Source of the DNA: Halothiobacillus sp.
Lineage (GTDB): Bacteria; Pseudomonadota; Gammaproteobacteria; Halothiobacillales; Halothiobacillaceae
Direction of reading: 5' to 3'
DNA: 64,000 bases
NCBI GenBank assembly: GCA_016278265.1
Contig: JADQCE010000001.1
Location: forward strand, 620,001-684,000
Position numbers and translations under genes: made by a program
The notes under the pieces: model-generated
Databases searched by the model: none
What the model saw: only the letters and a program-made list of their open reading frames with translations
Told to the model about the DNA's origin: nothing
Part shown: one piece after another, positions 1 to 64,000 of the stretch
Layout of the letters: each line of letters starts with the position of its first letter
Numbering within the stretch: position 1 is the first letter of the stretch

Positions 1-354
1 CCGCCAGACGGCGCGGGCACGGGCCAGACCGTAGAGCAGCTCGTCGCCGGCCACGGCCAGCCACTGCATCACCACCGCCTCGGCGGCCGGATCGGCGGGG
101 ACCCAGTCGGGCGTGCCATATCGGCGGGCAAGGTAGATGAGGATCGCCATCGAATCCCAGATCTGCACCTCGCCATCGACCAGGAACGGCACCTGGCCGC
201 GCGGGTTGATGCGCTTGAATTCCGAGGAGGCAGGCTGCCCGGCGACGACGTCGATGGGGACGCGCTCGTGCTCCAGGTCGAGCATCGAGAGCAGCAATCG
301 CACCTTGTGGCAGTTGCCGGACAGCGGGAAGTCGTAGAGCGTGATCGGACTCAC
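1..354 (-). CDS. Glutathione S-transferase, N-terminal part (cut by window edge)
   Basis: The first 118 residues read M-S-P-I-T-L-Y-D-F-P-L-S-G-N-C-H-K-V-R, the thioredoxin-fold N-terminal domain of a soluble glutathione S-transferase. A Ser/Asn-Cys pair sits near residues 12-15 and the cis-proline segment N-P-R-G-Q-V-P-F follows, then the D-S-M-A-I glutathione-contact motif. The start is a GTG at 352-354; no ATG lies at the right place. The C-terminal helical domain is beyond position 1. It lies downstream of the rhodanese gene on the same strand but is separated from it by a terminator-like hairpin, so it may have its own promoter. The substrate is unknown; the context suggests detoxification of electrophiles or thiol conjugates. 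Confidence 0.85.
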   Translation of the reverse strand, partial: MSPITLYDFPLSGNCHKVRLLLSMLDLEHERVPIDVVAGQPASSEFKRINPRGQVPFLVDGEVQIWDSMAILIYLARRYGTPDWVPADPAAEAVVMQWLAVAGDELLYGLARARAVWR

Positions 355-409
355 GGTGGCGTCTCCGGGAGTGGGGTGGGGTGGCTGTTCATTCCGCCCG
401 AGGAAGAAA

Positions 410-428
410 GGCCCGGCATGCCGGGCCC
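410..428 (-). terminator. Intrinsic terminator after the rhodanese gene
   Basis: A perfect inverted repeat with core GGCCCGGCATGCCGGGCC is followed on the minus strand by CTTTCTTCC. It lies 36 bp past the rhodanese stop, so it probably ends the osmC-to-rhodanese transcript before the GST gene. Confidence 0.65.
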
Positions 429-463
429 AGTTTGTTGCGTGGGCGCCGCGAGGGCGCGTCAGG

Positions 464-1324
464 TCAGGCCACGAAGGGCAGGCCCTCCTCGATCGGCAGG
501 CTCGGGTCGCGCGACCACTCGTTCCAGGAGCCGAAGTACAGCCGCACGTTCTCGATGCCCGCCGCGCGCAGGGCGACCAGCGTATTGGAGGCCCGGGCGC
601 CCTTGAAACAGTACAGGAACACCTGCGAGTCCGGCGAGATGCCGACGCTGTCGCACTCGGCGCGGATCTCGGCAGGCGACTTGAAGCGTGCGACCTCGCC
701 GGGCTTCATGAAGCGATACCACTCGATCCACACCGCATCGGGGAGCCGTCCCTTGCGTGGACAGAAATCCTTGCCGTAGGGCGACGAGCTCTCGGCGATC
801 CACTCGTCCACGTCGCGGACGTCGAGGAGCACCACGTCATCGCGCTCCAGCGCGGCCAGCACGTCGTCCTTGTCCAGCATGACGTCACTGGCGCCGCTGT
901 CGAGCGGGAAGGGCGCGGCGACCGGGGTGGGTGTCTTGGTGCTGACCGGCAGGCCGGCCGCCACCCAGCCTTGAAAGCCGCCGTGCAGGATGCGGATCTT
1001 GTCCCTGGGGTAGCCGAGGTGTTCGAGCAGGAACAGGCCACGACAGGACTGGCCGAATCCCGTGTCCATGGCGTCCTCGTAGAGCACCGCGGTCTTTTTC
1101 CCATCCAGGCCGATGGCACCGAATTTTTCGCTGAACTCCCTTTCTAGCTCGGCCAGGCCTTCCGGGGTGGAGGTGGCGAGGAAGGTAAAGATCTCCGGCA
1201 TGTTGATCGCACCCGGCAGGTGACCGGCGGCATAGGCCTCGGGGTTGCGCGTGTCGATCGGCACGACGGCGGTGGTGCCGAGTAATTCTTGCAAGTCCTG
1301 CGGTTCGATGAGGGGGTTGCTCAT
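464..1324 (-). CDS. Two-domain sulfurtransferase (rhodanese / SseA type)
   Basis: This is a 286-residue protein with two rhodanese domains, the usual length of thiosulfate or 3-mercaptopyruvate sulfurtransferases. The N-terminal inactive domain starts with P-L-I-E-P-Q-D-L and contains Y-A-A-G-H-L-P-G-A-I. The C-terminal domain holds V-L-L-D-V-R-D and the catalytic loop C-F-K-G-A-R-A with Cys near residue 239. It would move sulfane sulfur through a Cys persulfide, for example thiosulfate plus cyanide to thiocyanate. The loop matches neither the C-R-K-G-V-T rhodanese nor the C-G-S-G-V-T mercaptopyruvate signature, so the donor is uncertain. The start at 1324 is chosen because AGGAG lies 7 bases before it; an in-frame start 13 codons upstream lacks this. 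It is the last gene of the osmC operon. Confidence 0.9.
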   Translation of the reverse strand: MSNPLIEPQDLQELLGTTAVVPIDTRNPEAYAAGHLPGAINMPEIFTFLATSTPEGLAELEREFSEKFGAIGLDGKKTAVLYEDAMDTGFGQSCRGLFLLEHLGYPRDKIRILHGGFQGWVAAGLPVSTKTPTPVAAPFPLDSGASDVMLDKDDVLAALERDDVVLLDVRDVDEWIAESSSPYGKDFCPRKGRLPDAVWIEWYRFMKPGEVARFKSPAEIRAECDSVGISPDSQVFLYCFKGARASNTLVALRAAGIENVRLYFGSWNEWSRDPSLPIEEGLPFVA

Positions 1325-1378
1325 GTGGTGCTCCTGGGGCTTCTGGCCCGGCGGTTGTGTCAACGGCGGTGGCCACGT

Positions 1379-2782
1379 TCAGCCGGCTTGTCTCGTGACG
1401 CGCCGGTAAAGGGATTCGTGTTCGATTACTGCTTTTCCGGCCAGCGCGTAACCGGCCAGCTGGCCGCGGCTGACAAAGTCGTTGCGTTGACCCGCATCGA
1501 CTGGCTGTGGCGTCCAGCGGCCCAGGTCCACAAGCTTGCGGTCGGGCGGGCAGAGCATGATCGGCAGGCTGGGCGTCTTGACCCGAATGGCGGCCGGGCG
1601 GTGCTCGAACGGCATGCAATCGCCGCTCAGGGCCGCGGCGGCGGTTTGTGCCATGCGGCGGATCGGTTCGATAAAGAAATAGCTGTTGCCGCCGATCTCG
1701 GCGCAGTCGCCGATGGCGTAGACGTGCGGGTCACTGGTCTGCATGGTTTGGGCCGAGGCGAGGATGCCGCGGTTGGTGACCAGCCCCGCGCGTTGGGCCA
1801 GATCGGTGTTGGGCACCAGCCCCATCGCGGAGATCACCTCGTCGCTGCGGAGCTCTCCACCGTTGGTCAGCGTCACCTTGAGCCGATCGTCGGCCTGATC
1901 GACGCGTGAGAGGCTGGTGCCGGGACGAAAATCCACGCCCTTGGCGGCCAGCTGTTGCCCCAGTTCGTTGCCCAGCGGGGCGGGGGCCAGGCGGTCGAGC
2001 ATGCGTTCGCCCAGGTCGAGCAGGGTTACCCGGTGACCGCCGGCGGTCAGGTCCTCGGCCAGTTCCACCCCGATCAACCCGGCGCCGATGATGGTCAGAT
2101 GCCGCGGCTCGCCGTCGAGACGGGCGCGCAGACGTTGATAGGCGGCCAGGTGGTTGAGGCGGGTAATGCGATTGGCGGCATCGCCATCGAAGGCGCGGAA
2201 GCGTTGGCGGGCGCCAAGCGCCAGCACCAGGTCGCCGTAGTGAACCGGACCGCGCGTGGTTAGCAAGCGCTTGCCGTCGGTGTTCACGGTCAACACCGAG
2301 GTGTTCGGCTGAAGGGTGATGCCCAGTTCGGCCGCCTTGGCCGGTCCGCTTTGTTCGATCAGGTCGGCCGGCGCACGCCCCTGGCTGATCGCCATGGAGA
2401 GGCCGGGCTTGGTGTAGGCGGCGGCCTCGTCGTTGCTGATCAAGGTGATCGGGCGGTCGGGATCGCGGACCCGCAGTTGTTCGGCGACCGTCCAGCCGGC
2501 CACGCCGGCCCCGACGATGACCACCGAGTCCGGACCGCCTACGCCGCCACGCAGGGCCCGAGGGCGTGGGGCATTTGCCTCGGCGGCGCGCTGGGCGGCG
2601 TATTCGTGCAGTGGCATGAAGTCGGCCTTGGTGACCCCGCATAGTGGGCAGTACCAGTCATCTGGGATGTCCTCGAAACGGGTGCCGGGCGCCAGCCCGC
2701 TGTCCGGGTCGCCCTCGTCCTCGTCGTAGATCCAGCCGCATACGGTGCAGATCCAGCGGATGTCTTCTTCAGGCGTGTTCAT
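1379..2782 (-). CDS. Rubredoxin fused to NAD(P)H:rubredoxin reductase
   Basis: This 467-residue fusion begins with a rubredoxin domain: the iron ligands are C12-x2-C15-G and C45-P-L-C48-G. A short Ala/Arg-rich linker leads to an FAD-dependent pyridine-nucleotide-disulfide-type reductase. That part has an FAD GxGxxG motif in V-I-V-G-A-G-V-A-G near residue 90, an NAD(P)H motif in I-I-G-A-G-L-I-G near residue 215, and the second FAD motif Y-A-I-G-D-C near residue 350. Such fusions pass electrons from NAD(P)H through FAD to the Fe-Cys4 centre and on to a partner oxygenase or peroxidase. The candidate partner is the adjacent acyl-CoA-dehydrogenase-like flavoprotein. It is the third main gene of the osmC operon. 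Confidence 0.93.
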
Positions 2783-2939
2783 GGCGGGTCACCTTGGTTT
2801 CGTTCATTTCAGTTGGCGTGGGCGGCCGCGGTTCGGCCTTCCCTCGGCACAGCCAGGCCAGCAGGCTGCCGGTGAGAAGCAGCGGCAGGGCTGGGCCACT
2901 CCGTGGCACGGGCAGGGCAATGGTCGGGTCGCGGTGCAT
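2769..2939 (-). CDS. Possible small membrane protein, 56 aa
   Basis: A 56-codon reading frame fills the gap between the flavoprotein and the rubredoxin reductase. Its ATG (2937-2939) is 4 bases after the flavoprotein TGA (2944-2946). Its stop lies 11-14 bases inside the next gene, an arrangement typical of translational coupling. The product reads [10 protein letters not shown] then a short hydrophobic stretch [13 protein letters not shown] and a polar tail. No family is recognised and there is no clear Shine-Dalgarno sequence. It could be a single-span anchor for the redox cluster, or a chance frame. Confidence 0.35.
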
Positions 2940-2943
2940 GGGG

Positions 2944-4095
2944 TCAGTCGATCAACGCCTCGATTTCCTTGCGCAAGTGCTTGATCGCCGGGGTGACGAT
3001 CGCGACGAAGTAGGCCTCGCGCAGCTTGCGTTGGGCCGGGGCGTCTACCAGGTAGCCGTTCGCGCCGGTATGCAGCATGGCGCTATTGGCTGCGCGCAGG
3101 GCGAGCTCCGAGCCGGCCAGTCGCAGTTCCAGTACCTGGCGGAAATAGGCCGGGTCGGGGTTGTGCACGTCTGTGGCCAGTTCGCGCACCAGCGCGCGGG
3201 TGTCCTCGAGTGCCTCGCGCAGCTCGTCCGGCCGGTCGTCGAGATAGGCGTTGATGTGGCCGAGACGCGGTTCGACTTCCTCGCACAGGCGGATACAGCC
3301 CTCGATCACGCCGGTGGCCATGCCCACCTGTAAGAGGACGAAGCCGGCCTTGATGTGATTGAGGAACGGGCCGACCGGGTCGGCGATGATCTCGTTCTTG
3401 GGGATGAAGACATCCTTGAAGAACAGGGCATAGGTGCCGGTGCCTTCCATGCCGCAGAATTCGGCCAGTTGCCGGAACTCGAATCCGGGGGTGTCGGTAT
3501 GGACCAATGCCATCACGTCGCGGGGGTTGTTGCCCTCGACGCGGAAGATCGAGCCGAACACGTGCGATTCGCCCAGGTTCGAGATCCAGGGCAGTTGGCC
3601 ATTGACGATGAAACCGTCGCCGGTCTCCTCGGCGTGCAGCAGGATGTCCTCGATGCCGGCGAAGTATTTCATTGGGTTGGACAGGGCGGTGCCGCCGAGC
3701 AGTTCGCCGCTGGCAAGCTTCGGCAGGACGGTGTCCTTGAGGTGCTGGTTGTCGGAATTCTCGACGTACCAGGCGACCGCGTCCTGGCACCAGGTCATGA
3801 AACCGGTGGACATGCATTCGGCGGAAATGCGGTCCATGTCGTCGATGGCGGCGGCGATGTCCATGCCGGCCGGGTTCTGTGAGGCAAGGTGGTGGCGATA
3901 GGCCCCGGCTGCACCGATTTCGTGCAACAGGTCGGCTGGGTATTCGCCGTGGTCGATCGGGATCACCTTCGGCTTGAGGGCTCGGCGAATGACCGTGTCG
4001 AGATCGGCCGGCGCCTCGGTTTTCAGAAAGCTTGGCACCTCGGGTGGTGCTGCATTCGGTCGAGCCGCCACGGGGGCGTGGGTAGCGAGGTTCAT
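2944..4095 (-). CDS. Acyl-CoA-dehydrogenase-like flavoprotein (SfnB/DszC-like?)
   Basis: The 383-residue protein has the acyl-CoA dehydrogenase fold. There is an N-terminal helical domain, a beta-domain segment around W-I-S-N-L-G-E-S-H-V-F-G resembling the FAD-binding W-I-x-N motif, and a C-terminal four-helix region (A-A-N-S-A-M-L-H-T-G-A-N-G-Y). The usual acyl-CoA dehydrogenase C-terminal (E)-G-T motif is not visible; the corresponding stretch reads A-Y-F-V-A-I-V-T-P. Fatty-acyl oxidation is therefore unlikely. Relatives without the catalytic base include flavin monooxygenases such as DszC and the SfnB sulfur-acquisition family. Placed between an OsmC-like gene and a rubredoxin reductase, it may be a flavin oxidase or oxygenase fed by the latter. 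This role is inference. Confidence 0.75.
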   Translation of the reverse strand: MNLATHAPVAARPNAAPPEVPSFLKTEAPADLDTVIRRALKPKVIPIDHGEYPADLLHEIGAAGAYRHHLASQNPAGMDIAAAIDDMDRISAECMSTGFMTWCQDAVAWYVENSDNQHLKDTVLPKLASGELLGGTALSNPMKYFAGIEDILLHAEETGDGFIVNGQLPWISNLGESHVFGSIFRVEGNNPRDVMALVHTDTPGFEFRQLAEFCGMEGTGTYALFFKDVFIPKNEIIADPVGPFLNHIKAGFVLLQVGMATGVIEGCIRLCEEVEPRLGHINAYLDDRPDELREALEDTRALVRELATDVHNPDPAYFRQVLELRLAGSELALRAANSAMLHTGANGYLVDAPAQRKLREAYFVAIVTPAIKHLRKEIEALID

Positions 4096-4114
4096 GGAAT
4101 CGTCTCCGCAAGGT

Positions 4115-4132
4115 GGCCCGGCGTGCCGGGCC
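4115..4132 (-). other. Intercistronic hairpin between osmC and the flavoprotein gene
   Basis: A perfect inverted repeat, GGCCCGGC-GT-GCCGGGCC, lies 22 bases after the osmC-like stop and about 20 bases before the flavoprotein start. It has no U-tract on the minus strand, so it is more likely an mRNA-processing or stabilising hairpin, or a leaky terminator, than a full stop. Confidence 0.5.
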
Positions 4133-4153
4133 GATTGGCTGATGGCGCGGCGA

Positions 4154-4717
4154 TCAGGCGAGATGGCAGGAGAGATCGACCGGGCGGGTCATGGTGTTGG
4201 CCACCGGTGACCACTTCTCGGCGGTGTCCAGCAGGTCCTGCAGGTCTTCCTGACTGATCGGGTCGACCGTCTCGACGTCGAAGTAGACGCGGATGGCGGT
4301 AAAGCCGAGCGGCTTGGATTCGTCGAGATCGCCCGTGCCCCAGACGGCAGTGACGTTGATGTCCGCTTCCATGTTGAGTTCGAGCTTGCTGATCTTGATC
4401 TGGCGGGCGGTGGCGTTGGCATGCACGCCCACGGCCAGGCAGGCACCCAGGGCGGCCAGGGTGGCTTCGGAGGGGTTGGGGGCGGTGTCGTCGCCCAGCA
4501 GGTGCGGCGGCTCGTCGACCACTACCGGATCGAGGTCGCGGATGTAGGTCAGGTTGCGGAAACGGCCTTCGCAGACGGTCTTCGCCTTGAGCGTGACCAC
4601 CGCATCCGGATTGGCCTTGCCCTTCTCGCTCAGCGCCTTGAGGCCGTCGGCATCGATTTCCTTGATCGCCTGACGGATGCAGGACGGGGCGACGGGTTGG
4701 GCGGTTGCTGTGCTCAT
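4154..4717 (-). CDS. OsmC-family protein
   Basis: The 187-residue protein belongs to the OsmC/Ohr fold. The central helix carries the reactive cysteine in L-A-A-L-G-A-C93-L-A-V-G, preceded by the conserved N-P-S-E. The second catalytic cysteine of classic Ohr/OsmC (C-P-V/Y-S) is replaced: this protein reads W-S170-P-V-A-N-T. A two-cysteine peroxidase cycle is therefore not supported. It may act as a thiol/persulfide-binding or one-cysteine enzyme. An N-terminal extension of about 40 residues, with Cys13 in P-S-C-I-R, precedes the fold. A Shine-Dalgarno GGAGTG lies upstream. It is the first gene of the operon, about 70 bases after a predicted sigma-54 promoter. Confidence 0.85.
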   Translation of the reverse strand: MSTATAQPVAPSCIRQAIKEIDADGLKALSEKGKANPDAVVTLKAKTVCEGRFRNLTYIRDLDPVVVDEPPHLLGDDTAPNPSEATLAALGACLAVGVHANATARQIKISKLELNMEADINVTAVWGTGDLDESKPLGFTAIRVYFDVETVDPISQEDLQDLLDTAEKWSPVANTMTRPVDLSCHLA

Positions 4718-4796
4718 GAGTATTCACTCCGGTTTTTGATTGGCTTGGACATGGGTCGGGATCTCGCTGGACGAGCCCCGCCGTCGCCTATTGCAG

Positions 4797-4813
4797 TGCA
4801 GAGGCTGTGCCAA
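4797..4813 (-). promoter_or_regulatory. Sigma-54 (-24/-12) promoter for the osmC operon
   Basis: On the minus strand the sequence reads TTGGCACAGCCTCTGCA. It matches 11 of 13 defined positions of the RpoN consensus YTGGCACG-N4-TTGCW, including the invariant GG (-24) and GC (-12) at the correct spacing. The expected start of transcription is near 4786, giving a leader of about 70 bases before the OsmC-like gene. Two upstream palindromes at 4888 and 4920 would lie near -108 and -140, where enhancer-binding proteins usually sit. Direct assay is lacking; the call rests on the match and geometry. Confidence 0.62.
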
Positions 4814-4861
4814 CAACCGGAAATGGCGTCACGTCAACGTTTTGGAGGGTTTTCGCGCGCG

Positions 4862-4880
4862 GCGCCCCGTGGTGGGGCGC
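4862..4880. repeat. Inverted repeat in the osmC-cynS control region
   Basis: GCGCCCC-GTGGT-GGGGCGC is a 7-bp-arm inverted repeat. It lies beside the first enhancer-like palindrome, between it and the osmC promoter. It could be a further protein site or a DNA-shape element; its role is unknown. Confidence 0.4.
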
Positions 4881-4887
4881 GCAGTGT

Positions 4888-4932
4888 CGGACAATGTCCG
4901 ATGGTTGTGCGGCGCGGGGCGGACAATGTCCG
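4888..4932. promoter_or_regulatory. Twin palindromic operators (shared upstream activating sites)
   Basis: The 13-mer CGGACAATGTCCG occurs twice, at 4888-4900 and 4920-4932. It is a palindrome except at its centre. The copies are 32 bp apart (three helical turns), so they face the same side of the DNA. They sit nearly midway between a minus-strand and a plus-strand -24/-12-like sequence. Predicted offsets are about -108 and -140 from the osmC start, and -130 and -98 from the cynS start. This is the architecture of binding sites for a sigma-54 enhancer-binding protein. The sequence is not the NtrC consensus, so the activator is unknown and is not encoded in this window. Confidence 0.6.
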
Positions 4933-4996
4933 ATTCGGGGTGTGCCGTCAGGCATGTCGGTCGTCTAACCGTATGAAAGAACGGAAAAAACGAGGC

Positions 4997-5013
4997 TTGG
5001 CAGGCTTCTTGTA
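4997..5013 (+). promoter_or_regulatory. Possible sigma-54-like promoter for cynS
   Basis: TTGGCAGGCTTCTTGTA matches 11 of 13 RpoN consensus positions with correct spacing. The important -12 GC is GT here, so this is weaker than the divergent osmC promoter. The predicted leader is about 59 bases and includes a hairpin at 5026-5043 (GTGGCC-ATTGCC-GGCCAC). A sigma-70 promoter is not excluded. Confidence 0.38.
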
Positions 5014-5082
5014 ATGAAGCGGGTAGTGGCCATTGCCGGCCACGAAGTCAAACCAACGTGATCCCTTGACGGAGATGCCCTC

Positions 5083-5526
5083 ATGATGACCAAGCACGCA
5101 CTGACCGACCTGATCCTGGAAAAGAAGACCGAGCTGGGCCTGTCCTGGGCCGATATCGCCAGTGGCGTCGGCCTGTCCCCGACGTTCGTTACATCGGCCT
5201 GCCTGGGCATGAACAGCCTCAAGCCCGAGTTCGCCGACAAGCTCGTCGCGATCCTCGAACTGTCGGGCGAGGCCAAGGCCGCGATCGAGGCCTGCCCGAT
5301 GAAGACCTGGGAGCAGACCGTACCGACCGACCCGCTGATCTATCGCATCTACGAGGTGATGGGCGTCTATGGGCCAACCATCAAGGAGCTGATCCACGAG
5401 GAATTCGGCGACGGCATCATGAGTGCGATCGACTTCTCGCTCGATATCGATCGTGAGCCCAATCCCGCCGGCGATCGTGTCGTGATCACCATGAACGGCA
5501 AGTTCCTGCCCTATAAGTCCTGGTAA
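5083..5526 (+). CDS. cynS: Cyanate hydratase (cyanase)
   Basis: The 147-residue protein matches cyanase over its full length. The catalytic triad is present as Arg88, Glu91 and Ser114 (I-Y-R-I-Y-E ... G-I-M-S-A-I-D-F). The 3- and 23-residue spacings are the same as Arg96/Glu99/Ser122 of the E. coli enzyme. The N-terminal half is the degenerate helix-turn-helix-like domain (L-S-W-A-D-I-A-S-G-V-G-L-S). It converts cyanate plus bicarbonate to ammonia and CO2 in the cytosol. In thiocyanate or cyanide metabolism it removes cyanate; it also consumes bicarbonate and yields CO2, a link with the carbon genes nearby. It begins with two consecutive ATGs. The gene is single and ends at a strong terminator. 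Confidence 0.97.
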   Translation: MMTKHALTDLILEKKTELGLSWADIASGVGLSPTFVTSACLGMNSLKPEFADKLVAILELSGEAKAAIEACPMKTWEQTVPTDPLIYRIYEVMGVYGPTIKELIHEEFGDGIMSAIDFSLDIDREPNPAGDRVVITMNGKFLPYKSW

Positions 5527-5560
5527 GGACGCTTGCGGCGCAGCCGGGAGCCGAACGTGA

Positions 5561-5590
5561 AAAGGGCGCGTCAAGACGCGCCCTTTCTCT
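5561..5590. terminator. Bidirectional intrinsic terminator
   Basis: AAAGGGCGCGTC-AA-GACGCGCCCTTT has 12-bp arms followed by TCTCT on the plus strand, with an A-run (GAAAA) on the other side. It can end cynS (plus) and the converging 5627-6004 gene (minus). Confidence 0.85.
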
Positions 5591-5626
5591 ATTTTCCCCG
5601 ATTTTCGGCAGCCGTTAGCCGATCCA

Positions 5627-6004
5627 TCAGCCGGGGTGGATCGTCATCACGAAGGAGCCGCCAGGATCCTCTTTGCGACGCCCATGGAAGGTTTGTCGTA
5701 GCCGTCCCATGAAGCGATTCTCGCCAGCTTGCAGGATCACCTGGTCGCCAGGGATCATGTGGGCCTGCTTGAGGGAGATCGGGGCCTCGGGGACGATGAC
5801 CGCAATATTGCCGTCTTCGGTGTGGCCCAGATAGCCGTGAAGATCCTGTTTGTCGTTGTTGACGAATAGCCTGAAGTCGCCCTCATGGCCGGCGGCGATC
5901 CGCCGGTCCAAGGACAGGTCGGCACCGACTTCCTGAAGATACTCATCGGCGGCTCGCAACTGTTCATCGCTGAAATAGGTGCGCTTGATCCAGTCGGAAT
6001 CCAT
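5627..6004 (-). CDS. Conserved-looking hypothetical protein, 125 aa
   Basis: No family is recognised. It is a soluble, mixed-charge protein without a signal peptide or membrane segment. The N-terminus, M-D-S-D-W-I-K-R-T-Y-F-S-D-E-Q-L-R-A-A-D-E-Y-L, looks helical. The middle is rich in short beta-like stretches (D-F-R-L-F-V-N-N-D ... I-A-V-I-V-P-E-A-P). The latter half is M-I-P-G-D-Q-V-I-L-Q-A-G-E-N-R-F-M-G-R-L, possibly a small beta-barrel. There are no cysteines. Upstream GAGGGC can serve as a ribosome site. It lies 79 bp beyond the alpha-carbonic anhydrase stop on the same strand, so it may be cotranscribed with it. Confidence 0.7.
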   Translation of the reverse strand: MDSDWIKRTYFSDEQLRAADEYLQEVGADLSLDRRIAAGHEGDFRLFVNNDKQDLHGYLGHTEDGNIAVIVPEAPISLKQAHMIPGDQVILQAGENRFMGRLRQTFHGRRKEDPGGSFVMTIHPG

Positions 6005-6082
6005 CGGGCAGGCCCTCGGTTGGTCGCATCGTCCTTGAGGCGGAGCTTAGCTCAATCGGGGAGGGCCTGTGTGCCGATACGA

Positions 6083-6829
6083 TCAGTCGATCAGCACCCG
6101 TGCATTGACCGGTTGCACCGGGCGATTGTTATTCATGCCGATCGCCTTCTCGAAGGCCTTGATCTGCTTGGCAGAGAGGGTGGGGTGCCCTTGCATGACC
6201 ACCCAGCGGACCCCCTCGCTGCAGGGAGGCGTGGTCAGCGAGCCGTTGTAGCGGTAATGCTCGGTCTCGGGCGGCAACAGGTCGGCTGCGTCGAACGCCG
6301 CATTCAGTTCAACCTCGTCTCCCGCCGCGTCGGGGAGGCTCTCCACGAGCGTCTCGAGCGTCTCGTTGGCTTCGCCTTTCTCGAAGAGCACGGCCACCAC
6401 GGCCAGGTTGCCGACCGGATCGGCATGGACGAAATGCGCCTCAAGCGGGAAATGACGACCCTCGATCGTGTGCTCGCTCGGGGCATGGAAGTGGAACTGC
6501 TTGAGTTGGAAGTCGTGGCCGTCGAGCGTCAGTGTGCTGCCCTTCTGGTAGTCGACCTGAACGGCATGACCGTTGTTGACGACGTGAATCCCACCGGCAG
6601 AGTAGTCGAAGGCCGGGGCAGGCTGCTCGGCCGCGACGGGGGTGCGCAGGTCGATGGGCGATTGGTTCACGCCATCCCCGCAGGTCTCGAACGACGAATC
6701 CAGGGTTGCCCATTTCGCCGGTCCGGTGTCGCCCTCGTAGGTCCAGTGCGAGGCATCGGCCGCCATGGCCTGGTGGGAAAAGCCGAATGCAGTGACCAGT
6801 ACGGCGAGGGTTCGGGGGGCAATTCGCAT
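6083..6829 (-). CDS. Periplasmic alpha-carbonic anhydrase
   Basis: A 248-residue alpha-class carbonic anhydrase. The N-terminus is a Sec signal peptide (R-I-A-P-R-T-L-A-V-L-V-T-A-F-G-F) with likely cleavage after A-M-A near residue 23, so the enzyme works in the periplasm. The zinc ligands are His113 and His115 (Q-F-H-F-H-A-P-S-E-H) and His132 (E-A-H-F-V-H). The proton-shuttle histidine is in N-N-G-H88. The C-terminal T-T-P-P-C substrate-pocket motif is present; Cys50 and the Cys of that motif can form the usual disulfide. It interconverts CO2 and bicarbonate. Its place a few hundred bases from the dab genes suggests a role in inorganic carbon supply. Confidence 0.96.
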   Translation of the reverse strand: MRIAPRTLAVLVTAFGFSHQAMAADASHWTYEGDTGPAKWATLDSSFETCGDGVNQSPIDLRTPVAAEQPAPAFDYSAGGIHVVNNGHAVQVDYQKGSTLTLDGHDFQLKQFHFHAPSEHTIEGRHFPLEAHFVHADPVGNLAVVAVLFEKGEANETLETLVESLPDAAGDEVELNAAFDAADLLPPETEHYRYNGSLTTPPCSEGVRWVVMQGHPTLSAKQIKAFEKAIGMNNNRPVQPVNARVLID

Positions 6830-6918
6830 TAGGGACTCCTTGGTTCTGTCCGTTTGGGGTTGGTGATCGAGTCCTGCGACAAGATAGGCAGGCTACTAGT
6901 TCCCAAGGGGACCGAATG

Positions 6919-6931
6919 CGCGGTGACCGCG
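6919..6931. promoter_or_regulatory. Palindrome between the alpha-CA and a small membrane protein gene
   Basis: CGCGGT-G-ACCGCG is a perfect 6-bp-arm palindrome in the 187-bp divergent spacer. Outer partial symmetry (ATGCG...CGCAT) extends it. It may be a regulator site for the alpha-carbonic anhydrase and/or the 7017 gene. Confidence 0.35.
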
Positions 6932-7016
6932 TCGCATCTCGGTATGCGTAGACGGCTAATGAAAAGCAGGCTATGCTCAAAAATCGACACTCAGAACCAT
7001 GACAAGGAGCGTGACC

Positions 7017-7418
7017 ATGTTGATGCTGGAGGTGAAAGACGTCGGGTGGTGGTACTGGCTGATGACGGCCGTGTTGCTGACCTACGGGGTGCTGGTTGAT
7101 CCGGTCGGGCTGTGGCTGGCGATCGGCCTGACCGTGCTCAACTTGCTGCACTTCGCGGTCAAGGCGGAGCACCCGACGGCCTTTCCGGTTCAGGTGCGCT
7201 TTTTCTATCTGCTTCTGCTGCTGGTCGCGCTGCCCGAGCCGATGCGTTGGCTGTTCTGGATCCCGACCATCGGTACCTGGGCGCAGGTATCGGTGGGCTA
7301 CTGCACCATGGCTCGGCTGGTGTCGTTGCTGCCCTGGAATCGCCGCGAACCGTTGACCTGGCGTCTGGTATGGCGACGGTTTGCCTCCATGCCAGTGCGC
7401 GGCAGCGTGGCCGATTGA
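7017..7418 (+). CDS. Small polytopic membrane protein in the carbon island
   Basis: A 133-residue, strongly hydrophobic protein with three or four predicted membrane segments: W-W-Y-W-L-M-T-A-V-L-L-T-Y-G-V-L, then L-A-I-G-L-T-V-L-N-L-L, then F-Y-L-L-L-L-L-V-A-L, then a segment around W-I-P-T-I-G-T-W-A-Q-V. The C-terminal tail is basic (R-L-V-W-R-R-F). The ATG at 7017 is preferred because AAGGAG lies 8 bases before it. I cannot name a family. It lies between the divergent alpha-carbonic anhydrase and the converging dabA and shares dabA's terminator. A role in CO2/bicarbonate handling is possible from context only. Confidence 0.7.
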   Translation: MLMLEVKDVGWWYWLMTAVLLTYGVLVDPVGLWLAIGLTVLNLLHFAVKAEHPTAFPVQVRFFYLLLLLVALPEPMRWLFWIPTIGTWAQVSVGYCTMARLVSLLPWNRREPLTWRLVWRRFASMPVRGSVAD

Positions 7419-7457
7419 GGCGACACGCATCGCAAATGAACGATGACTGGACAAAGA

Positions 7458-7485
7458 AAAGGGCGCGGATTCAACCGCGCCCTTT
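7458..7485. terminator. Bidirectional terminator between the 7017 gene and dabA
   Basis: AAAGGGCGCGG-ATTCAA-CCGCGCCCTTT is a GC-rich hairpin with A/T runs on both sides. It lies between converging genes. Confidence 0.85.
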
Positions 7486-7523
7486 GTCGTTTTCGGTCTC
7501 GTGACCGGGGAATGCCGGTGACC

Positions 7524-10013
7524 TCAGGTCGTTTCGGCCACCCAGTCACCGTGACCGTGCCGACGGAACACCTCGCCCGCGTCATCGAGACGCAGCAGCG
7601 TCAACCAGCGGTTGTCGATCAGGTCTTGCAGCGTCTCGTTGCCGGCAATGATGGTGTCGATCGCCTCGGCGGGCGCCTCGACGAAGGCCGACAGGCGCAG
7701 CGGCTCGTGGCGCCAGTTTTCCCCGTCGTGGAGCGACTGCATCGACAGCCCCACCCGCAGGTCGCCGCCGTTGCCCTCCAGTACGCCGACCAGACCGCCG
7801 ACCACGTTGTGCAGCACCTTGTTGCCCGAGCCCTGGCGCTCGTTGTCGACCGTCGAGCCGTAGTACTGCAGGTTGATCCAGCTCGCCACCACCAGCGGGG
7901 CGGTCAGGATCAGCTCGAGCACACCGAAGCCCTCATCCGTGCGCCAGTCGTAGTCGTGCAGGAACGACCGGCCGCCTAGGTCCAGGTCGCGGGTCCGATC
8001 GCGCGGGGCGGCGATGAAGGCGGCGTTGCCGGCCAGCCCCCACTCCGGGCGCACCTCGGACCAGTCGCGGCCGCGATGGGTAACCGCCTTGCGGGCCGCC
8101 TCGCGGTCCGCCGGGCTGTCGGAGAGGTTTTTGCCCACGGAATGGCGCAAGGTGACCAGCCGCTCCAGGCGGGTGAGGTCACCGGCCTGCACCAGTGCCT
8201 GGCGCAGCTCGGCCAGCTTCGACGGCTCGACCGCCTCCTCGTCGAGATCGAGCAGGTCGACCTCGTCGGTGGTGGTGTCGTGCAGCGCGGCGACGAAACG
8301 CGTGTCCTCCGGGATCTCGATGCCCCGCTCGGCCAGCCCCGGCCGGATCGCCGGATCGTTGAGCAGGTCGGCCGCCACCCGGGCACTGACCTCGCCGGTC
8401 TGCCCGGCGCAGGCACCGCAATCCAGGCCCGCGCGGTGCGGGTTGTTGGTCGTCGTGCTGCCGTGGCCGGCCAGGAGCACGATCGGCGCGATCTCCCCGG
8501 TCAGGCCCAGGCCGCGCAGGATGCCCTCGGCCATGCCGACACGCTCCTCCACGCCGGCCTGTGTGGCGAGCGCCGGATGAACCCGTGCACGCTCCTCGTC
8601 GCTCAGCCCGGCCTGGTCCGGCGGCGGGGCCGGGGTGTGCCAGCCGAGCGTATCCCCGATCAGCTTCGGGATGTAGCTCAGACCGGCCGACTCGACGAAG
8701 GTGAAGCAGGAGGCCGCCGAGAGCTTGAACTGCTTCCATGACAGGCCATTGCCGACCCGTTGCTCGCGGCGGGAGGCGAGATCCTCGTTACCCTCGACGC
8801 GATCGGCGACCTCGACGCCGGGGTTGAGCAGTACCGGCGTGTGCGTGCGGCACGTCGACTCGCCCAGGCGACGGTAGGAAAGCGGCACACCGAAGAACCC
8901 GGCAAAACCGATGGTCTGTGCACCGGGAAAGCTGGTTTCCAGGTGACGGCGAAAGACCTCCGAACGCACATCGATGCAGAACGCTGCCTGGACCGGCGGG
9001 CGGCCAACTTCGGTGCGTTTGCCGGTCGCCGCACGGAAATGCCGGATGACCGGATCGCGGAAAGCGATCTCGCTGGCCGTGAGCATGACCTCGTCGATGA
9101 CCGCCTCGTGCTGGGCGGTCGCGATCGCCTCGTGATGGCGCTCGATCTCGCGCTGCCATTTGCGGCGGATCGCGGCGCTGTCCGTGACCTTGAGGGCAAG
9201 CGCCTCCCAGACCAGCCGCACGGCGAGCAGGTCGGTGAGATCCTCGTTGCTGCCGCCGGTCAGCTCCGCGCCCCACAAGCGGTAACGGCAATAGGCGGCC
9301 CAGCCGTTGATCGATTTCAGCGCGGCGAACAGGTAGTCGGCGTGCACCGAGTCGGGTAACTGCAGCGTCTCGATCGCCCAGGCGATGGCCTCGATCGGGT
9401 CGACCGGCACGTCACTCAGGTAGCGACGGGCCGTCCCGAGACCGGCCGCCTGTGCGCTGCGGTCGATCAGGGTGTATTCGCGCCAGGCACCGTACAGCGC
9501 CTCGCTTTCGTCTGGTGCGTTCCAGATCGCCTGGCCGCGGTCGAAATGCGCGGCCAGGAAGTGGCTGATCTGATCGACCACGAAGATCGAGATCGGCGCC
9601 GAGCCGGGCCGGTCGAGTTTTTCGACCAGCATGGGCACCGGGGTGCTGTTTGTCCGCGGCGACTCGAGGGCGTTGATGACCGTTTCGACGGCCACGGGGT
9701 TGCCCAGCTGCTCGACGGCGCGCTCGATATGGGAGCGCGTCAGGCGCCCGTCGCCCCAGCGCTCGGCGTACCACTCGTGATCCATGGCGGTGCGCTCACC
9801 GGCGATCGCGCCGAGATAGCCACTGGCCTGGCTGAACGTCTGGTCGATCAGGCCGAGATAGGGATTGACCGCGACGAACGAGTCCAGCGGCCAGAGCGGG
9901 GCGATCTTGCGACCGGCCGCCTCGGCCAGTTGGCGAACGTGGTCGAGGTCGAGGTGCCCGCGCTTCCCAGATGTCTGTGCGTTGGTGTGCTGTGCTTGCG
10001 TTGCCAGAGTCAT
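7524..10013 (-). CDS. dabA: DabA, carbonic-anhydrase-like subunit of the DAB inorganic carbon pump
   Basis: An 829-residue DUF2309/UPF0753 protein. The residues shown to bind zinc in Halothiobacillus DabA2 (C351, D353, H524, C539) have counterparts C346 and D348 (A-F-C-I-D-V-R), H517 (L-A-G-H-G-S) and C532 (G-L-D-C-G-A-C), with nearly identical spacing. DabA is cytosolic and membrane-associated. Together with DabB it is thought to hydrate CO2 to bicarbonate in one direction, driven by cation flux. The start at 10013 follows GGGAGGA; an in-frame start 25 codons upstream would overlap dabB. The gap to the dabB stop is 31 bases, so the two form an operon. Confidence 0.97.
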   Translation of the reverse strand: MTLATQAQHTNAQTSGKRGHLDLDHVRQLAEAAGRKIAPLWPLDSFVAVNPYLGLIDQTFSQASGYLGAIAGERTAMDHEWYAERWGDGRLTRSHIERAVEQLGNPVAVETVINALESPRTNSTPVPMLVEKLDRPGSAPISIFVVDQISHFLAAHFDRGQAIWNAPDESEALYGAWREYTLIDRSAQAAGLGTARRYLSDVPVDPIEAIAWAIETLQLPDSVHADYLFAALKSINGWAAYCRYRLWGAELTGGSNEDLTDLLAVRLVWEALALKVTDSAAIRRKWQREIERHHEAIATAQHEAVIDEVMLTASEIAFRDPVIRHFRAATGKRTEVGRPPVQAAFCIDVRSEVFRRHLETSFPGAQTIGFAGFFGVPLSYRRLGESTCRTHTPVLLNPGVEVADRVEGNEDLASRREQRVGNGLSWKQFKLSAASCFTFVESAGLSYIPKLIGDTLGWHTPAPPPDQAGLSDEERARVHPALATQAGVEERVGMAEGILRGLGLTGEIAPIVLLAGHGSTTTNNPHRAGLDCGACAGQTGEVSARVAADLLNDPAIRPGLAERGIEIPEDTRFVAALHDTTTDEVDLLDLDEEAVEPSKLAELRQALVQAGDLTRLERLVTLRHSVGKNLSDSPADREAARKAVTHRGRDWSEVRPEWGLAGNAAFIAAPRDRTRDLDLGGRSFLHDYDWRTDEGFGVLELILTAPLVVASWINLQYYGSTVDNERQGSGNKVLHNVVGGLVGVLEGNGGDLRVGLSMQSLHDGENWRHEPLRLSAFVEAPAEAIDTIIAGNETLQDLIDNRWLTLLRLDDAGEVFRRHGHGDWVAETT

Positions 10014-10044
10014 GGCAGAGTCCTCCCGGGAGCTAACCGGCGAA

Positions 10045-11709
10045 TCAGTATTGGCTAGGGGTGACGGGCGTTTGCGCCTTGATCGCATCGTGCCGCGAGC
10101 GGTGCTGACCGACCTTGTGCGGCCACAGGCGGTGCGAGGCCCGCTCGACCAGCAGGTCGACGTAAAGCCCGTTGTACAGATGCACGAACAGTCCCTTGCG
10201 GCCCGAGCCGTTGAAGTGATCGCGGCCGGGGCCCTGCAACCAGGCCAGGAACAGGAAGCTGATGGTCGTCAGCGCCAGCATCAGGCCGTAGGCCGGCGTC
10301 AGGGTGTCCGGGATCGCGGCGACCGTCGGGCCGAATAGCGTCACGAACGCCTCGTGCAGCGCGAAGTAGACCGCCGCCATGATCGCGGCCAGGCCCGCCG
10401 CCCGGGCAATGCCGGCGCCGGTTGGCGCGACGGTGATCGCCTTGAGCACCAGTTGCGCCACGGCCAGGGCAACGATCGCGATCAGGGCGATCAGGGCCGG
10501 CTCGTGGCCGACCTGTAACCCGAGGACGGCGGCCAGAGCCGCGGTCAGCGCGAGACTCGCAACGATCGTGACCAGCCAGGTCGCGAAGCCGATGTGGCGG
10601 CGGGCGACCGGCTTCGGCTGGCGCAGCTGGTCGGGGATGCTGCCGGCGGCGAGGAAGGCATGCGCCTTGTAGAGCGAGTGGCCGACCAGGTGCAGCAGCG
10701 CCAGGGCGAACAGGCCCAGGCCCAGTTCGAGCAGCATGAAGCCGAGCTGCCCGGTGGTCGACCAGGCCAGCGAGGACTTCACGGCCGTCTGCGTGAGCAT
10801 CACCAGGGAGGCGATCACCAGGGTGCCCAGCCCGACGATGGCGAGCAGGAACAGCGCGCTGCCCTGGGCAAGCAGGAACTCGCTGGTGCGCAGCACGATG
10901 ATCGCGCCGCTGTAGACGATGCCCGCGTGCATCAGCGCCGAGACCGGGGTGGGCGCCTCCATGACCTGCAGCAGCCAGCCGTGGAACGGGAACTGCGCGC
11001 TCTTGAGGATCGCGGCGAGCACGATCAGGAAGGCCGCGGCGTGCATGCCCAGCGGCATGCCGTCCTGCGCGTTGGCCCACTCGGCGATCGCGCCGAACTG
11101 CAGGCTGCCGACCTGCTGGCCGATGAGCACGGTTGCCGCGACCAGGCAGGCATCCGCGCTGCGGCTGAACAAGGATTTCTTGTGCGTGGCCATGACCGCG
11201 CGCGGGCGATCCGGGTAGAACAGCAGCAGCTTGTGCAGCGAGAAGCCGGTGAGGATGATCGCGAGCGTGAACAGGGCGAGGTTGGCGGCGATCACGACCA
11301 GCAGGAACCAGCCGGCCGTCAGGGCCAGCAGGCGGAAGAAACGGGCTTGCTGCGGGTCGCCATCGAGGTACTTCTCGCTGTAGCGGGCGATCAGGGTCAC
11401 GACCAGCGCGACCAGCACGGCGAGCGCCATGGTGAGCTGGTCGACCTGGATCGACAGTGCCAGCGCGCCGATGTCGCCGGGCAGGCGCAGGGCGGCGATG
11501 GTCAGCGATGCCCGGCTGCCGGCGAGAAAGACGATGGCGGCAGTGACGGCCAGCCCGAGGGCACCTATTGCCGCCCAGCGCACGCGCTGGCGGTAGCGGC
11601 GCGCCGCCTCGACGCCTGTGCCGGTGGCGGGGATCGCCGCAGCGAGCAGGAGCAACGGCATCAAGGCGAGCAGGGCGCCGGCAATCGGCCAGTTGGTCAA
11701 TGTGGTCAT
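10045..11709 (-). CDS. dabB: DabB, NuoL-like membrane subunit of the DAB pump
   Basis: A 554-residue polytopic protein of the NADH-quinone oxidoreductase chain 5 (proton/cation antiporter) family, clearly shorter than true NuoL (653 residues in this window). About 13 hydrophobic segments are visible. The antiporter core appears as F-P-F-H-G-W-L-L-Q-V-M-E-A-P-T-P-V-S-A-L-M-H-A, followed by A-V-K-S-S-L-A-W-S-T. It provides the ion path that energises DabA. The start ATG at 11707-11709 follows GGAGGGA. It is the first gene of the dabBA operon and lies divergent from a LysR gene. True complex I genes are elsewhere (45.6-60.3 kb). Confidence 0.95.
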   Translation of the reverse strand: MTTLTNWPIAGALLALMPLLLLAAAIPATGTGVEAARRYRQRVRWAAIGALGLAVTAAIVFLAGSRASLTIAALRLPGDIGALALSIQVDQLTMALAVLVALVVTLIARYSEKYLDGDPQQARFFRLLALTAGWFLLVVIAANLALFTLAIILTGFSLHKLLLFYPDRPRAVMATHKKSLFSRSADACLVAATVLIGQQVGSLQFGAIAEWANAQDGMPLGMHAAAFLIVLAAILKSAQFPFHGWLLQVMEAPTPVSALMHAGIVYSGAIIVLRTSEFLLAQGSALFLLAIVGLGTLVIASLVMLTQTAVKSSLAWSTTGQLGFMLLELGLGLFALALLHLVGHSLYKAHAFLAAGSIPDQLRQPKPVARRHIGFATWLVTIVASLALTAALAAVLGLQVGHEPALIALIAIVALAVAQLVLKAITVAPTGAGIARAAGLAAIMAAVYFALHEAFVTLFGPTVAAIPDTLTPAYGLMLALTTISFLFLAWLQGPGRDHFNGSGRKGLFVHLYNGLYVDLLVERASHRLWPHKVGQHRSRHDAIKAQTPVTPSQY

Positions 11710-12161
11710 GGTGTCCCTCCGGTCAGGCTGGTTGTATCGGGTCCGCCGCGTGGTTGCAGACGGACCCGCCGGCAGGACGAAAGGTAGTGATCCCTGGCCT
11801 GGTTCACCAATTCGAATTGCCTAAGTGATCCATTGATAAACGTCTATGTGTTGGTTTTGCTCTGATCTTCGGGGGCAATGATTGATCGCGTCTCATGCCG
11901 TTATCGGCATCAATGCTCGCCATGGCGGGCATTGAGCAAGACATGGACGGCGGGGCCTGGCTAGCCCCCATAGGATCTATGTATAGATAATAGTGAATGA
12001 ATGGGGCGACACATCCCAATGCATTGGTAGGCATTCACGGTGTCGATGCGCGGGCGGACTGGCTCCGGTCGGGACGCGGCAGGGAGGGTTTGAATCGATC
12101 TTGTGGTCGCTCTTGCATAGAATCCATTCTATGCAGACGACCAAAAATGGGCAGGAGGGGA
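11710..12161. promoter_or_regulatory. dabB-lysR divergent control region
   Basis: This 452-bp spacer has no supported gene. It is rich in dyad symmetry: ATGCCG-TTAT-CGGCAT at 11895-11910, a 24-bp near-perfect palindrome at 11911-11934 (arms CAATGC.CGCCA / TGGCG.GCATTG), ATCTAT-GT-ATAGAT at 11975-11988, and a long operator at 12115-12134. The AT-rich centre (11980-12000) is the likeliest promoter area. LysR proteins usually bind such dyads between divergent genes. I could not settle on -35/-10 boxes. Confidence 0.6.
12115..12134. promoter_or_regulatory. Likely LysR operator
   Basis: GCATAGAAT-CC-ATTCTATGC is a perfect inverted repeat with 9-bp arms. It ends 27 bases before the LysR start codon, overlapping the expected leader or promoter. 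That is a usual place for autorepression by a LysR protein. Confidence 0.55.
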
Positions 12162-13115
12162 ATGATGGCGGAAGAGACTCGGCAATCGGAGGCGCGTTAC
12201 CTGCTTCGGCACGCGACCCTGCGGCAGATCGAGATCGTCGAGGCGGTGGCTCGGCTGGGCAGCTTCACGCGGGCCGCCGAGGAGTTGTATCTCACCCAGC
12301 CGACGGTCTCGGCACAGGTGAAGAGTCTCTCCGAGACGGTTGGCATGCCGCTGTTCGAGCAGATCGGTCGCAAGATCTTTCTCACCGATGCCGGCAACCT
12401 GGTCGCCCGCGGCTGTCGCGACGTGATCGATGCGCTCTCGAATCTCGAGATGTCTCTCAATGACCTGAAGGGCCTGAAGAAGGGCCGGCTGCGCCTGTCG
12501 GTGATAACCACCGCCAAGTATTTCGCGCCGCTGGCGATGGGGGACTTCGCCAAGCAGTTCCCAGACATCGAGATGGAGCTCAAGGTCTCCAACCGCGACA
12601 CGCTCCTAAAGCGCATCGAGGACAATCTATCGGACCTCTACATCATCGGCCACGTGCCGGACAGCGGGATCGATCTCGAGCTGATTCCCTTCGCCCCCAA
12701 CCCGCTGGTGGTAATCGCCCACCGCGATCATCCGCTGGCGCGCGAGCGCAATATCCCGATCGAGCGCATCGCCGAGGAGCCGTTCATCATGCGCGAACCG
12801 GGATCGGGCATCCGGCACAAGGTCGAGGAGCACTTCGCCCAGCATGGCCTCAAGCTCAGGCAGCGCCTGGTGCTGGAGGGAAACGAGTCGATCAAGCACG
12901 CCGTGGTGGGGCAACTGGGGGTTTCGGTGGTCTCCGAGCACGCGCTCAACCTGGAGAGCGAGGCCGGGCCGCTGGTCAAGCTCGATGTCGAGGGCTTCCC
13001 GCTCGAGCGCTACTGGAACATCGTCTACCCGCGCGGCAAGGCCCTGTCGGTGATTGCCCGCGAGTTTCTCGCCTTTCTCAAGGAACACGGTGGTGACTAC
13101 CTAAAGATTGGCTGA
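12162..13115 (+). CDS. LysR-family regulator of the dab operon (CbbR-like)
   Basis: A 317-residue LysR-type regulator. The winged helix-turn-helix covers about residues 18-78 (L-R-Q-I-E-I-V-E-A-V-A-R-L-G-S-F-T-R-A-A-E-E-L-Y-L-T-Q-P-T-V-S). The effector-binding domain follows from about residue 100. The ATG at 12162 is chosen because GGAGGGG directly precedes it; upstream in-frame sequence lacks a ribosome site. It is transcribed divergently from dabBA and is probably its regulator, sensing carbon status as CbbR relatives do. The effector cannot be read from sequence. Confidence 0.92.
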   Translation: MMAEETRQSEARYLLRHATLRQIEIVEAVARLGSFTRAAEELYLTQPTVSAQVKSLSETVGMPLFEQIGRKIFLTDAGNLVARGCRDVIDALSNLEMSLNDLKGLKKGRLRLSVITTAKYFAPLAMGDFAKQFPDIEMELKVSNRDTLLKRIEDNLSDLYIIGHVPDSGIDLELIPFAPNPLVVIAHRDHPLARERNIPIERIAEEPFIMREPGSGIRHKVEEHFAQHGLKLRQRLVLEGNESIKHAVVGQLGVSVVSEHALNLESEAGPLVKLDVEGFPLERYWNIVYPRGKALSVIAREFLAFLKEHGGDYLKIG

Positions 13116-13223
13116 TCGGCGCCGAAAAAGGGTTGCGGCGGAACGTGCCTGATCGCCTTTTGGCTAAGCCGTCGTGATAAAGTCTCGCCGCCCAAATGCT
13201 TGCACCGGGATCTCGCCCCAGAC

Positions 13224-14675
13224 GTGAAAGAAAGCTTCCGCCCCACCCTGATCAAACGGATTGCCCAGAATCCAGACTTCCCGGCGTTCGCGCGCACGGT
13301 GCAGGAGGCCTATCGGCTCACCGATGACGAACTGGCCTCGGCCAACGACCTGTCCGCGCTGATCCTGCGCGACCCGGCGCTGACCCACCGCATCCTCCGT
13401 CTAGCGAATGCCGCGCACTACCGCCACCTCGGCGGCCAGATCAACACGGTCACCCGGGCGGTGACGGTGTTGGGCTTCGAGGAGGTGCGGCTGGCAGCGC
13501 TGGCGCTTTCCCTGTTCGAGCAGATCGAGAACAGGCCACACAGCCGCTTGTTGCAGAGCCGGTTCCTGCAGGCGCTTTACCAGGCGTTCCTTGCCCAGGA
13601 TCTGACCCGGGAGCTGGGCGGGCTGTCCGCCGAGGAGATGTTCCTCTGTGCCCTGTTCCAGGACTTCGGGGCGCTGCTGGTCTATCTACATGCCCCCGAG
13701 CACCTGGCCGAGATCGAGCGGGCCCGCCGAGAGGAGGGGCTCGACGAGGACACCGCTATTCAGAAGGTGGTCGGCGTGCTGCCGGTGGCGCTCGCTCGCG
13801 ACGTCTGTCGCCAGTGGGGCCTGCCGGAATCCGCGCGGCGCTTTCTCACCACCGCGCGCGCCTCGGGCAAGATCACCCGGCTGACCCCGGAGGCCCGTGC
13901 CCTGCGCCTGGCGCAACTGGCGCGCACCGCAGCCGAGGTGATCGCCCGCGGCGATTCCATGGAGGCCATCCGGCGCGACACGCTCGATCTGGCCCGGCGT
14001 TGCGAGGTAGAGGCCTCGGTGTTCGAAGACGCCAGTGCCACGGCACGCGACCACATGCTCGAGTACGAGGAGCTGCTGTCGTCTGCCGAGCGGCCCGCCT
14101 TCCTACAACGGATGGAGGCCGACCAGGATACGCCCATGCCCGCCGAGGAGTCGGTGGCCAGCGGCCCCGAGCCCGAAGCGCGCTCCGAGCGCCTGATTGC
14201 CTGCATCGAGCAGACCACGCAGGCATTGACCGATGAGGAGCCGCTCGGCCAGATCTTCGCTCGCATGCTCGAGGCCATGCACCAAGGCTTGGGTCTGGAC
14301 CTGGCCGTGCTGCACATGCTCGAGCGCAAGGCCTGGAAACTGGTGCCCCGCCTGGGGCAGGGCGCGTCGTTCGCGGAATTCAAGCCACGCATGACCGTGA
14401 CGCTCTCGGAGACCAGCCGCGTGGCGCAGGTCTTCCAGTCGGGCGAGGATCGCAGCATCCATCGGCCGAAGATGCCCAGTGACGACATCTTCGACTGGCA
14501 GTTCCGGGGTGGCGGCGACGTGGCGATGGTCTACCCGTTGCACGTCAACCGTGCCCCGTTCGGCCTGTTCTACCTCGAGGGCCCGGCCGCGGCCTTCACG
14601 GAAGGCAATCTCAACAGCCTGCGCACCCTGCGCAACCAGGCGGCCTTGGCGCTCAAGTCGCGTTCGAAACGGTAA
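13224..14675 (+). CDS. HDOD and GAF domain signalling protein
   Basis: About 483 residues. An N-terminal HDOD domain (D-P-A-L-T-H-R-I-L-R-L-A-N-A-A-H-Y, then I-N-T-V-T-R-A-V-T-V-L-G-F-E-E-V-R) spans about residues 10-210. A helical linker follows. A C-terminal GAF-like domain begins near residue 320 (L-G-Q-I-F-A-R-M-L-E-A-M-H-Q-G-L-G-L-D-L). HDOD proteins act in signalling and often accompany cyclic-di-GMP systems, but there is no nucleotide cyclase or EAL domain here. The start is uncertain: GTG at 13224 is used, TTG at 13200 is the alternative, and neither has a strong ribosome site. It stands alone and converges on the RND operon. Confidence 0.85.
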   Translation: MKESFRPTLIKRIAQNPDFPAFARTVQEAYRLTDDELASANDLSALILRDPALTHRILRLANAAHYRHLGGQINTVTRAVTVLGFEEVRLAALALSLFEQIENRPHSRLLQSRFLQALYQAFLAQDLTRELGGLSAEEMFLCALFQDFGALLVYLHAPEHLAEIERARREEGLDEDTAIQKVVGVLPVALARDVCRQWGLPESARRFLTTARASGKITRLTPEARALRLAQLARTAAEVIARGDSMEAIRRDTLDLARRCEVEASVFEDASATARDHMLEYEELLSSAERPAFLQRMEADQDTPMPAEESVASGPEPEARSERLIACIEQTTQALTDEEPLGQIFARMLEAMHQGLGLDLAVLHMLERKAWKLVPRLGQGASFAEFKPRMTVTLSETSRVAQVFQSGEDRSIHRPKMPSDDIFDWQFRGGGDVAMVYPLHVNRAPFGLFYLEGPAAAFTEGNLNSLRTLRNQAALALKSRSKR

Positions 14676-14687
14676 CTGGATGCCACG

Positions 14688-17600
14688 TTATCCGGGCATA
14701 CCGCCCGGACGCGCGGCGACCAGCCGGTAGAGCGCCGGCAGCACGACCATGTTGAGCAAGGTCGAGGTGGCCAGCCCGCCGAGGATGACCACCGCCATCG
14801 GTGCCTGGATCTCGGTGCCGGCCTCGCCCAGCCCCATCGCCAACGGAATCAACGCCAGACCCGCGGTCAGGGCGGTCATCAGGATCGGGGCGAGTCGCTC
14901 CATGGAGCCGGTGACCACCGCCTGATCGACATCCATGCCGTCCCGCGCCAATGCCTGGTAACGGCTGATCAAGAGAATGCCGTTGCGGATAGCGATGCCG
15001 AACAGGGTGATGAAGCCCACCAGGGCCGCCACCGTGATCGTCCCGCCCATGAACCAGACCGCGGCCACGCCACCGACCAGGGCAAGCGGGATATTGACCA
15101 TCACCAGCAGTGCCAGCCGTAGCGAGCGGAAGGCCATCTGCAGCAGGAGCAAAATGCCGGCGAGCACGGCCAGCGAGACCCAGCCGATGGTGCGGGTGGC
15201 ATTGGCCTCGGCCTCGAACTGGCCGCCGTACTCGATCCGGTAGCCCTCGGGCAGGGTCATGTCGGTGCCGACGCGCGCCTGAATGGCCTCGACTGCGCCG
15301 CGCAGGTCGCGACCGGCGACATTGGCACTGACCACGAGTCGGCGCTGGGCGTTCTCGCGCAGGATGGTGCCCGGCCCGCGCTCGAACGAGGGGCTGGCCA
15401 GTGCCCGCAAGGGCACCATGTCGCCGGTGGCTGTCCTGATCAGGGTATCGCCGACTGCGTGACGATCGTCGCGGGCGTCGTCGTTGAAACGGACCACCAG
15501 GTCGAAGCGTCGATTACCCTCGAACACCTCTGAGACGACGCTGCCGCGGTAGGCGGTCTCCACCAGTTGGGCAACTTCCTCCACCGTCATTCCATAGCGG
15601 GCGATCGCCTCGCGATCGGCACGCAACCGCAGTTGTGGCACGGCCTGCAGCGGTTCCATGGCCACGTCGACCAGACCATCCACCTCCTTCATGGTGGCTT
15701 CGAGTTTACCGCCGAGTTGGCGGAGTTCGGCGAGCGACGGGCCGAAGATCTTCACCGCGATGGCCGCCCGGGTGCCGGAGAGCATGTGATCGATGCGATG
15801 CGACAGCGGTTGGCCGATATTGATGTTGACCCCGCGCACGCCATTCAATGCACCGCGCAGTTCGGCCAGGAACGCCTCCTTGCCCTGCGGCAGCTCGCCC
15901 AGCGTCACCTCGAGCTCGGAGGCGTTGGGCCCCTGGGTATGGGCATCCAGGGCCGCACGCCCCGTCTTGCGGGCCACGGTTTCTACCTCCTCGAAATCGA
16001 GCAGGATGTCCTCGAGCAGTCGGCCGATCGCCGCCGATGTCTCCAGTGAGGTGCCGGGTGGGGCGGTCGCCTTGATGGTGAGACTGCCCTCGTTGAATTC
16101 GGGCAGAAACGAGCGACCGAACTGGCTGATCACCAGCAGCGTGGCCACCACCATGATCACCGAGAAACCCAACACGGCCGGTGCGAAGCGCAGGCTGGCG
16201 TTCAGGATCGGGGCATAGAGCCGCTTGGCGAAGCGGATCAATGGTGGGTCTTTCTCCTCACCCATGGCCTTGTCCTTCGACAGCAGCCACAGGCTCAAGA
16301 CGGGCGTCAGTGTCAGCGCCACCAGCAATGAGGCGGCAATGGCGAACAGGTAGGCCAGGCCCAGCGGCTCGAGCAGTCGTCCCTCGACCCCCTGGAGGAA
16401 GAACAGCGGGGCGAACACCAGCATGATGATGGCCGTCGAGAAGACCACCGACTGGCGTACCTCCGAGCTGGCCCGATAGACTACGCCGGCCGCCGGGGCA
16501 GGATGCTCGCGGCGGGCGTTCTCGCGCAGTCGTCGGTAGATGTTCTCGACGAAGATGATCGCATCGTCGACCAGCGCGCCGATGGCGATGGTCATCCCAC
16601 CGAGGGTCATGGTGTTGATGCCGATGCCCATCCACTTGAGCCCGATCAGGGCGACCACGAGCGACAGCGGAATGGCGAGCACCGAGATCAGCGTGGTGCG
16701 GAAACTGAACAGGAAGGCGAACAGCACCACCACGACGAAGATCGCGCCATCACGAAGGGCCACGGCGACGTTGTCGATCGCACGGGAGATGAAATCCGCC
16801 TGGCGGAACAGTCCCGGCTCGAGGTGAATGCCCTCCGGCAGGTCGGCCTTCGCCTGTTGCAGGACCCGACCGATACGCTCGGTCAGTTCGAGGGTGTCGG
16901 CGCCGGGTTGCTTGGAGACCGCGACGACAACGCCTGGATCGCCGTTGATCCCGCCATCGCCGATCGGGATGCCCGGGCCCTCGCGCACCTCAGCGACATG
17001 GCGGATGCGAATGGGTGCGTCGCCGCGGACGGTGATGACCGCCTCACCGATGTCCGGCGCATGATCCGTGCGACCGAGGAACCGCAGCAAGTAGTCCTGG
17101 CCACCTTCGCTGATCCAGCCGCCACCGGCATTCCGGTTTGCCCGGGACGCTGCCTCGCGCACCTGGTCGAGACCAATGCGCATCTCCTGCAGGCGGTCGG
17201 GGGAGACCAGCACTTGGTACTCGCGAATGTCGCCGCCGAGCGCCGTGACGTTCGCCACGCCGGGAATGGCGAGCAGTTGGGGCTCGAGCTGCCAGTCTGC
17301 AACCTCGCGGGCCAGCATGAGACTGGCACCGTCGGTGGCACGCACGCCGAAAAACTCGATCTCGCCCATGATCGAGGTGATCGGGCCGAGTTGCGGCACG
17401 CCGGCGGCTTGGGGCAGGTCGTCGCGGGCCTGGTCGAGACGTTCGGTCACGATCTGCCTCGACTCGAGGATGTCCGTGCCCCATTCGAACTCCACCCAGA
17501 CGATGGAAAAGCCGGGCACCGATTGCGAACGCAGCCTCCGTACGTCGGTTGCCCCGTTCATCGCCGTCTCGATCGGGAAGCTGACCTGCTGCTCCACCTC

Positions 17601-17777
17601 CTCGGCGGCCAGGCCCGGTGCCTCGGTCATCACGGTGACCGTCGGCGCGGTGAGGTCGGGGAATACATCGACCGGCACATCGCGTGCCGTGATGACACCG
17701 AGGACAAGCAACACGGCGGAGGCGGCCACCACCAGCAGACGGTTCTGCAGTGACCAGCTGATCAATCGGTCCAACAT
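14688..17777 (-). CDS. Heavy-metal efflux RND pump, inner-membrane subunit (CzcA/CusA family)
   Basis: A 1029-residue RND protein with 12 expected membrane helices and two large periplasmic loops. The helix-4 signature reads G-G-M-T-I-A-I-G-A-L-V-D-D-A-I-I-F-V-E-N, with the proton-relay aspartates. It fits the heavy-metal (HME) branch but equals neither the CzcA (zinc/cobalt/nickel) nor the CusA (copper/silver) pattern I know, so the metal is unresolved. It exports ions from periplasm or cytosol through the adaptor and the TolC-like channel encoded upstream. A 283-bp gap filled by a palindromic element separates it from the adaptor gene. Confidence 0.93.
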   Translation of the reverse strand: MLDRLISWSLQNRLLVVAASAVLLVLGVITARDVPVDVFPDLTAPTVTVMTEAPGLAAEEVEQQVSFPIETAMNGATDVRRLRSQSVPGFSIVWVEFEWGTDILESRQIVTERLDQARDDLPQAAGVPQLGPITSIMGEIEFFGVRATDGASLMLAREVADWQLEPQLLAIPGVANVTALGGDIREYQVLVSPDRLQEMRIGLDQVREAASRANRNAGGGWISEGGQDYLLRFLGRTDHAPDIGEAVITVRGDAPIRIRHVAEVREGPGIPIGDGGINGDPGVVVAVSKQPGADTLELTERIGRVLQQAKADLPEGIHLEPGLFRQADFISRAIDNVAVALRDGAIFVVVVLFAFLFSFRTTLISVLAIPLSLVVALIGLKWMGIGINTMTLGGMTIAIGALVDDAIIFVENIYRRLRENARREHPAPAAGVVYRASSEVRQSVVFSTAIIMLVFAPLFFLQGVEGRLLEPLGLAYLFAIAASLLVALTLTPVLSLWLLSKDKAMGEEKDPPLIRFAKRLYAPILNASLRFAPAVLGFSVIMVVATLLVISQFGRSFLPEFNEGSLTIKATAPPGTSLETSAAIGRLLEDILLDFEEVETVARKTGRAALDAHTQGPNASELEVTLGELPQGKEAFLAELRGALNGVRGVNINIGQPLSHRIDHMLSGTRAAIAVKIFGPSLAELRQLGGKLEATMKEVDGLVDVAMEPLQAVPQLRLRADREAIARYGMTVEEVAQLVETAYRGSVVSEVFEGNRRFDLVVRFNDDARDDRHAVGDTLIRTATGDMVPLRALASPSFERGPGTILRENAQRRLVVSANVAGRDLRGAVEAIQARVGTDMTLPEGYRIEYGGQFEAEANATRTIGWVSLAVLAGILLLLQMAFRSLRLALLVMVNIPLALVGGVAAVWFMGGTITVAALVGFITLFGIAIRNGILLISRYQALARDGMDVDQAVVTGSMERLAPILMTALTAGLALIPLAMGLGEAGTEIQAPMAVVILGGLATSTLLNMVVLPALYRLVAARPGGMPG

Positions 17778-17793
17778 GTTTGTTCTCCGTTAC

Positions 17794-18059
17794 GGTATCT
17801 CGGGCCGAATCGTCGGCGTCTCTGGTTTTCGGGTTGGTTCGTAATCAAGGCGCCGGCGCGAAGGCGGGCTTGTTGTCCGTCGAGCGCCTGCAACGCTGAG
17901 TACGGGCCAACCCGAAATCCCCTTTCGGGCGGGTCGCCAAGGGCCCATCTGCGGGGTTACCGTCCTTGTGAAGGCCCCGCGCCATTTACGGCGGGTCCCG
18001 CCTTGCGCGCGACCCCTTGGCTGTCCCGCAGAGATGCTGCCGATTCGACCCGTGATTCC
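17794..18059. repeat. Long intergenic inverted-repeat element, copy A
   Basis: A 266-bp stretch whose ends are inverted repeats. The left end, GG.ATC.CGGG.CGAATCG.C.GC.TCTCTG, pairs with the reverse complement of the right end over about 31 bases with few mismatches. Inside are hairpins, for example CCCGAAA-TCCCC-TTTCGGG, and the block GCCAAGG-CCCATCTGCGG that recurs in copy C. It fills almost the whole space between the adaptor stop (18061) and the RND pump start (17777). No open reading frame is supported. Copies B (32566-32833) and C (37314-37560) share the plan. Confidence 0.65.
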
Positions 18060-18060
18060 T

Positions 18061-19689
18061 TTAGTGGGCGTGGCCGTGGCCGATTTCCTGTTCACCTCGC
18101 GAGGCCAGCAGGACGGTGTAGGCGCCCCGCGTGACCACGCGCTCACCCGGTTGCAGTCCGGCGGTGATCGCCACGCGCTCGCCACCGCGGATGCCGGTCT
18201 TGACTTGCCGTCGTTCGAAGCGCTCGCCGCCGTGCTGCACGATGACCACCTCGATGCCGTCGTCGTCGAGGATGGCGGATGTCGGCACGACCACGGCCAT
18301 CTGCCCGGCGCCGGTCGAGAACGCCGCCGACCAGGCCGTGCCGGGGATCAGCTCGCCCTCCGGGTTGGGCACGTCGAAGACCACCGGCACGGTGCCGTTT
18401 GCCTCGGTGCGGGTGCCGATGTAGGCGAGTGTTGCACCGGCGAGCGTCTGCCACTGGCTGCCAGCCTGGCGTGCGAGGACGTTGCCGGGACGCTTGATCC
18501 GCGCCATGTCGCCGGGGTAGGCCATGGCCTTGAGCCAGACGCGGCTGTCGTCGAGCAGGGTGAACACGGTCTCGTTGGCCTTGACCATTTCGCCCGGTGC
18601 GTGCTGGCTGGCTGTGATTACCCCGCTGATCGGGGCGCGCAGGGTGACGACGGCGCCTGCCTGATCACTTTCCCCTTCGAGTTGATCGAGTCGCTTGCGG
18701 GCGCGCGCCAGTGCCTGTCGAGCGACGCGGTAATCGGAGTTCGCCTGGTCGAGGCGCTTTTCCGAGACAACCCCATCCTCGTACAGGCCCTGTACGCGAT
18801 CGCGCTCGGCGCGGGCGAGGGAAACCCGTTCCCGCGCTTCGGTCAGGTCAAGGTCGAGCTGGCTGACGTCCTCGGCACCGCTCAACGGCAGAACACGAGC
18901 CAGGACCTCACCGGCCTCGACGCGGTCGCCGGCACGTTTCCACTCGCCGCTTTCGGGCGGAACCAGCTGGCCACTGGCCGGTGTGGCCGCCTCAGCGCTC
19001 TGGCCCGGTCGGGGTTCGATGCGCGCGGGCACCGACAGACGCTCGGTGATGTAGTCGCGCAAGACCTGCTGAACGGCAAAGTCCATGCGCCATTGCTGTT
19101 CCTTGAGGAACGCGATGTCACCCGCGTCCTCGTCATGTTCGTCCTCATGGCCTTCGGTGCCATGGTCGTGACCATGCCCGTCGTCCGCGGCTCGGGCCTC
19201 GCCCGGCGCCGTGACGGTGACATGCCCGGCCTCGATGGTGAGCGCGTCCTCGCCCCTGCCGAGGATCAGGTCTAGCTGGTAGTGCCCCGGTTTCTCGACA
19301 CGGATCTCCGGCAGGAAGATGCCGTCCCGGGCGATCGTCTCGGCGACGTGTTCCTCGACGTGACCGTCCTCGCGCTCGAATCGATAACGGAGCGGGCCGG
19401 ACATGACCGGCGAGAAGTCGTTTAGGTAGGTCAGGTGCGTGATGTATTCGCCGGGTTCGCCGGCGGTCGGCGCGGGGAACTCCATGAACAGCTCGAGTTC
19501 CCTTGACCAGGTGGTGACCGCGCGCATGGGCGGTTCGTCCATGGCGGCATCCTGGCTTCTCTCCGCGACCTGCTCGCTTTGCTCGTCGGGTTCTGGGGCG
19601 CGCTCGTCGAGACAGCCTGACAGGGGAAGACTCAAGGCAGCCGCGAGGGCGAGCCAGAGCCGCCGGTGGGGCATGGCAATCGGGTTCAT
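18061..19689 (-). CDS. Efflux RND periplasmic adaptor, His-rich lipoprotein (CusB/CzcB-like)
   Basis: A 542-residue membrane-fusion protein. The N-terminus is a lipoprotein signal with lipobox L-S-G-C near residue 26. A domain rich in beta-strands (about 55-150) is followed by a metal-binding histidine stretch, D-G-H-G-H-D-H-G-T-E-G-H-E-D-E-H, near residue 165. Next come a coiled-coil hairpin (about 260-340) and barrel and membrane-proximal domains. The C-terminus ends G-H-G-H-A-H, a second metal-binding tail. It links the RND pump to the outer-membrane channel and may hand over metal. Its ATGA start overlaps the stop of the channel gene, so the two are translationally coupled. Confidence 0.92.
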   Translation of the reverse strand: MNPIAMPHRRLWLALAAALSLPLSGCLDERAPEPDEQSEQVAERSQDAAMDEPPMRAVTTWSRELELFMEFPAPTAGEPGEYITHLTYLNDFSPVMSGPLRYRFEREDGHVEEHVAETIARDGIFLPEIRVEKPGHYQLDLILGRGEDALTIEAGHVTVTAPGEARAADDGHGHDHGTEGHEDEHDEDAGDIAFLKEQQWRMDFAVQQVLRDYITERLSVPARIEPRPGQSAEAATPASGQLVPPESGEWKRAGDRVEAGEVLARVLPLSGAEDVSQLDLDLTEARERVSLARAERDRVQGLYEDGVVSEKRLDQANSDYRVARQALARARKRLDQLEGESDQAGAVVTLRAPISGVITASQHAPGEMVKANETVFTLLDDSRVWLKAMAYPGDMARIKRPGNVLARQAGSQWQTLAGATLAYIGTRTEANGTVPVVFDVPNPEGELIPGTAWSAAFSTGAGQMAVVVPTSAILDDDGIEVVIVQHGGERFERRQVKTGIRGGERVAITAGLQPGERVVTRGAYTVLLASRGEQEIGHGHAH

Positions 19690-20975
19690 CGGTCTTGCTC
19701 CGGGTAATCGGTCGTGAGCATCAGGCCGGCGGCCAGACGCAGATCAGATTCGTGTTCACGCGCCTCGAGCAGCAGGTCGATATACCGTCGCGTGGCGCGG
19801 ATGTTGGCCTGGGCCGCATCGATCAGTTCGGTCAAGGTCAGTTCCCCCTGCTCGAAACCCCGGCGGGTCTGCTCGAGCACGGTGTCGGCCGGCCCCAACA
19901 CGGCGGTGCGATGTTCGTCGATATGCTCGAGTACGCCGGCAAGACGGGCGTGGGAACGTTCCAGCCGGATACCGAGGTCACGTGCGGTGACCTGGCGCTC
20001 GGCGTCCTGGCGGATGGCCGCGCCTTGCTTTGCGTCGACGTGACCTCGCCCCTGCGACCAGAGCGGCAATTCGACAGAGAGGCCGATGTGGTTGGTGGCT
20101 TCCTTGCGGCCATTGATATAGCCGCGCTCACGCCCCATGCGGACGGTCAGCTCCGGCAGTCGCTCGGCCCGGGCCTGTTTTACCTCGGCGCGTGCAGCAG
20201 CCACCTGTTTGGCGGCGGTCCGCAAACTGGGGTGGCGGTCGAGGCGCTCGCGCAAGATGTCGAGTGCCGGGGGCGTTTTCGGTCGGCTCAGCTCGGCCAG
20301 GGTGATGGAGGCCTGCTTGTCGATCGCGAGCAGGCCGCGGTAGGAGGCGAGCGCGGCCTTCCGTACCTGGCGGGCCTCGTCGAGTTCGGCCTTGGCCTCG
20401 GCATGCAGCAGGTTCAAGCGCAGCCGTTCGCGTTCGGACAGGTCGCCAGCACGGGCGCGGCGGTCCCCGATGTGTGCAAACTGCTGGGTCCATCCCTGCT
20501 GGTCCTTGGCCTGCTCGATACGGGCTTGTGCCCATTGCAGCCGATGAAAGGCGAGGGCCGCGCGATGTTCCATGATCAGCGCGTGCTGGAACTGCTGAGC
20601 CTCGGCCGCCTCGATGCGCTTGTCGGCGGCGTCGGCGCGGTGACCGATGCGCCCGTCGATCGGCAGGGGCTGTCGGATGGCGTATTCCTTCACCGCCCAG
20701 CCGCCCGAACCGTCCTGGATGCCGAGCTCGTCACTGAAGTCGACCTCCAGTTCGGGGTTGGGCCAGCGACCGGCCTCGTCAGCCAGTCCGGCGTATCGGT
20801 CACGCTCGGCACGGGCGGCTTTCAGTTCGGGGGCGACGGCTAGTGCCCGTTCGGCACTGCGCTCGAGTGTCCAGTCGGCGGCCAAGGTATTCAAGGGGGC
20901 GAGCAGCAACAGGCTACTCACCAGCAATGGACGATGGATGCATCGCACCCAACGCATTCGAGACGTCATCGGCAT
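19686..20975 (-). CDS. TolC-family outer-membrane channel of the metal efflux system (CzcC/CusC-like)
   Basis: A 429-residue outer-membrane efflux protein. A signal peptide (R-P-L-L-V-S-S-L-L-L-L-A-P-L-N-T-L-A-A) ends near residue 33. Two repeated helical OEP regions follow, each with long charged helices such as L-K-A-A-R-A-E-R-D-R-Y and A-R-A-E-V-K-Q-A-R-A-E-R-L-P-E-L. It forms the exit duct for the RND pump. The ATG at 20975 is chosen because AGAGGAG lies 6 bases upstream; a further in-frame start exists nine codons earlier. It probably follows the small His-containing gene in the same operon. Confidence 0.92.
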   Translation of the reverse strand: MPMTSRMRWVRCIHRPLLVSSLLLLAPLNTLAADWTLERSAERALAVAPELKAARAERDRYAGLADEAGRWPNPELEVDFSDELGIQDGSGGWAVKEYAIRQPLPIDGRIGHRADAADKRIEAAEAQQFQHALIMEHRAALAFHRLQWAQARIEQAKDQQGWTQQFAHIGDRRARAGDLSERERLRLNLLHAEAKAELDEARQVRKAALASYRGLLAIDKQASITLAELSRPKTPPALDILRERLDRHPSLRTAAKQVAAARAEVKQARAERLPELTVRMGRERGYINGRKEATNHIGLSVELPLWSQGRGHVDAKQGAAIRQDAERQVTARDLGIRLERSHARLAGVLEHIDEHRTAVLGPADTVLEQTRRGFEQGELTLTELIDAAQANIRATRRYIDLLLEAREHESDLRLAAGLMLTTDYPEQDR

Positions 20976-21068
20976 GACGAACTCCTCTGAATCAACGCCC
21001 ACGACGGGGCAGTAGCCACCACGTCGATCGTCTCGACGGTTAGGTGGCCCAATCAGGTTCGGGAGTTG

Positions 21069-21425
21069 TCAGGTCAGGGGAGGGGCGCGTCCGGGTGGAC
21101 GCAAGTACGGTCGGGAGGGATGAGGGGGGTCGACGCGTGCCGGCGGGCGAACCGCGGCTGGTCGTGGCAGGGCGATCAGCAGCGCCAGTACGAAGAACAG
21201 GCCCAGCCCGTCACCGAAGGCCTTGAGCGTGGCGGTCGGTTCGACCTCGACGGCGTCCGCGTGGGGATCGGCGTGTTCGAGGTGCACGACGCCACTACCG
21301 GCCTCGTCATGACCGGTGTGAACGTGCCAGGCGCAACACCACAGGCTCTGCAGCGCCACGACCAGGCACAGCAGTCCGACGAGGCGTCGGTGGCGTGCTA
21401 GCTGTCGCTGCAGGTTCTGGATCAC
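21069..21425 (-). CDS. Small His-containing membrane-anchored protein upstream of the metal pump
   Basis: A 118-residue protein with a GTG start (21423-21425) and a weak ribosome site. An N-terminal hydrophobic helix, L-V-G-L-L-C-L-V-V-A-L-Q-S-L-W, is followed by C-C-A-W-H-V-H-T-G-H-D-E and H-L-E-H-A-D-P-H-A-D, a likely metal-binding region. A second hydrophobic helix (G-L-F-F-V-L-A-L-L-I-A-L) and a proline/arginine-rich tail follow. I do not recognise the family. Such small proteins often precede CusCBA/CzcCBA-like operons and may serve as metal sensors or chaperones. It lies 94 bp before the channel gene. Confidence 0.6.
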   Translation of the reverse strand: MIQNLQRQLARHRRLVGLLCLVVALQSLWCCAWHVHTGHDEAGSGVVHLEHADPHADAVEVEPTATLKAFGDGLGLFFVLALLIALPRPAAVRPPARVDPPHPSRPYLRPPGRAPPLT

Positions 21426-21599
21426 GTGGTGTTAGGCCTCAATCGGTGGGCAATCGGTGGGCGGATGGCCAGGTAATGGCCAAGCGCGCCCGATCCGTAA
21501 TGAGCTGGTCGAGGCTACCGGCACGTCCCCCGGGCTGCAAGCGTCGCCGGTGCGCGGGTTACCATGGTGTCTCGATTTAACGACCCAGGACTGAATCTG

Positions 21600-21941
21600 A
21601 TGAGTGACATGCCCCCTTGCCCCGAGTGCGGCTCGACCTTCACCTACCACGACGGCACGCTGTTCGTTTGCCCGGAATGCGGGCACGAGTGGTCCGGCGA
21701 GGCCCAGGCACCGAACGACGCCGACGAGCCGGCGGCGCGCGATACCAACGGCAATCCGCTGGCCGATGGCGACACCGTGACCGTGATCAAGGATCTCAAG
21801 CTCAAGGGTGGCTCCGGTGTCGTGAAGGTGGGCACCAAGGTCAAGAACATCCGTATTGTCGATGGCGACCATGACATCGATTGCAAGGTCGATGGCATTG
21901 GGCCGATGAAGTTGAAGTCCGAGTTCGTCAAGAAGGCGTGA
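21600..21941 (+). CDS. yjdM: YjdM (PhnA-like) zinc-ribbon protein
   Basis: A 113-residue protein of the YjdM/PhnA family. The N-terminal zinc ribbon has C-P-E-C-G and C-P-E-C-G pairs (about residues 7-30). The C-terminal domain contains the family signature [17 protein letters not shown], then [21 protein letters not shown]. Its cellular role is not well defined; the old name alkylphosphonate utilisation protein is misleading. The ATG at 21600 begins M-S-D-M-P-P-C; an in-frame upstream extension is not conserved-looking. Its stop overlaps the GTG of a mini-frame leading to the next gene. Confidence 0.93.
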
Positions 21942-22054
21942 TCGCCACCCGACCATTTGATCGGGCGATCGCCCACGTGCTCGCCCAAGGGTTCGCCCAA
22001 GCTTTCGCCCAGGCGAGATTTCAGACTGGGCCCAGTCAGGGAGGAACGGAATGA
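21938..22054 (+). CDS. Possible coupled mini-ORF, 38 aa, with 12-bp repeats
   Basis: A GTG overlaps the yjdM stop (GTGA) and the frame ends at a TGA overlapping the next gene's ATG (ATGA), so it bridges the two genes exactly. It encodes about 38 residues with the repeated pattern [16 protein letters not shown]. This comes from four CGCCCA blocks spaced 12 bp apart (21971-22012). It may be a translated coupling leader or chance; the DNA repeats could matter more than the peptide. Confidence 0.3.
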
Positions 22055-22677
22055 CTCGACGCCAATCGTTACCCGTCCACGCCATCACGGTCGAGGAGGT
22101 CGTCGCTGGTGCCGACCGCCTGGCGCGGATGGTGAGCTCGAGCGGCTATCAACCGGATACCGTGATCGCCGTGGCCCGTGGCGGCTTCATGCCGGCCCGG
22201 TTCGTCTGCGATTTCCTGGGCGTCTCACGTTTGATGAGCGTCAAGGTGCAGCATTACGCCGCCGGCGCGCACGCCGGGACCGAGGCGCGGGTCACCGTCC
22301 CACTGGGCGGTCCGATCGAGGGCGAGCACGTGCTGGTCGTCGATGACGTCAACGACAGTGGCAAGACCTTGCAGGCCTTGCGCCCGTACCTGGACGACCT
22401 GCGGCCGGCCTCGGTTCGTACCGCGGTATTGCATGAAAAGCAGGTGACGGCGTGCCCGGCGGACTTCGTGGCCGAGTCCATCGAGCAATGGCGTTGGATG
22501 CTCTACCCCTGGGCGGTAGTCGAGGATGTCGGCCAGTTCCTGCGCGACATGCAGCCCGTGCCGGCAACCCGTAAGGAGGCCATATCCCGGCTGAATGCCG
22601 AGCATGGCTTGCGACTGGACGATGCCGAGCTCGACCGCGTGCTGTTCTTTGGCGGCATCCGTCTCGATCAGGACTAG
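22051..22677 (+). CDS. Phosphoribosyltransferase-fold protein
   Basis: A 208-residue type I phosphoribosyltransferase. The PRPP-binding loop is V-L-V-V-D-D-V-N-D-S-G-K-T-L at residues 94-107. The pyrophosphate loop is near A-R-G-G-F-M-P-A-R (about 42-50). The length and C-terminal extension resemble xanthine/hypoxanthine phosphoribosyltransferase relatives annotated only as PRTase-domain proteins. It probably salvages a purine base or acts on a nucleotide, but substrate residues cannot be assigned. The ribosome site is GGGAGG. It is 109 bp downstream of yjdM and likely in its transcript. Confidence 0.9.
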   Translation: MTRRQSLPVHAITVEEVVAGADRLARMVSSSGYQPDTVIAVARGGFMPARFVCDFLGVSRLMSVKVQHYAAGAHAGTEARVTVPLGGPIEGEHVLVVDDVNDSGKTLQALRPYLDDLRPASVRTAVLHEKQVTACPADFVAESIEQWRWMLYPWAVVEDVGQFLRDMQPVPATRKEAISRLNAEHGLRLDDAELDRVLFFGGIRLDQD

Positions 22678-22695
22678 GCGGCGGGGGGCGAAGAC

Positions 22696-23235
22696 TCAGT
22701 ACGTCACCTCGCGCACCCGTCGGACCCGGTCGGGTGGCCCGATCAATTCGACCAGTCCCTCGTACGTGACCGGCAGTTGGTGGCAGACCGAACCGTCCGC
22801 CGTGCACAGGACCGGCGAGTGCCGGCCGCCGTGGCAATGCGAGCACAGGGCAATGAAGCCCGGGCCCTGCGTCTCGAAATGCACGTAGATGCCTCCTCCC
22901 TCGAACGCGGTTTCCCGGCGTGCCTTTTCCTTCCACGTGTCGGGCCATTGCGGTGGCGGCACGAAGGCCGGCAGGTAGCGCGCGGTGAGGCTCGGGGTGA
23001 GCGCGTCGAGCGCGATGGGCCGGTCTGCAGCCGGGAAGCGGATGGCGAGCGGGGGGAGGGCGTCCGGTGGCCGGCCCCGGTTGTCGATGCGCACCAGGTA
23101 GTACAGGTACTGCTCCGGCTGATCGAGCGGCTCGCCGAACGCGGTCAGGCGGTCGGCATCGACACGCGAGACGTGTGAACAGCCGCCGAGAAGGAGGGCC
23201 GAGCCGAGCAGTGCGAGCACCGACAGGGGTTTCAC
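22696..23235 (-). CDS. Putative lipoprotein with a CxxCH motif
   Basis: A 179-residue protein with a lipoprotein signal (L-A-L-L-G-S-A-L-L-L-G-G-C, Cys near residue 19), so it is probably anchored in the periplasm. I recognise no family. Near residue 133 it reads A-L-C-S-H-C-H-G-G-R-H, a C-x2-C-H motif that could attach haem c or bind a metal. Further cysteines lie in V-L-C-T-A-D-G-S-V-C-H. An axial methionine is not evident. It converges on the phosphoribosyltransferase gene and is followed by an APC permease on the same strand upstream. Confidence 0.7.
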   Translation of the reverse strand: MKPLSVLALLGSALLLGGCSHVSRVDADRLTAFGEPLDQPEQYLYYLVRIDNRGRPPDALPPLAIRFPAADRPIALDALTPSLTARYLPAFVPPPQWPDTWKEKARRETAFEGGGIYVHFETQGPGFIALCSHCHGGRHSPVLCTADGSVCHQLPVTYEGLVELIGPPDRVRRVREVTY

Positions 23236-23276
23236 AAGTGACGCCTCGCTGGGTGTGGGCGGCCGTTATCCGGAGT

Positions 23277-24566
23277 TTAGCCACCCAGCCCGCCGGTTGC
23301 TGTGAGCACTCCCTGGGTGACCAGGGCGCCGGTGGACAGCAGCAGTCCCGCCCAGGGGATCCAGCGAGGCACGTTCGGCACGTCTTCGGGCTGGCCGCGA
23401 CGCTTGAGGACGATCAGCGAGGCGTTCACCGTGACGAAGACGGCCAGCATGATCGCGCTGGTGAGGTTCGCCAGGGTCGCCAGTGGCAGGAAGAGTGCCA
23501 GTAGCAGGATGGTGGTGGTCACCGCGAGGGTCGCGATGATCGGGGTATGGGTGCGCGGGTGCACGCGTCCCAGCATCGACGGCGCCCCGGCCCGGTCGCG
23601 TCCCATGTCCATGAGCAGGCGCGTGGCCATGATGATCTGGCCCAGCGCGCCGTTGACGATGATGAACAGGCTGATCAGTCCCAGCGGCACGCCCGGGTGG
23701 CCCATGGCCTCGACCACGGCCACCAGCGGTGCCTGGGCGCCGGCGAGGTCCTCCGGGGCGAGCACGCTGGTCGCGGCGGTGGCCACCAGCGCGTAGACCA
23801 GTAGCGAGATCACCACGGCGCTGATGATGGCGCGCGGCATGGTGCGCTTGACGTCGTTTACCTCCTCGGCGAGGTTGGCCATGTCCTCGAAGCCGATGAA
23901 CGAGTAGAACGCGAGGAACGCGCCCAGGAACAACCCGGTGATCATGCCGAACTCGAGCCCGCTCACCGATTCGGCCAGCCGTGCCGGTGCATCCCCCATC
24001 GCCGGGGCGGCCACCCAGACCACGTACCCCAGTCCGACCATGCCCAGTAGCGTGGTGGCGGCCATGAACCAGGCGCTCTCGCGCATGCCCGCGATCGCAA
24101 TCCCACCCAGTGCCAGGGTGACGATGATCAAGGTCCAGGCGCGGGGCAGGTCGATGAACAGCGAGGCGTAGCGCTCGAAACCGGTCAGGATGGTGGCTCC
24201 CGAGACGGTGCCCGTGGCCACCAGTCCCCAGCCGATCGCGATGCACAGCCCGCGTCGGCCAAAGGCCTGGCGGGCGTAGTCGATCGGCCCGCCGGCCTCC
24301 GGGACGCGGGCGGTGAGCTCGCTGAATGACAGCGCCGTCAGCGAGGCGACCAGCGCGGCAAGGACGAAGGCAAACGGCGTGAGCAAGCCGGCCGCGCCGG
24401 CGACCTCGCCGATCACCACGTAGATGCCCGCGCCCAGGATGGTCCCCAGCCCGTAGAGCGTCAGCAGCACCGGCCCGAGCTCGCGCTGGAGCACGGGTTG
24501 CCGTGGGGCCGGGAGGCCCCGAGGGGTGGGCTGGATGTCGTGCCGGCCGGCGGGATCGCGCGTCAT
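23277..24566 (-). CDS. APC-superfamily amino acid permease
   Basis: A 429-residue inner-membrane transporter with about 12 membrane helices. The first carries G-L-G-T-I-L-G-A-G-I-Y-V-V-I-G, the substrate-binding motif of APC transporters. F-I-G-F-E-D-M-A-N-L-A-E-E-V in the sixth helix is the second signature. It resembles the amino acid/polyamine transporter branch; the substrate cannot be told. The ATG at 24564-24566 gives a 30-residue polar cytosolic N-terminus before helix 1. A much longer in-frame extension overlaps the divergent mltF gene and is rejected. It is divergent from mltF with 108 bp between the starts. Confidence 0.88.
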   Translation of the reverse strand: MTRDPAGRHDIQPTPRGLPAPRQPVLQRELGPVLLTLYGLGTILGAGIYVVIGEVAGAAGLLTPFAFVLAALVASLTALSFSELTARVPEAGGPIDYARQAFGRRGLCIAIGWGLVATGTVSGATILTGFERYASLFIDLPRAWTLIIVTLALGGIAIAGMRESAWFMAATTLLGMVGLGYVVWVAAPAMGDAPARLAESVSGLEFGMITGLFLGAFLAFYSFIGFEDMANLAEEVNDVKRTMPRAIISAVVISLLVYALVATAATSVLAPEDLAGAQAPLVAVVEAMGHPGVPLGLISLFIIVNGALGQIIMATRLLMDMGRDRAGAPSMLGRVHPRTHTPIIATLAVTTTILLLALFLPLATLANLTSAIMLAVFVTVNASLIVLKRRGQPEDVPNVPRWIPWAGLLLSTGALVTQGVLTATGGLGG

Positions 24567-24674
24567 GACCCGGAGTGTAGCGCCGTGACGACCCGGTGCC
24601 GAACCACAGCAGTGAGCTACCCTTGTTGTCGTTCCGATGCCCGAGACACACGCCCTAAACGTGGAGCCCCTTGC

Positions 24675-26027
24675 ATGCCCCTGTTTCTTTTGATGGTTCC
24701 GATCGGCGTCTTGCTGCTTTCCGGCTGCAGTGATCGCTCGCCACCGGCCGCGCTGACCTCGCCGTTCGACACGCAGCAACTGGTGGTGGCTACGCGTAAC
24801 GGCCCCACGACCCGCTACGTGGGTCGTGACCAGTTTCCGACCGGTCCCGAGCACGATCTGGTTACCGCCTTTGCCGAGAGTCGTGGCTGGTCGGTGGACT
24901 GGCGGGTGTTCGAGTCGACCGCGGAGGTGATCGAGGCGTTGGCAACGGGGCGTGCCCATCTCGCCGCGGCCGGACTGACGCATCTGCCGGAGCGGAGCGA
25001 ACGGTTCGAGCCGGGACTGGTGCACGGCGAGGTGATCCAGCAGGTGGTCTGCCATCGCGACGACCGGCCCTTGCCGGACACGATTAAAGACCTGGCCGGG
25101 GTGGATCTGCAGGTGACGGGCGACTCGAGTTATGTCGCGCGGCTGGAAGAGCTGGCGCACACGGTGCCGGATCTGGCCTTTGTCGCCGATCCGTCACGCA
25201 GCAGCGAGGTATTGCTGACCCAGGTGGCGACCAGGGAGGTGGGCTGTACCGTCGCCGATTCGTCGATCGTGCGCATGGTGCAGCGGTACTGGCCCCATCT
25301 CGAGGTGGCCATGAACCTCGATCAGACCGAATCGGTGGGCTGGTATGCCGCCGCCTCGCGTCCGGATCTGGCCGAGGCCACGCGGGACTGGCGGGGGAGT
25401 GATCCCGGCGAGGTGGCCGTCGCGGCGATGCGCGAGCGCTACTACGCGCACATCGGGGAATTCGATTTCGTTGACCTGCGGGCTCTCAATCGCCGGCTCG
25501 ACGAGCGCCTGCCGCGCTACCTGGACGAGTTCCGGCAGGCCGCGGAGGAAACCGGCCTCTCGGTGGACCTGCTCGCGGCGATGGCCTACCAGGAATCGCA
25601 CTGGGACCCGCAGGCGACGTCGCCCACCGGGGTCCGCGGCATCATGATGCTAACCCGACCAACTGCGGAATCGCTGGGGGTGAAGGACCGGCTCGATCCG
25701 CGCGAGGCCATTCTCGGAGGGGCTCGATACCTCGCCGATCGTCGTGCCCGCTTGCCGGAGGATATCCCCGAGCCGGACCGCACCTACCTGGCCCTGGCCA
25801 GTTACAACCTCGGGCGGGCGCACGTGCTGGATGCGCGCCGACTGGCCCGTGAACTTGGTCGCGACCCCGATTCCTGGGCCGAGATGCGTGAGGTGCTGCC
25901 ATTGAAGGCGGACAAGCGCTACTACCCGCAGACCAAGTACGGTTACGCACGTGGGTATGAATCGGTGCGCTACGTCCGTCGCATCCGCAATTACCGTGAC
26001 GTGATCGATCAGGCCCTTCCCGATTAA
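24675..26027 (+). CDS. mltF: MltF, membrane-bound lytic murein transglycosylase F
   Basis: A 450-residue lipoprotein. The signal ends in the lipobox L-L-S-G-C. A periplasmic solute-binding-like domain (about 35-265) is followed by a SLT catalytic domain (about 285-450). The catalytic glutamate is in A-M-A-Y-Q-E-S-H-W-D-P, and T-G-V-R-G-I-M-M-L-T and the A-L-A-S-Y-N-L-G-R-A-H motif are typical of MltF. It cleaves peptidoglycan glycan strands, leaving 1,6-anhydro-muramyl ends, at the outer membrane. The start is the ATG at 24675, 7 bases after GGAG. It stands as a single gene. Confidence 0.95.
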   Translation: MPLFLLMVPIGVLLLSGCSDRSPPAALTSPFDTQQLVVATRNGPTTRYVGRDQFPTGPEHDLVTAFAESRGWSVDWRVFESTAEVIEALATGRAHLAAAGLTHLPERSERFEPGLVHGEVIQQVVCHRDDRPLPDTIKDLAGVDLQVTGDSSYVARLEELAHTVPDLAFVADPSRSSEVLLTQVATREVGCTVADSSIVRMVQRYWPHLEVAMNLDQTESVGWYAAASRPDLAEATRDWRGSDPGEVAVAAMRERYYAHIGEFDFVDLRALNRRLDERLPRYLDEFRQAAEETGLSVDLLAAMAYQESHWDPQATSPTGVRGIMMLTRPTAESLGVKDRLDPREAILGGARYLADRRARLPEDIPEPDRTYLALASYNLGRAHVLDARRLARELGRDPDSWAEMREVLPLKADKRYYPQTKYGYARGYESVRYVRRIRNYRDVIDQALPD

Positions 26028-26262
26028 CCTCAATGGAAGGGATGGGCGCGCAGGGCGGCGCTTGGCGATTGATCGGTCGTTCCGGTTCCGATTTGCCCGC
26101 GGCGACGCCAGGTCGATCCGTGAGCCTTGCGCGTCGATGGGACGAGTGCCGACTGAATTGCCTTGTTACCGATCCGGTTCCATCCTTTTTCGTGAGGCGT
26201 CTTTGCGCGTCACGAAAAAGCCCCGGCATGCCGGGGCCTCAACATTCGGGCGTGCGCGCCGA
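26028..26262. other. Intergenic stretch with tandem hairpins
   Basis: This 235-bp gap between mltF and a converging lipoprotein gene has no supported gene. It contains an 11-bp-arm inverted repeat CTTTTTCGTGA / TCACGAAAAAG (26185-26220) next to the terminator at 26220-26237. The first part (26030-26150) shows no clear feature. Confidence 0.5.
26220..26237 (-). terminator. Intrinsic terminator of the 72-aa lipoprotein gene
   Basis: GCCCCGGCATGCCGGGGC followed on the minus strand by TTTTTCG. The core CCGGCATGCCGG is the same as in the terminator at 410-428. Confidence 0.8.
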
Positions 26263-26481
26263 TCAGTAGTCGGTTTCTTTCTCGATTTCGTCACCGGCCT
26301 CTTCGGCCTTGTCACCCATCTCGTCGGTCGCCTTTTCGATCTCGTCGCCCATTTCTTCCATGGACTCGTCGATTTGCTCGCCAGTCTCTTCGGCGGGACC
26401 CTGGTTGTCGTTGTCGGAACAACCGGCGAGGGTCAGGCCCAATGCCATCATCAGGGCGATCAGTGCGTTACGTGCGTTCAT
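26263..26481 (-). CDS. Small acidic lipoprotein, 72 aa
   Basis: The mature part follows a lipoprotein signal, A-L-I-A-L-M-M-A-L-G-L-T-L-A-G-C (Cys near residue 21). It is almost all acidic helix with repeated E-x2-D-E-M-G-D-x4 and D-E-I-E-K units, giving a possible amphipathic or coiled-coil helix. The start at 26481 follows AGGAGAG; an in-frame start 17 codons upstream is rejected because it would bury the signal peptide. Size and repeats resemble small stress-induced envelope proteins. No function can be assigned. Confidence 0.78.
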   Translation of the reverse strand: MNARNALIALMMALGLTLAGCSDNDNQGPAEETGEQIDESMEEMGDEIEKATDEMGDKAEEAGDEIEKETDY

Positions 26482-26592
26482 GTGTTGCTCTCCTTGTCTG
26501 CCGGAACGGTCCGGCGAATGTGTGTCGGACACGAAAATTGAAGGGGCAGTTTCACTGCCACCACCCTTTGGAGCTCGGCAGGACCGACAAGT

Positions 26593-27195
26593 TCAGAAAC
26601 CGTCGACATGTCGCACTTCGTCAAGCGAGAGTTGGCCGGGGCGGGGCCAGACGTCGGCGGCCTTTTTGCCGATCGCGACCATGAACGAGATCAGGTGGTC
26701 ATCGGGGAGATTGATCAGACGGCCGACGGCTTGGAAATCGAAGCCGTCCATGGGGCAGGAGTCGAGCCCCATTTCCCGCGCGGCGAGCATCAGGCTCTGA
26801 CCCGCGATGCCGCAGCTACGCATCACCTCGTCGCGTTCAACCTGCGGTTGGTCGCGGTAATAAGCGTCGATTGCGCCGGCCATCATCTCGCGCACCTCGG
26901 CCGGGGCACCCCGCCAGACCCGCTCGGCCTCGTCCCGCCAGACATCGCGCCGGCCGATGAGGATCACCAGCATCGAGGCGTCCGTGACCTGCGCCTGGTC
27001 CCAGGCCACGTCCCGAATCGCCTGGCGGCGGGCAGGGTCGCGCACCACCACGAACCGCCAGTGCTGCAGGTTGAAGGCGGTCGGCGAGTGCATCGCCAGT
27101 TCGATCAGTCGGTCCTGTTCGGACTCGGCCAATTGGTGTTCCGGGTCGAACTGCTTGATGGCGCGTCGGGTGGAAATCGCCTCGCTGACTCGCAT
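26593..27195 (-). CDS. Nitroreductase-family flavoprotein
   Basis: A 200-residue FMN-dependent nitroreductase-type oxidoreductase. The N-terminal FMN-phosphate motif appears as I-S-T-R-R-A-I-K-Q-F-D. S-P-T-A-F-N-L-Q-H-W-R-F is the conserved core, and G-I-A-G-Q-S-L-M-L-A-A-R-E-M-G-L-D-S-C-P-M lies in the C-terminal half. It transfers electrons from NAD(P)H to nitroaromatics, quinones or similar; the natural substrate is unknown. GAGGAAAAAGC before the ATG is a good ribosome site. It lies downstream of the Hsp15 gene on the same strand. Confidence 0.92.
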   Translation of the reverse strand: MRVSEAISTRRAIKQFDPEHQLAESEQDRLIELAMHSPTAFNLQHWRFVVVRDPARRQAIRDVAWDQAQVTDASMLVILIGRRDVWRDEAERVWRGAPAEVREMMAGAIDAYYRDQPQVERDEVMRSCGIAGQSLMLAAREMGLDSCPMDGFDFQAVGRLINLPDDHLISFMVAIGKKAADVWPRPGQLSLDEVRHVDGF

Positions 27196-27285
27196 GCTTT
27201 TTCCTCGTGCTGTGGATGTGTCGCGGGAGTATAGGTCCCGAGTCGGTTGTTCGCCGGCCTGGGGTGGGGCTCTAGAGCGAACGGA

Positions 27286-27714
27286 TCAGAACGACTTGCC
27301 GCGCAGGGCACGCAGCAGGGCACGGGCTTGCTTGGCCGGCTTGTGATGCGGGTTGAGTTCGCGCTCGGCACGCTGTTGCTCGGCGACCAGTCGGCGCTGC
27401 TCGATGCTCTCCGGTGTCTCCCGATAGAGCTTTTCGGCGTCGCTGGCCGCTCCACGCTTGGGATTGAGCGCCTCGACATCGACGACGAACCGCATGCCGG
27501 CCTTGCCGATGGTCAGCCGATCGCCGGGACGCACCGATTTGCCGCGCTTGGTCACCGTCTGGCCGTTGAGCTCGATCTTGCCGCCGTCGATGGCCGTCGA
27601 GGCCAGTTGGCGGGTCTTGAAGAAACGCGCGGCCCAAAGCCAGGTATCGAGCCGTTGGCTGCCCTGGGCATTCGAAGAGGAGGTGAATTGACGTTTCTTG
27701 TCGGTTTTTTTCAC
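27286..27714 (-). CDS. hslR: Hsp15, S4-domain ribosome-rescue RNA-binding protein
   Basis: A 142-residue protein. The S4 RNA-binding domain spans about residues 18-85 and begins R-L-D-T-W-L-W-A-A-R-F-F-K-T-R, nearly the Hsp15 signature. The basic C-terminal helix is rich in Arg/Gln (R-R-L-V-A-E-Q-Q-R-A-E-R). In E. coli Hsp15 binds stalled 50S subunits that carry nascent peptidyl-tRNA. The start is a GTG at 27712-27714 without a strong ribosome site. The N-terminal 17 residues are polar and Ser-rich. Confidence 0.9.
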   Translation of the reverse strand: MKKTDKKRQFTSSSNAQGSQRLDTWLWAARFFKTRQLASTAIDGGKIELNGQTVTKRGKSVRPGDRLTIGKAGMRFVVDVEALNPKRGAASDAEKLYRETPESIEQRRLVAEQQRAERELNPHHKPAKQARALLRALRGKSF

Positions 27715-27812
27715 GTTAACTGCGGCAATAGCGGCGGCCGGTAGGCTACGATTCGGGTCTAATTCGGACGACGCACGCGTGTCGCCCGCGGTTTTTTCGA
27801 TGTGGAGGCATC

Positions 27813-28478
27813 ATGCAACTCGAACTGATCAGCTTCAAGCTCTGTCCCTTTGTCCAGCGCTCGGTGATCACCCTCAAGCACAAAGGGGTGCCATTCGACA
27901 CCACATTCATCCAGCTCAACGATCTGCCGAGTTGGTTTGAGGAGGTGTCGCCGCTGGGGAAGGTGCCGGTGCTCAAGGTCGATGGCGAGGTGCTGTTCGA
28001 ATCGGCGGTGATCAACGAGTTCCTCGATGAGTCATTCGGTGAGCGCATGTTGTCGGACAATGCCCTCGAGCGCGCCCAGCAGCGGGCCTGGATCGAGCTG
28101 GGCTCGGCGGGAATCATGGCGATGTTCGGCGCGATCACCGCCCCGGACGAGTCGGTCAGCAAGGCCAAGCGTGACGAGCTGGCCAAGCTGTTCGGGCACC
28201 TGGAGAAGCACTTGGCCAAGAAGCCGCCCGCACCGTTCTTTGCGGGGAACGAGCTCTCGTTGGTGGATACCTCGTTCGCCCCGCTGTTCCAGCGCCTGTT
28301 CGCCCTGCCGGAGTCACTGCTCGACTGGAATGCCATCCCGACGGTGATGCGTTGGGGTGAGCGACTGGTCGACGAGTCGATGATCCGCGACTCGCTGCCT
28401 GAGGGTTTTGACGAGTTGTTCCCGATGATGCTGAAAAAACAGAACGGCTGGTACGCGCAGCAGTACCTGGCGGACTGA
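27813..28478 (+). CDS. Glutathione S-transferase family protein
   Basis: A 221-residue soluble GST. The thioredoxin-like domain has F-K-L-C-P-F-V-Q-R at residues 8-16, so the catalytic residue is likely Cys11 as in omega/beta-type enzymes. The cis-Pro V-P-V-L and E-S-A-V-I glutathione contacts follow. The C-terminal domain is all-helical (about 85-221). Omega-like enzymes are thiol transferases rather than classic conjugating enzymes. GGAGG lies 6 bases before the ATG. It is single and converges on the YeeE/YedE pair. Confidence 0.92.
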   Translation: MQLELISFKLCPFVQRSVITLKHKGVPFDTTFIQLNDLPSWFEEVSPLGKVPVLKVDGEVLFESAVINEFLDESFGERMLSDNALERAQQRAWIELGSAGIMAMFGAITAPDESVSKAKRDELAKLFGHLEKHLAKKPPAPFFAGNELSLVDTSFAPLFQRLFALPESLLDWNAIPTVMRWGERLVDESMIRDSLPEGFDELFPMMLKKQNGWYAQQYLAD

Positions 28479-28493
28479 GATTCTGCTTTTCGC

Positions 28494-28919
28494 CTAGCCC
28501 CGCTCGAGGCGGCGGTTGATCCAGGTGCCGGCGCCCGACCCGACCAGGATGCCGGCGCCCACCCACAGGGCAAACCCCTTGCCTTCGCCGATCATCGCCA
28601 GTGCGGTGCCGGGGCACACCCCGGTGCCGGCCCAGCCTAGCCCGAACAGTACCGCGCCGACGATCAGTCCACGCTTGAACGGCTTGTGCTGGATCGAGAT
28701 CGGCTCGCCGGTGTTGCGCGCACGCCAGCCCAGACGCCAGGCAAGCCAGGTCAGAGCGGCACCGATGGCCACGGCCGTGGCGATCACCCACAGCAGGCGC
28801 AGGTTCTCGAACAACAGCAGCTCACTGATGATCGCGGGGCTGGTCGCCCCGGCGCGGCTGAGCAGGAAGCCAAAGCCGATGCCAAAGACCAGGAACAGCC
28901 GGTTGCGTCGGTTGATCAT
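28494..28919 (-). CDS. YeeE/YedE family membrane protein, C-terminal half type
   Basis: A 141-residue membrane protein with about four helices. It carries the family motif G-W-A-G-T-G-V-C-P-G-T-A-L. YeeE/YedE proteins form a split or fused membrane channel; a characterised member (TsuA) takes up thiosulfate using conserved cysteines, such as the one in C-P-G here. In this genome the fold is split over two adjacent genes and this is the second. The C-terminus is basic (I-N-R-R-L-E-R-G). Transport of a sulfur compound is a reasonable inference. Confidence 0.88.
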   Translation of the reverse strand: MINRRNRLFLVFGIGFGFLLSRAGATSPAIISELLLFENLRLLWVIATAVAIGAALTWLAWRLGWRARNTGEPISIQHKPFKRGLIVGAVLFGLGWAGTGVCPGTALAMIGEGKGFALWVGAGILVGSGAGTWINRRLERG

Positions 28920-28922
28920 CGC

Positions 28923-29441
28923 TTAGACCCCCAGCATCCAGGCGGCGAGTTGGGCGGTGCCCACCGCAACGGCAAAGAAGACGACCGAGGCCACCAGGCT
29001 GGCCGGTGCGCCCATCGCGACCCCGGCGATGGTGTGGCCCGAGGTGCAGCCGCCGGCCAGCCGCGCGCCAAAGCCGATCAGCAGGCCGCCGACCAGCCAC
29101 CAGATCGCCGAGCCGAGCGTGGAGTCCGGCACCAGGGCGGTGTAGAAGCGTCCGAACTCCGCGGCGGTGCCTTGCCAGGCGGGGGCACCATCCGAGAGGG
29201 TCGCGATCAGCCCGCCAAGCACGATGCCGACCAGGAACACGATTCGCCAGTCACCTTCCGGATCACGTGCCGAGCCGGGCTTGAGGTAGCCGGCCAGATT
29301 GGCAAAACCGGTCGAGCAGGAAAGGGGTTGGTCGGCGAGCCAGCGCTGTGCGAAGGCGAGCAGGCCGATCAGCGCGCCTACCAGCACGGGTGTCCATAGC
29401 GGGGAAAAGAGAGCATCGATGAGCGTTGCGAACGTATCCAT
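28923..29441 (-). CDS. YeeE/YedE family membrane protein, N-terminal half type
   Basis: A 172-residue membrane protein with about five helices. It carries two family cysteine motifs, L-S-C-S-T-G-F-A-N and L-A-G-G-C-T-S-G-H-T-I-A-G, the second typical of the first half of YeeE/YedE transporters. It is 3 bp from its partner gene, so the two are translated together and probably form one transporter for thiosulfate or another sulfur species. The ATG at 29441 gives M-D-T-F-A-T-L; a GTG 14 codons upstream is possible. No clear ribosome site is present. Confidence 0.88.
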   Translation of the reverse strand: MDTFATLIDALFSPLWTPVLVGALIGLLAFAQRWLADQPLSCSTGFANLAGYLKPGSARDPEGDWRIVFLVGIVLGGLIATLSDGAPAWQGTAAEFGRFYTALVPDSTLGSAIWWLVGGLLIGFGARLAGGCTSGHTIAGVAMGAPASLVASVVFFAVAVGTAQLAAWMLGV

Positions 29442-29542
29442 TGTCGATAAGTGCCATGGTTCCTGAATTGGTGAATCTGGCACCTTAGCGGCGTGGCCGT
29501 ATCGGCGCCAACAGATGTTTTTTACCCGCCCATAACGACAAA

Positions 29543-29563
29543 CACCCCCGGCGGGCGGGGGTG
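29543..29563 (-). terminator. Intrinsic terminator of the min operon
   Basis: CACCCCC-GCCCGCC-GGGGGTG, followed on the minus strand by TTTGT. It lies about 30 bp beyond the minE stop. Confidence 0.75.
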
Positions 29564-29594
29564 GCAGGCGTCATTCGAGTGGCACGATGCCCGT

Positions 29595-29879
29595 TCAGTC
29601 GGACCGCTCGTTGCCTTCCCCCTTTTCGGGCAGGGTGATGTTGAGCTCGAACAGTTCGAACTGTTCGTTGTGCTCGACCTCGAACTTCACCGCATCGTCC
29701 TCGACGTGGACGTACTTGCGGATCACCTCAAGGATCTCCTTCTGCATTTCGGGCAGGTAGTGTGGCGCGCGGAACTGCCCCTGGCCGCGTTCATGCGCGA
29801 TCAGGATCTGCAGCCGCTCCTTGGCCATCTTGGCCGACGGATCTTGTGAACGGTTACGAAAGATATCCAGCAATCCCAT
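29595..29879 (-). CDS. minE: MinE, cell-division topological specificity factor
   Basis: A 94-residue protein. The N-terminal membrane-targeting M-G-L-L-D-I-F-R-N-R is followed by the MinD-binding helix (A-K-E-R-L-Q-I-L-I-A-H-E-R) and the C-terminal dimerisation fold. It activates the MinD ATPase and makes the oscillation that keeps the Z ring at midcell. It is 3 bp after minD in the same operon. Confidence 0.98.
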   Translation of the reverse strand: MGLLDIFRNRSQDPSAKMAKERLQILIAHERGQGQFRAPHYLPEMQKEILEVIRKYVHVEDDAVKFEVEHNEQFELFELNITLPEKGEGNERSD

Positions 29880-29882
29880 GGC

Positions 29883-30698
29883 TTAACCCCGACCGAATAG
29901 GCGACCGAGGAACGACTTCTTGTCGGCCTCGATGAAACGCATGGGGCGCTCTTCGCCCATCAGGCGAGCGACGGCGTCGCTGTAGGCCTGACCGGCATCG
30001 GTGTTCTCGTCGAGAATCACCGGCCGGCCGGCGTTGGAGGCCTGCAACACGGCGTGGGATTCCGGAATGACACCCAGCAGTGGGACGGCCAGGATCTCGA
30101 GCATGTCCTCGACCGAGAGCATCTCGCCGGTGCCAACGCGATCGGGGGCGTAGCGGGTGATCAGCAGGTGCTCCTTGATGGAGGTCTCGCCATCCTTCGC
30201 CCGACGCGACTTGCTGGCGAGGATGCCCAGCATGCGGTCGGAGTCGCGCACCGAGGAGATCTCGGGGTTGGAGACCACGATGGCCTCGTCGGCGTAGTAC
30301 ATCGCCAGTTGAGCGCCACGCTCGATGCCGGCCGGCGAATCGCAGACGATGTAATCGAAGCCTTCCTCGCGCAGGTCGTTGAGGACCTTGCCGACGCCTT
30401 CCTCGGTCAGCGCATCCTTGTCCTTGGTCTGCGAGGCGGGCAGTACGTAGAGGTTGTCGACTTCCTTGTGGCGGATCAGGGCCTGGTTCAGGCCCGCCTC
30501 GCCCTGGATGACGTTGACGATGTCGTAGACCACGCGGCGTTCGACGCCCATGATCAGATCGAGGTTGCGCAGGCCGACATCGAAGTCGATCACCACGGTC
30601 TTCTTGCCGGCCATGGCCAGGCCGCTCGAAATGGCGGCGCTGGTCGTCGTCTTGCCAACGCCACCCTTGCCGGAGGTTACCACCAGGACTTTGGACAC
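29883..30698 (-). CDS. minD: MinD, septum-site-determining ATPase
   Basis: A 271-residue ParA/MinD ATPase. The deviant Walker A is S-G-K-G-G-V-G-K-T-T near residues 9-18. Walker B is in Y-I-V-C-D-S-P-A-G-I. The C-terminal amphipathic membrane-targeting helix is K-K-S-F-L-G-R-L-F-G. The start is a GTG preceded by AGGGAG. It binds the membrane when ATP-bound and recruits MinC. minC lies 139 bp upstream and minE 3 bp downstream. Confidence 0.98.
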   Translation of the reverse strand: MSKVLVVTSGKGGVGKTTTSAAISSGLAMAGKKTVVIDFDVGLRNLDLIMGVERRVVYDIVNVIQGEAGLNQALIRHKEVDNLYVLPASQTKDKDALTEEGVGKVLNDLREEGFDYIVCDSPAGIERGAQLAMYYADEAIVVSNPEISSVRDSDRMLGILASKSRRAKDGETSIKEHLLITRYAPDRVGTGEMLSVEDMLEILAVPLLGVIPESHAVLQASNAGRPVILDENTDAGQAYSDAVARLMGEERPMRFIEADKKSFLGRLFGRG

Positions 30699-30837
30699 GG
30701 ATTGTCTCCCTAAACGCGAAATATTGTTGACGTCATGCCCCGCGGGGCGGGGTCGTCAGGTGAGGCGGACTGTGCCACAAAGGCGGGCCTTTCCCAACGA
30801 CCGTGAAATTGTTCCATTCGCGCCGCACAAGCGGCCT

Positions 30838-31638
30838 TCAGTCGAACGGATGGACCATCAGCTGGCCGTCGACCAGTTCCACCACGACGCGCTTGCCCCA
30901 GGCCGGATGCCGCGCCAGCTGCTCGCCATCGAGGAAGGTGCCGCAGATGGCGATGATCTCCGGTTCGAAGGACTCGCAGAAGATCCGCGCTTGCGCCTGG
31001 TTGCCGGCGCCGGCCGCGGCGGTGCCCTTGAGCGCGCCGTGGATGTAGATCGATCCGTCCGCCACCACGCGTGCCCCGGCACCGACGGTGTTCATCACCA
31101 CCATGTCCTGTCCCTGGGCATAGAGCTCGGTGCCGGAGCGGACCGGGTAACGCAGGATCATCGGGGCCACCGGGCCGGCCGGGGCAGCCGGCGCCGGCTC
31201 AACCGCAGGCACCGGTTCCGCTGCCTCGACGGGCTCCGGTTCGGCGGCGGGTTCGGGGTCGGGCCTGGTTTGGGGCTGAGCCGGTGTGTCGGCAACCGCC
31301 TGGTCGTCAAAGACCGGCAGGTCCGCGCCGCGCGCCTGGGTCTTCTGCTGGTCGTTGCCGTGGACCACGCCGACCGGCTCGAGGCGATAGTTGCGCAGCA
31401 GGCTCACCAGCGCGGGGAAGTCGATCCACTTGCCGCTGTCGGCGATCGCCGCCAGATCGATCACGCACGGTTGTCGCTCGTCACCGACCCCGGGGTTGCC
31501 GAAACGCTCGCTCAGGCTGCGGGTGAGCTTGAGCAGGTGCGTCTCGTAGAGGTGAACATGGGTGAGCGCCAGCGAGCGCTGGTCGATGTCGAGGGCCGGG
31601 GCGCCTGTCCTGGGGGCCTTGCGGGTGGTTGCGGTCAT
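30838..31638 (-). CDS. minC: MinC, septum-site-determining inhibitor of FtsZ
   Basis: A 266-residue protein. The N-terminal FtsZ-inhibiting domain covers about residues 10-105. The C-terminal beta-helix dimer and MinD-binding domain (about 160-266) contains V-R-S-G-T-E-L-Y-A-Q-G-Q-D-M-V-V and G-S-I-Y-I-H-G-A-L-K-G, then a polar tail. The linker (about 112-159) is unusually long and made of Ala, Pro and Glu. The start at 31638 (M-T-A-T-T-R-K) is chosen over an upstream in-frame ATG that lacks conservation. It precedes minD by 139 bp. Confidence 0.95.
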   Translation of the reverse strand: MTATTRKAPRTGAPALDIDQRSLALTHVHLYETHLLKLTRSLSERFGNPGVGDERQPCVIDLAAIADSGKWIDFPALVSLLRNYRLEPVGVVHGNDQQKTQARGADLPVFDDQAVADTPAQPQTRPDPEPAAEPEPVEAAEPVPAVEPAPAAPAGPVAPMILRYPVRSGTELYAQGQDMVVMNTVGAGARVVADGSIYIHGALKGTAAAGAGNQAQARIFCESFEPEIIAICGTFLDGEQLARHPAWGKRVVVELVDGQLMVHPFD

Positions 31639-31741
31639 TGATGAGCTCGATTTTCGTCCTGACGATGGTAAAGCCATGCCCGCCCTCGCGTGCGCGCTGC
31701 CTCCTCCCGGCCGACCGGCCGGTGAGCGACGCTCGGAAGTG

Positions 31742-32521
31742 TCACAAACGACACAGGGCGAGGCGGAATTCGATGTCTTCGTGGACCTGACGGGGGTGGC
31801 CGTTCTCGCGGTCCAGTGTCATGAAACGCACGGTAAAGCGGTGCTTGCCGGCGCTGATTTCCGGGTAACAGACGGTGTCGTCGTCGATCATCACGCGCAA
31901 CAACTGATAGGGCGTGGCGCTCTCGATGCTCTGCTGGAGGAAGCCTTGGTCGGCGACCACCGACATCGTATCGACGCTGTTGCGGATCAGGCTGATGACC
32001 AGCTCGTTGGCCAGGCGGATGTCGGTAAAGGGCTCGAGCCACGCATCGATGTCCTCGCGGCGCTCGGCGTCCGGCAGGCTCAGCCAATAGTGCAGGCCGG
32101 GGATGTCGAATTCGCACAGGGCGCCCGGGATCGAGGCGCGCTGGCGCACGGCGTTCAAGAGCTCGTGGCTCTTCAAGTGCGCGCCGGGCTGGGCGTGGTA
32201 GCCGTGCAGCGCCTTGATCAGGCCGTTCTGTTGTCCGAGCAGGGCATTGAGCTTGTCGCGATCGACGCCCGGCGAGTCGGGTACGTTCATCAGGCGGGCC
32301 TGCTGGCGCTCGAGTTCCTTGATCAACTCGCGCTTGATGTCGATGCGCGAGAGAACGTCGGACGCTTCGAGCAGAAGCAGCACGGTGCAAAGCGTATCGT
32401 CCCGCGAGCTGCTCTGCAGGTGATGATCGATGCGGGCGAACAAGTGGTCGAGCCTGAGGCAGGCCCGGATCCGTTCGTTCAGTGGTTGCTCGTAGATTTT
32501 CAGAGGTGCGTTCCGATCCAT
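31742..32521 (-). CDS. zapD: ZapD, FtsZ-associated cell-division protein
   Basis: A 259-residue DUF1342/ZapD protein. The start I-Y-E-Q-P-L-N-E-R-I-R-A-C-L-R-L-D-H-L-F is the family signature. An alpha-helical domain is followed by a C-terminal beta-domain (P-Y-Q-L-L-R-V-M-I-D-D-D-T-V-C-Y-P-E-I-S-A-G-K-H-R). ZapD crosslinks FtsZ filaments. In E. coli it sits in the coaE-zapD-yacG cluster; here it lies directly upstream of minC on the same strand (about 100 bp). The ATG at 32521 gives the canonical N-terminus; upstream in-frame residues run into a repeat element. Confidence 0.95.
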   Translation of the reverse strand: MDRNAPLKIYEQPLNERIRACLRLDHLFARIDHHLQSSSRDDTLCTVLLLLEASDVLSRIDIKRELIKELERQQARLMNVPDSPGVDRDKLNALLGQQNGLIKALHGYHAQPGAHLKSHELLNAVRQRASIPGALCEFDIPGLHYWLSLPDAERREDIDAWLEPFTDIRLANELVISLIRNSVDTMSVVADQGFLQQSIESATPYQLLRVMIDDDTVCYPEISAGKHRFTVRFMTLDRENGHPRQVHEDIEFRLALCRL

Positions 32522-32565
32522 TGGATGCCGATGCGGGTGGAGAGTGAGTCGGCCGTCTCGCGTTA

Positions 32566-32833
32566 GGGAAATTCTGCACGAATGCCATGCCGCTCTGGCC
32601 AAGCGAGCCGTTCGTGATCAAGGCGTGTCGTCGCCGACGTGCCGGTGGCCACGTCAAGACGACGCAACGCCGATGACGGGCGGCTCGTCAGGCCCCGCAG
32701 GGCGCGCCTTGAGCCGGACATCTGCTGTGTTGCCGTCCTCGGAAAGGGAATCACCCTTCCGCGTCGGACGGACGCCTTGCATCTGCCCGGCTCAAGGCAC
32801 GCAGAGCGGTATGCCATTCGTGCAGAGTTTCCC
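32566..32833. repeat. Long intergenic inverted-repeat element, copy B
   Basis: A 268-bp stretch between metH and zapD. The left end begins GGGAAATTCTGCACGAATG and continues CCATGCCGCTCTG. The right end, read in reverse complement, begins GGGAAACTCTGCACGAATG and continues GCATACCGCTCTG. The two match at about 28 of 32 positions. The inside can form further hairpins (GGAAAGGG-AATCA-CCCTTCC; CGTCGTC...GACGACG). There is no supported reading frame. It is the best-preserved of the three copies. Confidence 0.75.
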
Positions 32834-32850
32834 TTGACCATTCTCGGCCT

Positions 32851-32879
32851 GCTCGCGGGATAACTCAACTCCCGCGAGC
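32851..32879 (-). terminator. Hairpin after metH
   Basis: GCTCGCGGGA and TCCCGCGAGC arms (10 bp) with a 9-base loop, 20 bp past the metH stop. There is no clear U-tract, so termination may be weak. Confidence 0.4.
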
Positions 32880-32898
32880 ACGGGCCGGCACGTGACGG

Positions 32899-36594
<3,696 letters not shown>

Positions 36595-36722
36595 GGGCGA
36601 CGCACGGTCCTGGATCGGCCGGGCCGTCGTCCTGCATCGGCGGGGCAGGACGCACGGCTGGCGCGGTGAATTTGAGGGGCGGCAGTATAACGTAGAGCCC
36701 CTGCAAGGAGGGGAGGGACGGA

Positions 36723-37277
36723 TCAGTGCTTGCGTGAGTCGCGTTGGGATTGGCGCATGCGCAGAAAACGCTGGGCGCGCCGCCGGCGCTTGTGGATCGA
36801 GATGTTGATGCGCCAGACGACGCGGATGACGGTAAAGCCGAGCAGTGAGCTGATGAAGGACAGGGTGAGCAGCCCGACACCCAGCGGCAGCCAGATCGCG
36901 GGCAACTGGCTCATGGCATAACCAACGCTCATCTCGCCGGTTGGCGGGGCCAGTTCTGCGCCGGTGAGCATGGCGCCGATCTGGTAGGCGAGCCACAGAA
37001 AGGGGGGGATGGTGATGGGATTCGTGGCCCAAACCATCGCCACTGCCAGCGCGATGTTGACCCGCATCGCGATCGCCCCCACGGCCGCGATCAGCATCTG
37101 ACCCGGCAGCGGAATGAACGCGAGGAATAGGCCGAGCGCCACGCCACCGGAAACCGAGCGGCGGTTCAAGTGCCAGAGGTTCGGGTCGCCGAGGAATTGC
37201 GCCACCGGGCGCAGGAACGGTTGGTTGACGATCCGCTGGCGATTGGGTGTCAGTCGACGAAAGAACTTGCGTGGCAT
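36723..37277 (-). CDS. DUF2062 membrane protein
   Basis: A 184-residue DUF2062 protein. The conserved pattern is [17 protein letters not shown] and T-N-P-I-T-I-P-P-F. Three or four membrane helices are visible, with basic ends (P-R-K-F-F-R-R and [11 protein letters not shown]). The family is widespread and of unknown function. The gene is 128 bp upstream of metH on the same strand; cotranscription is possible. Confidence 0.9.
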
Positions 37278-37313
37278 TCTGGCCTCGTCAAACGTCGGTG
37301 TGCCGGACAGCTA

Positions 37314-37560
37314 GGGAAATTCTGCACGATTCGATGGCATCTCTGGCTTGTGGGCAAACCCGCAACCCCGTCCGGGCGGGACGCCAAGGACCCCATCTGC
37401 GGCGTCGCGAGGTTCGTCCCTGAGCCCTCGCCCTTCGGGCCGGCTTGTGCCGGCCTGATCGGCGTCGTGCCGATCCGGTTCAGCGCTTGACGGCGGAATG
37501 CGCCTTGCATCTGGGCCCTTGGCAGCCCCCCCCCAGAGACGCTATCGAATCGTGCAGAGT
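37314..37560. repeat. Long intergenic inverted-repeat element, copy C
   Basis: A 247-bp stretch between the DUF2062 and marR genes. The left end runs TTCTGCACGATTCGATGGC then ATCTCTGG. The right end in reverse complement runs CTCTGCACGATTCGATAGC then GTCTCTGG. The centre has two hairpins (GGCCGGC-TTGT-GCCGGCC at 37439-37456; ATCGGC-GTCGT-GCCGAT at 37459-37475). It shares CTGCACGA-type ends with copy B and the GCCAAGG-CCCATCTGCGG block with copy A. No reading frame is supported. Confidence 0.72.
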
Positions 37561-37622
37561 CCATCTAAGTCGCGGCTCACCGGCGTTGCCTGGAAATGGC
37601 AGCGACCGTTGCGCCGCACCAT

Positions 37623-38108
37623 TCATAGACTCTTGAGCACGTCGCGCACCTTGCGACTCAGCGCCATGTAGTCGCGCTTTTCCTCGTCGGACAGTTCACC
37701 GATCACCCGGTGACGAAAGCGGGCTAGCGCCGTGTCGGCCGCCTCGATGCGCGCATGGGCGTCGGGCTTGAGCCAGATCGTCTTGGCTCGACGGTCGAAT
37801 TCGGAGATCCGCCGCTCGATCCAGTCACCCTTTTCCAGGCCATCGAGCAGCTTGACCAGCGTGGGTCCTTCGATGGCCAGTTCGCCGGCGAGTTCCTTCT
37901 GCGTGCGGCCTTCGCCCTCGTCACGCAGCATGCGCAAGACGGCCCAGGCCGACGCGGTCAGGTCGAATTGGCTCAGGGTCTCGTTGACCTGCACGCGCCA
38001 CAGCCTGGAGACGTCAAATACCAGGCGAGTGATCTCGTCCTCGTGTTGCTGGGCCGGGTCGGAAGATTGGGTCATGGGCTGGTGCCGGCTGTCATGGGAA
38101 TCAAACAT
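37623..38108 (-). CDS. MarR-family transcriptional regulator
   Basis: A 161-residue winged-helix regulator. The DNA-binding region is L-R-M-L-R-D-E-G-E-G-R-T-Q-K-E-L-A-G-E-L-A-I-E-G-P-T-L-V-K-L-L-D-G-L-E, followed by the wing with R-R-I-S-E-F-D-R-R-A-K-T-I-W-L (the conserved D-x-R-A-K). Such proteins dimerise and usually repress nearby genes in response to phenolic or oxidant ligands. No target is obvious; the divergent neighbour is pyrG, a housekeeping gene. The start is uncertain: 38108 is used, 38075 (M-T-Q-S-S-D) is possible, and neither has a clear ribosome site. Confidence 0.9.
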   Translation of the reverse strand: MFDSHDSRHQPMTQSSDPAQQHEDEITRLVFDVSRLWRVQVNETLSQFDLTASAWAVLRMLRDEGEGRTQKELAGELAIEGPTLVKLLDGLEKGDWIERRISEFDRRAKTIWLKPDAHARIEAADTALARFRHRVIGELSDEEKRDYMALSRKVRDVLKSL

Positions 38109-38242
38109 TCGTATGGTCGCATTACTCGGGCGTCTTGGCTATCCCGCCCGTATGAGCCGAGGTGGAGAGCGACCGTTGGTCGTCGATGTCGATGCAGGCC
38201 GGCGCGGGCGGGCCGCGGCGCTTTTCAGGCCGGGTGGATAGA

Positions 38243-38271
38243 TTGCCGCTGCAGGGCGTTTGCGATACCAT
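38243..38271 (+). promoter_or_regulatory. Probable sigma-70 promoter of pyrG
   Basis: TTGCCG, a 17-bp spacer and TACCAT match -35 and -10 boxes. The leader to the pyrG start would be about 52 bases. Confidence 0.42.
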
Positions 38272-38282
38272 TCGGCCCTTGA

Positions 38283-39980
<1,698 letters not shown>

Positions 39981-39982
39981 CG

Positions 39983-40831
39983 ATGAAGCTCTTGGATTTT
40001 GAGGTCGGACTGGACCAGCCGCTATTCCTGATCGCCGGCCCCTGCGTGATCGAGTCGGCCGACCTGGCGCAGGAAACGGCCGGCCGCCTGAAGGAGATGG
40101 CAGAAACCGCCGGCATCCGGCTGATTTACAAGAGTTCCTTTGATAAGGCGAACCGCTCCTCCACGGAAAGCTTCCGCGGGCCGGGGTTGGAGAAGGGCTT
40201 GGCGATCCTCGAGGACGTAAAGCGCGAATTCGGACTGCCGATACTCACCGACGTCCACGAAGACACGCCGCTCGAGGAAGTTGCTTCGGTGGTCGACGTG
40301 CTGCAGACGCCCGCGTTCCTCTGCCGTCAGACCAACTTCATCCAGAACGTCGCCCGCCAGGGCAAGCCGGTCAATATCAAGAAGGGCCAATTCCTCGCGC
40401 CCTGGGACATGGCCAACGTGGTCGAGAAGGCCCGGGCGGTCGGCAACGACCAGGTGATGGTCTGCGAGCGCGGCGTGTCCTTCGGTTACAACACACTGGT
40501 TTCCGACATGCGCGGTCTGGCGATCATGCGCCAGACGGGCGCGCCGGTGGTCTTCGATGCCACCCACTCGGTCCAGCAGCCGGGCGGGCAAGGCAAGGCC
40601 TCGGGCGGCCAGCGCGAATTCGTGCCGGTGCTTGCGCGTGCCGCGGTAGCGGCGGGTGTGTCAGGCCTGTTCATGGAGACCCACCCGGACCCGGCCAAGG
40701 CGCTCTCCGACGGGCCGAACGCTTGGCCGCTCGACGAAATGGCCGACCTGCTGCTGACGCTCACCACGCTCGATCGCACGGTCAAGGCCTCGGGTTTCCC
40801 GGAAAACGCGCTGCTGGGCCTGACGGACTGA
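39983..40831 (+). CDS. kdsA: 3-deoxy-D-manno-octulosonate 8-phosphate synthase
   Basis: A 282-residue KDO8P synthase. It has [22 protein letters not shown], and the Q-T-N-F-I-Q-N-V stretch. It condenses phosphoenolpyruvate with arabinose 5-phosphate to make the KDO precursor of lipopolysaccharide, confirming a Gram-negative envelope. It is 2 bp after pyrG; eno follows after 120 bp. Confidence 0.98.
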
Positions 40832-42229
<1,398 letters not shown>

Positions 42230-42287
42230 GGCATCCGCCTTGGCTTTCGGGACACACTGACCCCATGCTTCTCACTCCATCGATGCG

Positions 42288-42692
42288 GTGCAGCGACTCC
42301 TCTCGGATCGTCGTGAAGGCTGCGCCGTCGACGGATTGGCCGAGCGTCTCGTGCGGCTGCTGACCGTCATCGTCGTGTTGATGGTTGCCGGCCTTCAGTG
42401 GCGGGTCTGGTTCAGCGAGGCCTCCGTCGGCGAGGTGAACGCAAAGCAGGAGCGTCTGGCCACCCTGCAGGCCGAGCAGACCCGACTCGAACGGCGTAAC
42501 GAGACCCTGGCTGCCGAAGTGGGCAGCCTGCGCGAGGGCATGGATGCCGTCGAGGCACAGGCGCGCCTGACGCTGGGTCTGGTGCGCGAGGACGAGCGTT
42601 TCTACCAGGTGGTCGAAGCCGTTCGCCCCGATACCATTACCCCGCCCGCGGTCGACCCGACCCGCGTGACATCTCCCGCGATCGGCGAATGA
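42288..42692 (+). CDS. ftsB: FtsB, cell-division protein
   Basis: About 134 residues. A short basic cytosolic start is followed by one membrane helix (L-L-T-V-I-V-V-L-M-V-A-G-L) and a periplasmic leucine-zipper coiled coil (V-N-A-K-Q-E-R-L-A-T-L-Q-A-E-Q-T-R-L-E-R-R-N-E-T-L). A C-terminal R-L-T-L-G-L-V-R-E-D-E-R-F-Y-Q-V motif is typical of FtsB. It forms the FtsQLB divisome complex. The start is uncertain: GTG at 42288 is used, and GTG at 42351 is possible. The C-terminus is Pro/Thr-rich. Confidence 0.93.
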   Translation: MQRLLSDRREGCAVDGLAERLVRLLTVIVVLMVAGLQWRVWFSEASVGEVNAKQERLATLQAEQTRLERRNETLAAEVGSLREGMDAVEAQARLTLGLVREDERFYQVVEAVRPDTITPPAVDPTRVTSPAIGE

Positions 42693-42770
42693 TTCACTGA
42701 TGAGTCGCTCACGGTCGTGGCGTTTCCCCGTGTTCGTGGGCATTTGCTCGCTGTCAGGTGGGGCAGGGCG

Positions 42771-43565
42771 GTGAGCGTCTCTGCCATCGCCTTGCCGCCT
42801 GCCGCGGCGACCCCGGCCGAGGCCGGACGCTGGTGGCTGGTGGTGCCTGCTGCCGGTTTCGGCCGTCGCATGGGCAGCGAGACGCCCAAGCAGTATCTGA
42901 GCCTGGGCGAGCGTTCCGTGCTGGAGGTGACCCTGTCGCGATTTGCCGATCTGCCCGGCTTGGCTGGTGTGGTGCTGGTCACCGGCGACGAGGTTCCCGA
43001 CGGTGCGCTGGAAGCGCTGCACCTCGCCGATGTCCCGATTCATCGCGTCGACGGTGGTGCCAGCCGGGCGTTGAGCGTGCGCAATGGGTTGGCCCTGTTT
43101 CGCGATCGATGGGCAAGCCTCTCGCCCGGACAACGACACGAGCCGACCGATGGGCTGGGCGAATGGGTGATGGTGCATGACGCCGCGCGGCCCTGCGTGG
43201 CGCCGGCGGACCTGCGCCGTCTGCTGGCGGCCGCTCGGTACCCCGACGGCGCGCTGCTGACCGCGCCAGTCCGTGACACTATCAAGCGGGTGGATGCCAC
43301 TGGGCGAGTGATCGAGACCGTTGACCGTCGTGTCCTGCGCCACGCCTTGACGCCACAGTTGTTCCCGGTGGGCGTGCTGCTCGAGGCGATCGAGCAGGGT
43401 CTGGCGGGCGGGGCGGAGATTACCGACGAGGCTTCCGCACTCGAACGACTGGGACTGTCACCGCTGGCCGTGGATGCCGGCACGGACAACCTCAAGATCA
43501 CCCACCCGGAGGATCTCGGCATCGCCCGGACAATCCTTCGCCGACAGGGAGTGCTCGATGATTGA
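42771..43565 (+). CDS. ispD: 2-C-methyl-D-erythritol 4-phosphate cytidylyltransferase
   Basis: About 264 residues. The nucleotide-binding motif is [18 protein letters not shown], followed by [11 protein letters not shown] and T-D-E-A-S-A-L-E. It makes CDP-methylerythritol in the isoprenoid (MEP) pathway. The GTG at 42771, behind GGGGCAGGG, is chosen; a GTG at 42717 is an alternative. An Ala/Pro-rich 20-residue lead precedes the fold. It overlaps ispF by 8 bases. Confidence 0.97.
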
Positions 43566-44061
43566 TCCCTCCTCGCTGCGTATCGGGCACGGTTTCGACG
43601 TGCATGCCTTCGAGCCGGGCGATCATCTGTGGATCGGCGGTTGCCGCATTCCCTTCGATCGGGGCTTTCGGGCGCATTCCGACGGCGACGTCCTGCTGCA
43701 TGCGATCTGCGATGCCTTGCTCGGTGGGGCCGGGCTTGGCGACATCGGCAGGCACTTTCCGGACACGGACCCGGCCTGGGCGGGGGCCGACAGCCGCGAC
43801 CTGCTGCGCCGGGTGGTCAATCTGCTCGAGCGGGGTGGCTGGCAGCTGGTCAATGTCGATGCGACCGTGATTGCCCAGGCGCCCAGGCTCGCGCCCTGGA
43901 TCACGCCGATGCGCGAGTCGATCGCGGCGGCCGGCGGCTGGTCCACCGATCAGGTGAATGTCAAGGCAACGACCTCGGAGAAACTGGGTTTTACCGGACG
44001 GGGTGAAGGCATCGCCGCCGAGGCAGTGGTCATGCTCTCGCGCACGCCGCGGGCGGATTGA
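43558..44061 (+). CDS. ispF: 2-C-methyl-D-erythritol 2,4-cyclodiphosphate synthase
   Basis: A 167-residue protein with the zinc-site signature G-H-G-F-D-V-H-A-F and the [10 protein letters not shown] motif, plus [12 protein letters not shown]. It forms the cyclic diphosphate of the MEP pathway. It overlaps the end of ispD (ATGATTGA), so translation is coupled. Confidence 0.98.
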
Positions 44062-44188
44062 TTTATGGGGGGCGGCCAAGTAGTCTTGTCGCCCGTTTCC
44101 CGGGGCGGTTCGCGCAATTCGCGTGAGCGCCTGCCGGGGCAACCGATTTCGACATTTAGCTCTCGTACATTTCAAGTGGAACCATCGG

Positions 44189-44959
44189 ATGCGTAAACCG
44201 ATCGTCGTAGGAAACTGGAAGCTCAATGGCACGTTGGCCGACAATGAGTCGCTGGTGCTGGGGATGCTCGACGGCATGCCGCCGCTCGAAGGCGTCGACG
44301 TTGCCGTCTGCCCGCCGTTCGTTTTTGTGCCGCAGGTGGCCCGTCTCGCCGATTCGACCGCGCTGGCTGTGGGCGCGCAGAACTGTTCCGAACACGACAA
44401 TGGCGCGTTTACCGGCGAAGTCGCGGCACCGATGCTGGCTGACGTGGGGGCGCGGTACGTGATCCTCGGTCACTCCGAGCGCCGCGCCATGTACGGCGAG
44501 ACCGACGAGATCGTCAGCGCCAAGGTCAAGGCCGCGCTGGCCGCCGGACTGACGCCGATTCTCTGCGTCGGTGAGACGCTCGAAGAACGTGAGGCCGACG
44601 AGACCGAGGCGGTGGTGCGTCGCCAGCTGGCCGCGGTGATCAGCGGCAACGGCATCCAGGCCTTCGATCGGATCGTGATCGCCTACGAGCCCGTCTGGGC
44701 GATCGGCACCGGGCGGACGGCCTCGCCGGAGCAGGCGCAGGACGTCCACGCGTTCATCCGCGGGCAGTTGGCGGATCACGATGCCGGCATCGCGCAGTCG
44801 GTACGCATTCAGTATGGCGGCTCGATGAAGCCCGGCAACGCGGCCGATCTGCTCGCGCAGCCGGACATCGACGGCGGCCTGATCGGCGGGGCGTCGCTCA
44901 AGGCCGAGGACTTTCTGGGAATCTGCCGCGCCGCGGCGGACACGGTAGGTAAGCAATGA
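44189..44959 (+). CDS. tpiA: Triosephosphate isomerase
   Basis: A 256-residue TIM barrel. V-G-N-W-K-L-N-G holds the catalytic lysine, L-G-H-S-E-R-R the histidine, and [11 protein letters not shown] the glutamate. It interconverts dihydroxyacetone phosphate and glyceraldehyde 3-phosphate in glycolysis and the Calvin cycle. The ATG at 44189 gives [11 protein letters not shown]; an in-frame GTG 22 codons upstream is rejected. It overlaps secG by 4 bases (ATGA). Confidence 0.99.
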
Positions 44960-45375
44960 CCACATTCGTAATCATCATCCACGTGCTGCTGGGTCTGTCC
45001 CTGATCGGGCTTGTGTTGATTCAGCATGGCAAGGGCGCGGATGCCGGCGCGGCGTTCGGTTCGGGCGCGTCTGGCACCGTTCACGGGGCGCGTGGGCCAG
45101 CAAACACCCTGCAGAAGGTGACGGGGTGGATCGTCGTGGCCTTTTTTGGCACCAGTTTGTTGCTCGCCTACGTGATTAACACTTCCCAGGAGCCCTCGAG
45201 CGTGGTAGATTCTGCACCCGTTTCCGAGAGCGGAAACGCGCCAGGGCAAGTCGGACGCACCCCGTCCGACAAGCCGGCAGGCACGCCGACCGACGTCCCA
45301 TCCCCGAACTCGGCGGCACCCTCTGGGCAGGAAGACGGCAGCACCCAATCGCCGTCAGACGTGCCCGGACAGTAA
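44956..45375 (+). CDS. secG: SecG, preprotein translocase subunit
   Basis: A 139-residue SecG. Two membrane helices (I-I-I-H-V-L-L-G-L-S-L-I-G-L-V-L-I and V-T-G-W-I-V-V-A-F-F-G-T-S-L-L-L) flank the conserved G-A-A-F-G-S-G-A-S-G-T-V-H-G loop. The C-terminal about 60 residues are a low-complexity Ser/Pro/Gly tail, longer than in E. coli (110 residues in total). It forms the SecYEG channel. The tpiA-secG-tRNA-Leu-nuoA order is common in gammaproteobacteria. Confidence 0.97.
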   Translation: MTTFVIIIHVLLGLSLIGLVLIQHGKGADAGAAFGSGASGTVHGARGPANTLQKVTGWIVVAFFGTSLLLAYVINTSQEPSSVVDSAPVSESGNAPGQVGRTPSDKPAGTPTDVPSPNSAAPSGQEDGSTQSPSDVPGQ

Positions 45376-45418
45376 CGGCGGGCAATCGCCGTTGCGGCCG
45401 GATCAAGCGATGATCCGG
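45374..45418 (+). terminator. Tandem hairpins after secG
   Basis: AACGGCG-GGCAAT-CGCCGTT (45374-45393) starts in the secG stop codon. CCGGATCA-AGCGA-TGATCCGG (45398-45418) follows. Neither has a strong U-run, so they may be processing hairpins ahead of the tRNA rather than full terminators. Confidence 0.45.
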
Positions 45419-45430
45419 TTGACAACCAAA

Positions 45431-45515
45431 GCGGACGTGGTGGAACTGGTAGACACGCTATCTTGAGGGGGTAGTGGCGAAAGCCGTGTGGGTTCGAGTC
45501 CCACCGTCCGCACCA
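45431..45515 (+). tRNA. tRNA-Leu (anticodon GAG)
   Basis: 85 bases fold as a class II tRNA. The acceptor stem is GCGGACG/CGTCCGC, the anticodon stem CTATC/GGTAG with loop TTGAGGG (anticodon GAG), and a long variable arm has TGGC-GAAA-GCC. The T arm is GTGGG-TTCGAGT-CCCAC. CCA is encoded. It lies between secG and nuoA. Confidence 0.98.
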
Positions 45516-45604
45516 AACACACTTTTCCGGTTCGATTGGCTATTCTTGTACGTTGCCGTGGTGATTTCCCCCGGTGCGCGCAAGGCGGTCGAACGCGCAG
45601 AAAA

Positions 45605-45635
45605 AACCGGTCGGGATCGACCCGGCCGGGTTTCG
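45605..45635 (+). terminator. Hairpin between tRNA-Leu and nuoA
   Basis: AACCGGTCGGG-ATCGA-CCCGGCCGGGTT forms an 11-bp stem with one bulge, followed by TTC. It could end the tRNA transcript or attenuate read-through into nuo. The nuo promoter was not identified. Confidence 0.4.
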
Positions 45636-45651
45636 AGCAAGAGGGTGTCAG

Positions 45652-46008
45652 ATGCTTGAAGGCTACATTCCCATCCTGATCTTCTTCGGTGTGGCCACCC
45701 TGTTCTCCCTGGGGCTCCTGGTCATTGGTCAGGTGTTGGCACCCAATCGGCCGGATGCGGCCAAGCTGGATGCGTACGAATGCGGTTTCGCGCCTTTCGA
45801 GGACGCGCGCATGAAGTTCGACATCCGCTACTACCTGGTCGCCATCCTGTTCATCATCTTCGATCTGGAGATCGCCTTTCTGTTCCCCTGGGCCGTTGCG
45901 CTCGAGGACATCGGCGGCTTCGGGCTCGCGGCCATGGCCATTTTCCTGGGCGTGCTCGTGATCGGCTTTATTTACGAGTGGAAGAAGGGGGCGCTGGAAT
46001 GGGAGTAG
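45652..46008 (+). CDS. nuoA: NADH-quinone oxidoreductase subunit A
   Basis: 118 residues, three membrane helices. The family motif [16 protein letters not shown] and [18 protein letters not shown] are intact. It is a membrane subunit near the quinone site of complex I. GAGGG lies before the ATG. It overlaps nuoB by 10 bases. Confidence 0.98.
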
Positions 46009-46478
46009 AAGGCGTTCTGGAGAAGGGCTTTGTCACCACGTCGGCCGACAAGCTGATCAACTGGGCGCGCACCGGCTCGCTCTGGCCGATGACCTTCGGT
46101 CTGGCCTGCTGTGCCGTCGAGATGATGCACGCCGGCGCGGCCCGTTACGACCTGGACCGCTTCGGCGTGGTGTTCCGCCCGAGTCCCCGTCAGTCCGACG
46201 TGATGATCGTGGCCGGCACCCTGGTCAACAAGATGGCGCCGGCCTTGCGCAAGGTCTACGACCAGATGGCCGAGCCGCGCTGGGTGATTTCCATGGGGTC
46301 CTGCGCCAACGGTGGCGGCTACTACCATTACTCCTACTCGGTGGTGCGTGGCTGTGATCGGATCGTGCCGGTCGACATCTACGTGCCCGGGTGCCCGCCG
46401 ACGGCGGAAGCGCTCTTGTACGGGATCATCCAGTTGCAGAACAAGATCCGTCGCACCAACACCATTGCGCGTGCCTGA
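45999..46478 (+). CDS. nuoB: NADH-quinone oxidoreductase subunit B
   Basis: 159 residues. The N2 iron-sulfur cluster ligands are in [20 protein letters not shown] and Y-V-P-G-C-P-P. The subunit passes electrons to quinone. It starts inside the end of nuoA. Confidence 0.98.
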
Positions 46479-46511
46479 CGGGTACCGGCAAGCACAGGGG
46501 TAGCCTCATCC

Positions 46512-47207
46512 ATGAACCTGCAAACGGCCCTAAAGGAAACCATCGGCGAATACATCGTCGATCAGACCTTCGATCGCGGTGAGCTCACCATCCAGGTCGA
46601 GGCCAAGCATTGGCGCGAGGTCGCCGAGCGTCTCGAGTCGAGCGAGGCCACGCGTTTCGAGCAGTGCGTCGACCTGTGCGGCATCGACTACCTCGAGTAC
46701 GGTCGCGACGAGTGGGCCGGCGAAGAGACGGTTTCCTACACCGGTTACAGCCGTGCCGTCGAGCCGAACACCAGCGGCTGGCTCAAGTTCGGCGACGAGC
46801 CGGATTTGGGTGATCTGGGCCGTCCGCGCTTTGCCGTGGTCGCCCACCTGCTGTCGTACACCCACAACTGGCGCCTGCGTGTGCGGGTTTATTGCCCGGA
46901 CGACGAGGCCCCGGTGGTGCCGTCCGTCGTCTCGGTATGGGCGGGCCTGAACTGGTTCGAGCGCGAGGCATTCGACCTGTTTGGCATCCTGTTCGACGGC
47001 CACCCGGACCTGCGTCGAATCCTGACCGACTACGGCTTTGTCGGCCACCCGTTCCGCAAGGACTTCCCGCTGATCGGGCATGTCGAGGTGCGCTACGACG
47101 ACGAGAAGCAGCGGGTGATCTACGAGCCGGTGTCGATCGAGCCTCGGGTGCTGGTGCCGAAGGTGCACCGCGACGACAGCCGCTACATTGACCTCGACGA
47201 GGGCTGA
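46512..47207 (+). CDS. nuoC: NADH-quinone oxidoreductase subunit C
   Basis: 231 residues of the 30-kDa subunit family, separate from nuoD (not fused as in E. coli). The signature [33 protein letters not shown] is near the C-terminal half. It belongs to the peripheral arm. Confidence 0.97.
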
Positions 47208-47210
47208 TAG

Positions 47211-48464
47211 ATGCCGGAAATCGCCAACTACACCCTGAATTTCGGTCCCCAGCATCCGTCGGCCCACGGCGTGCTGCGCCTGGTGCTCGAGATGGACGGC
47301 GAGACCGTCGTCCGCGCCGACCCGCATATCGGGCTGCTGCACCGAGCGACCGAGAAGCTTGCCGAGAGCAAGCCCTACAACCAGTCGATTGGTTACATGG
47401 ACCGGCTCGACTACGTCTCGATGATGTGTAACGAGCATGCCTACGTGCGTGCCATCGAGCAGTTGCTGGATCTCGAGATCCCCGAACGCGCCCAGTACAT
47501 CCGGGTGATGTTCGACGAGATTACCCGCATCCTGAACCACCTGCTGTGGCTGGGCGCACACGCGCTCGATATCGGTGCCATGGCGGTGTTTCTTTACGCC
47601 TTCCGTGAGCGCGAGGATCTGATGGACTGCTACGAGGCAGTCTCGGGTGCTCGCCTGCACGCTACTTACTATCGCCCGGGTGGCGTGGCACGTGACCTGC
47701 CGGACTCGATGCCCAAGTACCAGGCATCCAAGTGGCACAGCGAGCGCGAAGTCAAGCGAATGAACGAGCCGCGCCAGGGCTCGCTGCTCGACTTTCTCGA
47801 GGACTTCACGGAGCGCTTCCCGAAATACGTCGACGAGTACGAGACCCTGCTGACCGACAACCGCATCTGGAAGCAGCGCACCGTCGACATCGGCATCGTG
47901 TCCAAGGAGCGCGCGCTGCAGATGGGCTTTACCGGCCCGATGCTGCGCGGTTCGGGCGTCGAGTGGGATCTCCGCAAGCACCAGCCCTACGCGGTGTACG
48001 ATCAGCTCGACTTTGACATCCCGGTGGGCAAGAACGGCGATTGCTACGACCGTTACCTGGTGCGCGTCGAGGAAATGCGGCAGTCCAATCGCATCATCCG
48101 CCAGTGCATCGACTGGTTGCGCAAGAACCCGGGTCCGGTGATGGCCGATGACCACAAGGTCGTCCCGCCGCGCCGCGAGGAGATCAAGGCGGACATGGAA
48201 TCGCTGATTCACCACTTCAAGCTGTTCACGGAGGGGTATACCCTGCCGCGCGGCGAGGCCTACGCCGCCGTGGAACACCCGAAGGGCGAATTCGGGATCT
48301 ACCTGGTGTCCGACGGGGCCAACAAGCCGTACCGTCTCAAGATTCGTGCGCCGGGCTTTGCCCACCTGTCGGGTCTCGACGAGATGTCACGCGGGCACAT
48401 GCTGGCCGACGTCGTGGCGATCCTCGGCACCCAGGACATCGTATTCGGAGAGGTCGACCGCTGA
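47211..48464 (+). CDS. nuoD: NADH-quinone oxidoreductase subunit D
   Basis: 417 residues of the 49-kDa subunit. The N-terminal [14 protein letters not shown] is the quinone-site loop with the conserved His and Tyr context. It is derived from the hydrogenase large subunit but lacks the nickel cysteines. It overlaps nuoE by one base. Confidence 0.98.
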
Positions 48465-48961
48465 TGACCGAGAGCAAACTCCACCTGCTGACCGATCACA
48501 GCCGCGAGGAAATCGACGGCTGGCTCGCGCGCTACCCCGAGGACCAGAAGCAGTCGGCCTCGCTGGCCGCGCTGCGAATTGCGCAGCACCAGAACGACGG
48601 TCACGTCACCGTCGATCTGATGGACGCGATCGCCGAGTACCTCGGGATGGAGCCGATCTCGGTCTACGAGGTCGCCTCGTTTTACTCCATGATCGAGACC
48701 AAGCCCTGCGGGCGTCATCACGTCTCGGTCTGCACCAACATTGCCTGCTCGCTGATGGGATCCGACGAGATCGTCGATCATTGCGAGAAAAAGCTCGGCA
48801 TCAAGACCGGCGAGTCGACGCCCGACGGCCGGATCCTGTTGAAGCAGGAAGAGGAATGCCTGGCGGCCTGCGGCGGGGGTCCGATGATGCAGGTCGATCA
48901 CGTTTACTACGAGAATCTGACGCCCGAGAGGGTCGATGAAATTCTCGACAAGCTGGATTGA
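48464..48961 (+). CDS. nuoE: NADH-quinone oxidoreductase subunit E
   Basis: 165 residues, thioredoxin-like 2Fe-2S protein. The ligands are C-T-N-I-A-C (C-x4-C) and E-C-L-A-A-C-G (C-x3-C). It forms part of the NADH dehydrogenase module with NuoF and NuoG. Confidence 0.97.
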
Positions 48962-48965
48962 CGCC

Positions 48966-50273
48966 ATGAGTTTCAATTACGTCAGTCACACCCCGGTCTG
49001 CTTCGCCACGCTCGAGCACGAGCAGCCGTGGTCGTTGGAGGCCTACATTGCCTCGGGCGGCTACCAGGCCTGGAAGAAGATCCTCGAGGAAAAGACCGAC
49101 CCGGCGCTGATCATCGAGGAGGTCAAGACCTCGAACCTGCGTGGTCGCGGCGGTGCAGGCTTCCCGACCGGACTCAAGTGGTCGTTCATGCCGCGCAACG
49201 CCCCGGGGCAGAAGTACATCGTCTGCAACTCGGACGAGTCCGAGCCGGGCACCTTCAAGGATCGCCAGATCCTCATGAACAACCCGCATGCACTGGTCGA
49301 GGGCATGGCGATTGCCGGTTATTCGATCGGCGCAACCAAGGGCTACAACTACATGCGTGGCGAGTTCTCGGACCTGGTGTTCGAGCGCTTCGAGCAGGCC
49401 GTGCGTGAGGCCTACGAGTACGGCGTGCTGGGCGAGAACATCCAGGGGTCCGGCATCGACTTCGACCTCTACGGTTCCCTGGGCGCCGGCGCCTACATCT
49501 GTGGCGAGGAAACCGCCTTGCTGGAATCGCTGGAAGGCAAGAAGGGCCAGCCGCGCTTCAAGCCGCCGTTCCCGGCCAACTTTGGCCTGTACGGTCGGCC
49601 GACCACGGTCAACAATACCGAGACGCTGTCCTCGGTACCGGCGATCATGCGCAACGGCGGTCAGTGGTTCGCCGATCTGGGTGTGCCCAACAGTGGCGGC
49701 GTGAAGATCTGGTCGGTATCGGGCCACGTCAACAAGCCGGGCGTGTTCGAGATCCCGATGGGCACGCCGTTTGCCGACCTGCTGGAAATGGCCGGCGGCA
49801 TGCGCGGTGGCAAGAAGTGCAAGGCCGTGATCCCGGGCGGCACCTCGTCGCCGGTGATCCCGGGCGGGATCATGCTCGAGACCAAGATGGACTACGACTC
49901 GATTGCCAAGTCGGGCACGTTCCTGGGCTCGGGCGGGTTGATCGTCATGGATGAAGACACCTGCATGGTCAAGGCGCTGCGTCGCGTGGCGCAGTTCTAT
50001 TACAAGGAATCCTGTGGCCAGTGCACGCCGTGCCGTGAAGGCACCGGCTGGCTGTACCGCATGCTCAACCGGATCATCGACGGCAAGGGCACGCTCGAGG
50101 ATCTCGACCGTCTCGACGACGTGGCCAGTAAGATCGAGGGGCGCACCATCTGCGCCTTCGGCGATGCCGCTGCCACGCCGGTTCGGAGCTTTATCAAGCA
50201 CTTCCGACCGGAGTTCGAGTACTACATCAAGCACGGCCACAGCATGGTCGACCGCGCATCCCAGGCGGCCTAA
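48966..50273 (+). CDS. nuoF: NADH-quinone oxidoreductase subunit F
   Basis: 435 residues. The NADH and FMN sites are [11 protein letters not shown] and [13 protein letters not shown]. The N3 cluster ligands are in [12 protein letters not shown]. It takes hydride from NADH. The ATG at 48966 gives M-S-F-N-Y-V, and the 4-bp gap after nuoE fits the operon. Confidence 0.98.
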
Positions 50274-50301
50274 GGCCGGCCGTGCAATCAGGTTTCCAGG
50301 T

Positions 50302-52692
50302 ATGAGTGACGAGCAGATTACCTTTGAAGTCGACGGCATGACCCTCCAGGGCAACCCGGGGGACATGCTGATCGAGGTGACGGACAAGGCCGGGATCAAC
50401 ATCCCGCGCTTCTGTTATCACCGCAAGCTGTCGATCGCGGCCAACTGCCGCATGTGCCTGGTGGAGGTCGAGCGCGCGCCCAAGCCGCTGCCTGCCTGTT
50501 CGACACCGATTTCCGAAGGCATGAAGGTCTCCACGCGCAGCCCCAAGGCGATCAACGCCCAGCGCTCGACCATGGAGTTCCTGCTGATCAACCACCCGCT
50601 CGATTGCCCGATCTGCGATCAGGGCGGCGAGTGCGAGCTCCAGGACGTGGCCATGGGCTACGGCGAGGGCGTCGGTCAGTACTCCGAGGCCAAGCGTGTG
50701 GTCAAGGACAAGGACATCGGTCCGCTGATCGCCACCGACATGACCCGCTGCATCCACTGCACCCGCTGCGTGCGTTTCGGCGAGGAGATCGCGGGCCTCA
50801 AGGAACTGGGCGCGACCGGTCGTACCGACCAGATGGAGATCGGTACCTACATCTCCAAGAGCGTCACCTCCGAGCTGTCGGGCAACGTCATCGACCTGTG
50901 CCCGGTCGGTGCGCTGACGGCCAAGCCGTCGCGTTACACGCACCGCCCCTGGGAGCTGGTGCAGCACAAGCACTTGTCCACGCACGATGCCTTCGGTTCC
51001 AATCTCTACATCCACACCCGCGAAGGGCGGGTGATGCGCACCGTTCCCCGTGAAAACGATGCGGTCAACGAGACCTGGATCGCCGACCGCGATCGTTACG
51101 CCTACACGGGCCTGTTCACCGACGATCGCCTGACCCGCCCAATGGTCAAGCGCGACGGTGAGTGGGTCGCGGTAAGCTGGGAAGAGGCCCTCGAGGTCGC
51201 CGCGCAGGGCATTCAGGACATCGTCAATCAACAGGGTCCGGCATCGCTCGGCGCACTGGTCTCGCCCAACGCAAGCCTCGAGGAGCAGTACCTCACTGCA
51301 CGCATCGTCCGCGGCATGGGCTCGAACAATATAGACCACCGTCTGCGTCAGACCGACTTCTCCGGCGATGCCGACGATCCGGTCATGCCGTGGCTCGGTA
51401 TGGATATCCCCGCGATTGCCGATCTGAACGCGGCCGTGACGGTTGGCATGGCGGTGCGTGAAGAGGTACCGCTGTTCGCCCATCGTCTGCGCCAGACGGC
51501 GCTGAACAATCAGGCACGGATCACCCTGATCCATCCCTACCAGCAGGATCTGACCTTCCCGGCGCGCCAGGCCCCGAGCAAGGTGGCCGAGGGTGGCGAA
51601 TTGGGCAGCCTGCTCGCCCTGCTCAAGGCGGCCGGTGGTGAGATCCCGTCGAACCTGGCCGACCACCCGGTCGCCCAGATGGACGATGCCGCGGCGATCG
51701 TCGCCGAACTCAAGGACGCCGGGAAGGCGGCGATCTTCTTTGGTGCCGTGGCACAGAATGCCCCCGACTTTGCCGCGATGCGTGCCGTGGCCGCCGAGCT
51801 GGCGCGTCTGACCGGCGCCCAACTGGGCATTGTCGCCCAGGGCGGCAACGCCGCCGGTGCGTGGCTGGCCGGCGCGGTGCCGCATCGCGCCGCCGGCGGT
51901 GCGGATGCGGTCGGCCACGGCCGTCATGCCGCGGACATGTTGGCCGAGCCGTGCGACGCGATGATCCTGCAAGGCGTCGAGCCGGAATACGACTCTGCCG
52001 CCGGTGAGGCCGCCATCGACCGGCTGGAGCAGGCCGGTTGCGTGGTCGCCATCACCAGTTACGTGACCCCGGCGATGAAGCGTTACGCCGACGTGCTCTT
52101 GCCGATGGGCACCGCGGTCGAAACGGCCGGCACCTGGGTCAACGGCGAAGGCCGCTGGCAGTCGGTGAACGGCGCGGTGCGCGCGCTGGGCGAGTCACGT
52201 CCCGCCTGGAAGATCCTGCGGGTGCTCGGCAACATGCTCGACCTCAATGGCTTCGATTACATGGCGGTCACCGAGGTGCGTCGCGAGCTCCAAACGCATT
52301 GCCAGGAAGTGGCACTCGAGAACAAGACCACGTCGCTCGCCGACGCCCGCTTCGAATTACCGGCCAAGGCCGGGCAGGGCGCTTACCAGCGCATTGCCCC
52401 GGTCGCCATGTACGGCATCGACCCGGTCATCCGGCGGGCCATGCCGTTGCAGGGCACCGAAAAGGCCGAGATGCAGCGTCACGTGCTGGTTAACCCGGCC
52501 GATGCCGAGCGAGAGGGCTGGGCAGACGACATGACCGCGGCGATCGAGCAGGACGGTACGCGCATCGAGTTGCCCATCCGCGTCGATCCGCGCGTGATGC
52601 CGGGCAGCGTCGTGGTATTCGGCGGCGTGCATGCCGGTGAACTGGCCCCGCGTCCCGGCAAGGTCGAAATTCAGGTGGAGGTCGCCGCATGA
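50302..52692 (+). CDS. nuoG: NADH-quinone oxidoreductase subunit G
   Basis: 796 residues. The N-terminal 2Fe-2S domain has [15 protein letters not shown] and P-A-C. Next are a His/Cys 4Fe-4S site ([10 protein letters not shown]) and [11 protein letters not shown] molybdopterin-oxidoreductase-like domain without cofactor use fills the rest. It relays electrons along the peripheral arm. It overlaps nuoH by 4 bases. Confidence 0.98.
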
Positions 52693-53744
52693 TCACCGAA
52701 TGGCTTTCCCCGGTCATTGGTTGGATGTCGCCGTCGTGGCAGTACCTCGTCGTGCACGTGCTGCTCACGTTGGTGATCGTCTTGCCGGTCGTGCTTGCCG
52801 TTGCTTACCTGACGCTCGCCGAACGCAAGGTCATCGGCTACATGCACGTGCGCATCGGCCCCAACCGCGTCGGTCCGCGCGGGCTGTTCCAGCCGTTCGC
52901 CGACGTGTTCAAGCTGATGTTCAAAGAGGTGATCACCCCGACGGTCGCCAACAAGTTCATCTTCTACCTCGCGCCGGTCCTGATGCTGGTGGCCGCGCTG
53001 GTTGCCTGGGCGGTCATCCCGTTCGACGATGGCTGGGTGCTGGCCGACATCAACGCGGGCCTGCTGTACGTGCTGACGATCGGCGCGGCCGGCGTCTACG
53101 GCGTGATCCTGGCCGGCTGGGCCTCGAACTCGAAGTACGCGCTGCTCGGCGGCATGCGCTCGGCGGCCCACAAGGTGGCCTACGAGCTGGCGATGGGCTT
53201 TGCCCTGGTCGGCGTGCTGATGGTCGCCGGGAGCCTGAACCTCTCCGAGATCGTGCGTGGCCAGGAGGGCAGCATCATCCACTGGTACTGGCTGCCGTTG
53301 CTGCCGATGTTCGTGGTCTACTTCGTCTCCGGCGTGGCCGAGACCAACCGCGCACCGTTCGACATCTCCGAGGGTGAATCGGAAATCGTCGCCGGCTTCC
53401 ACGTCGAGTACTCGGGCATCGCCTTCGCGCTGTTCATGCTCGCCGAGTACGCCAGCATGATCCTGATCTCGGCACTGGCCGCGGTGCTGTTCCTGGGTGG
53501 CTGGCTGTCACCGTTCCAGGGCACGTTCCTCGATCCGGTGTTCGCCTTCGTGCCGGGCATCTTCTGGTTCATGCTCAAGATCTCGTTGCTGCTGTTCGTC
53601 TTTATCTGGTTCCGTGCGACGTTCCCGCGGTTTCGTTACGACCAGATCATGCGCCTGGGCTGGAAGGTCTTCATTCCGGTAACGATCCTCTGGATCGTGG
53701 TCGAAGGGGCGTTCTTCTACTTCGAAGTCGGTCCTTGGTTCTAA
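52689..53744 (+). CDS. nuoH: NADH-quinone oxidoreductase subunit H
   Basis: 351 residues, about eight membrane helices. Conserved [18 protein letters not shown] and [15 protein letters not shown] line the quinone chamber. ATGA overlap with nuoG. Confidence 0.98.
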
Positions 53745-53756
53745 GGGGTCTATGTC

Positions 53757-54245
53757 ATGAACGCGATCAAGCATTTCTTCAAGACCTGGTTCCTCTGGGA
53801 GCTATTGCTCGGCATGTCGGTGACCGGCAAGTACTTCTTCGGTCACAAGTACACCGTCCAGTACCCGGAGGAGAAGACCCCGCAATCGCCGCGTTTCCGC
53901 GGTTTGCACGCACTGCGGCGCTACGCCAACGGCGAAGAGCGCTGCATCGCCTGCAAGCTCTGCGAGGCGGTCTGCCCGGCACTGGCGATCACCATCGAAT
54001 CGGAACAGCGCGAGGACGGCACGCGTCGGACCACGCGCTACGACATCGACCTGTTCAAGTGCATCTACTGCGGCTTCTGTGAAGAGGCTTGTCCGGTGGA
54101 TTCGATCGTCGAGACAAGGGTTTACGAGTACCACTTCGAGAATCGTGGCGAGAACATCATGACCAAGGAAAAGCTCCTCGAGATTGGTGATCGCCTCGAG
54201 CCGCAGATTGCGGCGGACCGCCTCGCGGACGCCGCCTACCGGTAA
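53757..54245 (+). CDS. nuoI: NADH-quinone oxidoreductase subunit I
   Basis: 162 residues with two 4Fe-4S motifs, [12 protein letters not shown] and [12 protein letters not shown] (clusters N6a and N6b). It joins the peripheral and membrane arms. Confidence 0.98.
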
Positions 54246-54408
54246 TCGCGCTCGATCAGGGGTAATCGGTACGGGGTGACGTGCCGGCGGGCGGTGGTCG
54301 TGGTAACGTCCCGTCCGGTCGTGGCACGCGCCCGGCACCTGGAACAACGAACGAAACAACGATCAACCGGCTCCGGGGCGGACGCCCGCTCCCAGCAGAA
54401 GGATAGTC

Positions 54409-55065
54409 ATGTCGCTCTATCAGATCCTTTTCTACGTATTTGCCTCGGTCGCGGTGCTTGCCGCCATCCGGGTGGTGACGGTCAAGAACCCGGTGCATGC
54501 CGCCCTGTACCTGGTGTTGACGTTCTTCTCGACCGCGCTGATCTGGATCCTGATGGAGGCGGAATTCCTCGGCATCGTGCTGCTGCTGGTCTACGTCGGG
54601 GCGGTGATGGTGCTGTTCCTGTTCGTGGTGATGATGCTTGACGTCAATATCGCGCCACTGCGCGAGGGCTTCATCCGCAACCTGCCGGTGGGTGTGTTCG
54701 TCGCGCTGGTAATGATCATCGAACTGGCATTGATACTCGGCCCGGCGACCTTCGGTCTCGAGCTGTATCCCTCGCCGGAACCGGCCCCGGCGGATGCGGG
54801 CAACACGCTCGCTATCGGCCAGGTGCTCTACACCAAGTTCGTCTATCCATTCGAGATCGCGGCGTTCATCCTGCTGGTGGCCATCGTCGCGGCGATCGCA
54901 CTGGCCCATCGCCGGCGCCCGGGGGTCCACTACCAGGACATCGACGCGCAGGTACGCGTGCGTGCCGAGGATCGCGTTCGCATCGCCGAGCTGGACGCCG
55001 ACAAGACGCGCCGTGGCGATGTCGCGGGCGACTCCAAAGCCAACCAGGATAAGGAAACGTCATGA
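54409..55065 (+). CDS. nuoJ: NADH-quinone oxidoreductase subunit J
   Basis: 218 residues, five membrane helices. The pi-bulge region [23 protein letters not shown] is conserved. A C-terminal polar tail of about 45 residues follows. It starts 163 bp after nuoI, the largest gap in the operon, and overlaps nuoK by 4 bases. Confidence 0.96.
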
Positions 55066-55367
55066 TCAGCCTGTCCGAGTTCCTGATCTTCGGCGGACTG
55101 CTGTTCTCGATCAGCGTCGCCGGCATCTTCCTCAACCGCAAGAACGTGCTCGTGCTGCTGATGGCCATCGAGTTGATGCTTCTGGCGGTAAACGTGAACT
55201 TCGTGGCGTTCTCGCACTTCTCCGGCGATATCGATGGCCAGGCGTTCGTGTTCTTCGTCCTGACCGTCGCCGCGGCCGAGGCGGCGATCGGTCTGGCGAT
55301 CCTGGTGACGCTGTTCCGCAATCGACGCACGATCAACGTCGAAGACCTGACCGAGATGAAGGGCTGA
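55062..55367 (+). CDS. nuoK: NADH-quinone oxidoreductase subunit K
   Basis: 101 residues, three membrane helices. It has the buried glutamates in [12 protein letters not shown] and [12 protein letters not shown] overlap with nuoJ. Confidence 0.98.
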
Positions 55368-55371
55368 TTCA

Positions 55372-57333
55372 ATGGAAAAGGTTTATCTTGCCGTCGTACT
55401 TGCCCCGCTGATCGCCTCGATCATCGCGGGCCTGTTCGGACGACAGATCGGTCGGTCCGGCGCCCACTGGGTCACCATCATCGGCGTGGCGATCGCGCTG
55501 GCCGCGTCCCTGTATGCCTTCTACATGCATGTCATTGGTGGGCTGCCGACCTTTGACGGGACCGTCTACACCTGGATCGCCTCGGATCTGTTCGAGTTCA
55601 ATATCGGGTTCCTGGTCGACAATCTCACCGTGATGATGATGGTGGTGGTCACCGCCGTCTCGTTGATGGTGCACATCTACACCATCGGCTACATGCACGA
55701 TGATCCCGGCTACCAGCGATTCTTCAGCTACATCTCGTTGTTCACCTTCTCGATGCTGATGCTGGTGATGGCGAACAACCTGCTGCAGTTGTTCTTCGGC
55801 TGGGAAGCGGTCGGCCTGGTTTCCTATCTGCTGATCGGCTTCTGGTACAAGCGCGAATCGGCGATCTTCGCCAACCTCAAGGCCTTCCTGGTTAACCGGG
55901 TGGGTGATTTCGGGTTCCTGCTCGGGATCGCGGCGATCCTGGCCTACACTGACTCGTTGCACTACGCGACCATATTCGAGCGGCTGCCCGAGCTGGCCGA
56001 CATCACGGTCGAGTACTGGCCGGGCGTCGAATGGTCGCTGATCAGCGTGATCGCGATCCTGCTGTTCATCGGCGCGATGGGTAAATCGGCACAGGTGCCG
56101 CTGCACGTGTGGCTGCCGGACTCCATGGAAGGCCCGACGCCGATCTCGGCACTGATCCACGCGGCGACCATGGTGACCGCGGGCATCTTCATGGTGGCGC
56201 GTTTCTCGCCGCTGTTCGAACTGTCCGATGCGGCGCTATCGTTCATCCTGGTGATCGGCGCGGTGACCGCGATCTTCATGGGCCTGCTGGGCATCGTCCA
56301 GCACGATATCAAGCGTGTGATCGCCTACTCGACGCTCTCGCAGCTCGGTTTCATGACCGCCGCGCTGGGCGTGTCGGCCTACAGCCCGGCACTGTTCCAC
56401 CTGATGACCCACGCCTTCTTCAAGGCATTGCTGTTCCTCGCGGCCGGCTCGGTGATCATCGCGCTGCACCACGAGCAGGACATGCGCAAGATGGGCGGGC
56501 TGGCGAAGAAGCTGCCGATCACCTTTGCGACCTTCTTCATCGGGGCGCTGGCGCTGATCGGCTTCCCCGGCACCTCCGGGTTCTACTCCAAGGAGTCGAT
56601 TATCTATGCGGTGGCCGCCTCCGAGCTACCTGGGGCCGAGTTCGCCTACTGGGCGCTGTTCATCGGCGTGTTCGTGACCGCGTTCTACACCTTCCGCATG
56701 CTGTTCCTGGTGTTCTTCGGCGAGTCGCGGATGGACGCTCATACCGCCTCGCACGCCAAGGAATCGCCCAAGGTGGTCACCGTGCCGCTGATGCTGTTGG
56801 CCGTGCCGTCGCTGATCATCGGCTTCCTGGTGGTCGAGCCATGGCTGTTCGGTACCTACTTCGATGATTCGATCCGCGTACTGGCGACCCACGGCGCGAT
56901 GGCGACGCTGGAAGATCAGTTCACGGGCGCCTGGGGCATGTTCCTCCACGGCTGGGCCACGCCGGTGGTCTGGATGGCGCTGGCCGGCGTGGCGGGTGCG
57001 GCGATCATGTATCTCGGTATGCCGAAGGTATTGCCGCCGCTGTTCGCCCGCGTGTTCGCCTGGCCCAAGCGTATCCTCGACGAGGGCTACGGGTTCGACA
57101 GCTTCAACAACACCGTCATCGCCGGCGGCTCGCGTCTGCTGGGCCGCGGCCTGTGGAAGGGCGCCGACCTGCGGGTGATCGACGGCTGGCTGGTCAATGG
57201 CTCGGCCGCGCTGGTGGGTTACATGGCCCGCACCTGGCGCCTGATCCAGACCGGCTACCTCTACCACTACGCGTTCGTCATGATCCTTGGCCTGATCGGC
57301 CTGATGACCTGGATCGTGTTCATTGGCGCGTAA
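55372..57333 (+). CDS. nuoL: NADH-quinone oxidoreductase subunit L
   Basis: 653 residues, antiporter-like subunit with about 16 helices and the long lateral helix at the C-terminus. The core motif is P-L-H-V-W-L-P-D-S-M-E-G-P-T-P-I-S-A-L-I-H-A. It pumps protons at the far end of the membrane arm. It is a paralogue of dabB, which is about 100 residues shorter. Confidence 0.98.
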   Translation: MEKVYLAVVLAPLIASIIAGLFGRQIGRSGAHWVTIIGVAIALAASLYAFYMHVIGGLPTFDGTVYTWIASDLFEFNIGFLVDNLTVMMMVVVTAVSLMVHIYTIGYMHDDPGYQRFFSYISLFTFSMLMLVMANNLLQLFFGWEAVGLVSYLLIGFWYKRESAIFANLKAFLVNRVGDFGFLLGIAAILAYTDSLHYATIFERLPELADITVEYWPGVEWSLISVIAILLFIGAMGKSAQVPLHVWLPDSMEGPTPISALIHAATMVTAGIFMVARFSPLFELSDAALSFILVIGAVTAIFMGLLGIVQHDIKRVIAYSTLSQLGFMTAALGVSAYSPALFHLMTHAFFKALLFLAAGSVIIALHHEQDMRKMGGLAKKLPITFATFFIGALALIGFPGTSGFYSKESIIYAVAASELPGAEFAYWALFIGVFVTAFYTFRMLFLVFFGESRMDAHTASHAKESPKVVTVPLMLLAVPSLIIGFLVVEPWLFGTYFDDSIRVLATHGAMATLEDQFTGAWGMFLHGWATPVVWMALAGVAGAAIMYLGMPKVLPPLFARVFAWPKRILDEGYGFDSFNNTVIAGGSRLLGRGLWKGADLRVIDGWLVNGSAALVGYMARTWRLIQTGYLYHYAFVMILGLIGLMTWIVFIGA

Positions 57334-57369
57334 CGCCCAAACCGATAACAAGCGAAGGAAAACGGTTCG

Positions 57370-58890
57370 ATGCTGACCTCCTGGCCCATACTGAGCCTGC
57401 TCGTCTGGTTGCCGATCGCGGCAGGCCTTGCCGTCATGCTGTTCGGCGAACGGCGTGCCGCCTCGGCGCGCTGGTTCGCGCTGATCGTCTCCGTCGTGGT
57501 CTTCGTGATCAGCCTCGGCCTGATCGTCGGATTCAACACGCAGACCGCCGCGATGCAATTCGTCGAGCATCTGCCGTGGATCCCGGCCTTCGGCATCAAC
57601 TATGCGCTGGGCGTCGACGGCATCTCCATGCCGCTGATCGTGCTGACGACCTTCACCACCATCCTCGTGGTCGTCGCTGCCTGGGAAGTGATCAAGGACA
57701 AGGCGCACCAGTACCTGGCCGCCTTCCTGATCATGGAAGGGATGATGAACGGCACCTTCGCGGCGATGGACGCCATCGTCTTCTACTTCTTCTTCGAAGG
57801 CATGCTGATCCCGATGTTCATCATCATCGGTATCTGGGGCGGCCCGCAGCGGGTCTACGCGACGATCAAGTTCTTCCTGTACACCTTCCTCGGCTCGGTG
57901 TTCATGCTGGTCGCGCTGATTTACATGTACTTCCAGGCCGGCAGCTTCGCCATTCCCGTGCTGCACGACTTGCCGCTGACCCTGACCGAGCAGATCCTGA
58001 TCTTCCTGGCCTTCCTGATCGCCTTCGCGGTCAAGATCCCCATGTGGCCGGTGCATACCTGGTTGCCGGATGCGCACGTCGAGGCCCCGACCGGCGGTTC
58101 GGTGATCCTGGCGGCGATCATGCTCAAGATCGGTGGCTATGGCTTTCTGCGCTTCTCGTTGCCGATGACGCCCGACGCCGCGGCGACGCTCGACTGGCTG
58201 ATGATCACGCTGTCGCTGATCGCGATCGTCTACATCGGCCTGGTCGCCATGGTCCAGTCGGACATGAAGAAGCTGGTCGCCTACTCGTCGATTGCGCACA
58301 TGGGCTTCGTCACCTTGGGGCTTTTCGTGATCTACATGATCGTCGCGAACCCGGCCAACACCTCGGCCAGCGGCGTGACCCTGGCGCTCGAGGGCGCGAT
58401 GGTCCAGATGGTTTCCCACGGCCTGATCTCGGCGGCGATGTTCCTCTCGATCGGCGTGCTCTATGACCGGCTGCACAGCCGTGATATCTCGGCCTATGGC
58501 GGGGTGGTGAACACCATGCCGTGGTTCGGCGCGCTGGTGGTCTTGTTCGCGATGGCCAACGTGGGCCTGCCGGGCACCTCGGGCTTCGTCGGCGAATTCA
58601 TGGTCATCCTCGCCGCGTTCAAGGCGAACTTCTGGATCGCCCTGCTTGCTGCCCTCACGCTGATTATCGGCGCGGCCTACACCCTGTGGATGGTCAAGCG
58701 CGTGATCTTCGGCGAGGTCAAGAACGAGGGCGTCAAGACGCTCGAAGACCTGAACTTCCGCGAGGCCTGGATACTGGGCGTGCTCGCATTCCTGATCGTG
58801 CTGATCGGCGTCTGGCCGAACCCGCTGGTCGAGGTCATGCACGCCTCGATCGAGAACCTGGCGCAACAGGCGCTGACCACCAAGTTGTAA
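57370..58890 (+). CDS. nuoM: NADH-quinone oxidoreductase subunit M
   Basis: 506 residues, antiporter-like subunit with about 14 helices. It has K-I-P-M-W-P-V-H-T-W-L-P-D-A-H-V-E-A-P-T and S-D-M-K-K-L-V-A-Y-S-S-I-A-H. It is one of the three proton channels of complex I. It starts 36 bp after nuoL. Confidence 0.98.
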   Translation: MLTSWPILSLLVWLPIAAGLAVMLFGERRAASARWFALIVSVVVFVISLGLIVGFNTQTAAMQFVEHLPWIPAFGINYALGVDGISMPLIVLTTFTTILVVVAAWEVIKDKAHQYLAAFLIMEGMMNGTFAAMDAIVFYFFFEGMLIPMFIIIGIWGGPQRVYATIKFFLYTFLGSVFMLVALIYMYFQAGSFAIPVLHDLPLTLTEQILIFLAFLIAFAVKIPMWPVHTWLPDAHVEAPTGGSVILAAIMLKIGGYGFLRFSLPMTPDAAATLDWLMITLSLIAIVYIGLVAMVQSDMKKLVAYSSIAHMGFVTLGLFVIYMIVANPANTSASGVTLALEGAMVQMVSHGLISAAMFLSIGVLYDRLHSRDISAYGGVVNTMPWFGALVVLFAMANVGLPGTSGFVGEFMVILAAFKANFWIALLAALTLIIGAAYTLWMVKRVIFGEVKNEGVKTLEDLNFREAWILGVLAFLIVLIGVWPNPLVEVMHASIENLAQQALTTKL

Positions 58891-58900
58891 GACGTTCCCT

Positions 58901-60337
58901 ATGACACTCGCCTCACTGAACCTGCAACCGGTCCTGCCCGAAATCGTCCTCGCGGCGATGGCCTGTCTGATCCTGCTCGTCGATCCGTTCCTGCCCAAGC
59001 GGGGGCCGACGGTGAGCTTCGTGCTCTCCATCCTCACCCTGGTCGCGCTGTTCGTGATCACGCTGATGCAGATGGATGACCATGTGCGCATGAGCTTCGG
59101 CGACATGGTGGTCAACGATCCCATGGCCGACCTGATGAAGCTGGTGGTCTACGTGCTGGTCGCGGCGGTGTTCGTCATCTCGCGCACCTACCTGCGCCAG
59201 CGCGGCATCGACAAGGGCGAGTACTACATGCTCGGCTTGTTCGGCGTGCTGGGGATGATGATCACCATCTCGTCGAACCACCTGTTGTTGCTCTATCTCG
59301 GCCTCGAGCTGATGTCCCTGGCCCTGTACGCCATGACCGCCTTCAAACGTGATGACGGCCGGGCCTCCGAGGCCGCCATGAAGTACTTCGTGCTCGGCGC
59401 GCTGGCCTCGGGCATCCTGCTCTACGGCATGTCGCTGCTCTACGGCGTCACCGGTGAACTCACCCTGACCGCCATCGCCGACACTATCGCCGGCGGCGAG
59501 GACTCGATGGCACTGAAGGCCGCCGTGGTGCTGATCGTGGTCGGTGCCGTGTTCAAGATGGGTATCGCCCCGTTCCACATGTGGTTGCCCGATGTCTACG
59601 AGGGTGCGCCCACGGCAGTGACGCTGTTCCTCGCCGCCGCACCGAAGGTCGCCGCATTGGCCCTGGTGATGCGCCTCTTGGTGGATGGCATGGGGCCGCT
59701 ATTCTATGACTGGCAGCCGATGCTGATCGTGGTGGCGATGCTGTCGATGGCGATCGGCAACGTGGTCGCCATCGCGCAGACCAGCTTCAAGCGCATGCTG
59801 ACCTACTCGACCATTGGTCACGTCGGTTTCATCCTGCTGGGCGTGCTGGCCGGCACCAACGAGGGGTACGCCGCCGCGTTGTTCTACACCATCGCCTATG
59901 CGGTGATGACCATCGGTGGCTTCGGCATCATCCTGCTGCTGGCACGCCAGGGCTTTGAGGCCGAGAGCATGGATGACCTCAAGGGGCTGAACGATCGCAG
60001 TCCGGTGATGGCATTCGTCTTCCTGTTGCTGATGTTCTCGATGGCCGGCATCCCGTTCACCTTCGGCTTCTGGGCGAAGCTGGCCGTGCTGCAGTCGATC
60101 GTGGGCGTCGGGTTGTGGTGGCTCGCCACCTTCGCCGTGGTCACGGCGGTGATCGGCGCGTTCTACTACCTGCGCGCGGTCAAGATGGTCTATTTCGACC
60201 AGCCGGAGGACACCAGCCCCATCCAGGCCGACCTCAACGTGCGCGGTGTGCTGGTGCTCAGTGGCGCCTCGATGCTGATCTTCGGCCTGTACCCGACCGG
60301 CCTGACCACACTGACCGCCGGCGCCTTCGGACTTTAG
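58901..60337 (+). CDS. nuoN: NADH-quinone oxidoreductase subunit N
   Basis: 478 residues, antiporter-like subunit with about 14 helices. It has A-P-F-H-M-W-L-P-D-V-Y-E-G-A-P-T-A-V and the lysine-containing F-K-R-M-L-T-Y-S-T-I-G-H. It is the last structural complex I gene, 10 bp after nuoM. Confidence 0.98.
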   Translation: MTLASLNLQPVLPEIVLAAMACLILLVDPFLPKRGPTVSFVLSILTLVALFVITLMQMDDHVRMSFGDMVVNDPMADLMKLVVYVLVAAVFVISRTYLRQRGIDKGEYYMLGLFGVLGMMITISSNHLLLLYLGLELMSLALYAMTAFKRDDGRASEAAMKYFVLGALASGILLYGMSLLYGVTGELTLTAIADTIAGGEDSMALKAAVVLIVVGAVFKMGIAPFHMWLPDVYEGAPTAVTLFLAAAPKVAALALVMRLLVDGMGPLFYDWQPMLIVVAMLSMAIGNVVAIAQTSFKRMLTYSTIGHVGFILLGVLAGTNEGYAAALFYTIAYAVMTIGGFGIILLLARQGFEAESMDDLKGLNDRSPVMAFVFLLLMFSMAGIPFTFGFWAKLAVLQSIVGVGLWWLATFAVVTAVIGAFYYLRAVKMVYFDQPEDTSPIQADLNVRGVLVLSGASMLIFGLYPTGLTTLTAGAFGL

Positions 60338-60374
60338 TCCGACACTCTCACCAAGCCACCGAAACGAGGCCTTC

Positions 60375-60692
60375 ATGATCGCCGACTGGATTATCGTGAG
60401 CTACCTGATCGGCCTGTTCGCCCTGGCGAACCTGCCGTTCATCAACCAACGCCTGTTCCTGGTGATTCCGGTGGCCGAGCCGGGTCGTCAGAAATCGTTC
60501 TGGTGGCGGATCGTCGAATGGCTGGTTTATTTCGTCATCGGTATCGGCACGGGCCTCTACCTCGAATACTCGATCGGTGGCATTGAGCCCAAGGGCTGGG
60601 AGTTCTGGGCGGTATCCGCCTGCATCTTCGCCGTCTTCTCGGTGATCGGCTTTATCTGGCAGTACCAGTTGCGGAAATACCTGCAGGTCTGA
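60375..60692 (+). CDS. DUF2818 membrane protein
   Basis: 105 residues, about three membrane helices: I-I-V-S-Y-L-I-G-L-F-A-L-A-N-L-P-F, then W-L-V-Y-F-V-I-G-I-G, then V-S-A-C-I-F-A-V-F-S-V-I-G-F. It matches the DUF2818 pattern, often found after nuoN in beta- and some gammaproteobacteria. It lies 37 bp after nuoN and before the operon terminator, so it is part of the transcript. An assembly or accessory role for complex I is inference. Confidence 0.87.
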   Translation: MIADWIIVSYLIGLFALANLPFINQRLFLVIPVAEPGRQKSFWWRIVEWLVYFVIGIGTGLYLEYSIGGIEPKGWEFWAVSACIFAVFSVIGFIWQYQLRKYLQV

Positions 60693-60726
60693 CACGGCCT
60701 TCAGCCCACGCGGCGCGTGCAAATGA

Positions 60727-60766
60727 AAAACCGCCAGTTGAGCAAGACTCACTGGCGGTTTTTTCT
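60727..60766 (+). terminator. Strong intrinsic terminator of the nuo operon
   Basis: AACCGCCAGT-T-GAG-CAAGA-CTC-ACTGGCGGTT with an A-run before and TTTTTTCTT after. It stands 35 bp past the DUF2818 stop. Confidence 0.9.
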
Positions 60767-60888
60767 TGTCGGTTTCGTCTGTCGCGTTGCCGCGACGATC
60801 TGAGGGGAATCGCTTGCCCGGTCTTCGCCCCTCCGTTGTCCGCTGCCCTTTGCCTAGGGGGGAAGGGCTGTTTCCTGCTGGACATCAC
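60767..60888. other. Spacer with no feature
   Basis: This stretch between the nuo terminator and the converging Gcr-like gene shows no gene, promoter or repeat that I can support. Confidence 0.5.
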
Positions 60889-62967
60889 TTAACTGGGTGG
60901 GTGGTGTTTTGTCGATGGATCGCTGGGCTCGTCTTGGGTAGGGGGCTCGGTTTTGGTGTTCTCGGACGCCACGTCCGGTTGTTCGTCATGCGACCCGGTG
61001 GGTGGATAGACCAGGCTTGCCGGGCGCTCGCGGATCAATTGCCAGTAGGCCCGCACGAGGTTGCGGGGGCGGGCGATGCGGGTGCCGCGTGCCCGCAGAG
61101 CCACATTGAGCGCCAGGGCGAAGCTCACCGTGAGGTTGACCGCGCCAATCAGCAGCACGAAGCCCAGCATCAGGGCGAACATCAGCGGCCCGGCGAACTC
61201 ATAGGACATCGCGTAGCCCAGATCCGCCGAGGAGAAGGCGACGTGGCGTATGTCGAGCGGCAGGCCGAGCAGGTACCCGACGTAGCCGGTGGTGCCGAGC
61301 ATGACGCCGAAGGCGAAGTTGCTGATCAGGGCGCCGTAATGGCCATCGATGTAGGCCGCCAGACGATGGCGGGCGTCTTGCGGCAGCAACCGTTGCAGCA
61401 GCGGGTGCTCACGCAGTCGCGCCTCAAGGCCCAGGTACGCCGCACGGTTGTCGAAGAACCCCGCGATCAGGCCCGACAGGAACAGCCAGACGCCGGCAAT
61501 GGCGGCATAGAACAGGGCCAGCCCAGTCACAGGGTTGATGCCCTCGAGGATGTAGTCAGCCCGTTCGGGGGTGATCAGCGAGGTGCCCGCCTGCTGCTGC
61601 CAAAACCAGGCGATCAGGAATGCGAGCGAGAGAGCGGCGATGACGTTGCCGGCGATGGCGACGAACTGGGTGCGTCCCACGCGCAGCAGGAGGTCGGCGA
61701 GCTTGCGTGGGTTTGCTCGGCCGTGTTCGCCCAGCTCGACCTGTTCGGCGATGCTCGCGGCCGTCATCGCCGGCTGCTTGGTGGCCACCGTGCCGTGCAG
61801 GATGTGGATCAGGACGAAACCCAGCCCGTAATTGAGACTGACGAGCACGGTTTCGGGCAGGCGCTCGAAGCCGCTCTCGAGGATGTGGATCTTGAGCAGG
61901 GCCATGACGGCGATGACCAGGCCGCCGGCCAGTCCCGAGGCCAGCATGCGGAAATAGGCGGGGCGGTCGCCAGCGATGTAGTGTTCGCCCTTGTCACTGG
62001 CGTTTTCGGTGACGCTGCGCGCCAGTTGGCGCACGCTGCGGCGGATCAGCGGGCGGATGCCGCGACGTTCGGAGCTCGCCTCGACCAGTTCGGTGAACAG
62101 GGCGGTCGCTCGGTCGTTGCACTGCTCGCATGCCTTGGGATCGAGGATGTCGAGCAGTCGTTCGATTCGGGTGATGGTCTGGCCGAGTCGTTCCAGTAGA
62201 TGGGTCAACGAGATGCTGGTGCCTCGCGTGACCGCTCGCCGGTGCAGGCGCTCGACCTCCTCGCTGCATTGTTCGAGCAACACGCGGATGTGGGCGTCGT
62301 CGTGGAAGTCCTCGAGCTTGCCGTCCATCCAGCCGACATAGTCACGCACGTACGCGCCCACCTCTCGCTGCAGCCCGATGAAACTCGAATCGCGGGTGGC
62401 CATGCTCGGGTCGAGGCGCAGGATATCGGGCTCGAATTCCTCGGCCGCGATCCAGATGGCCAGCATCTCGACGGCGTAGAGGGTCTCGCGGGTCAGCCGG
62501 TCCCTGCCTCTCTGGCCCGCCTCGTCAGGTGACCACGGCCAGAGTGTCCGCATCAGCCGCTGCCAGCAGGCGGGCGGCACCTGCGCCACCCACTCGGGGT
62601 CATCCGCCTCGTGGAACGCGAGGTAGAACACGTCACGCACGCTCATCGGGTCGGCAGGCGCGGGATTCAGCCGCTCGTAGACCCGCTGACCCAGCTCGCG
62701 CAGGAAGCCGCGTCGCGAGAACAGGCCCAGTCCGGCCAGGATCTGAAAAAAGCGCGCCTCGTCGAGCCAATCTCCGAGGCGCTCATGGAGGGTCGCCTGC
62801 ACGTTGGGATCTGCCTCGAGCGCCGCCTGCAGTTGCTCGATGCGCTCGATGGCCGCCGAGGCATCCTCGTCCGAGTCGGGGCGCAGCCAGTCGATGATGG
62901 CGACCAGCGTGCCGACCGGATCGTCCGCATGGCGTTCGGTGAGCGTCCGGAGCAGCGGCTGGGGCAT
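60889..62967 (-). CDS. Gcr-like membrane protein (COG4389 'site-specific recombinase' family)
   Basis: A 692-residue protein. The N-terminal half (about 1-330) is soluble and helical. The C-terminal half has about six to eight membrane helices, for example L-V-I-A-V-M-A-L-L-K-I-H-I and Y-A-A-I-A-G-V-W-L-F-L-S-G-L. It resembles the Neisseria Gcr family, named a site-specific recombinase. I see no tyrosine- or serine-recombinase catalytic pattern, and the membrane topology argues against that activity. C-E-Q-C-N-D near residue 265 could bind a metal. The tail is Glu/Pro/Thr-rich. It lies 37 bp after hflD on the same strand. Confidence 0.75.
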   Translation of the reverse strand: MPQPLLRTLTERHADDPVGTLVAIIDWLRPDSDEDASAAIERIEQLQAALEADPNVQATLHERLGDWLDEARFFQILAGLGLFSRRGFLRELGQRVYERLNPAPADPMSVRDVFYLAFHEADDPEWVAQVPPACWQRLMRTLWPWSPDEAGQRGRDRLTRETLYAVEMLAIWIAAEEFEPDILRLDPSMATRDSSFIGLQREVGAYVRDYVGWMDGKLEDFHDDAHIRVLLEQCSEEVERLHRRAVTRGTSISLTHLLERLGQTITRIERLLDILDPKACEQCNDRATALFTELVEASSERRGIRPLIRRSVRQLARSVTENASDKGEHYIAGDRPAYFRMLASGLAGGLVIAVMALLKIHILESGFERLPETVLVSLNYGLGFVLIHILHGTVATKQPAMTAASIAEQVELGEHGRANPRKLADLLLRVGRTQFVAIAGNVIAALSLAFLIAWFWQQQAGTSLITPERADYILEGINPVTGLALFYAAIAGVWLFLSGLIAGFFDNRAAYLGLEARLREHPLLQRLLPQDARHRLAAYIDGHYGALISNFAFGVMLGTTGYVGYLLGLPLDIRHVAFSSADLGYAMSYEFAGPLMFALMLGFVLLIGAVNLTVSFALALNVALRARGTRIARPRNLVRAYWQLIRERPASLVYPPTGSHDEQPDVASENTKTEPPTQDEPSDPSTKHHPPS

Positions 62968-63003
62968 GGGTTGATCCTGTTAAGAAGGGCGGGGCGGTGG
63001 GAT

Positions 63004-63630
63004 TCAGAGGCGCCTAACCATCTCCTCGGCACGAGCCAGGTACTTGCCCCGCTGGAACAGCAGGCGCCAGCGCCGGCCACCCACCTGGTCGAACAGAATG
63101 GTCGCACGCACCCCGGCGAGCAGTAGACCGCGGACAGACGAGGAGATCGCCATGTCCTCGAGGTGATGCTTTTCGCCGTTGATGACGAATTTCTGTGGCA
63201 GGTTGCTCAGGGTGCCGCGGTAGAGGTTGTTCAGATCGGCCATCAGGCCACTGTCGGCACCGTGCTGGTCGAAGGCCGGCTTGAGTTCTTCAAGCCGGCT
63301 GAACACCTTGCCGGCCATTTCGTCATCGCGACGGAAGGCCTTGGTCATGGCGAACAGGGTGACCAGGTAGCGGGTCAACTCGAGATCACGCGGCGCGCGC
63401 GAGTTGCCGGCTAGCATCTCGGTCAGGCGCCTCATGCCAAAGCGTACGCCGGACACGGCGCCGTAGATGCTGGCCGTGTCGGGTGCATCGAAGGCGAACA
63501 GCGAGCCGATGCAGGCGTCGAATGCTTGCTGATCGGCGACGCGGCCCTCGTAGGCGAGCGTCTGGATCAACTGGACGGCCTGGGTCATGCCGGCCATGGC
63601 GATCAATTGGTCGTCGGTGTCTTGTGGCAT
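63004..63630 (-). CDS. hflD: HflD homologue
   Basis: A 208-residue all-helical cytosolic or peripheral membrane protein of the HflD (YcfC) family. Q-A-V-Q-L-I-Q-T-L-A-Y-E-G and R-G-L-L-L-A-G-V-R-A-T-I-L-F-D-Q-V-G-G-R-R-W-R-L-L-F are recognisable. In E. coli HflD affects lysogeny through phage CII and lies next to mnmA, as here (26 bp apart). Confidence 0.93.
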   Translation of the reverse strand: MPQDTDDQLIAMAGMTQAVQLIQTLAYEGRVADQQAFDACIGSLFAFDAPDTASIYGAVSGVRFGMRRLTEMLAGNSRAPRDLELTRYLVTLFAMTKAFRRDDEMAGKVFSRLEELKPAFDQHGADSGLMADLNNLYRGTLSNLPQKFVINGEKHHLEDMAISSSVRGLLLAGVRATILFDQVGGRRWRLLFQRGKYLARAEEMVRRL

Positions 63631-63656
63631 GCGTCCCGCATCGGTTGGGTTGTTGA

Positions 63657-64000
63657 TCAGTCCCGGGGCAGGGCGCGGGTAATCACCGCACCGCCCAGGC
63701 AGATGGAACCATCATAGAACACCACCGATTGGCCGGGGGTGATGGCGCGTTGCGGCTCGGCGAACGTGGCGATCAGGCGATCGCCCGTCTGTTCGATGCT
63801 GACCGCCTGGTCGGGTTGCCGATAGCGGATCTTGGCGGTCAGTGGCCGGTCGGTCGGCGGCGGCTCGATCCAGTGGACCTGCTCGGCCTCCAGGCGGTCG
63901 GCGAACAGGGCCGGGTGGTTCCTCCCCTGGGCGACCAGCAGCGTGTTGGTCTCGAGATCCTTGCCCACCACGTACCACGGCGCATCGCCATGGGTCTTCG
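63657..64000 (-). CDS. mnmA: MnmA, tRNA 2-thiouridylase, C-terminal part (cut by window edge)
   Basis: About 114 residues of the C-terminal beta-barrel domain are present: H-G-D-A-P-W-Y-V-V-G-K-D-L-E-T-N-T-L-L-V-A-Q-G, then A-K-I-R-Y-R-Q-P-D and I-T-P-G-Q-S-V-V-F-Y-D-G-S-I-C-L-G-G-A-V-I. MnmA thiolates U34 of tRNAs using persulfide sulfur. The catalytic N-terminal part lies beyond position 64000. The mnmA-hflD order is a gammaproteobacterial pattern. Confidence 0.95.
   Translation of the reverse strand, partial: KTHGDAPWYVVGKDLETNTLLVAQGRNHPALFADRLEAEQVHWIEPPPTDRPLTAKIRYRQPDQAVSIEQTGDRLIATFAEPQRAITPGQSVVFYDGSICLGGAVITRALPRD

Follow-up and report, generated by a model that had tools for sequence, protein, structure and literature searches.

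The osmC and cynS genes of a sulfur-oxidising bacterium of the genus Guyparkeria (genome size 2.73 Mb) are transcribed divergently from a spacer in which twin palindromes are flanked by back-to-back sigma-54 boxes. This arrangement raises the question whether a single activator could switch on both transcription units, and if so, which protein it might be. The window, i.e. the whole stretch of DNA that was analysed, is 64,000 nucleotides long, and its features relevant to the question are the following (strand is given where one applies):

1-354, minus strand: GST-like gene after the rhodanese gene, continuing past the left end of the window; the candidate activator gene lies beyond it
464-1363, minus strand: tandem-rhodanese sulfurtransferase
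1379-2782, minus strand: rubredoxin fused to a NorW-like FAD/NAD reductase
2944-4095, minus strand: acyl-CoA-dehydrogenase-like flavoprotein
4154-4717, minus strand: OsmC-family protein, first gene of the operon
4797-4813, minus strand: TTGGCACAGCCTCTGCA, sigma-54 (-24/-12) promoter serving the osmC operon; top-ranked among 127,954 positions with the independent matrix, present in 17/17 family genomes
4862-4880: inverted repeat GCGCCCC-N5-GGGGCGC situated between site 1 and the osmC box; resembles an NtrC site in spacing, not significant
4888-4900: predicted activator site 1, CGGACAATGTCCG, core GACANTGTC; 83 bp to the osmC -24 GG, 105 bp to the cynS -24 GG
4920-4932: predicted activator site 2, CGGACAATGTCCG; 115 bp to the osmC -24 GG, 73 bp to the cynS -24 GG
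4997-5013, plus strand: -24/-12-like promoter of cynS, TTGGCAGGCTTCTTGTA, with GT at -12; kept in 17/17 family genomes
5083-5526, plus strand: cyanase, cynS

The first-pass annotation had described a minus-strand RpoN-type match, a plus-strand match with GT at -12 and, between them, two identical palindromes 32 bp apart; all of these elements were found at the positions listed. Compared with YTGGCACG-N4-TTGCW, TTGGCACAGCCTCTGCA (read from 4813 to 4797) and TTGGCAGGCTTCTTGTA (4997-5013) each matched at 11 of 13 positions, with GT replacing GC at -12 in the latter. The osmC box has the TGGC at -24, the TGC at -12 and the spacing of a sigma-54 promoter, and it is followed after 79 bp by the osmC start codon. 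The cynS start codon is located 69 bp after its box, in which the GG at -24 and the spacing are right in all 17 family genomes, and the -12 dinucleotide is GT or GA, never GC. The inverted repeat at 4862-4880 is retained with changes in several Guyparkeria. Two other deviations were seen in relatives. In two Guyparkeria (L078 and L082; genomes G006 and G010) some 260 bases more than in other Guyparkeria separate the cynS box from the start of the gene, and in one genome (L040, G015:C1:2381029-2383169) osmC seems to be split by ~1.56 kb after about codon 24-30.

The strength of the two boxes was evaluated with a sigma-54 matrix trained on 27 osmC promoters, all from outside the family of the host, with which the 127,954 positions of the window were scanned. 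The osmC box ranked first with 17.8 bits, the next best position scoring 9.2, and the cynS box, which is without the C at -12, ranked tenth with 6.96 bits. Taken alone, the cynS box is thus weak and unconvincing by score; it is convincing because it was kept in all 17 family genomes that have the operon. These genomes all carry TGGCAC-N5-TGC on the osmC side, TGGCA(A/G)G-N4-TTG(T/A), never TTGC, on the cynS side, and at least one GACANTGTC between the boxes, counts that overstate independence because the genomes are related. In a comparison of eight Guyparkeria, 49 of the 60 positions within elements did not vary, as against 72 of the 266 spacer positions (Fisher p 5e-15), and both 9-bp cores were invariant.

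Site-to-box distances were counted from the centre of the palindrome up to the leading G of the -24 element. Besides the values listed above for the Guyparkeria window, distances of 72-73, 95-96, 104-106 and 117 bp were found in other genera of the family, mostly 83-85 or 94-95 bp in distant gammaproteobacteria, and 92, 106-108 and 115 bp at urea-transporter and other targets. Distances of about 73, 84, 95, 105 and 116 bp are whole helical turns, and they were observed for both promoters. For 16 osmC lineages the Rayleigh test gave p ~9e-6 at a period of 10.5 bp, a value to be taken as a guide and not as a formal test because the lineages were picked after the distances had been seen, with L139 (65 bp) omitted; the fit was broad, the best periods being ~10.5-11.25 and not sharply 10.5. 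In distant gammaproteobacteria, too, a single site appears to serve divergent cynS and transporter promoters (in L125, at 93 and 84 bp, respectively). The sites thus have the position (~70-150 bp upstream) and the helical phase of an enhancer to which a putative activator would bind directly.

The nearest sigma-54 activator gene (G000:C10:617667-619442) was located 0.56 kb to the left of the window, beside the osmC operon and facing its rhodanese end. It is the kind of Fis-family gene that the first-pass annotation had suggested seeking near the palindromes. The encoded protein has GAF, Sigma54_activat and HTH_8 (Fis-type HTH) domains (Pfam), and its translation contains the GAFTGA motif, as EKGAFTGAV; an AAA+ domain with GAFTGA and a Fis-type HTH are the characteristics of an enhancer-binding protein. 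The rpoN gene is also present in the host genome. Of 25 genus and family genomes, the 17 with osmC all carry an ortholog of the activator (64-100% identity), and the 8 with no osmC all lack it (one of the eight, G003, is only 64% complete). These sequence comparisons suggest that both promoters are very probably activated by the product of this neighbouring gene, a NifA-like enhancer-binding protein of GAF/AAA+/Fis type.

The activator gene is divergent from an NrtABD-type ABC transporter, and a good sigma-54 box, GTGGCACGGCATCTGCAAT, precedes nrtA. This divergent pair has the layout of a CynF-type locus, with cyanate as the putative cargo of the transporter. The nrtA/activator spacer (G000:C10 617522-617780; L073 5522-5780) is a second divergent pair, with a canonical sigma-54 box directed to nrtA, a TGGCNTG-N4-TTGC-like box directed to the activator gene, and degenerate palindromes. 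That the activator's own spacer has only a degenerate site, GACAAAGTC, in Guyparkeria is a point against the shared-enhancer reading set out below. At position X of RQ(L/F)X-YR in the recognition helix, R was found in 28/36 activators with linked sites and N in 0/19; most GACANTGTC users have R, and the Hydrogenophilales without the site have N. A one-residue specificity switch, suggestive as it is, was not adopted, as it cannot be separated from phylogeny, most of the N group belonging to a single beta clade; L247 has N at this position, yet carries a GACANTGTC site.

Taking these observations together, it is highly likely that the spacer acts as a shared enhancer of two divergent sigma-54 promoters, bound by the adjacent NifA-like activator and working through phased looping. 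The activator (GAF-AAA+ with GAFTGA-Fis HTH) would bind both GACANTGTC palindromes and loop to sigma-54 polymerase at either box; the osmC and cynS boxes would both be on the same helical face, about 7, 8, 10 and 11 whole turns from the sites. The inducing signal would presumably enter through the GAF domain. Activation would turn on the genes for OsmC, the acyl-CoA dehydrogenase, the rubredoxin reductase and the rhodanese together with cyanase, in a pathway that would make or handle cyanate, and the adjacent NrtABD-like transporter would probably be switched on too. The cynS promoter, with its conserved non-consensus -12 element, may have a weaker output. One activator for both promoters, with the sites midway, had already been put forward in the first-pass annotation, and the idea gains support from the adjacent, co-inherited activator gene, the conserved boxes and sites, and the phasing to both promoters. 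The arrangement would provide a compact natural test of one enhancer helically phased with two divergent sigma-54 promoters.

Neither the CGGACAATGTCCG 13-mer nor the 11-bp core GGACAATGTCC had a further copy in the whole 2.73 Mb genome. Exact GACANTGTC occurred at 29 places, most of those outside the spacer being inside long open frames, and only the two spacer copies had a canonical TGGCAC sigma-54 box at enhancer distance. A large regulon in the host genome was rejected, as 27 of the 29 places lacked such a box. Two GGACACTGTCC sites were noticed 995 bp apart (G000:C18:419726 and 420721), with no sigma-54 box near them. The operator string did not occur in any of the papers listed by a literature search.

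Comparison with known regulators narrows the identity of the activator. The NtrC site, GCACC-N5-GGTGC, does not occur in the osmC/cynS spacer, and plain NtrC control of this spacer was rejected for this reason. The earlier claim that the palindrome is not the NtrC site and that plain nitrogen control is inadequate holds for this spacer, but may fail one level up, since NtrC-like sites (1-3 mismatches) were present in the transporter/activator spacer of 6/7 Halothiobacillus-type genomes. NtrC is encoded in the host genome, and nitrogen status or NtrC may act through that upstream spacer; this role is only a lead because, spacer by spacer, just three of these (L100, L102, L104) beat shuffles at the 2% level. 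The system resembles NtrC nitrogen control in its sigma-54 promoters and in the nearby genes for uptake of nitrogen compounds, and differs in that NtrC-like sites are confined to the spacer between transporter and activator genes in relatives. With NifA, the activator shares the GAF-AAA+-Fis architecture, and its best model was NCBIfam nifA. However, its score of 468 bits is below the curated equivalog cutoff of 528.85, annotated NifA proteins fell outside the activator clade in a quick tree (one non-module row, L261, grouped with two NifA rows), and the NifA site TGT-N10-ACA is absent from the osmC/cynS spacer; identity with NifA was rejected on all three grounds. GlrR (TGTC-N10-GACA) and NorR-like sites were also rejected, none being found in the spacer. 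In its mode of action the region would resemble an enhancer system of the NifA/NtrC type.

In Pseudomonas pseudoalcaligenes CECT5344, CynF is a Fis-family sigma-54-dependent regulator required for cyanase, and cynF is divergent from cynABDS, encoding an ABC cyanate transporter and cyanase (PMC6627978). Because this layout matches Thiobacillus loci, in which a GAF activator is divergent from nrtABD-cynS, our activator may be a CynF ortholog. In contrast, the activator next to nrtABD (plus cynS in G265) is of the PAS type in some gammaproteobacteria, and the available part of the CECT5344 report mentions neither an osmC operon nor a GACANTGTC site for CynF (PMC6627978). In thiocyanate oxidisers a sigma-54 regulator has been described with the thiocyanate dehydrogenase (TcDH) gene cluster (PMC5744179, PMC6504805). 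It is likewise a sigma-54 activator of sulfur oxidisers near cyanate-forming metabolism, but it sits with the thiocyanate dehydrogenase genes and has a histidine kinase partner in Thioalkalivibrio (PMC5744179, PMC6504805).

Two other explanations of the spacer have to be considered. The activator and the palindromes could drive the osmC promoter only, with cynS using another promoter and the TGGCAGG-N4-TTGT box being either a relic or a place where sigma-54 binds with no output. The low score of the cynS box, the missing C at -12 throughout the 17 genomes, and the distance of 203-237 bp between palindrome and cynS box in several Halothiobacillus-type genomes would fit this explanation. We nevertheless regard it as unlikely, because the box was kept in 17/17 genomes with GG, TTG and spacing intact, the sites are phased to it (73/105, 84 and 127 bp), and in the distant gammaproteobacteria L125 and L247 the cynS-side box has the canonical GC, 93-96 bp from the same site. 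Alternatively, the palindromes, a common operator form, could bind some other regulator (a repressor, or a CynR-like protein of the LysR type), the sigma-54 promoters being driven by a different enhancer-binding protein such as NtrC. The host genome does encode NtrC and several other activators, and the inverted repeat at 4862-4880 has NtrC-like spacing. Yet the osmC/cynS spacer is without the NtrC consensus, phasing relative to the boxes is what is expected of an enhancer, and GACANTGTC follows one activator clade across taxa and different target genes (see below), which makes this second explanation very improbable.

The distribution of the arrangement beyond the family was studied by scanning genome contigs with osmC, which yielded 80 loci. 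In the majority of the beta- and gammaproteobacterial loci, osmC was directly preceded by the activator gene or had it within a few kb, with transporter, cynS and rhodanese genes around. A conjugative Marinobacter plasmid carries, in this order, genes for an ABC transporter, the activator, OsmC, an acyl-CoA dehydrogenase, an FAD oxidoreductase and cyanase (cynS), with three GACANTGTC sites ahead of osmC. Exact GACANTGTC was found in 14 of 31 distant osmC upstream regions versus 0.19 in shuffles. It was also found upstream of TGGC-type sigma-54 boxes near related GAF activators without osmC, some of which adjoin urea transporters (named by sequence resemblance of the neighbours). As a control, 20 cynS loci were picked irrespective of the site, most of them without the module; none of the 20 had GACANTGTC at cynS, therefore the site tracks the activator clade, not cynS. 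One control genome (G131) has osmC and an activator a few kb away. Counting against the shared-enhancer reading, most Hydrogenophilales with an orthologous activator were without exact GACANTGTC, and some carry TAACAATTTGTTA.

There is probably a widespread, undescribed regulatory family, in which a NifA-like GAF activator and phased GACANTGTC sites control a module of OsmC, acyl-CoA-dehydrogenase-like, rubredoxin reductase, rhodanese, cyanase and ABC transporter genes (probable C-N or C-N-S breakdown via cyanate), and in which sister activators use the same site near urea transporters. For cyanase and for this recurrent uncharacterised module of sulfur oxidisers, a concrete candidate activator, operator and target set are now at hand; the available part of the Guyparkeria pangenome report lists cynS in every genome and does not discuss its control (PMC9032823). 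The pattern of GACANTGTC followed, at one of several whole-turn distances, by TGGCA-N6-TGC could serve as a regulon finder across many genomes. In mycobacteria (L167-L186) the activator is missing, and a relative of osmC usually precedes cyanase and an acyl-CoA-dehydrogenase-like gene. Other gammaproteobacteria (L299, L247) have, divergent from nrtABD (cynS included in L299), a sigma-54 activator of the PAS type, a different regulator beside similar genes.
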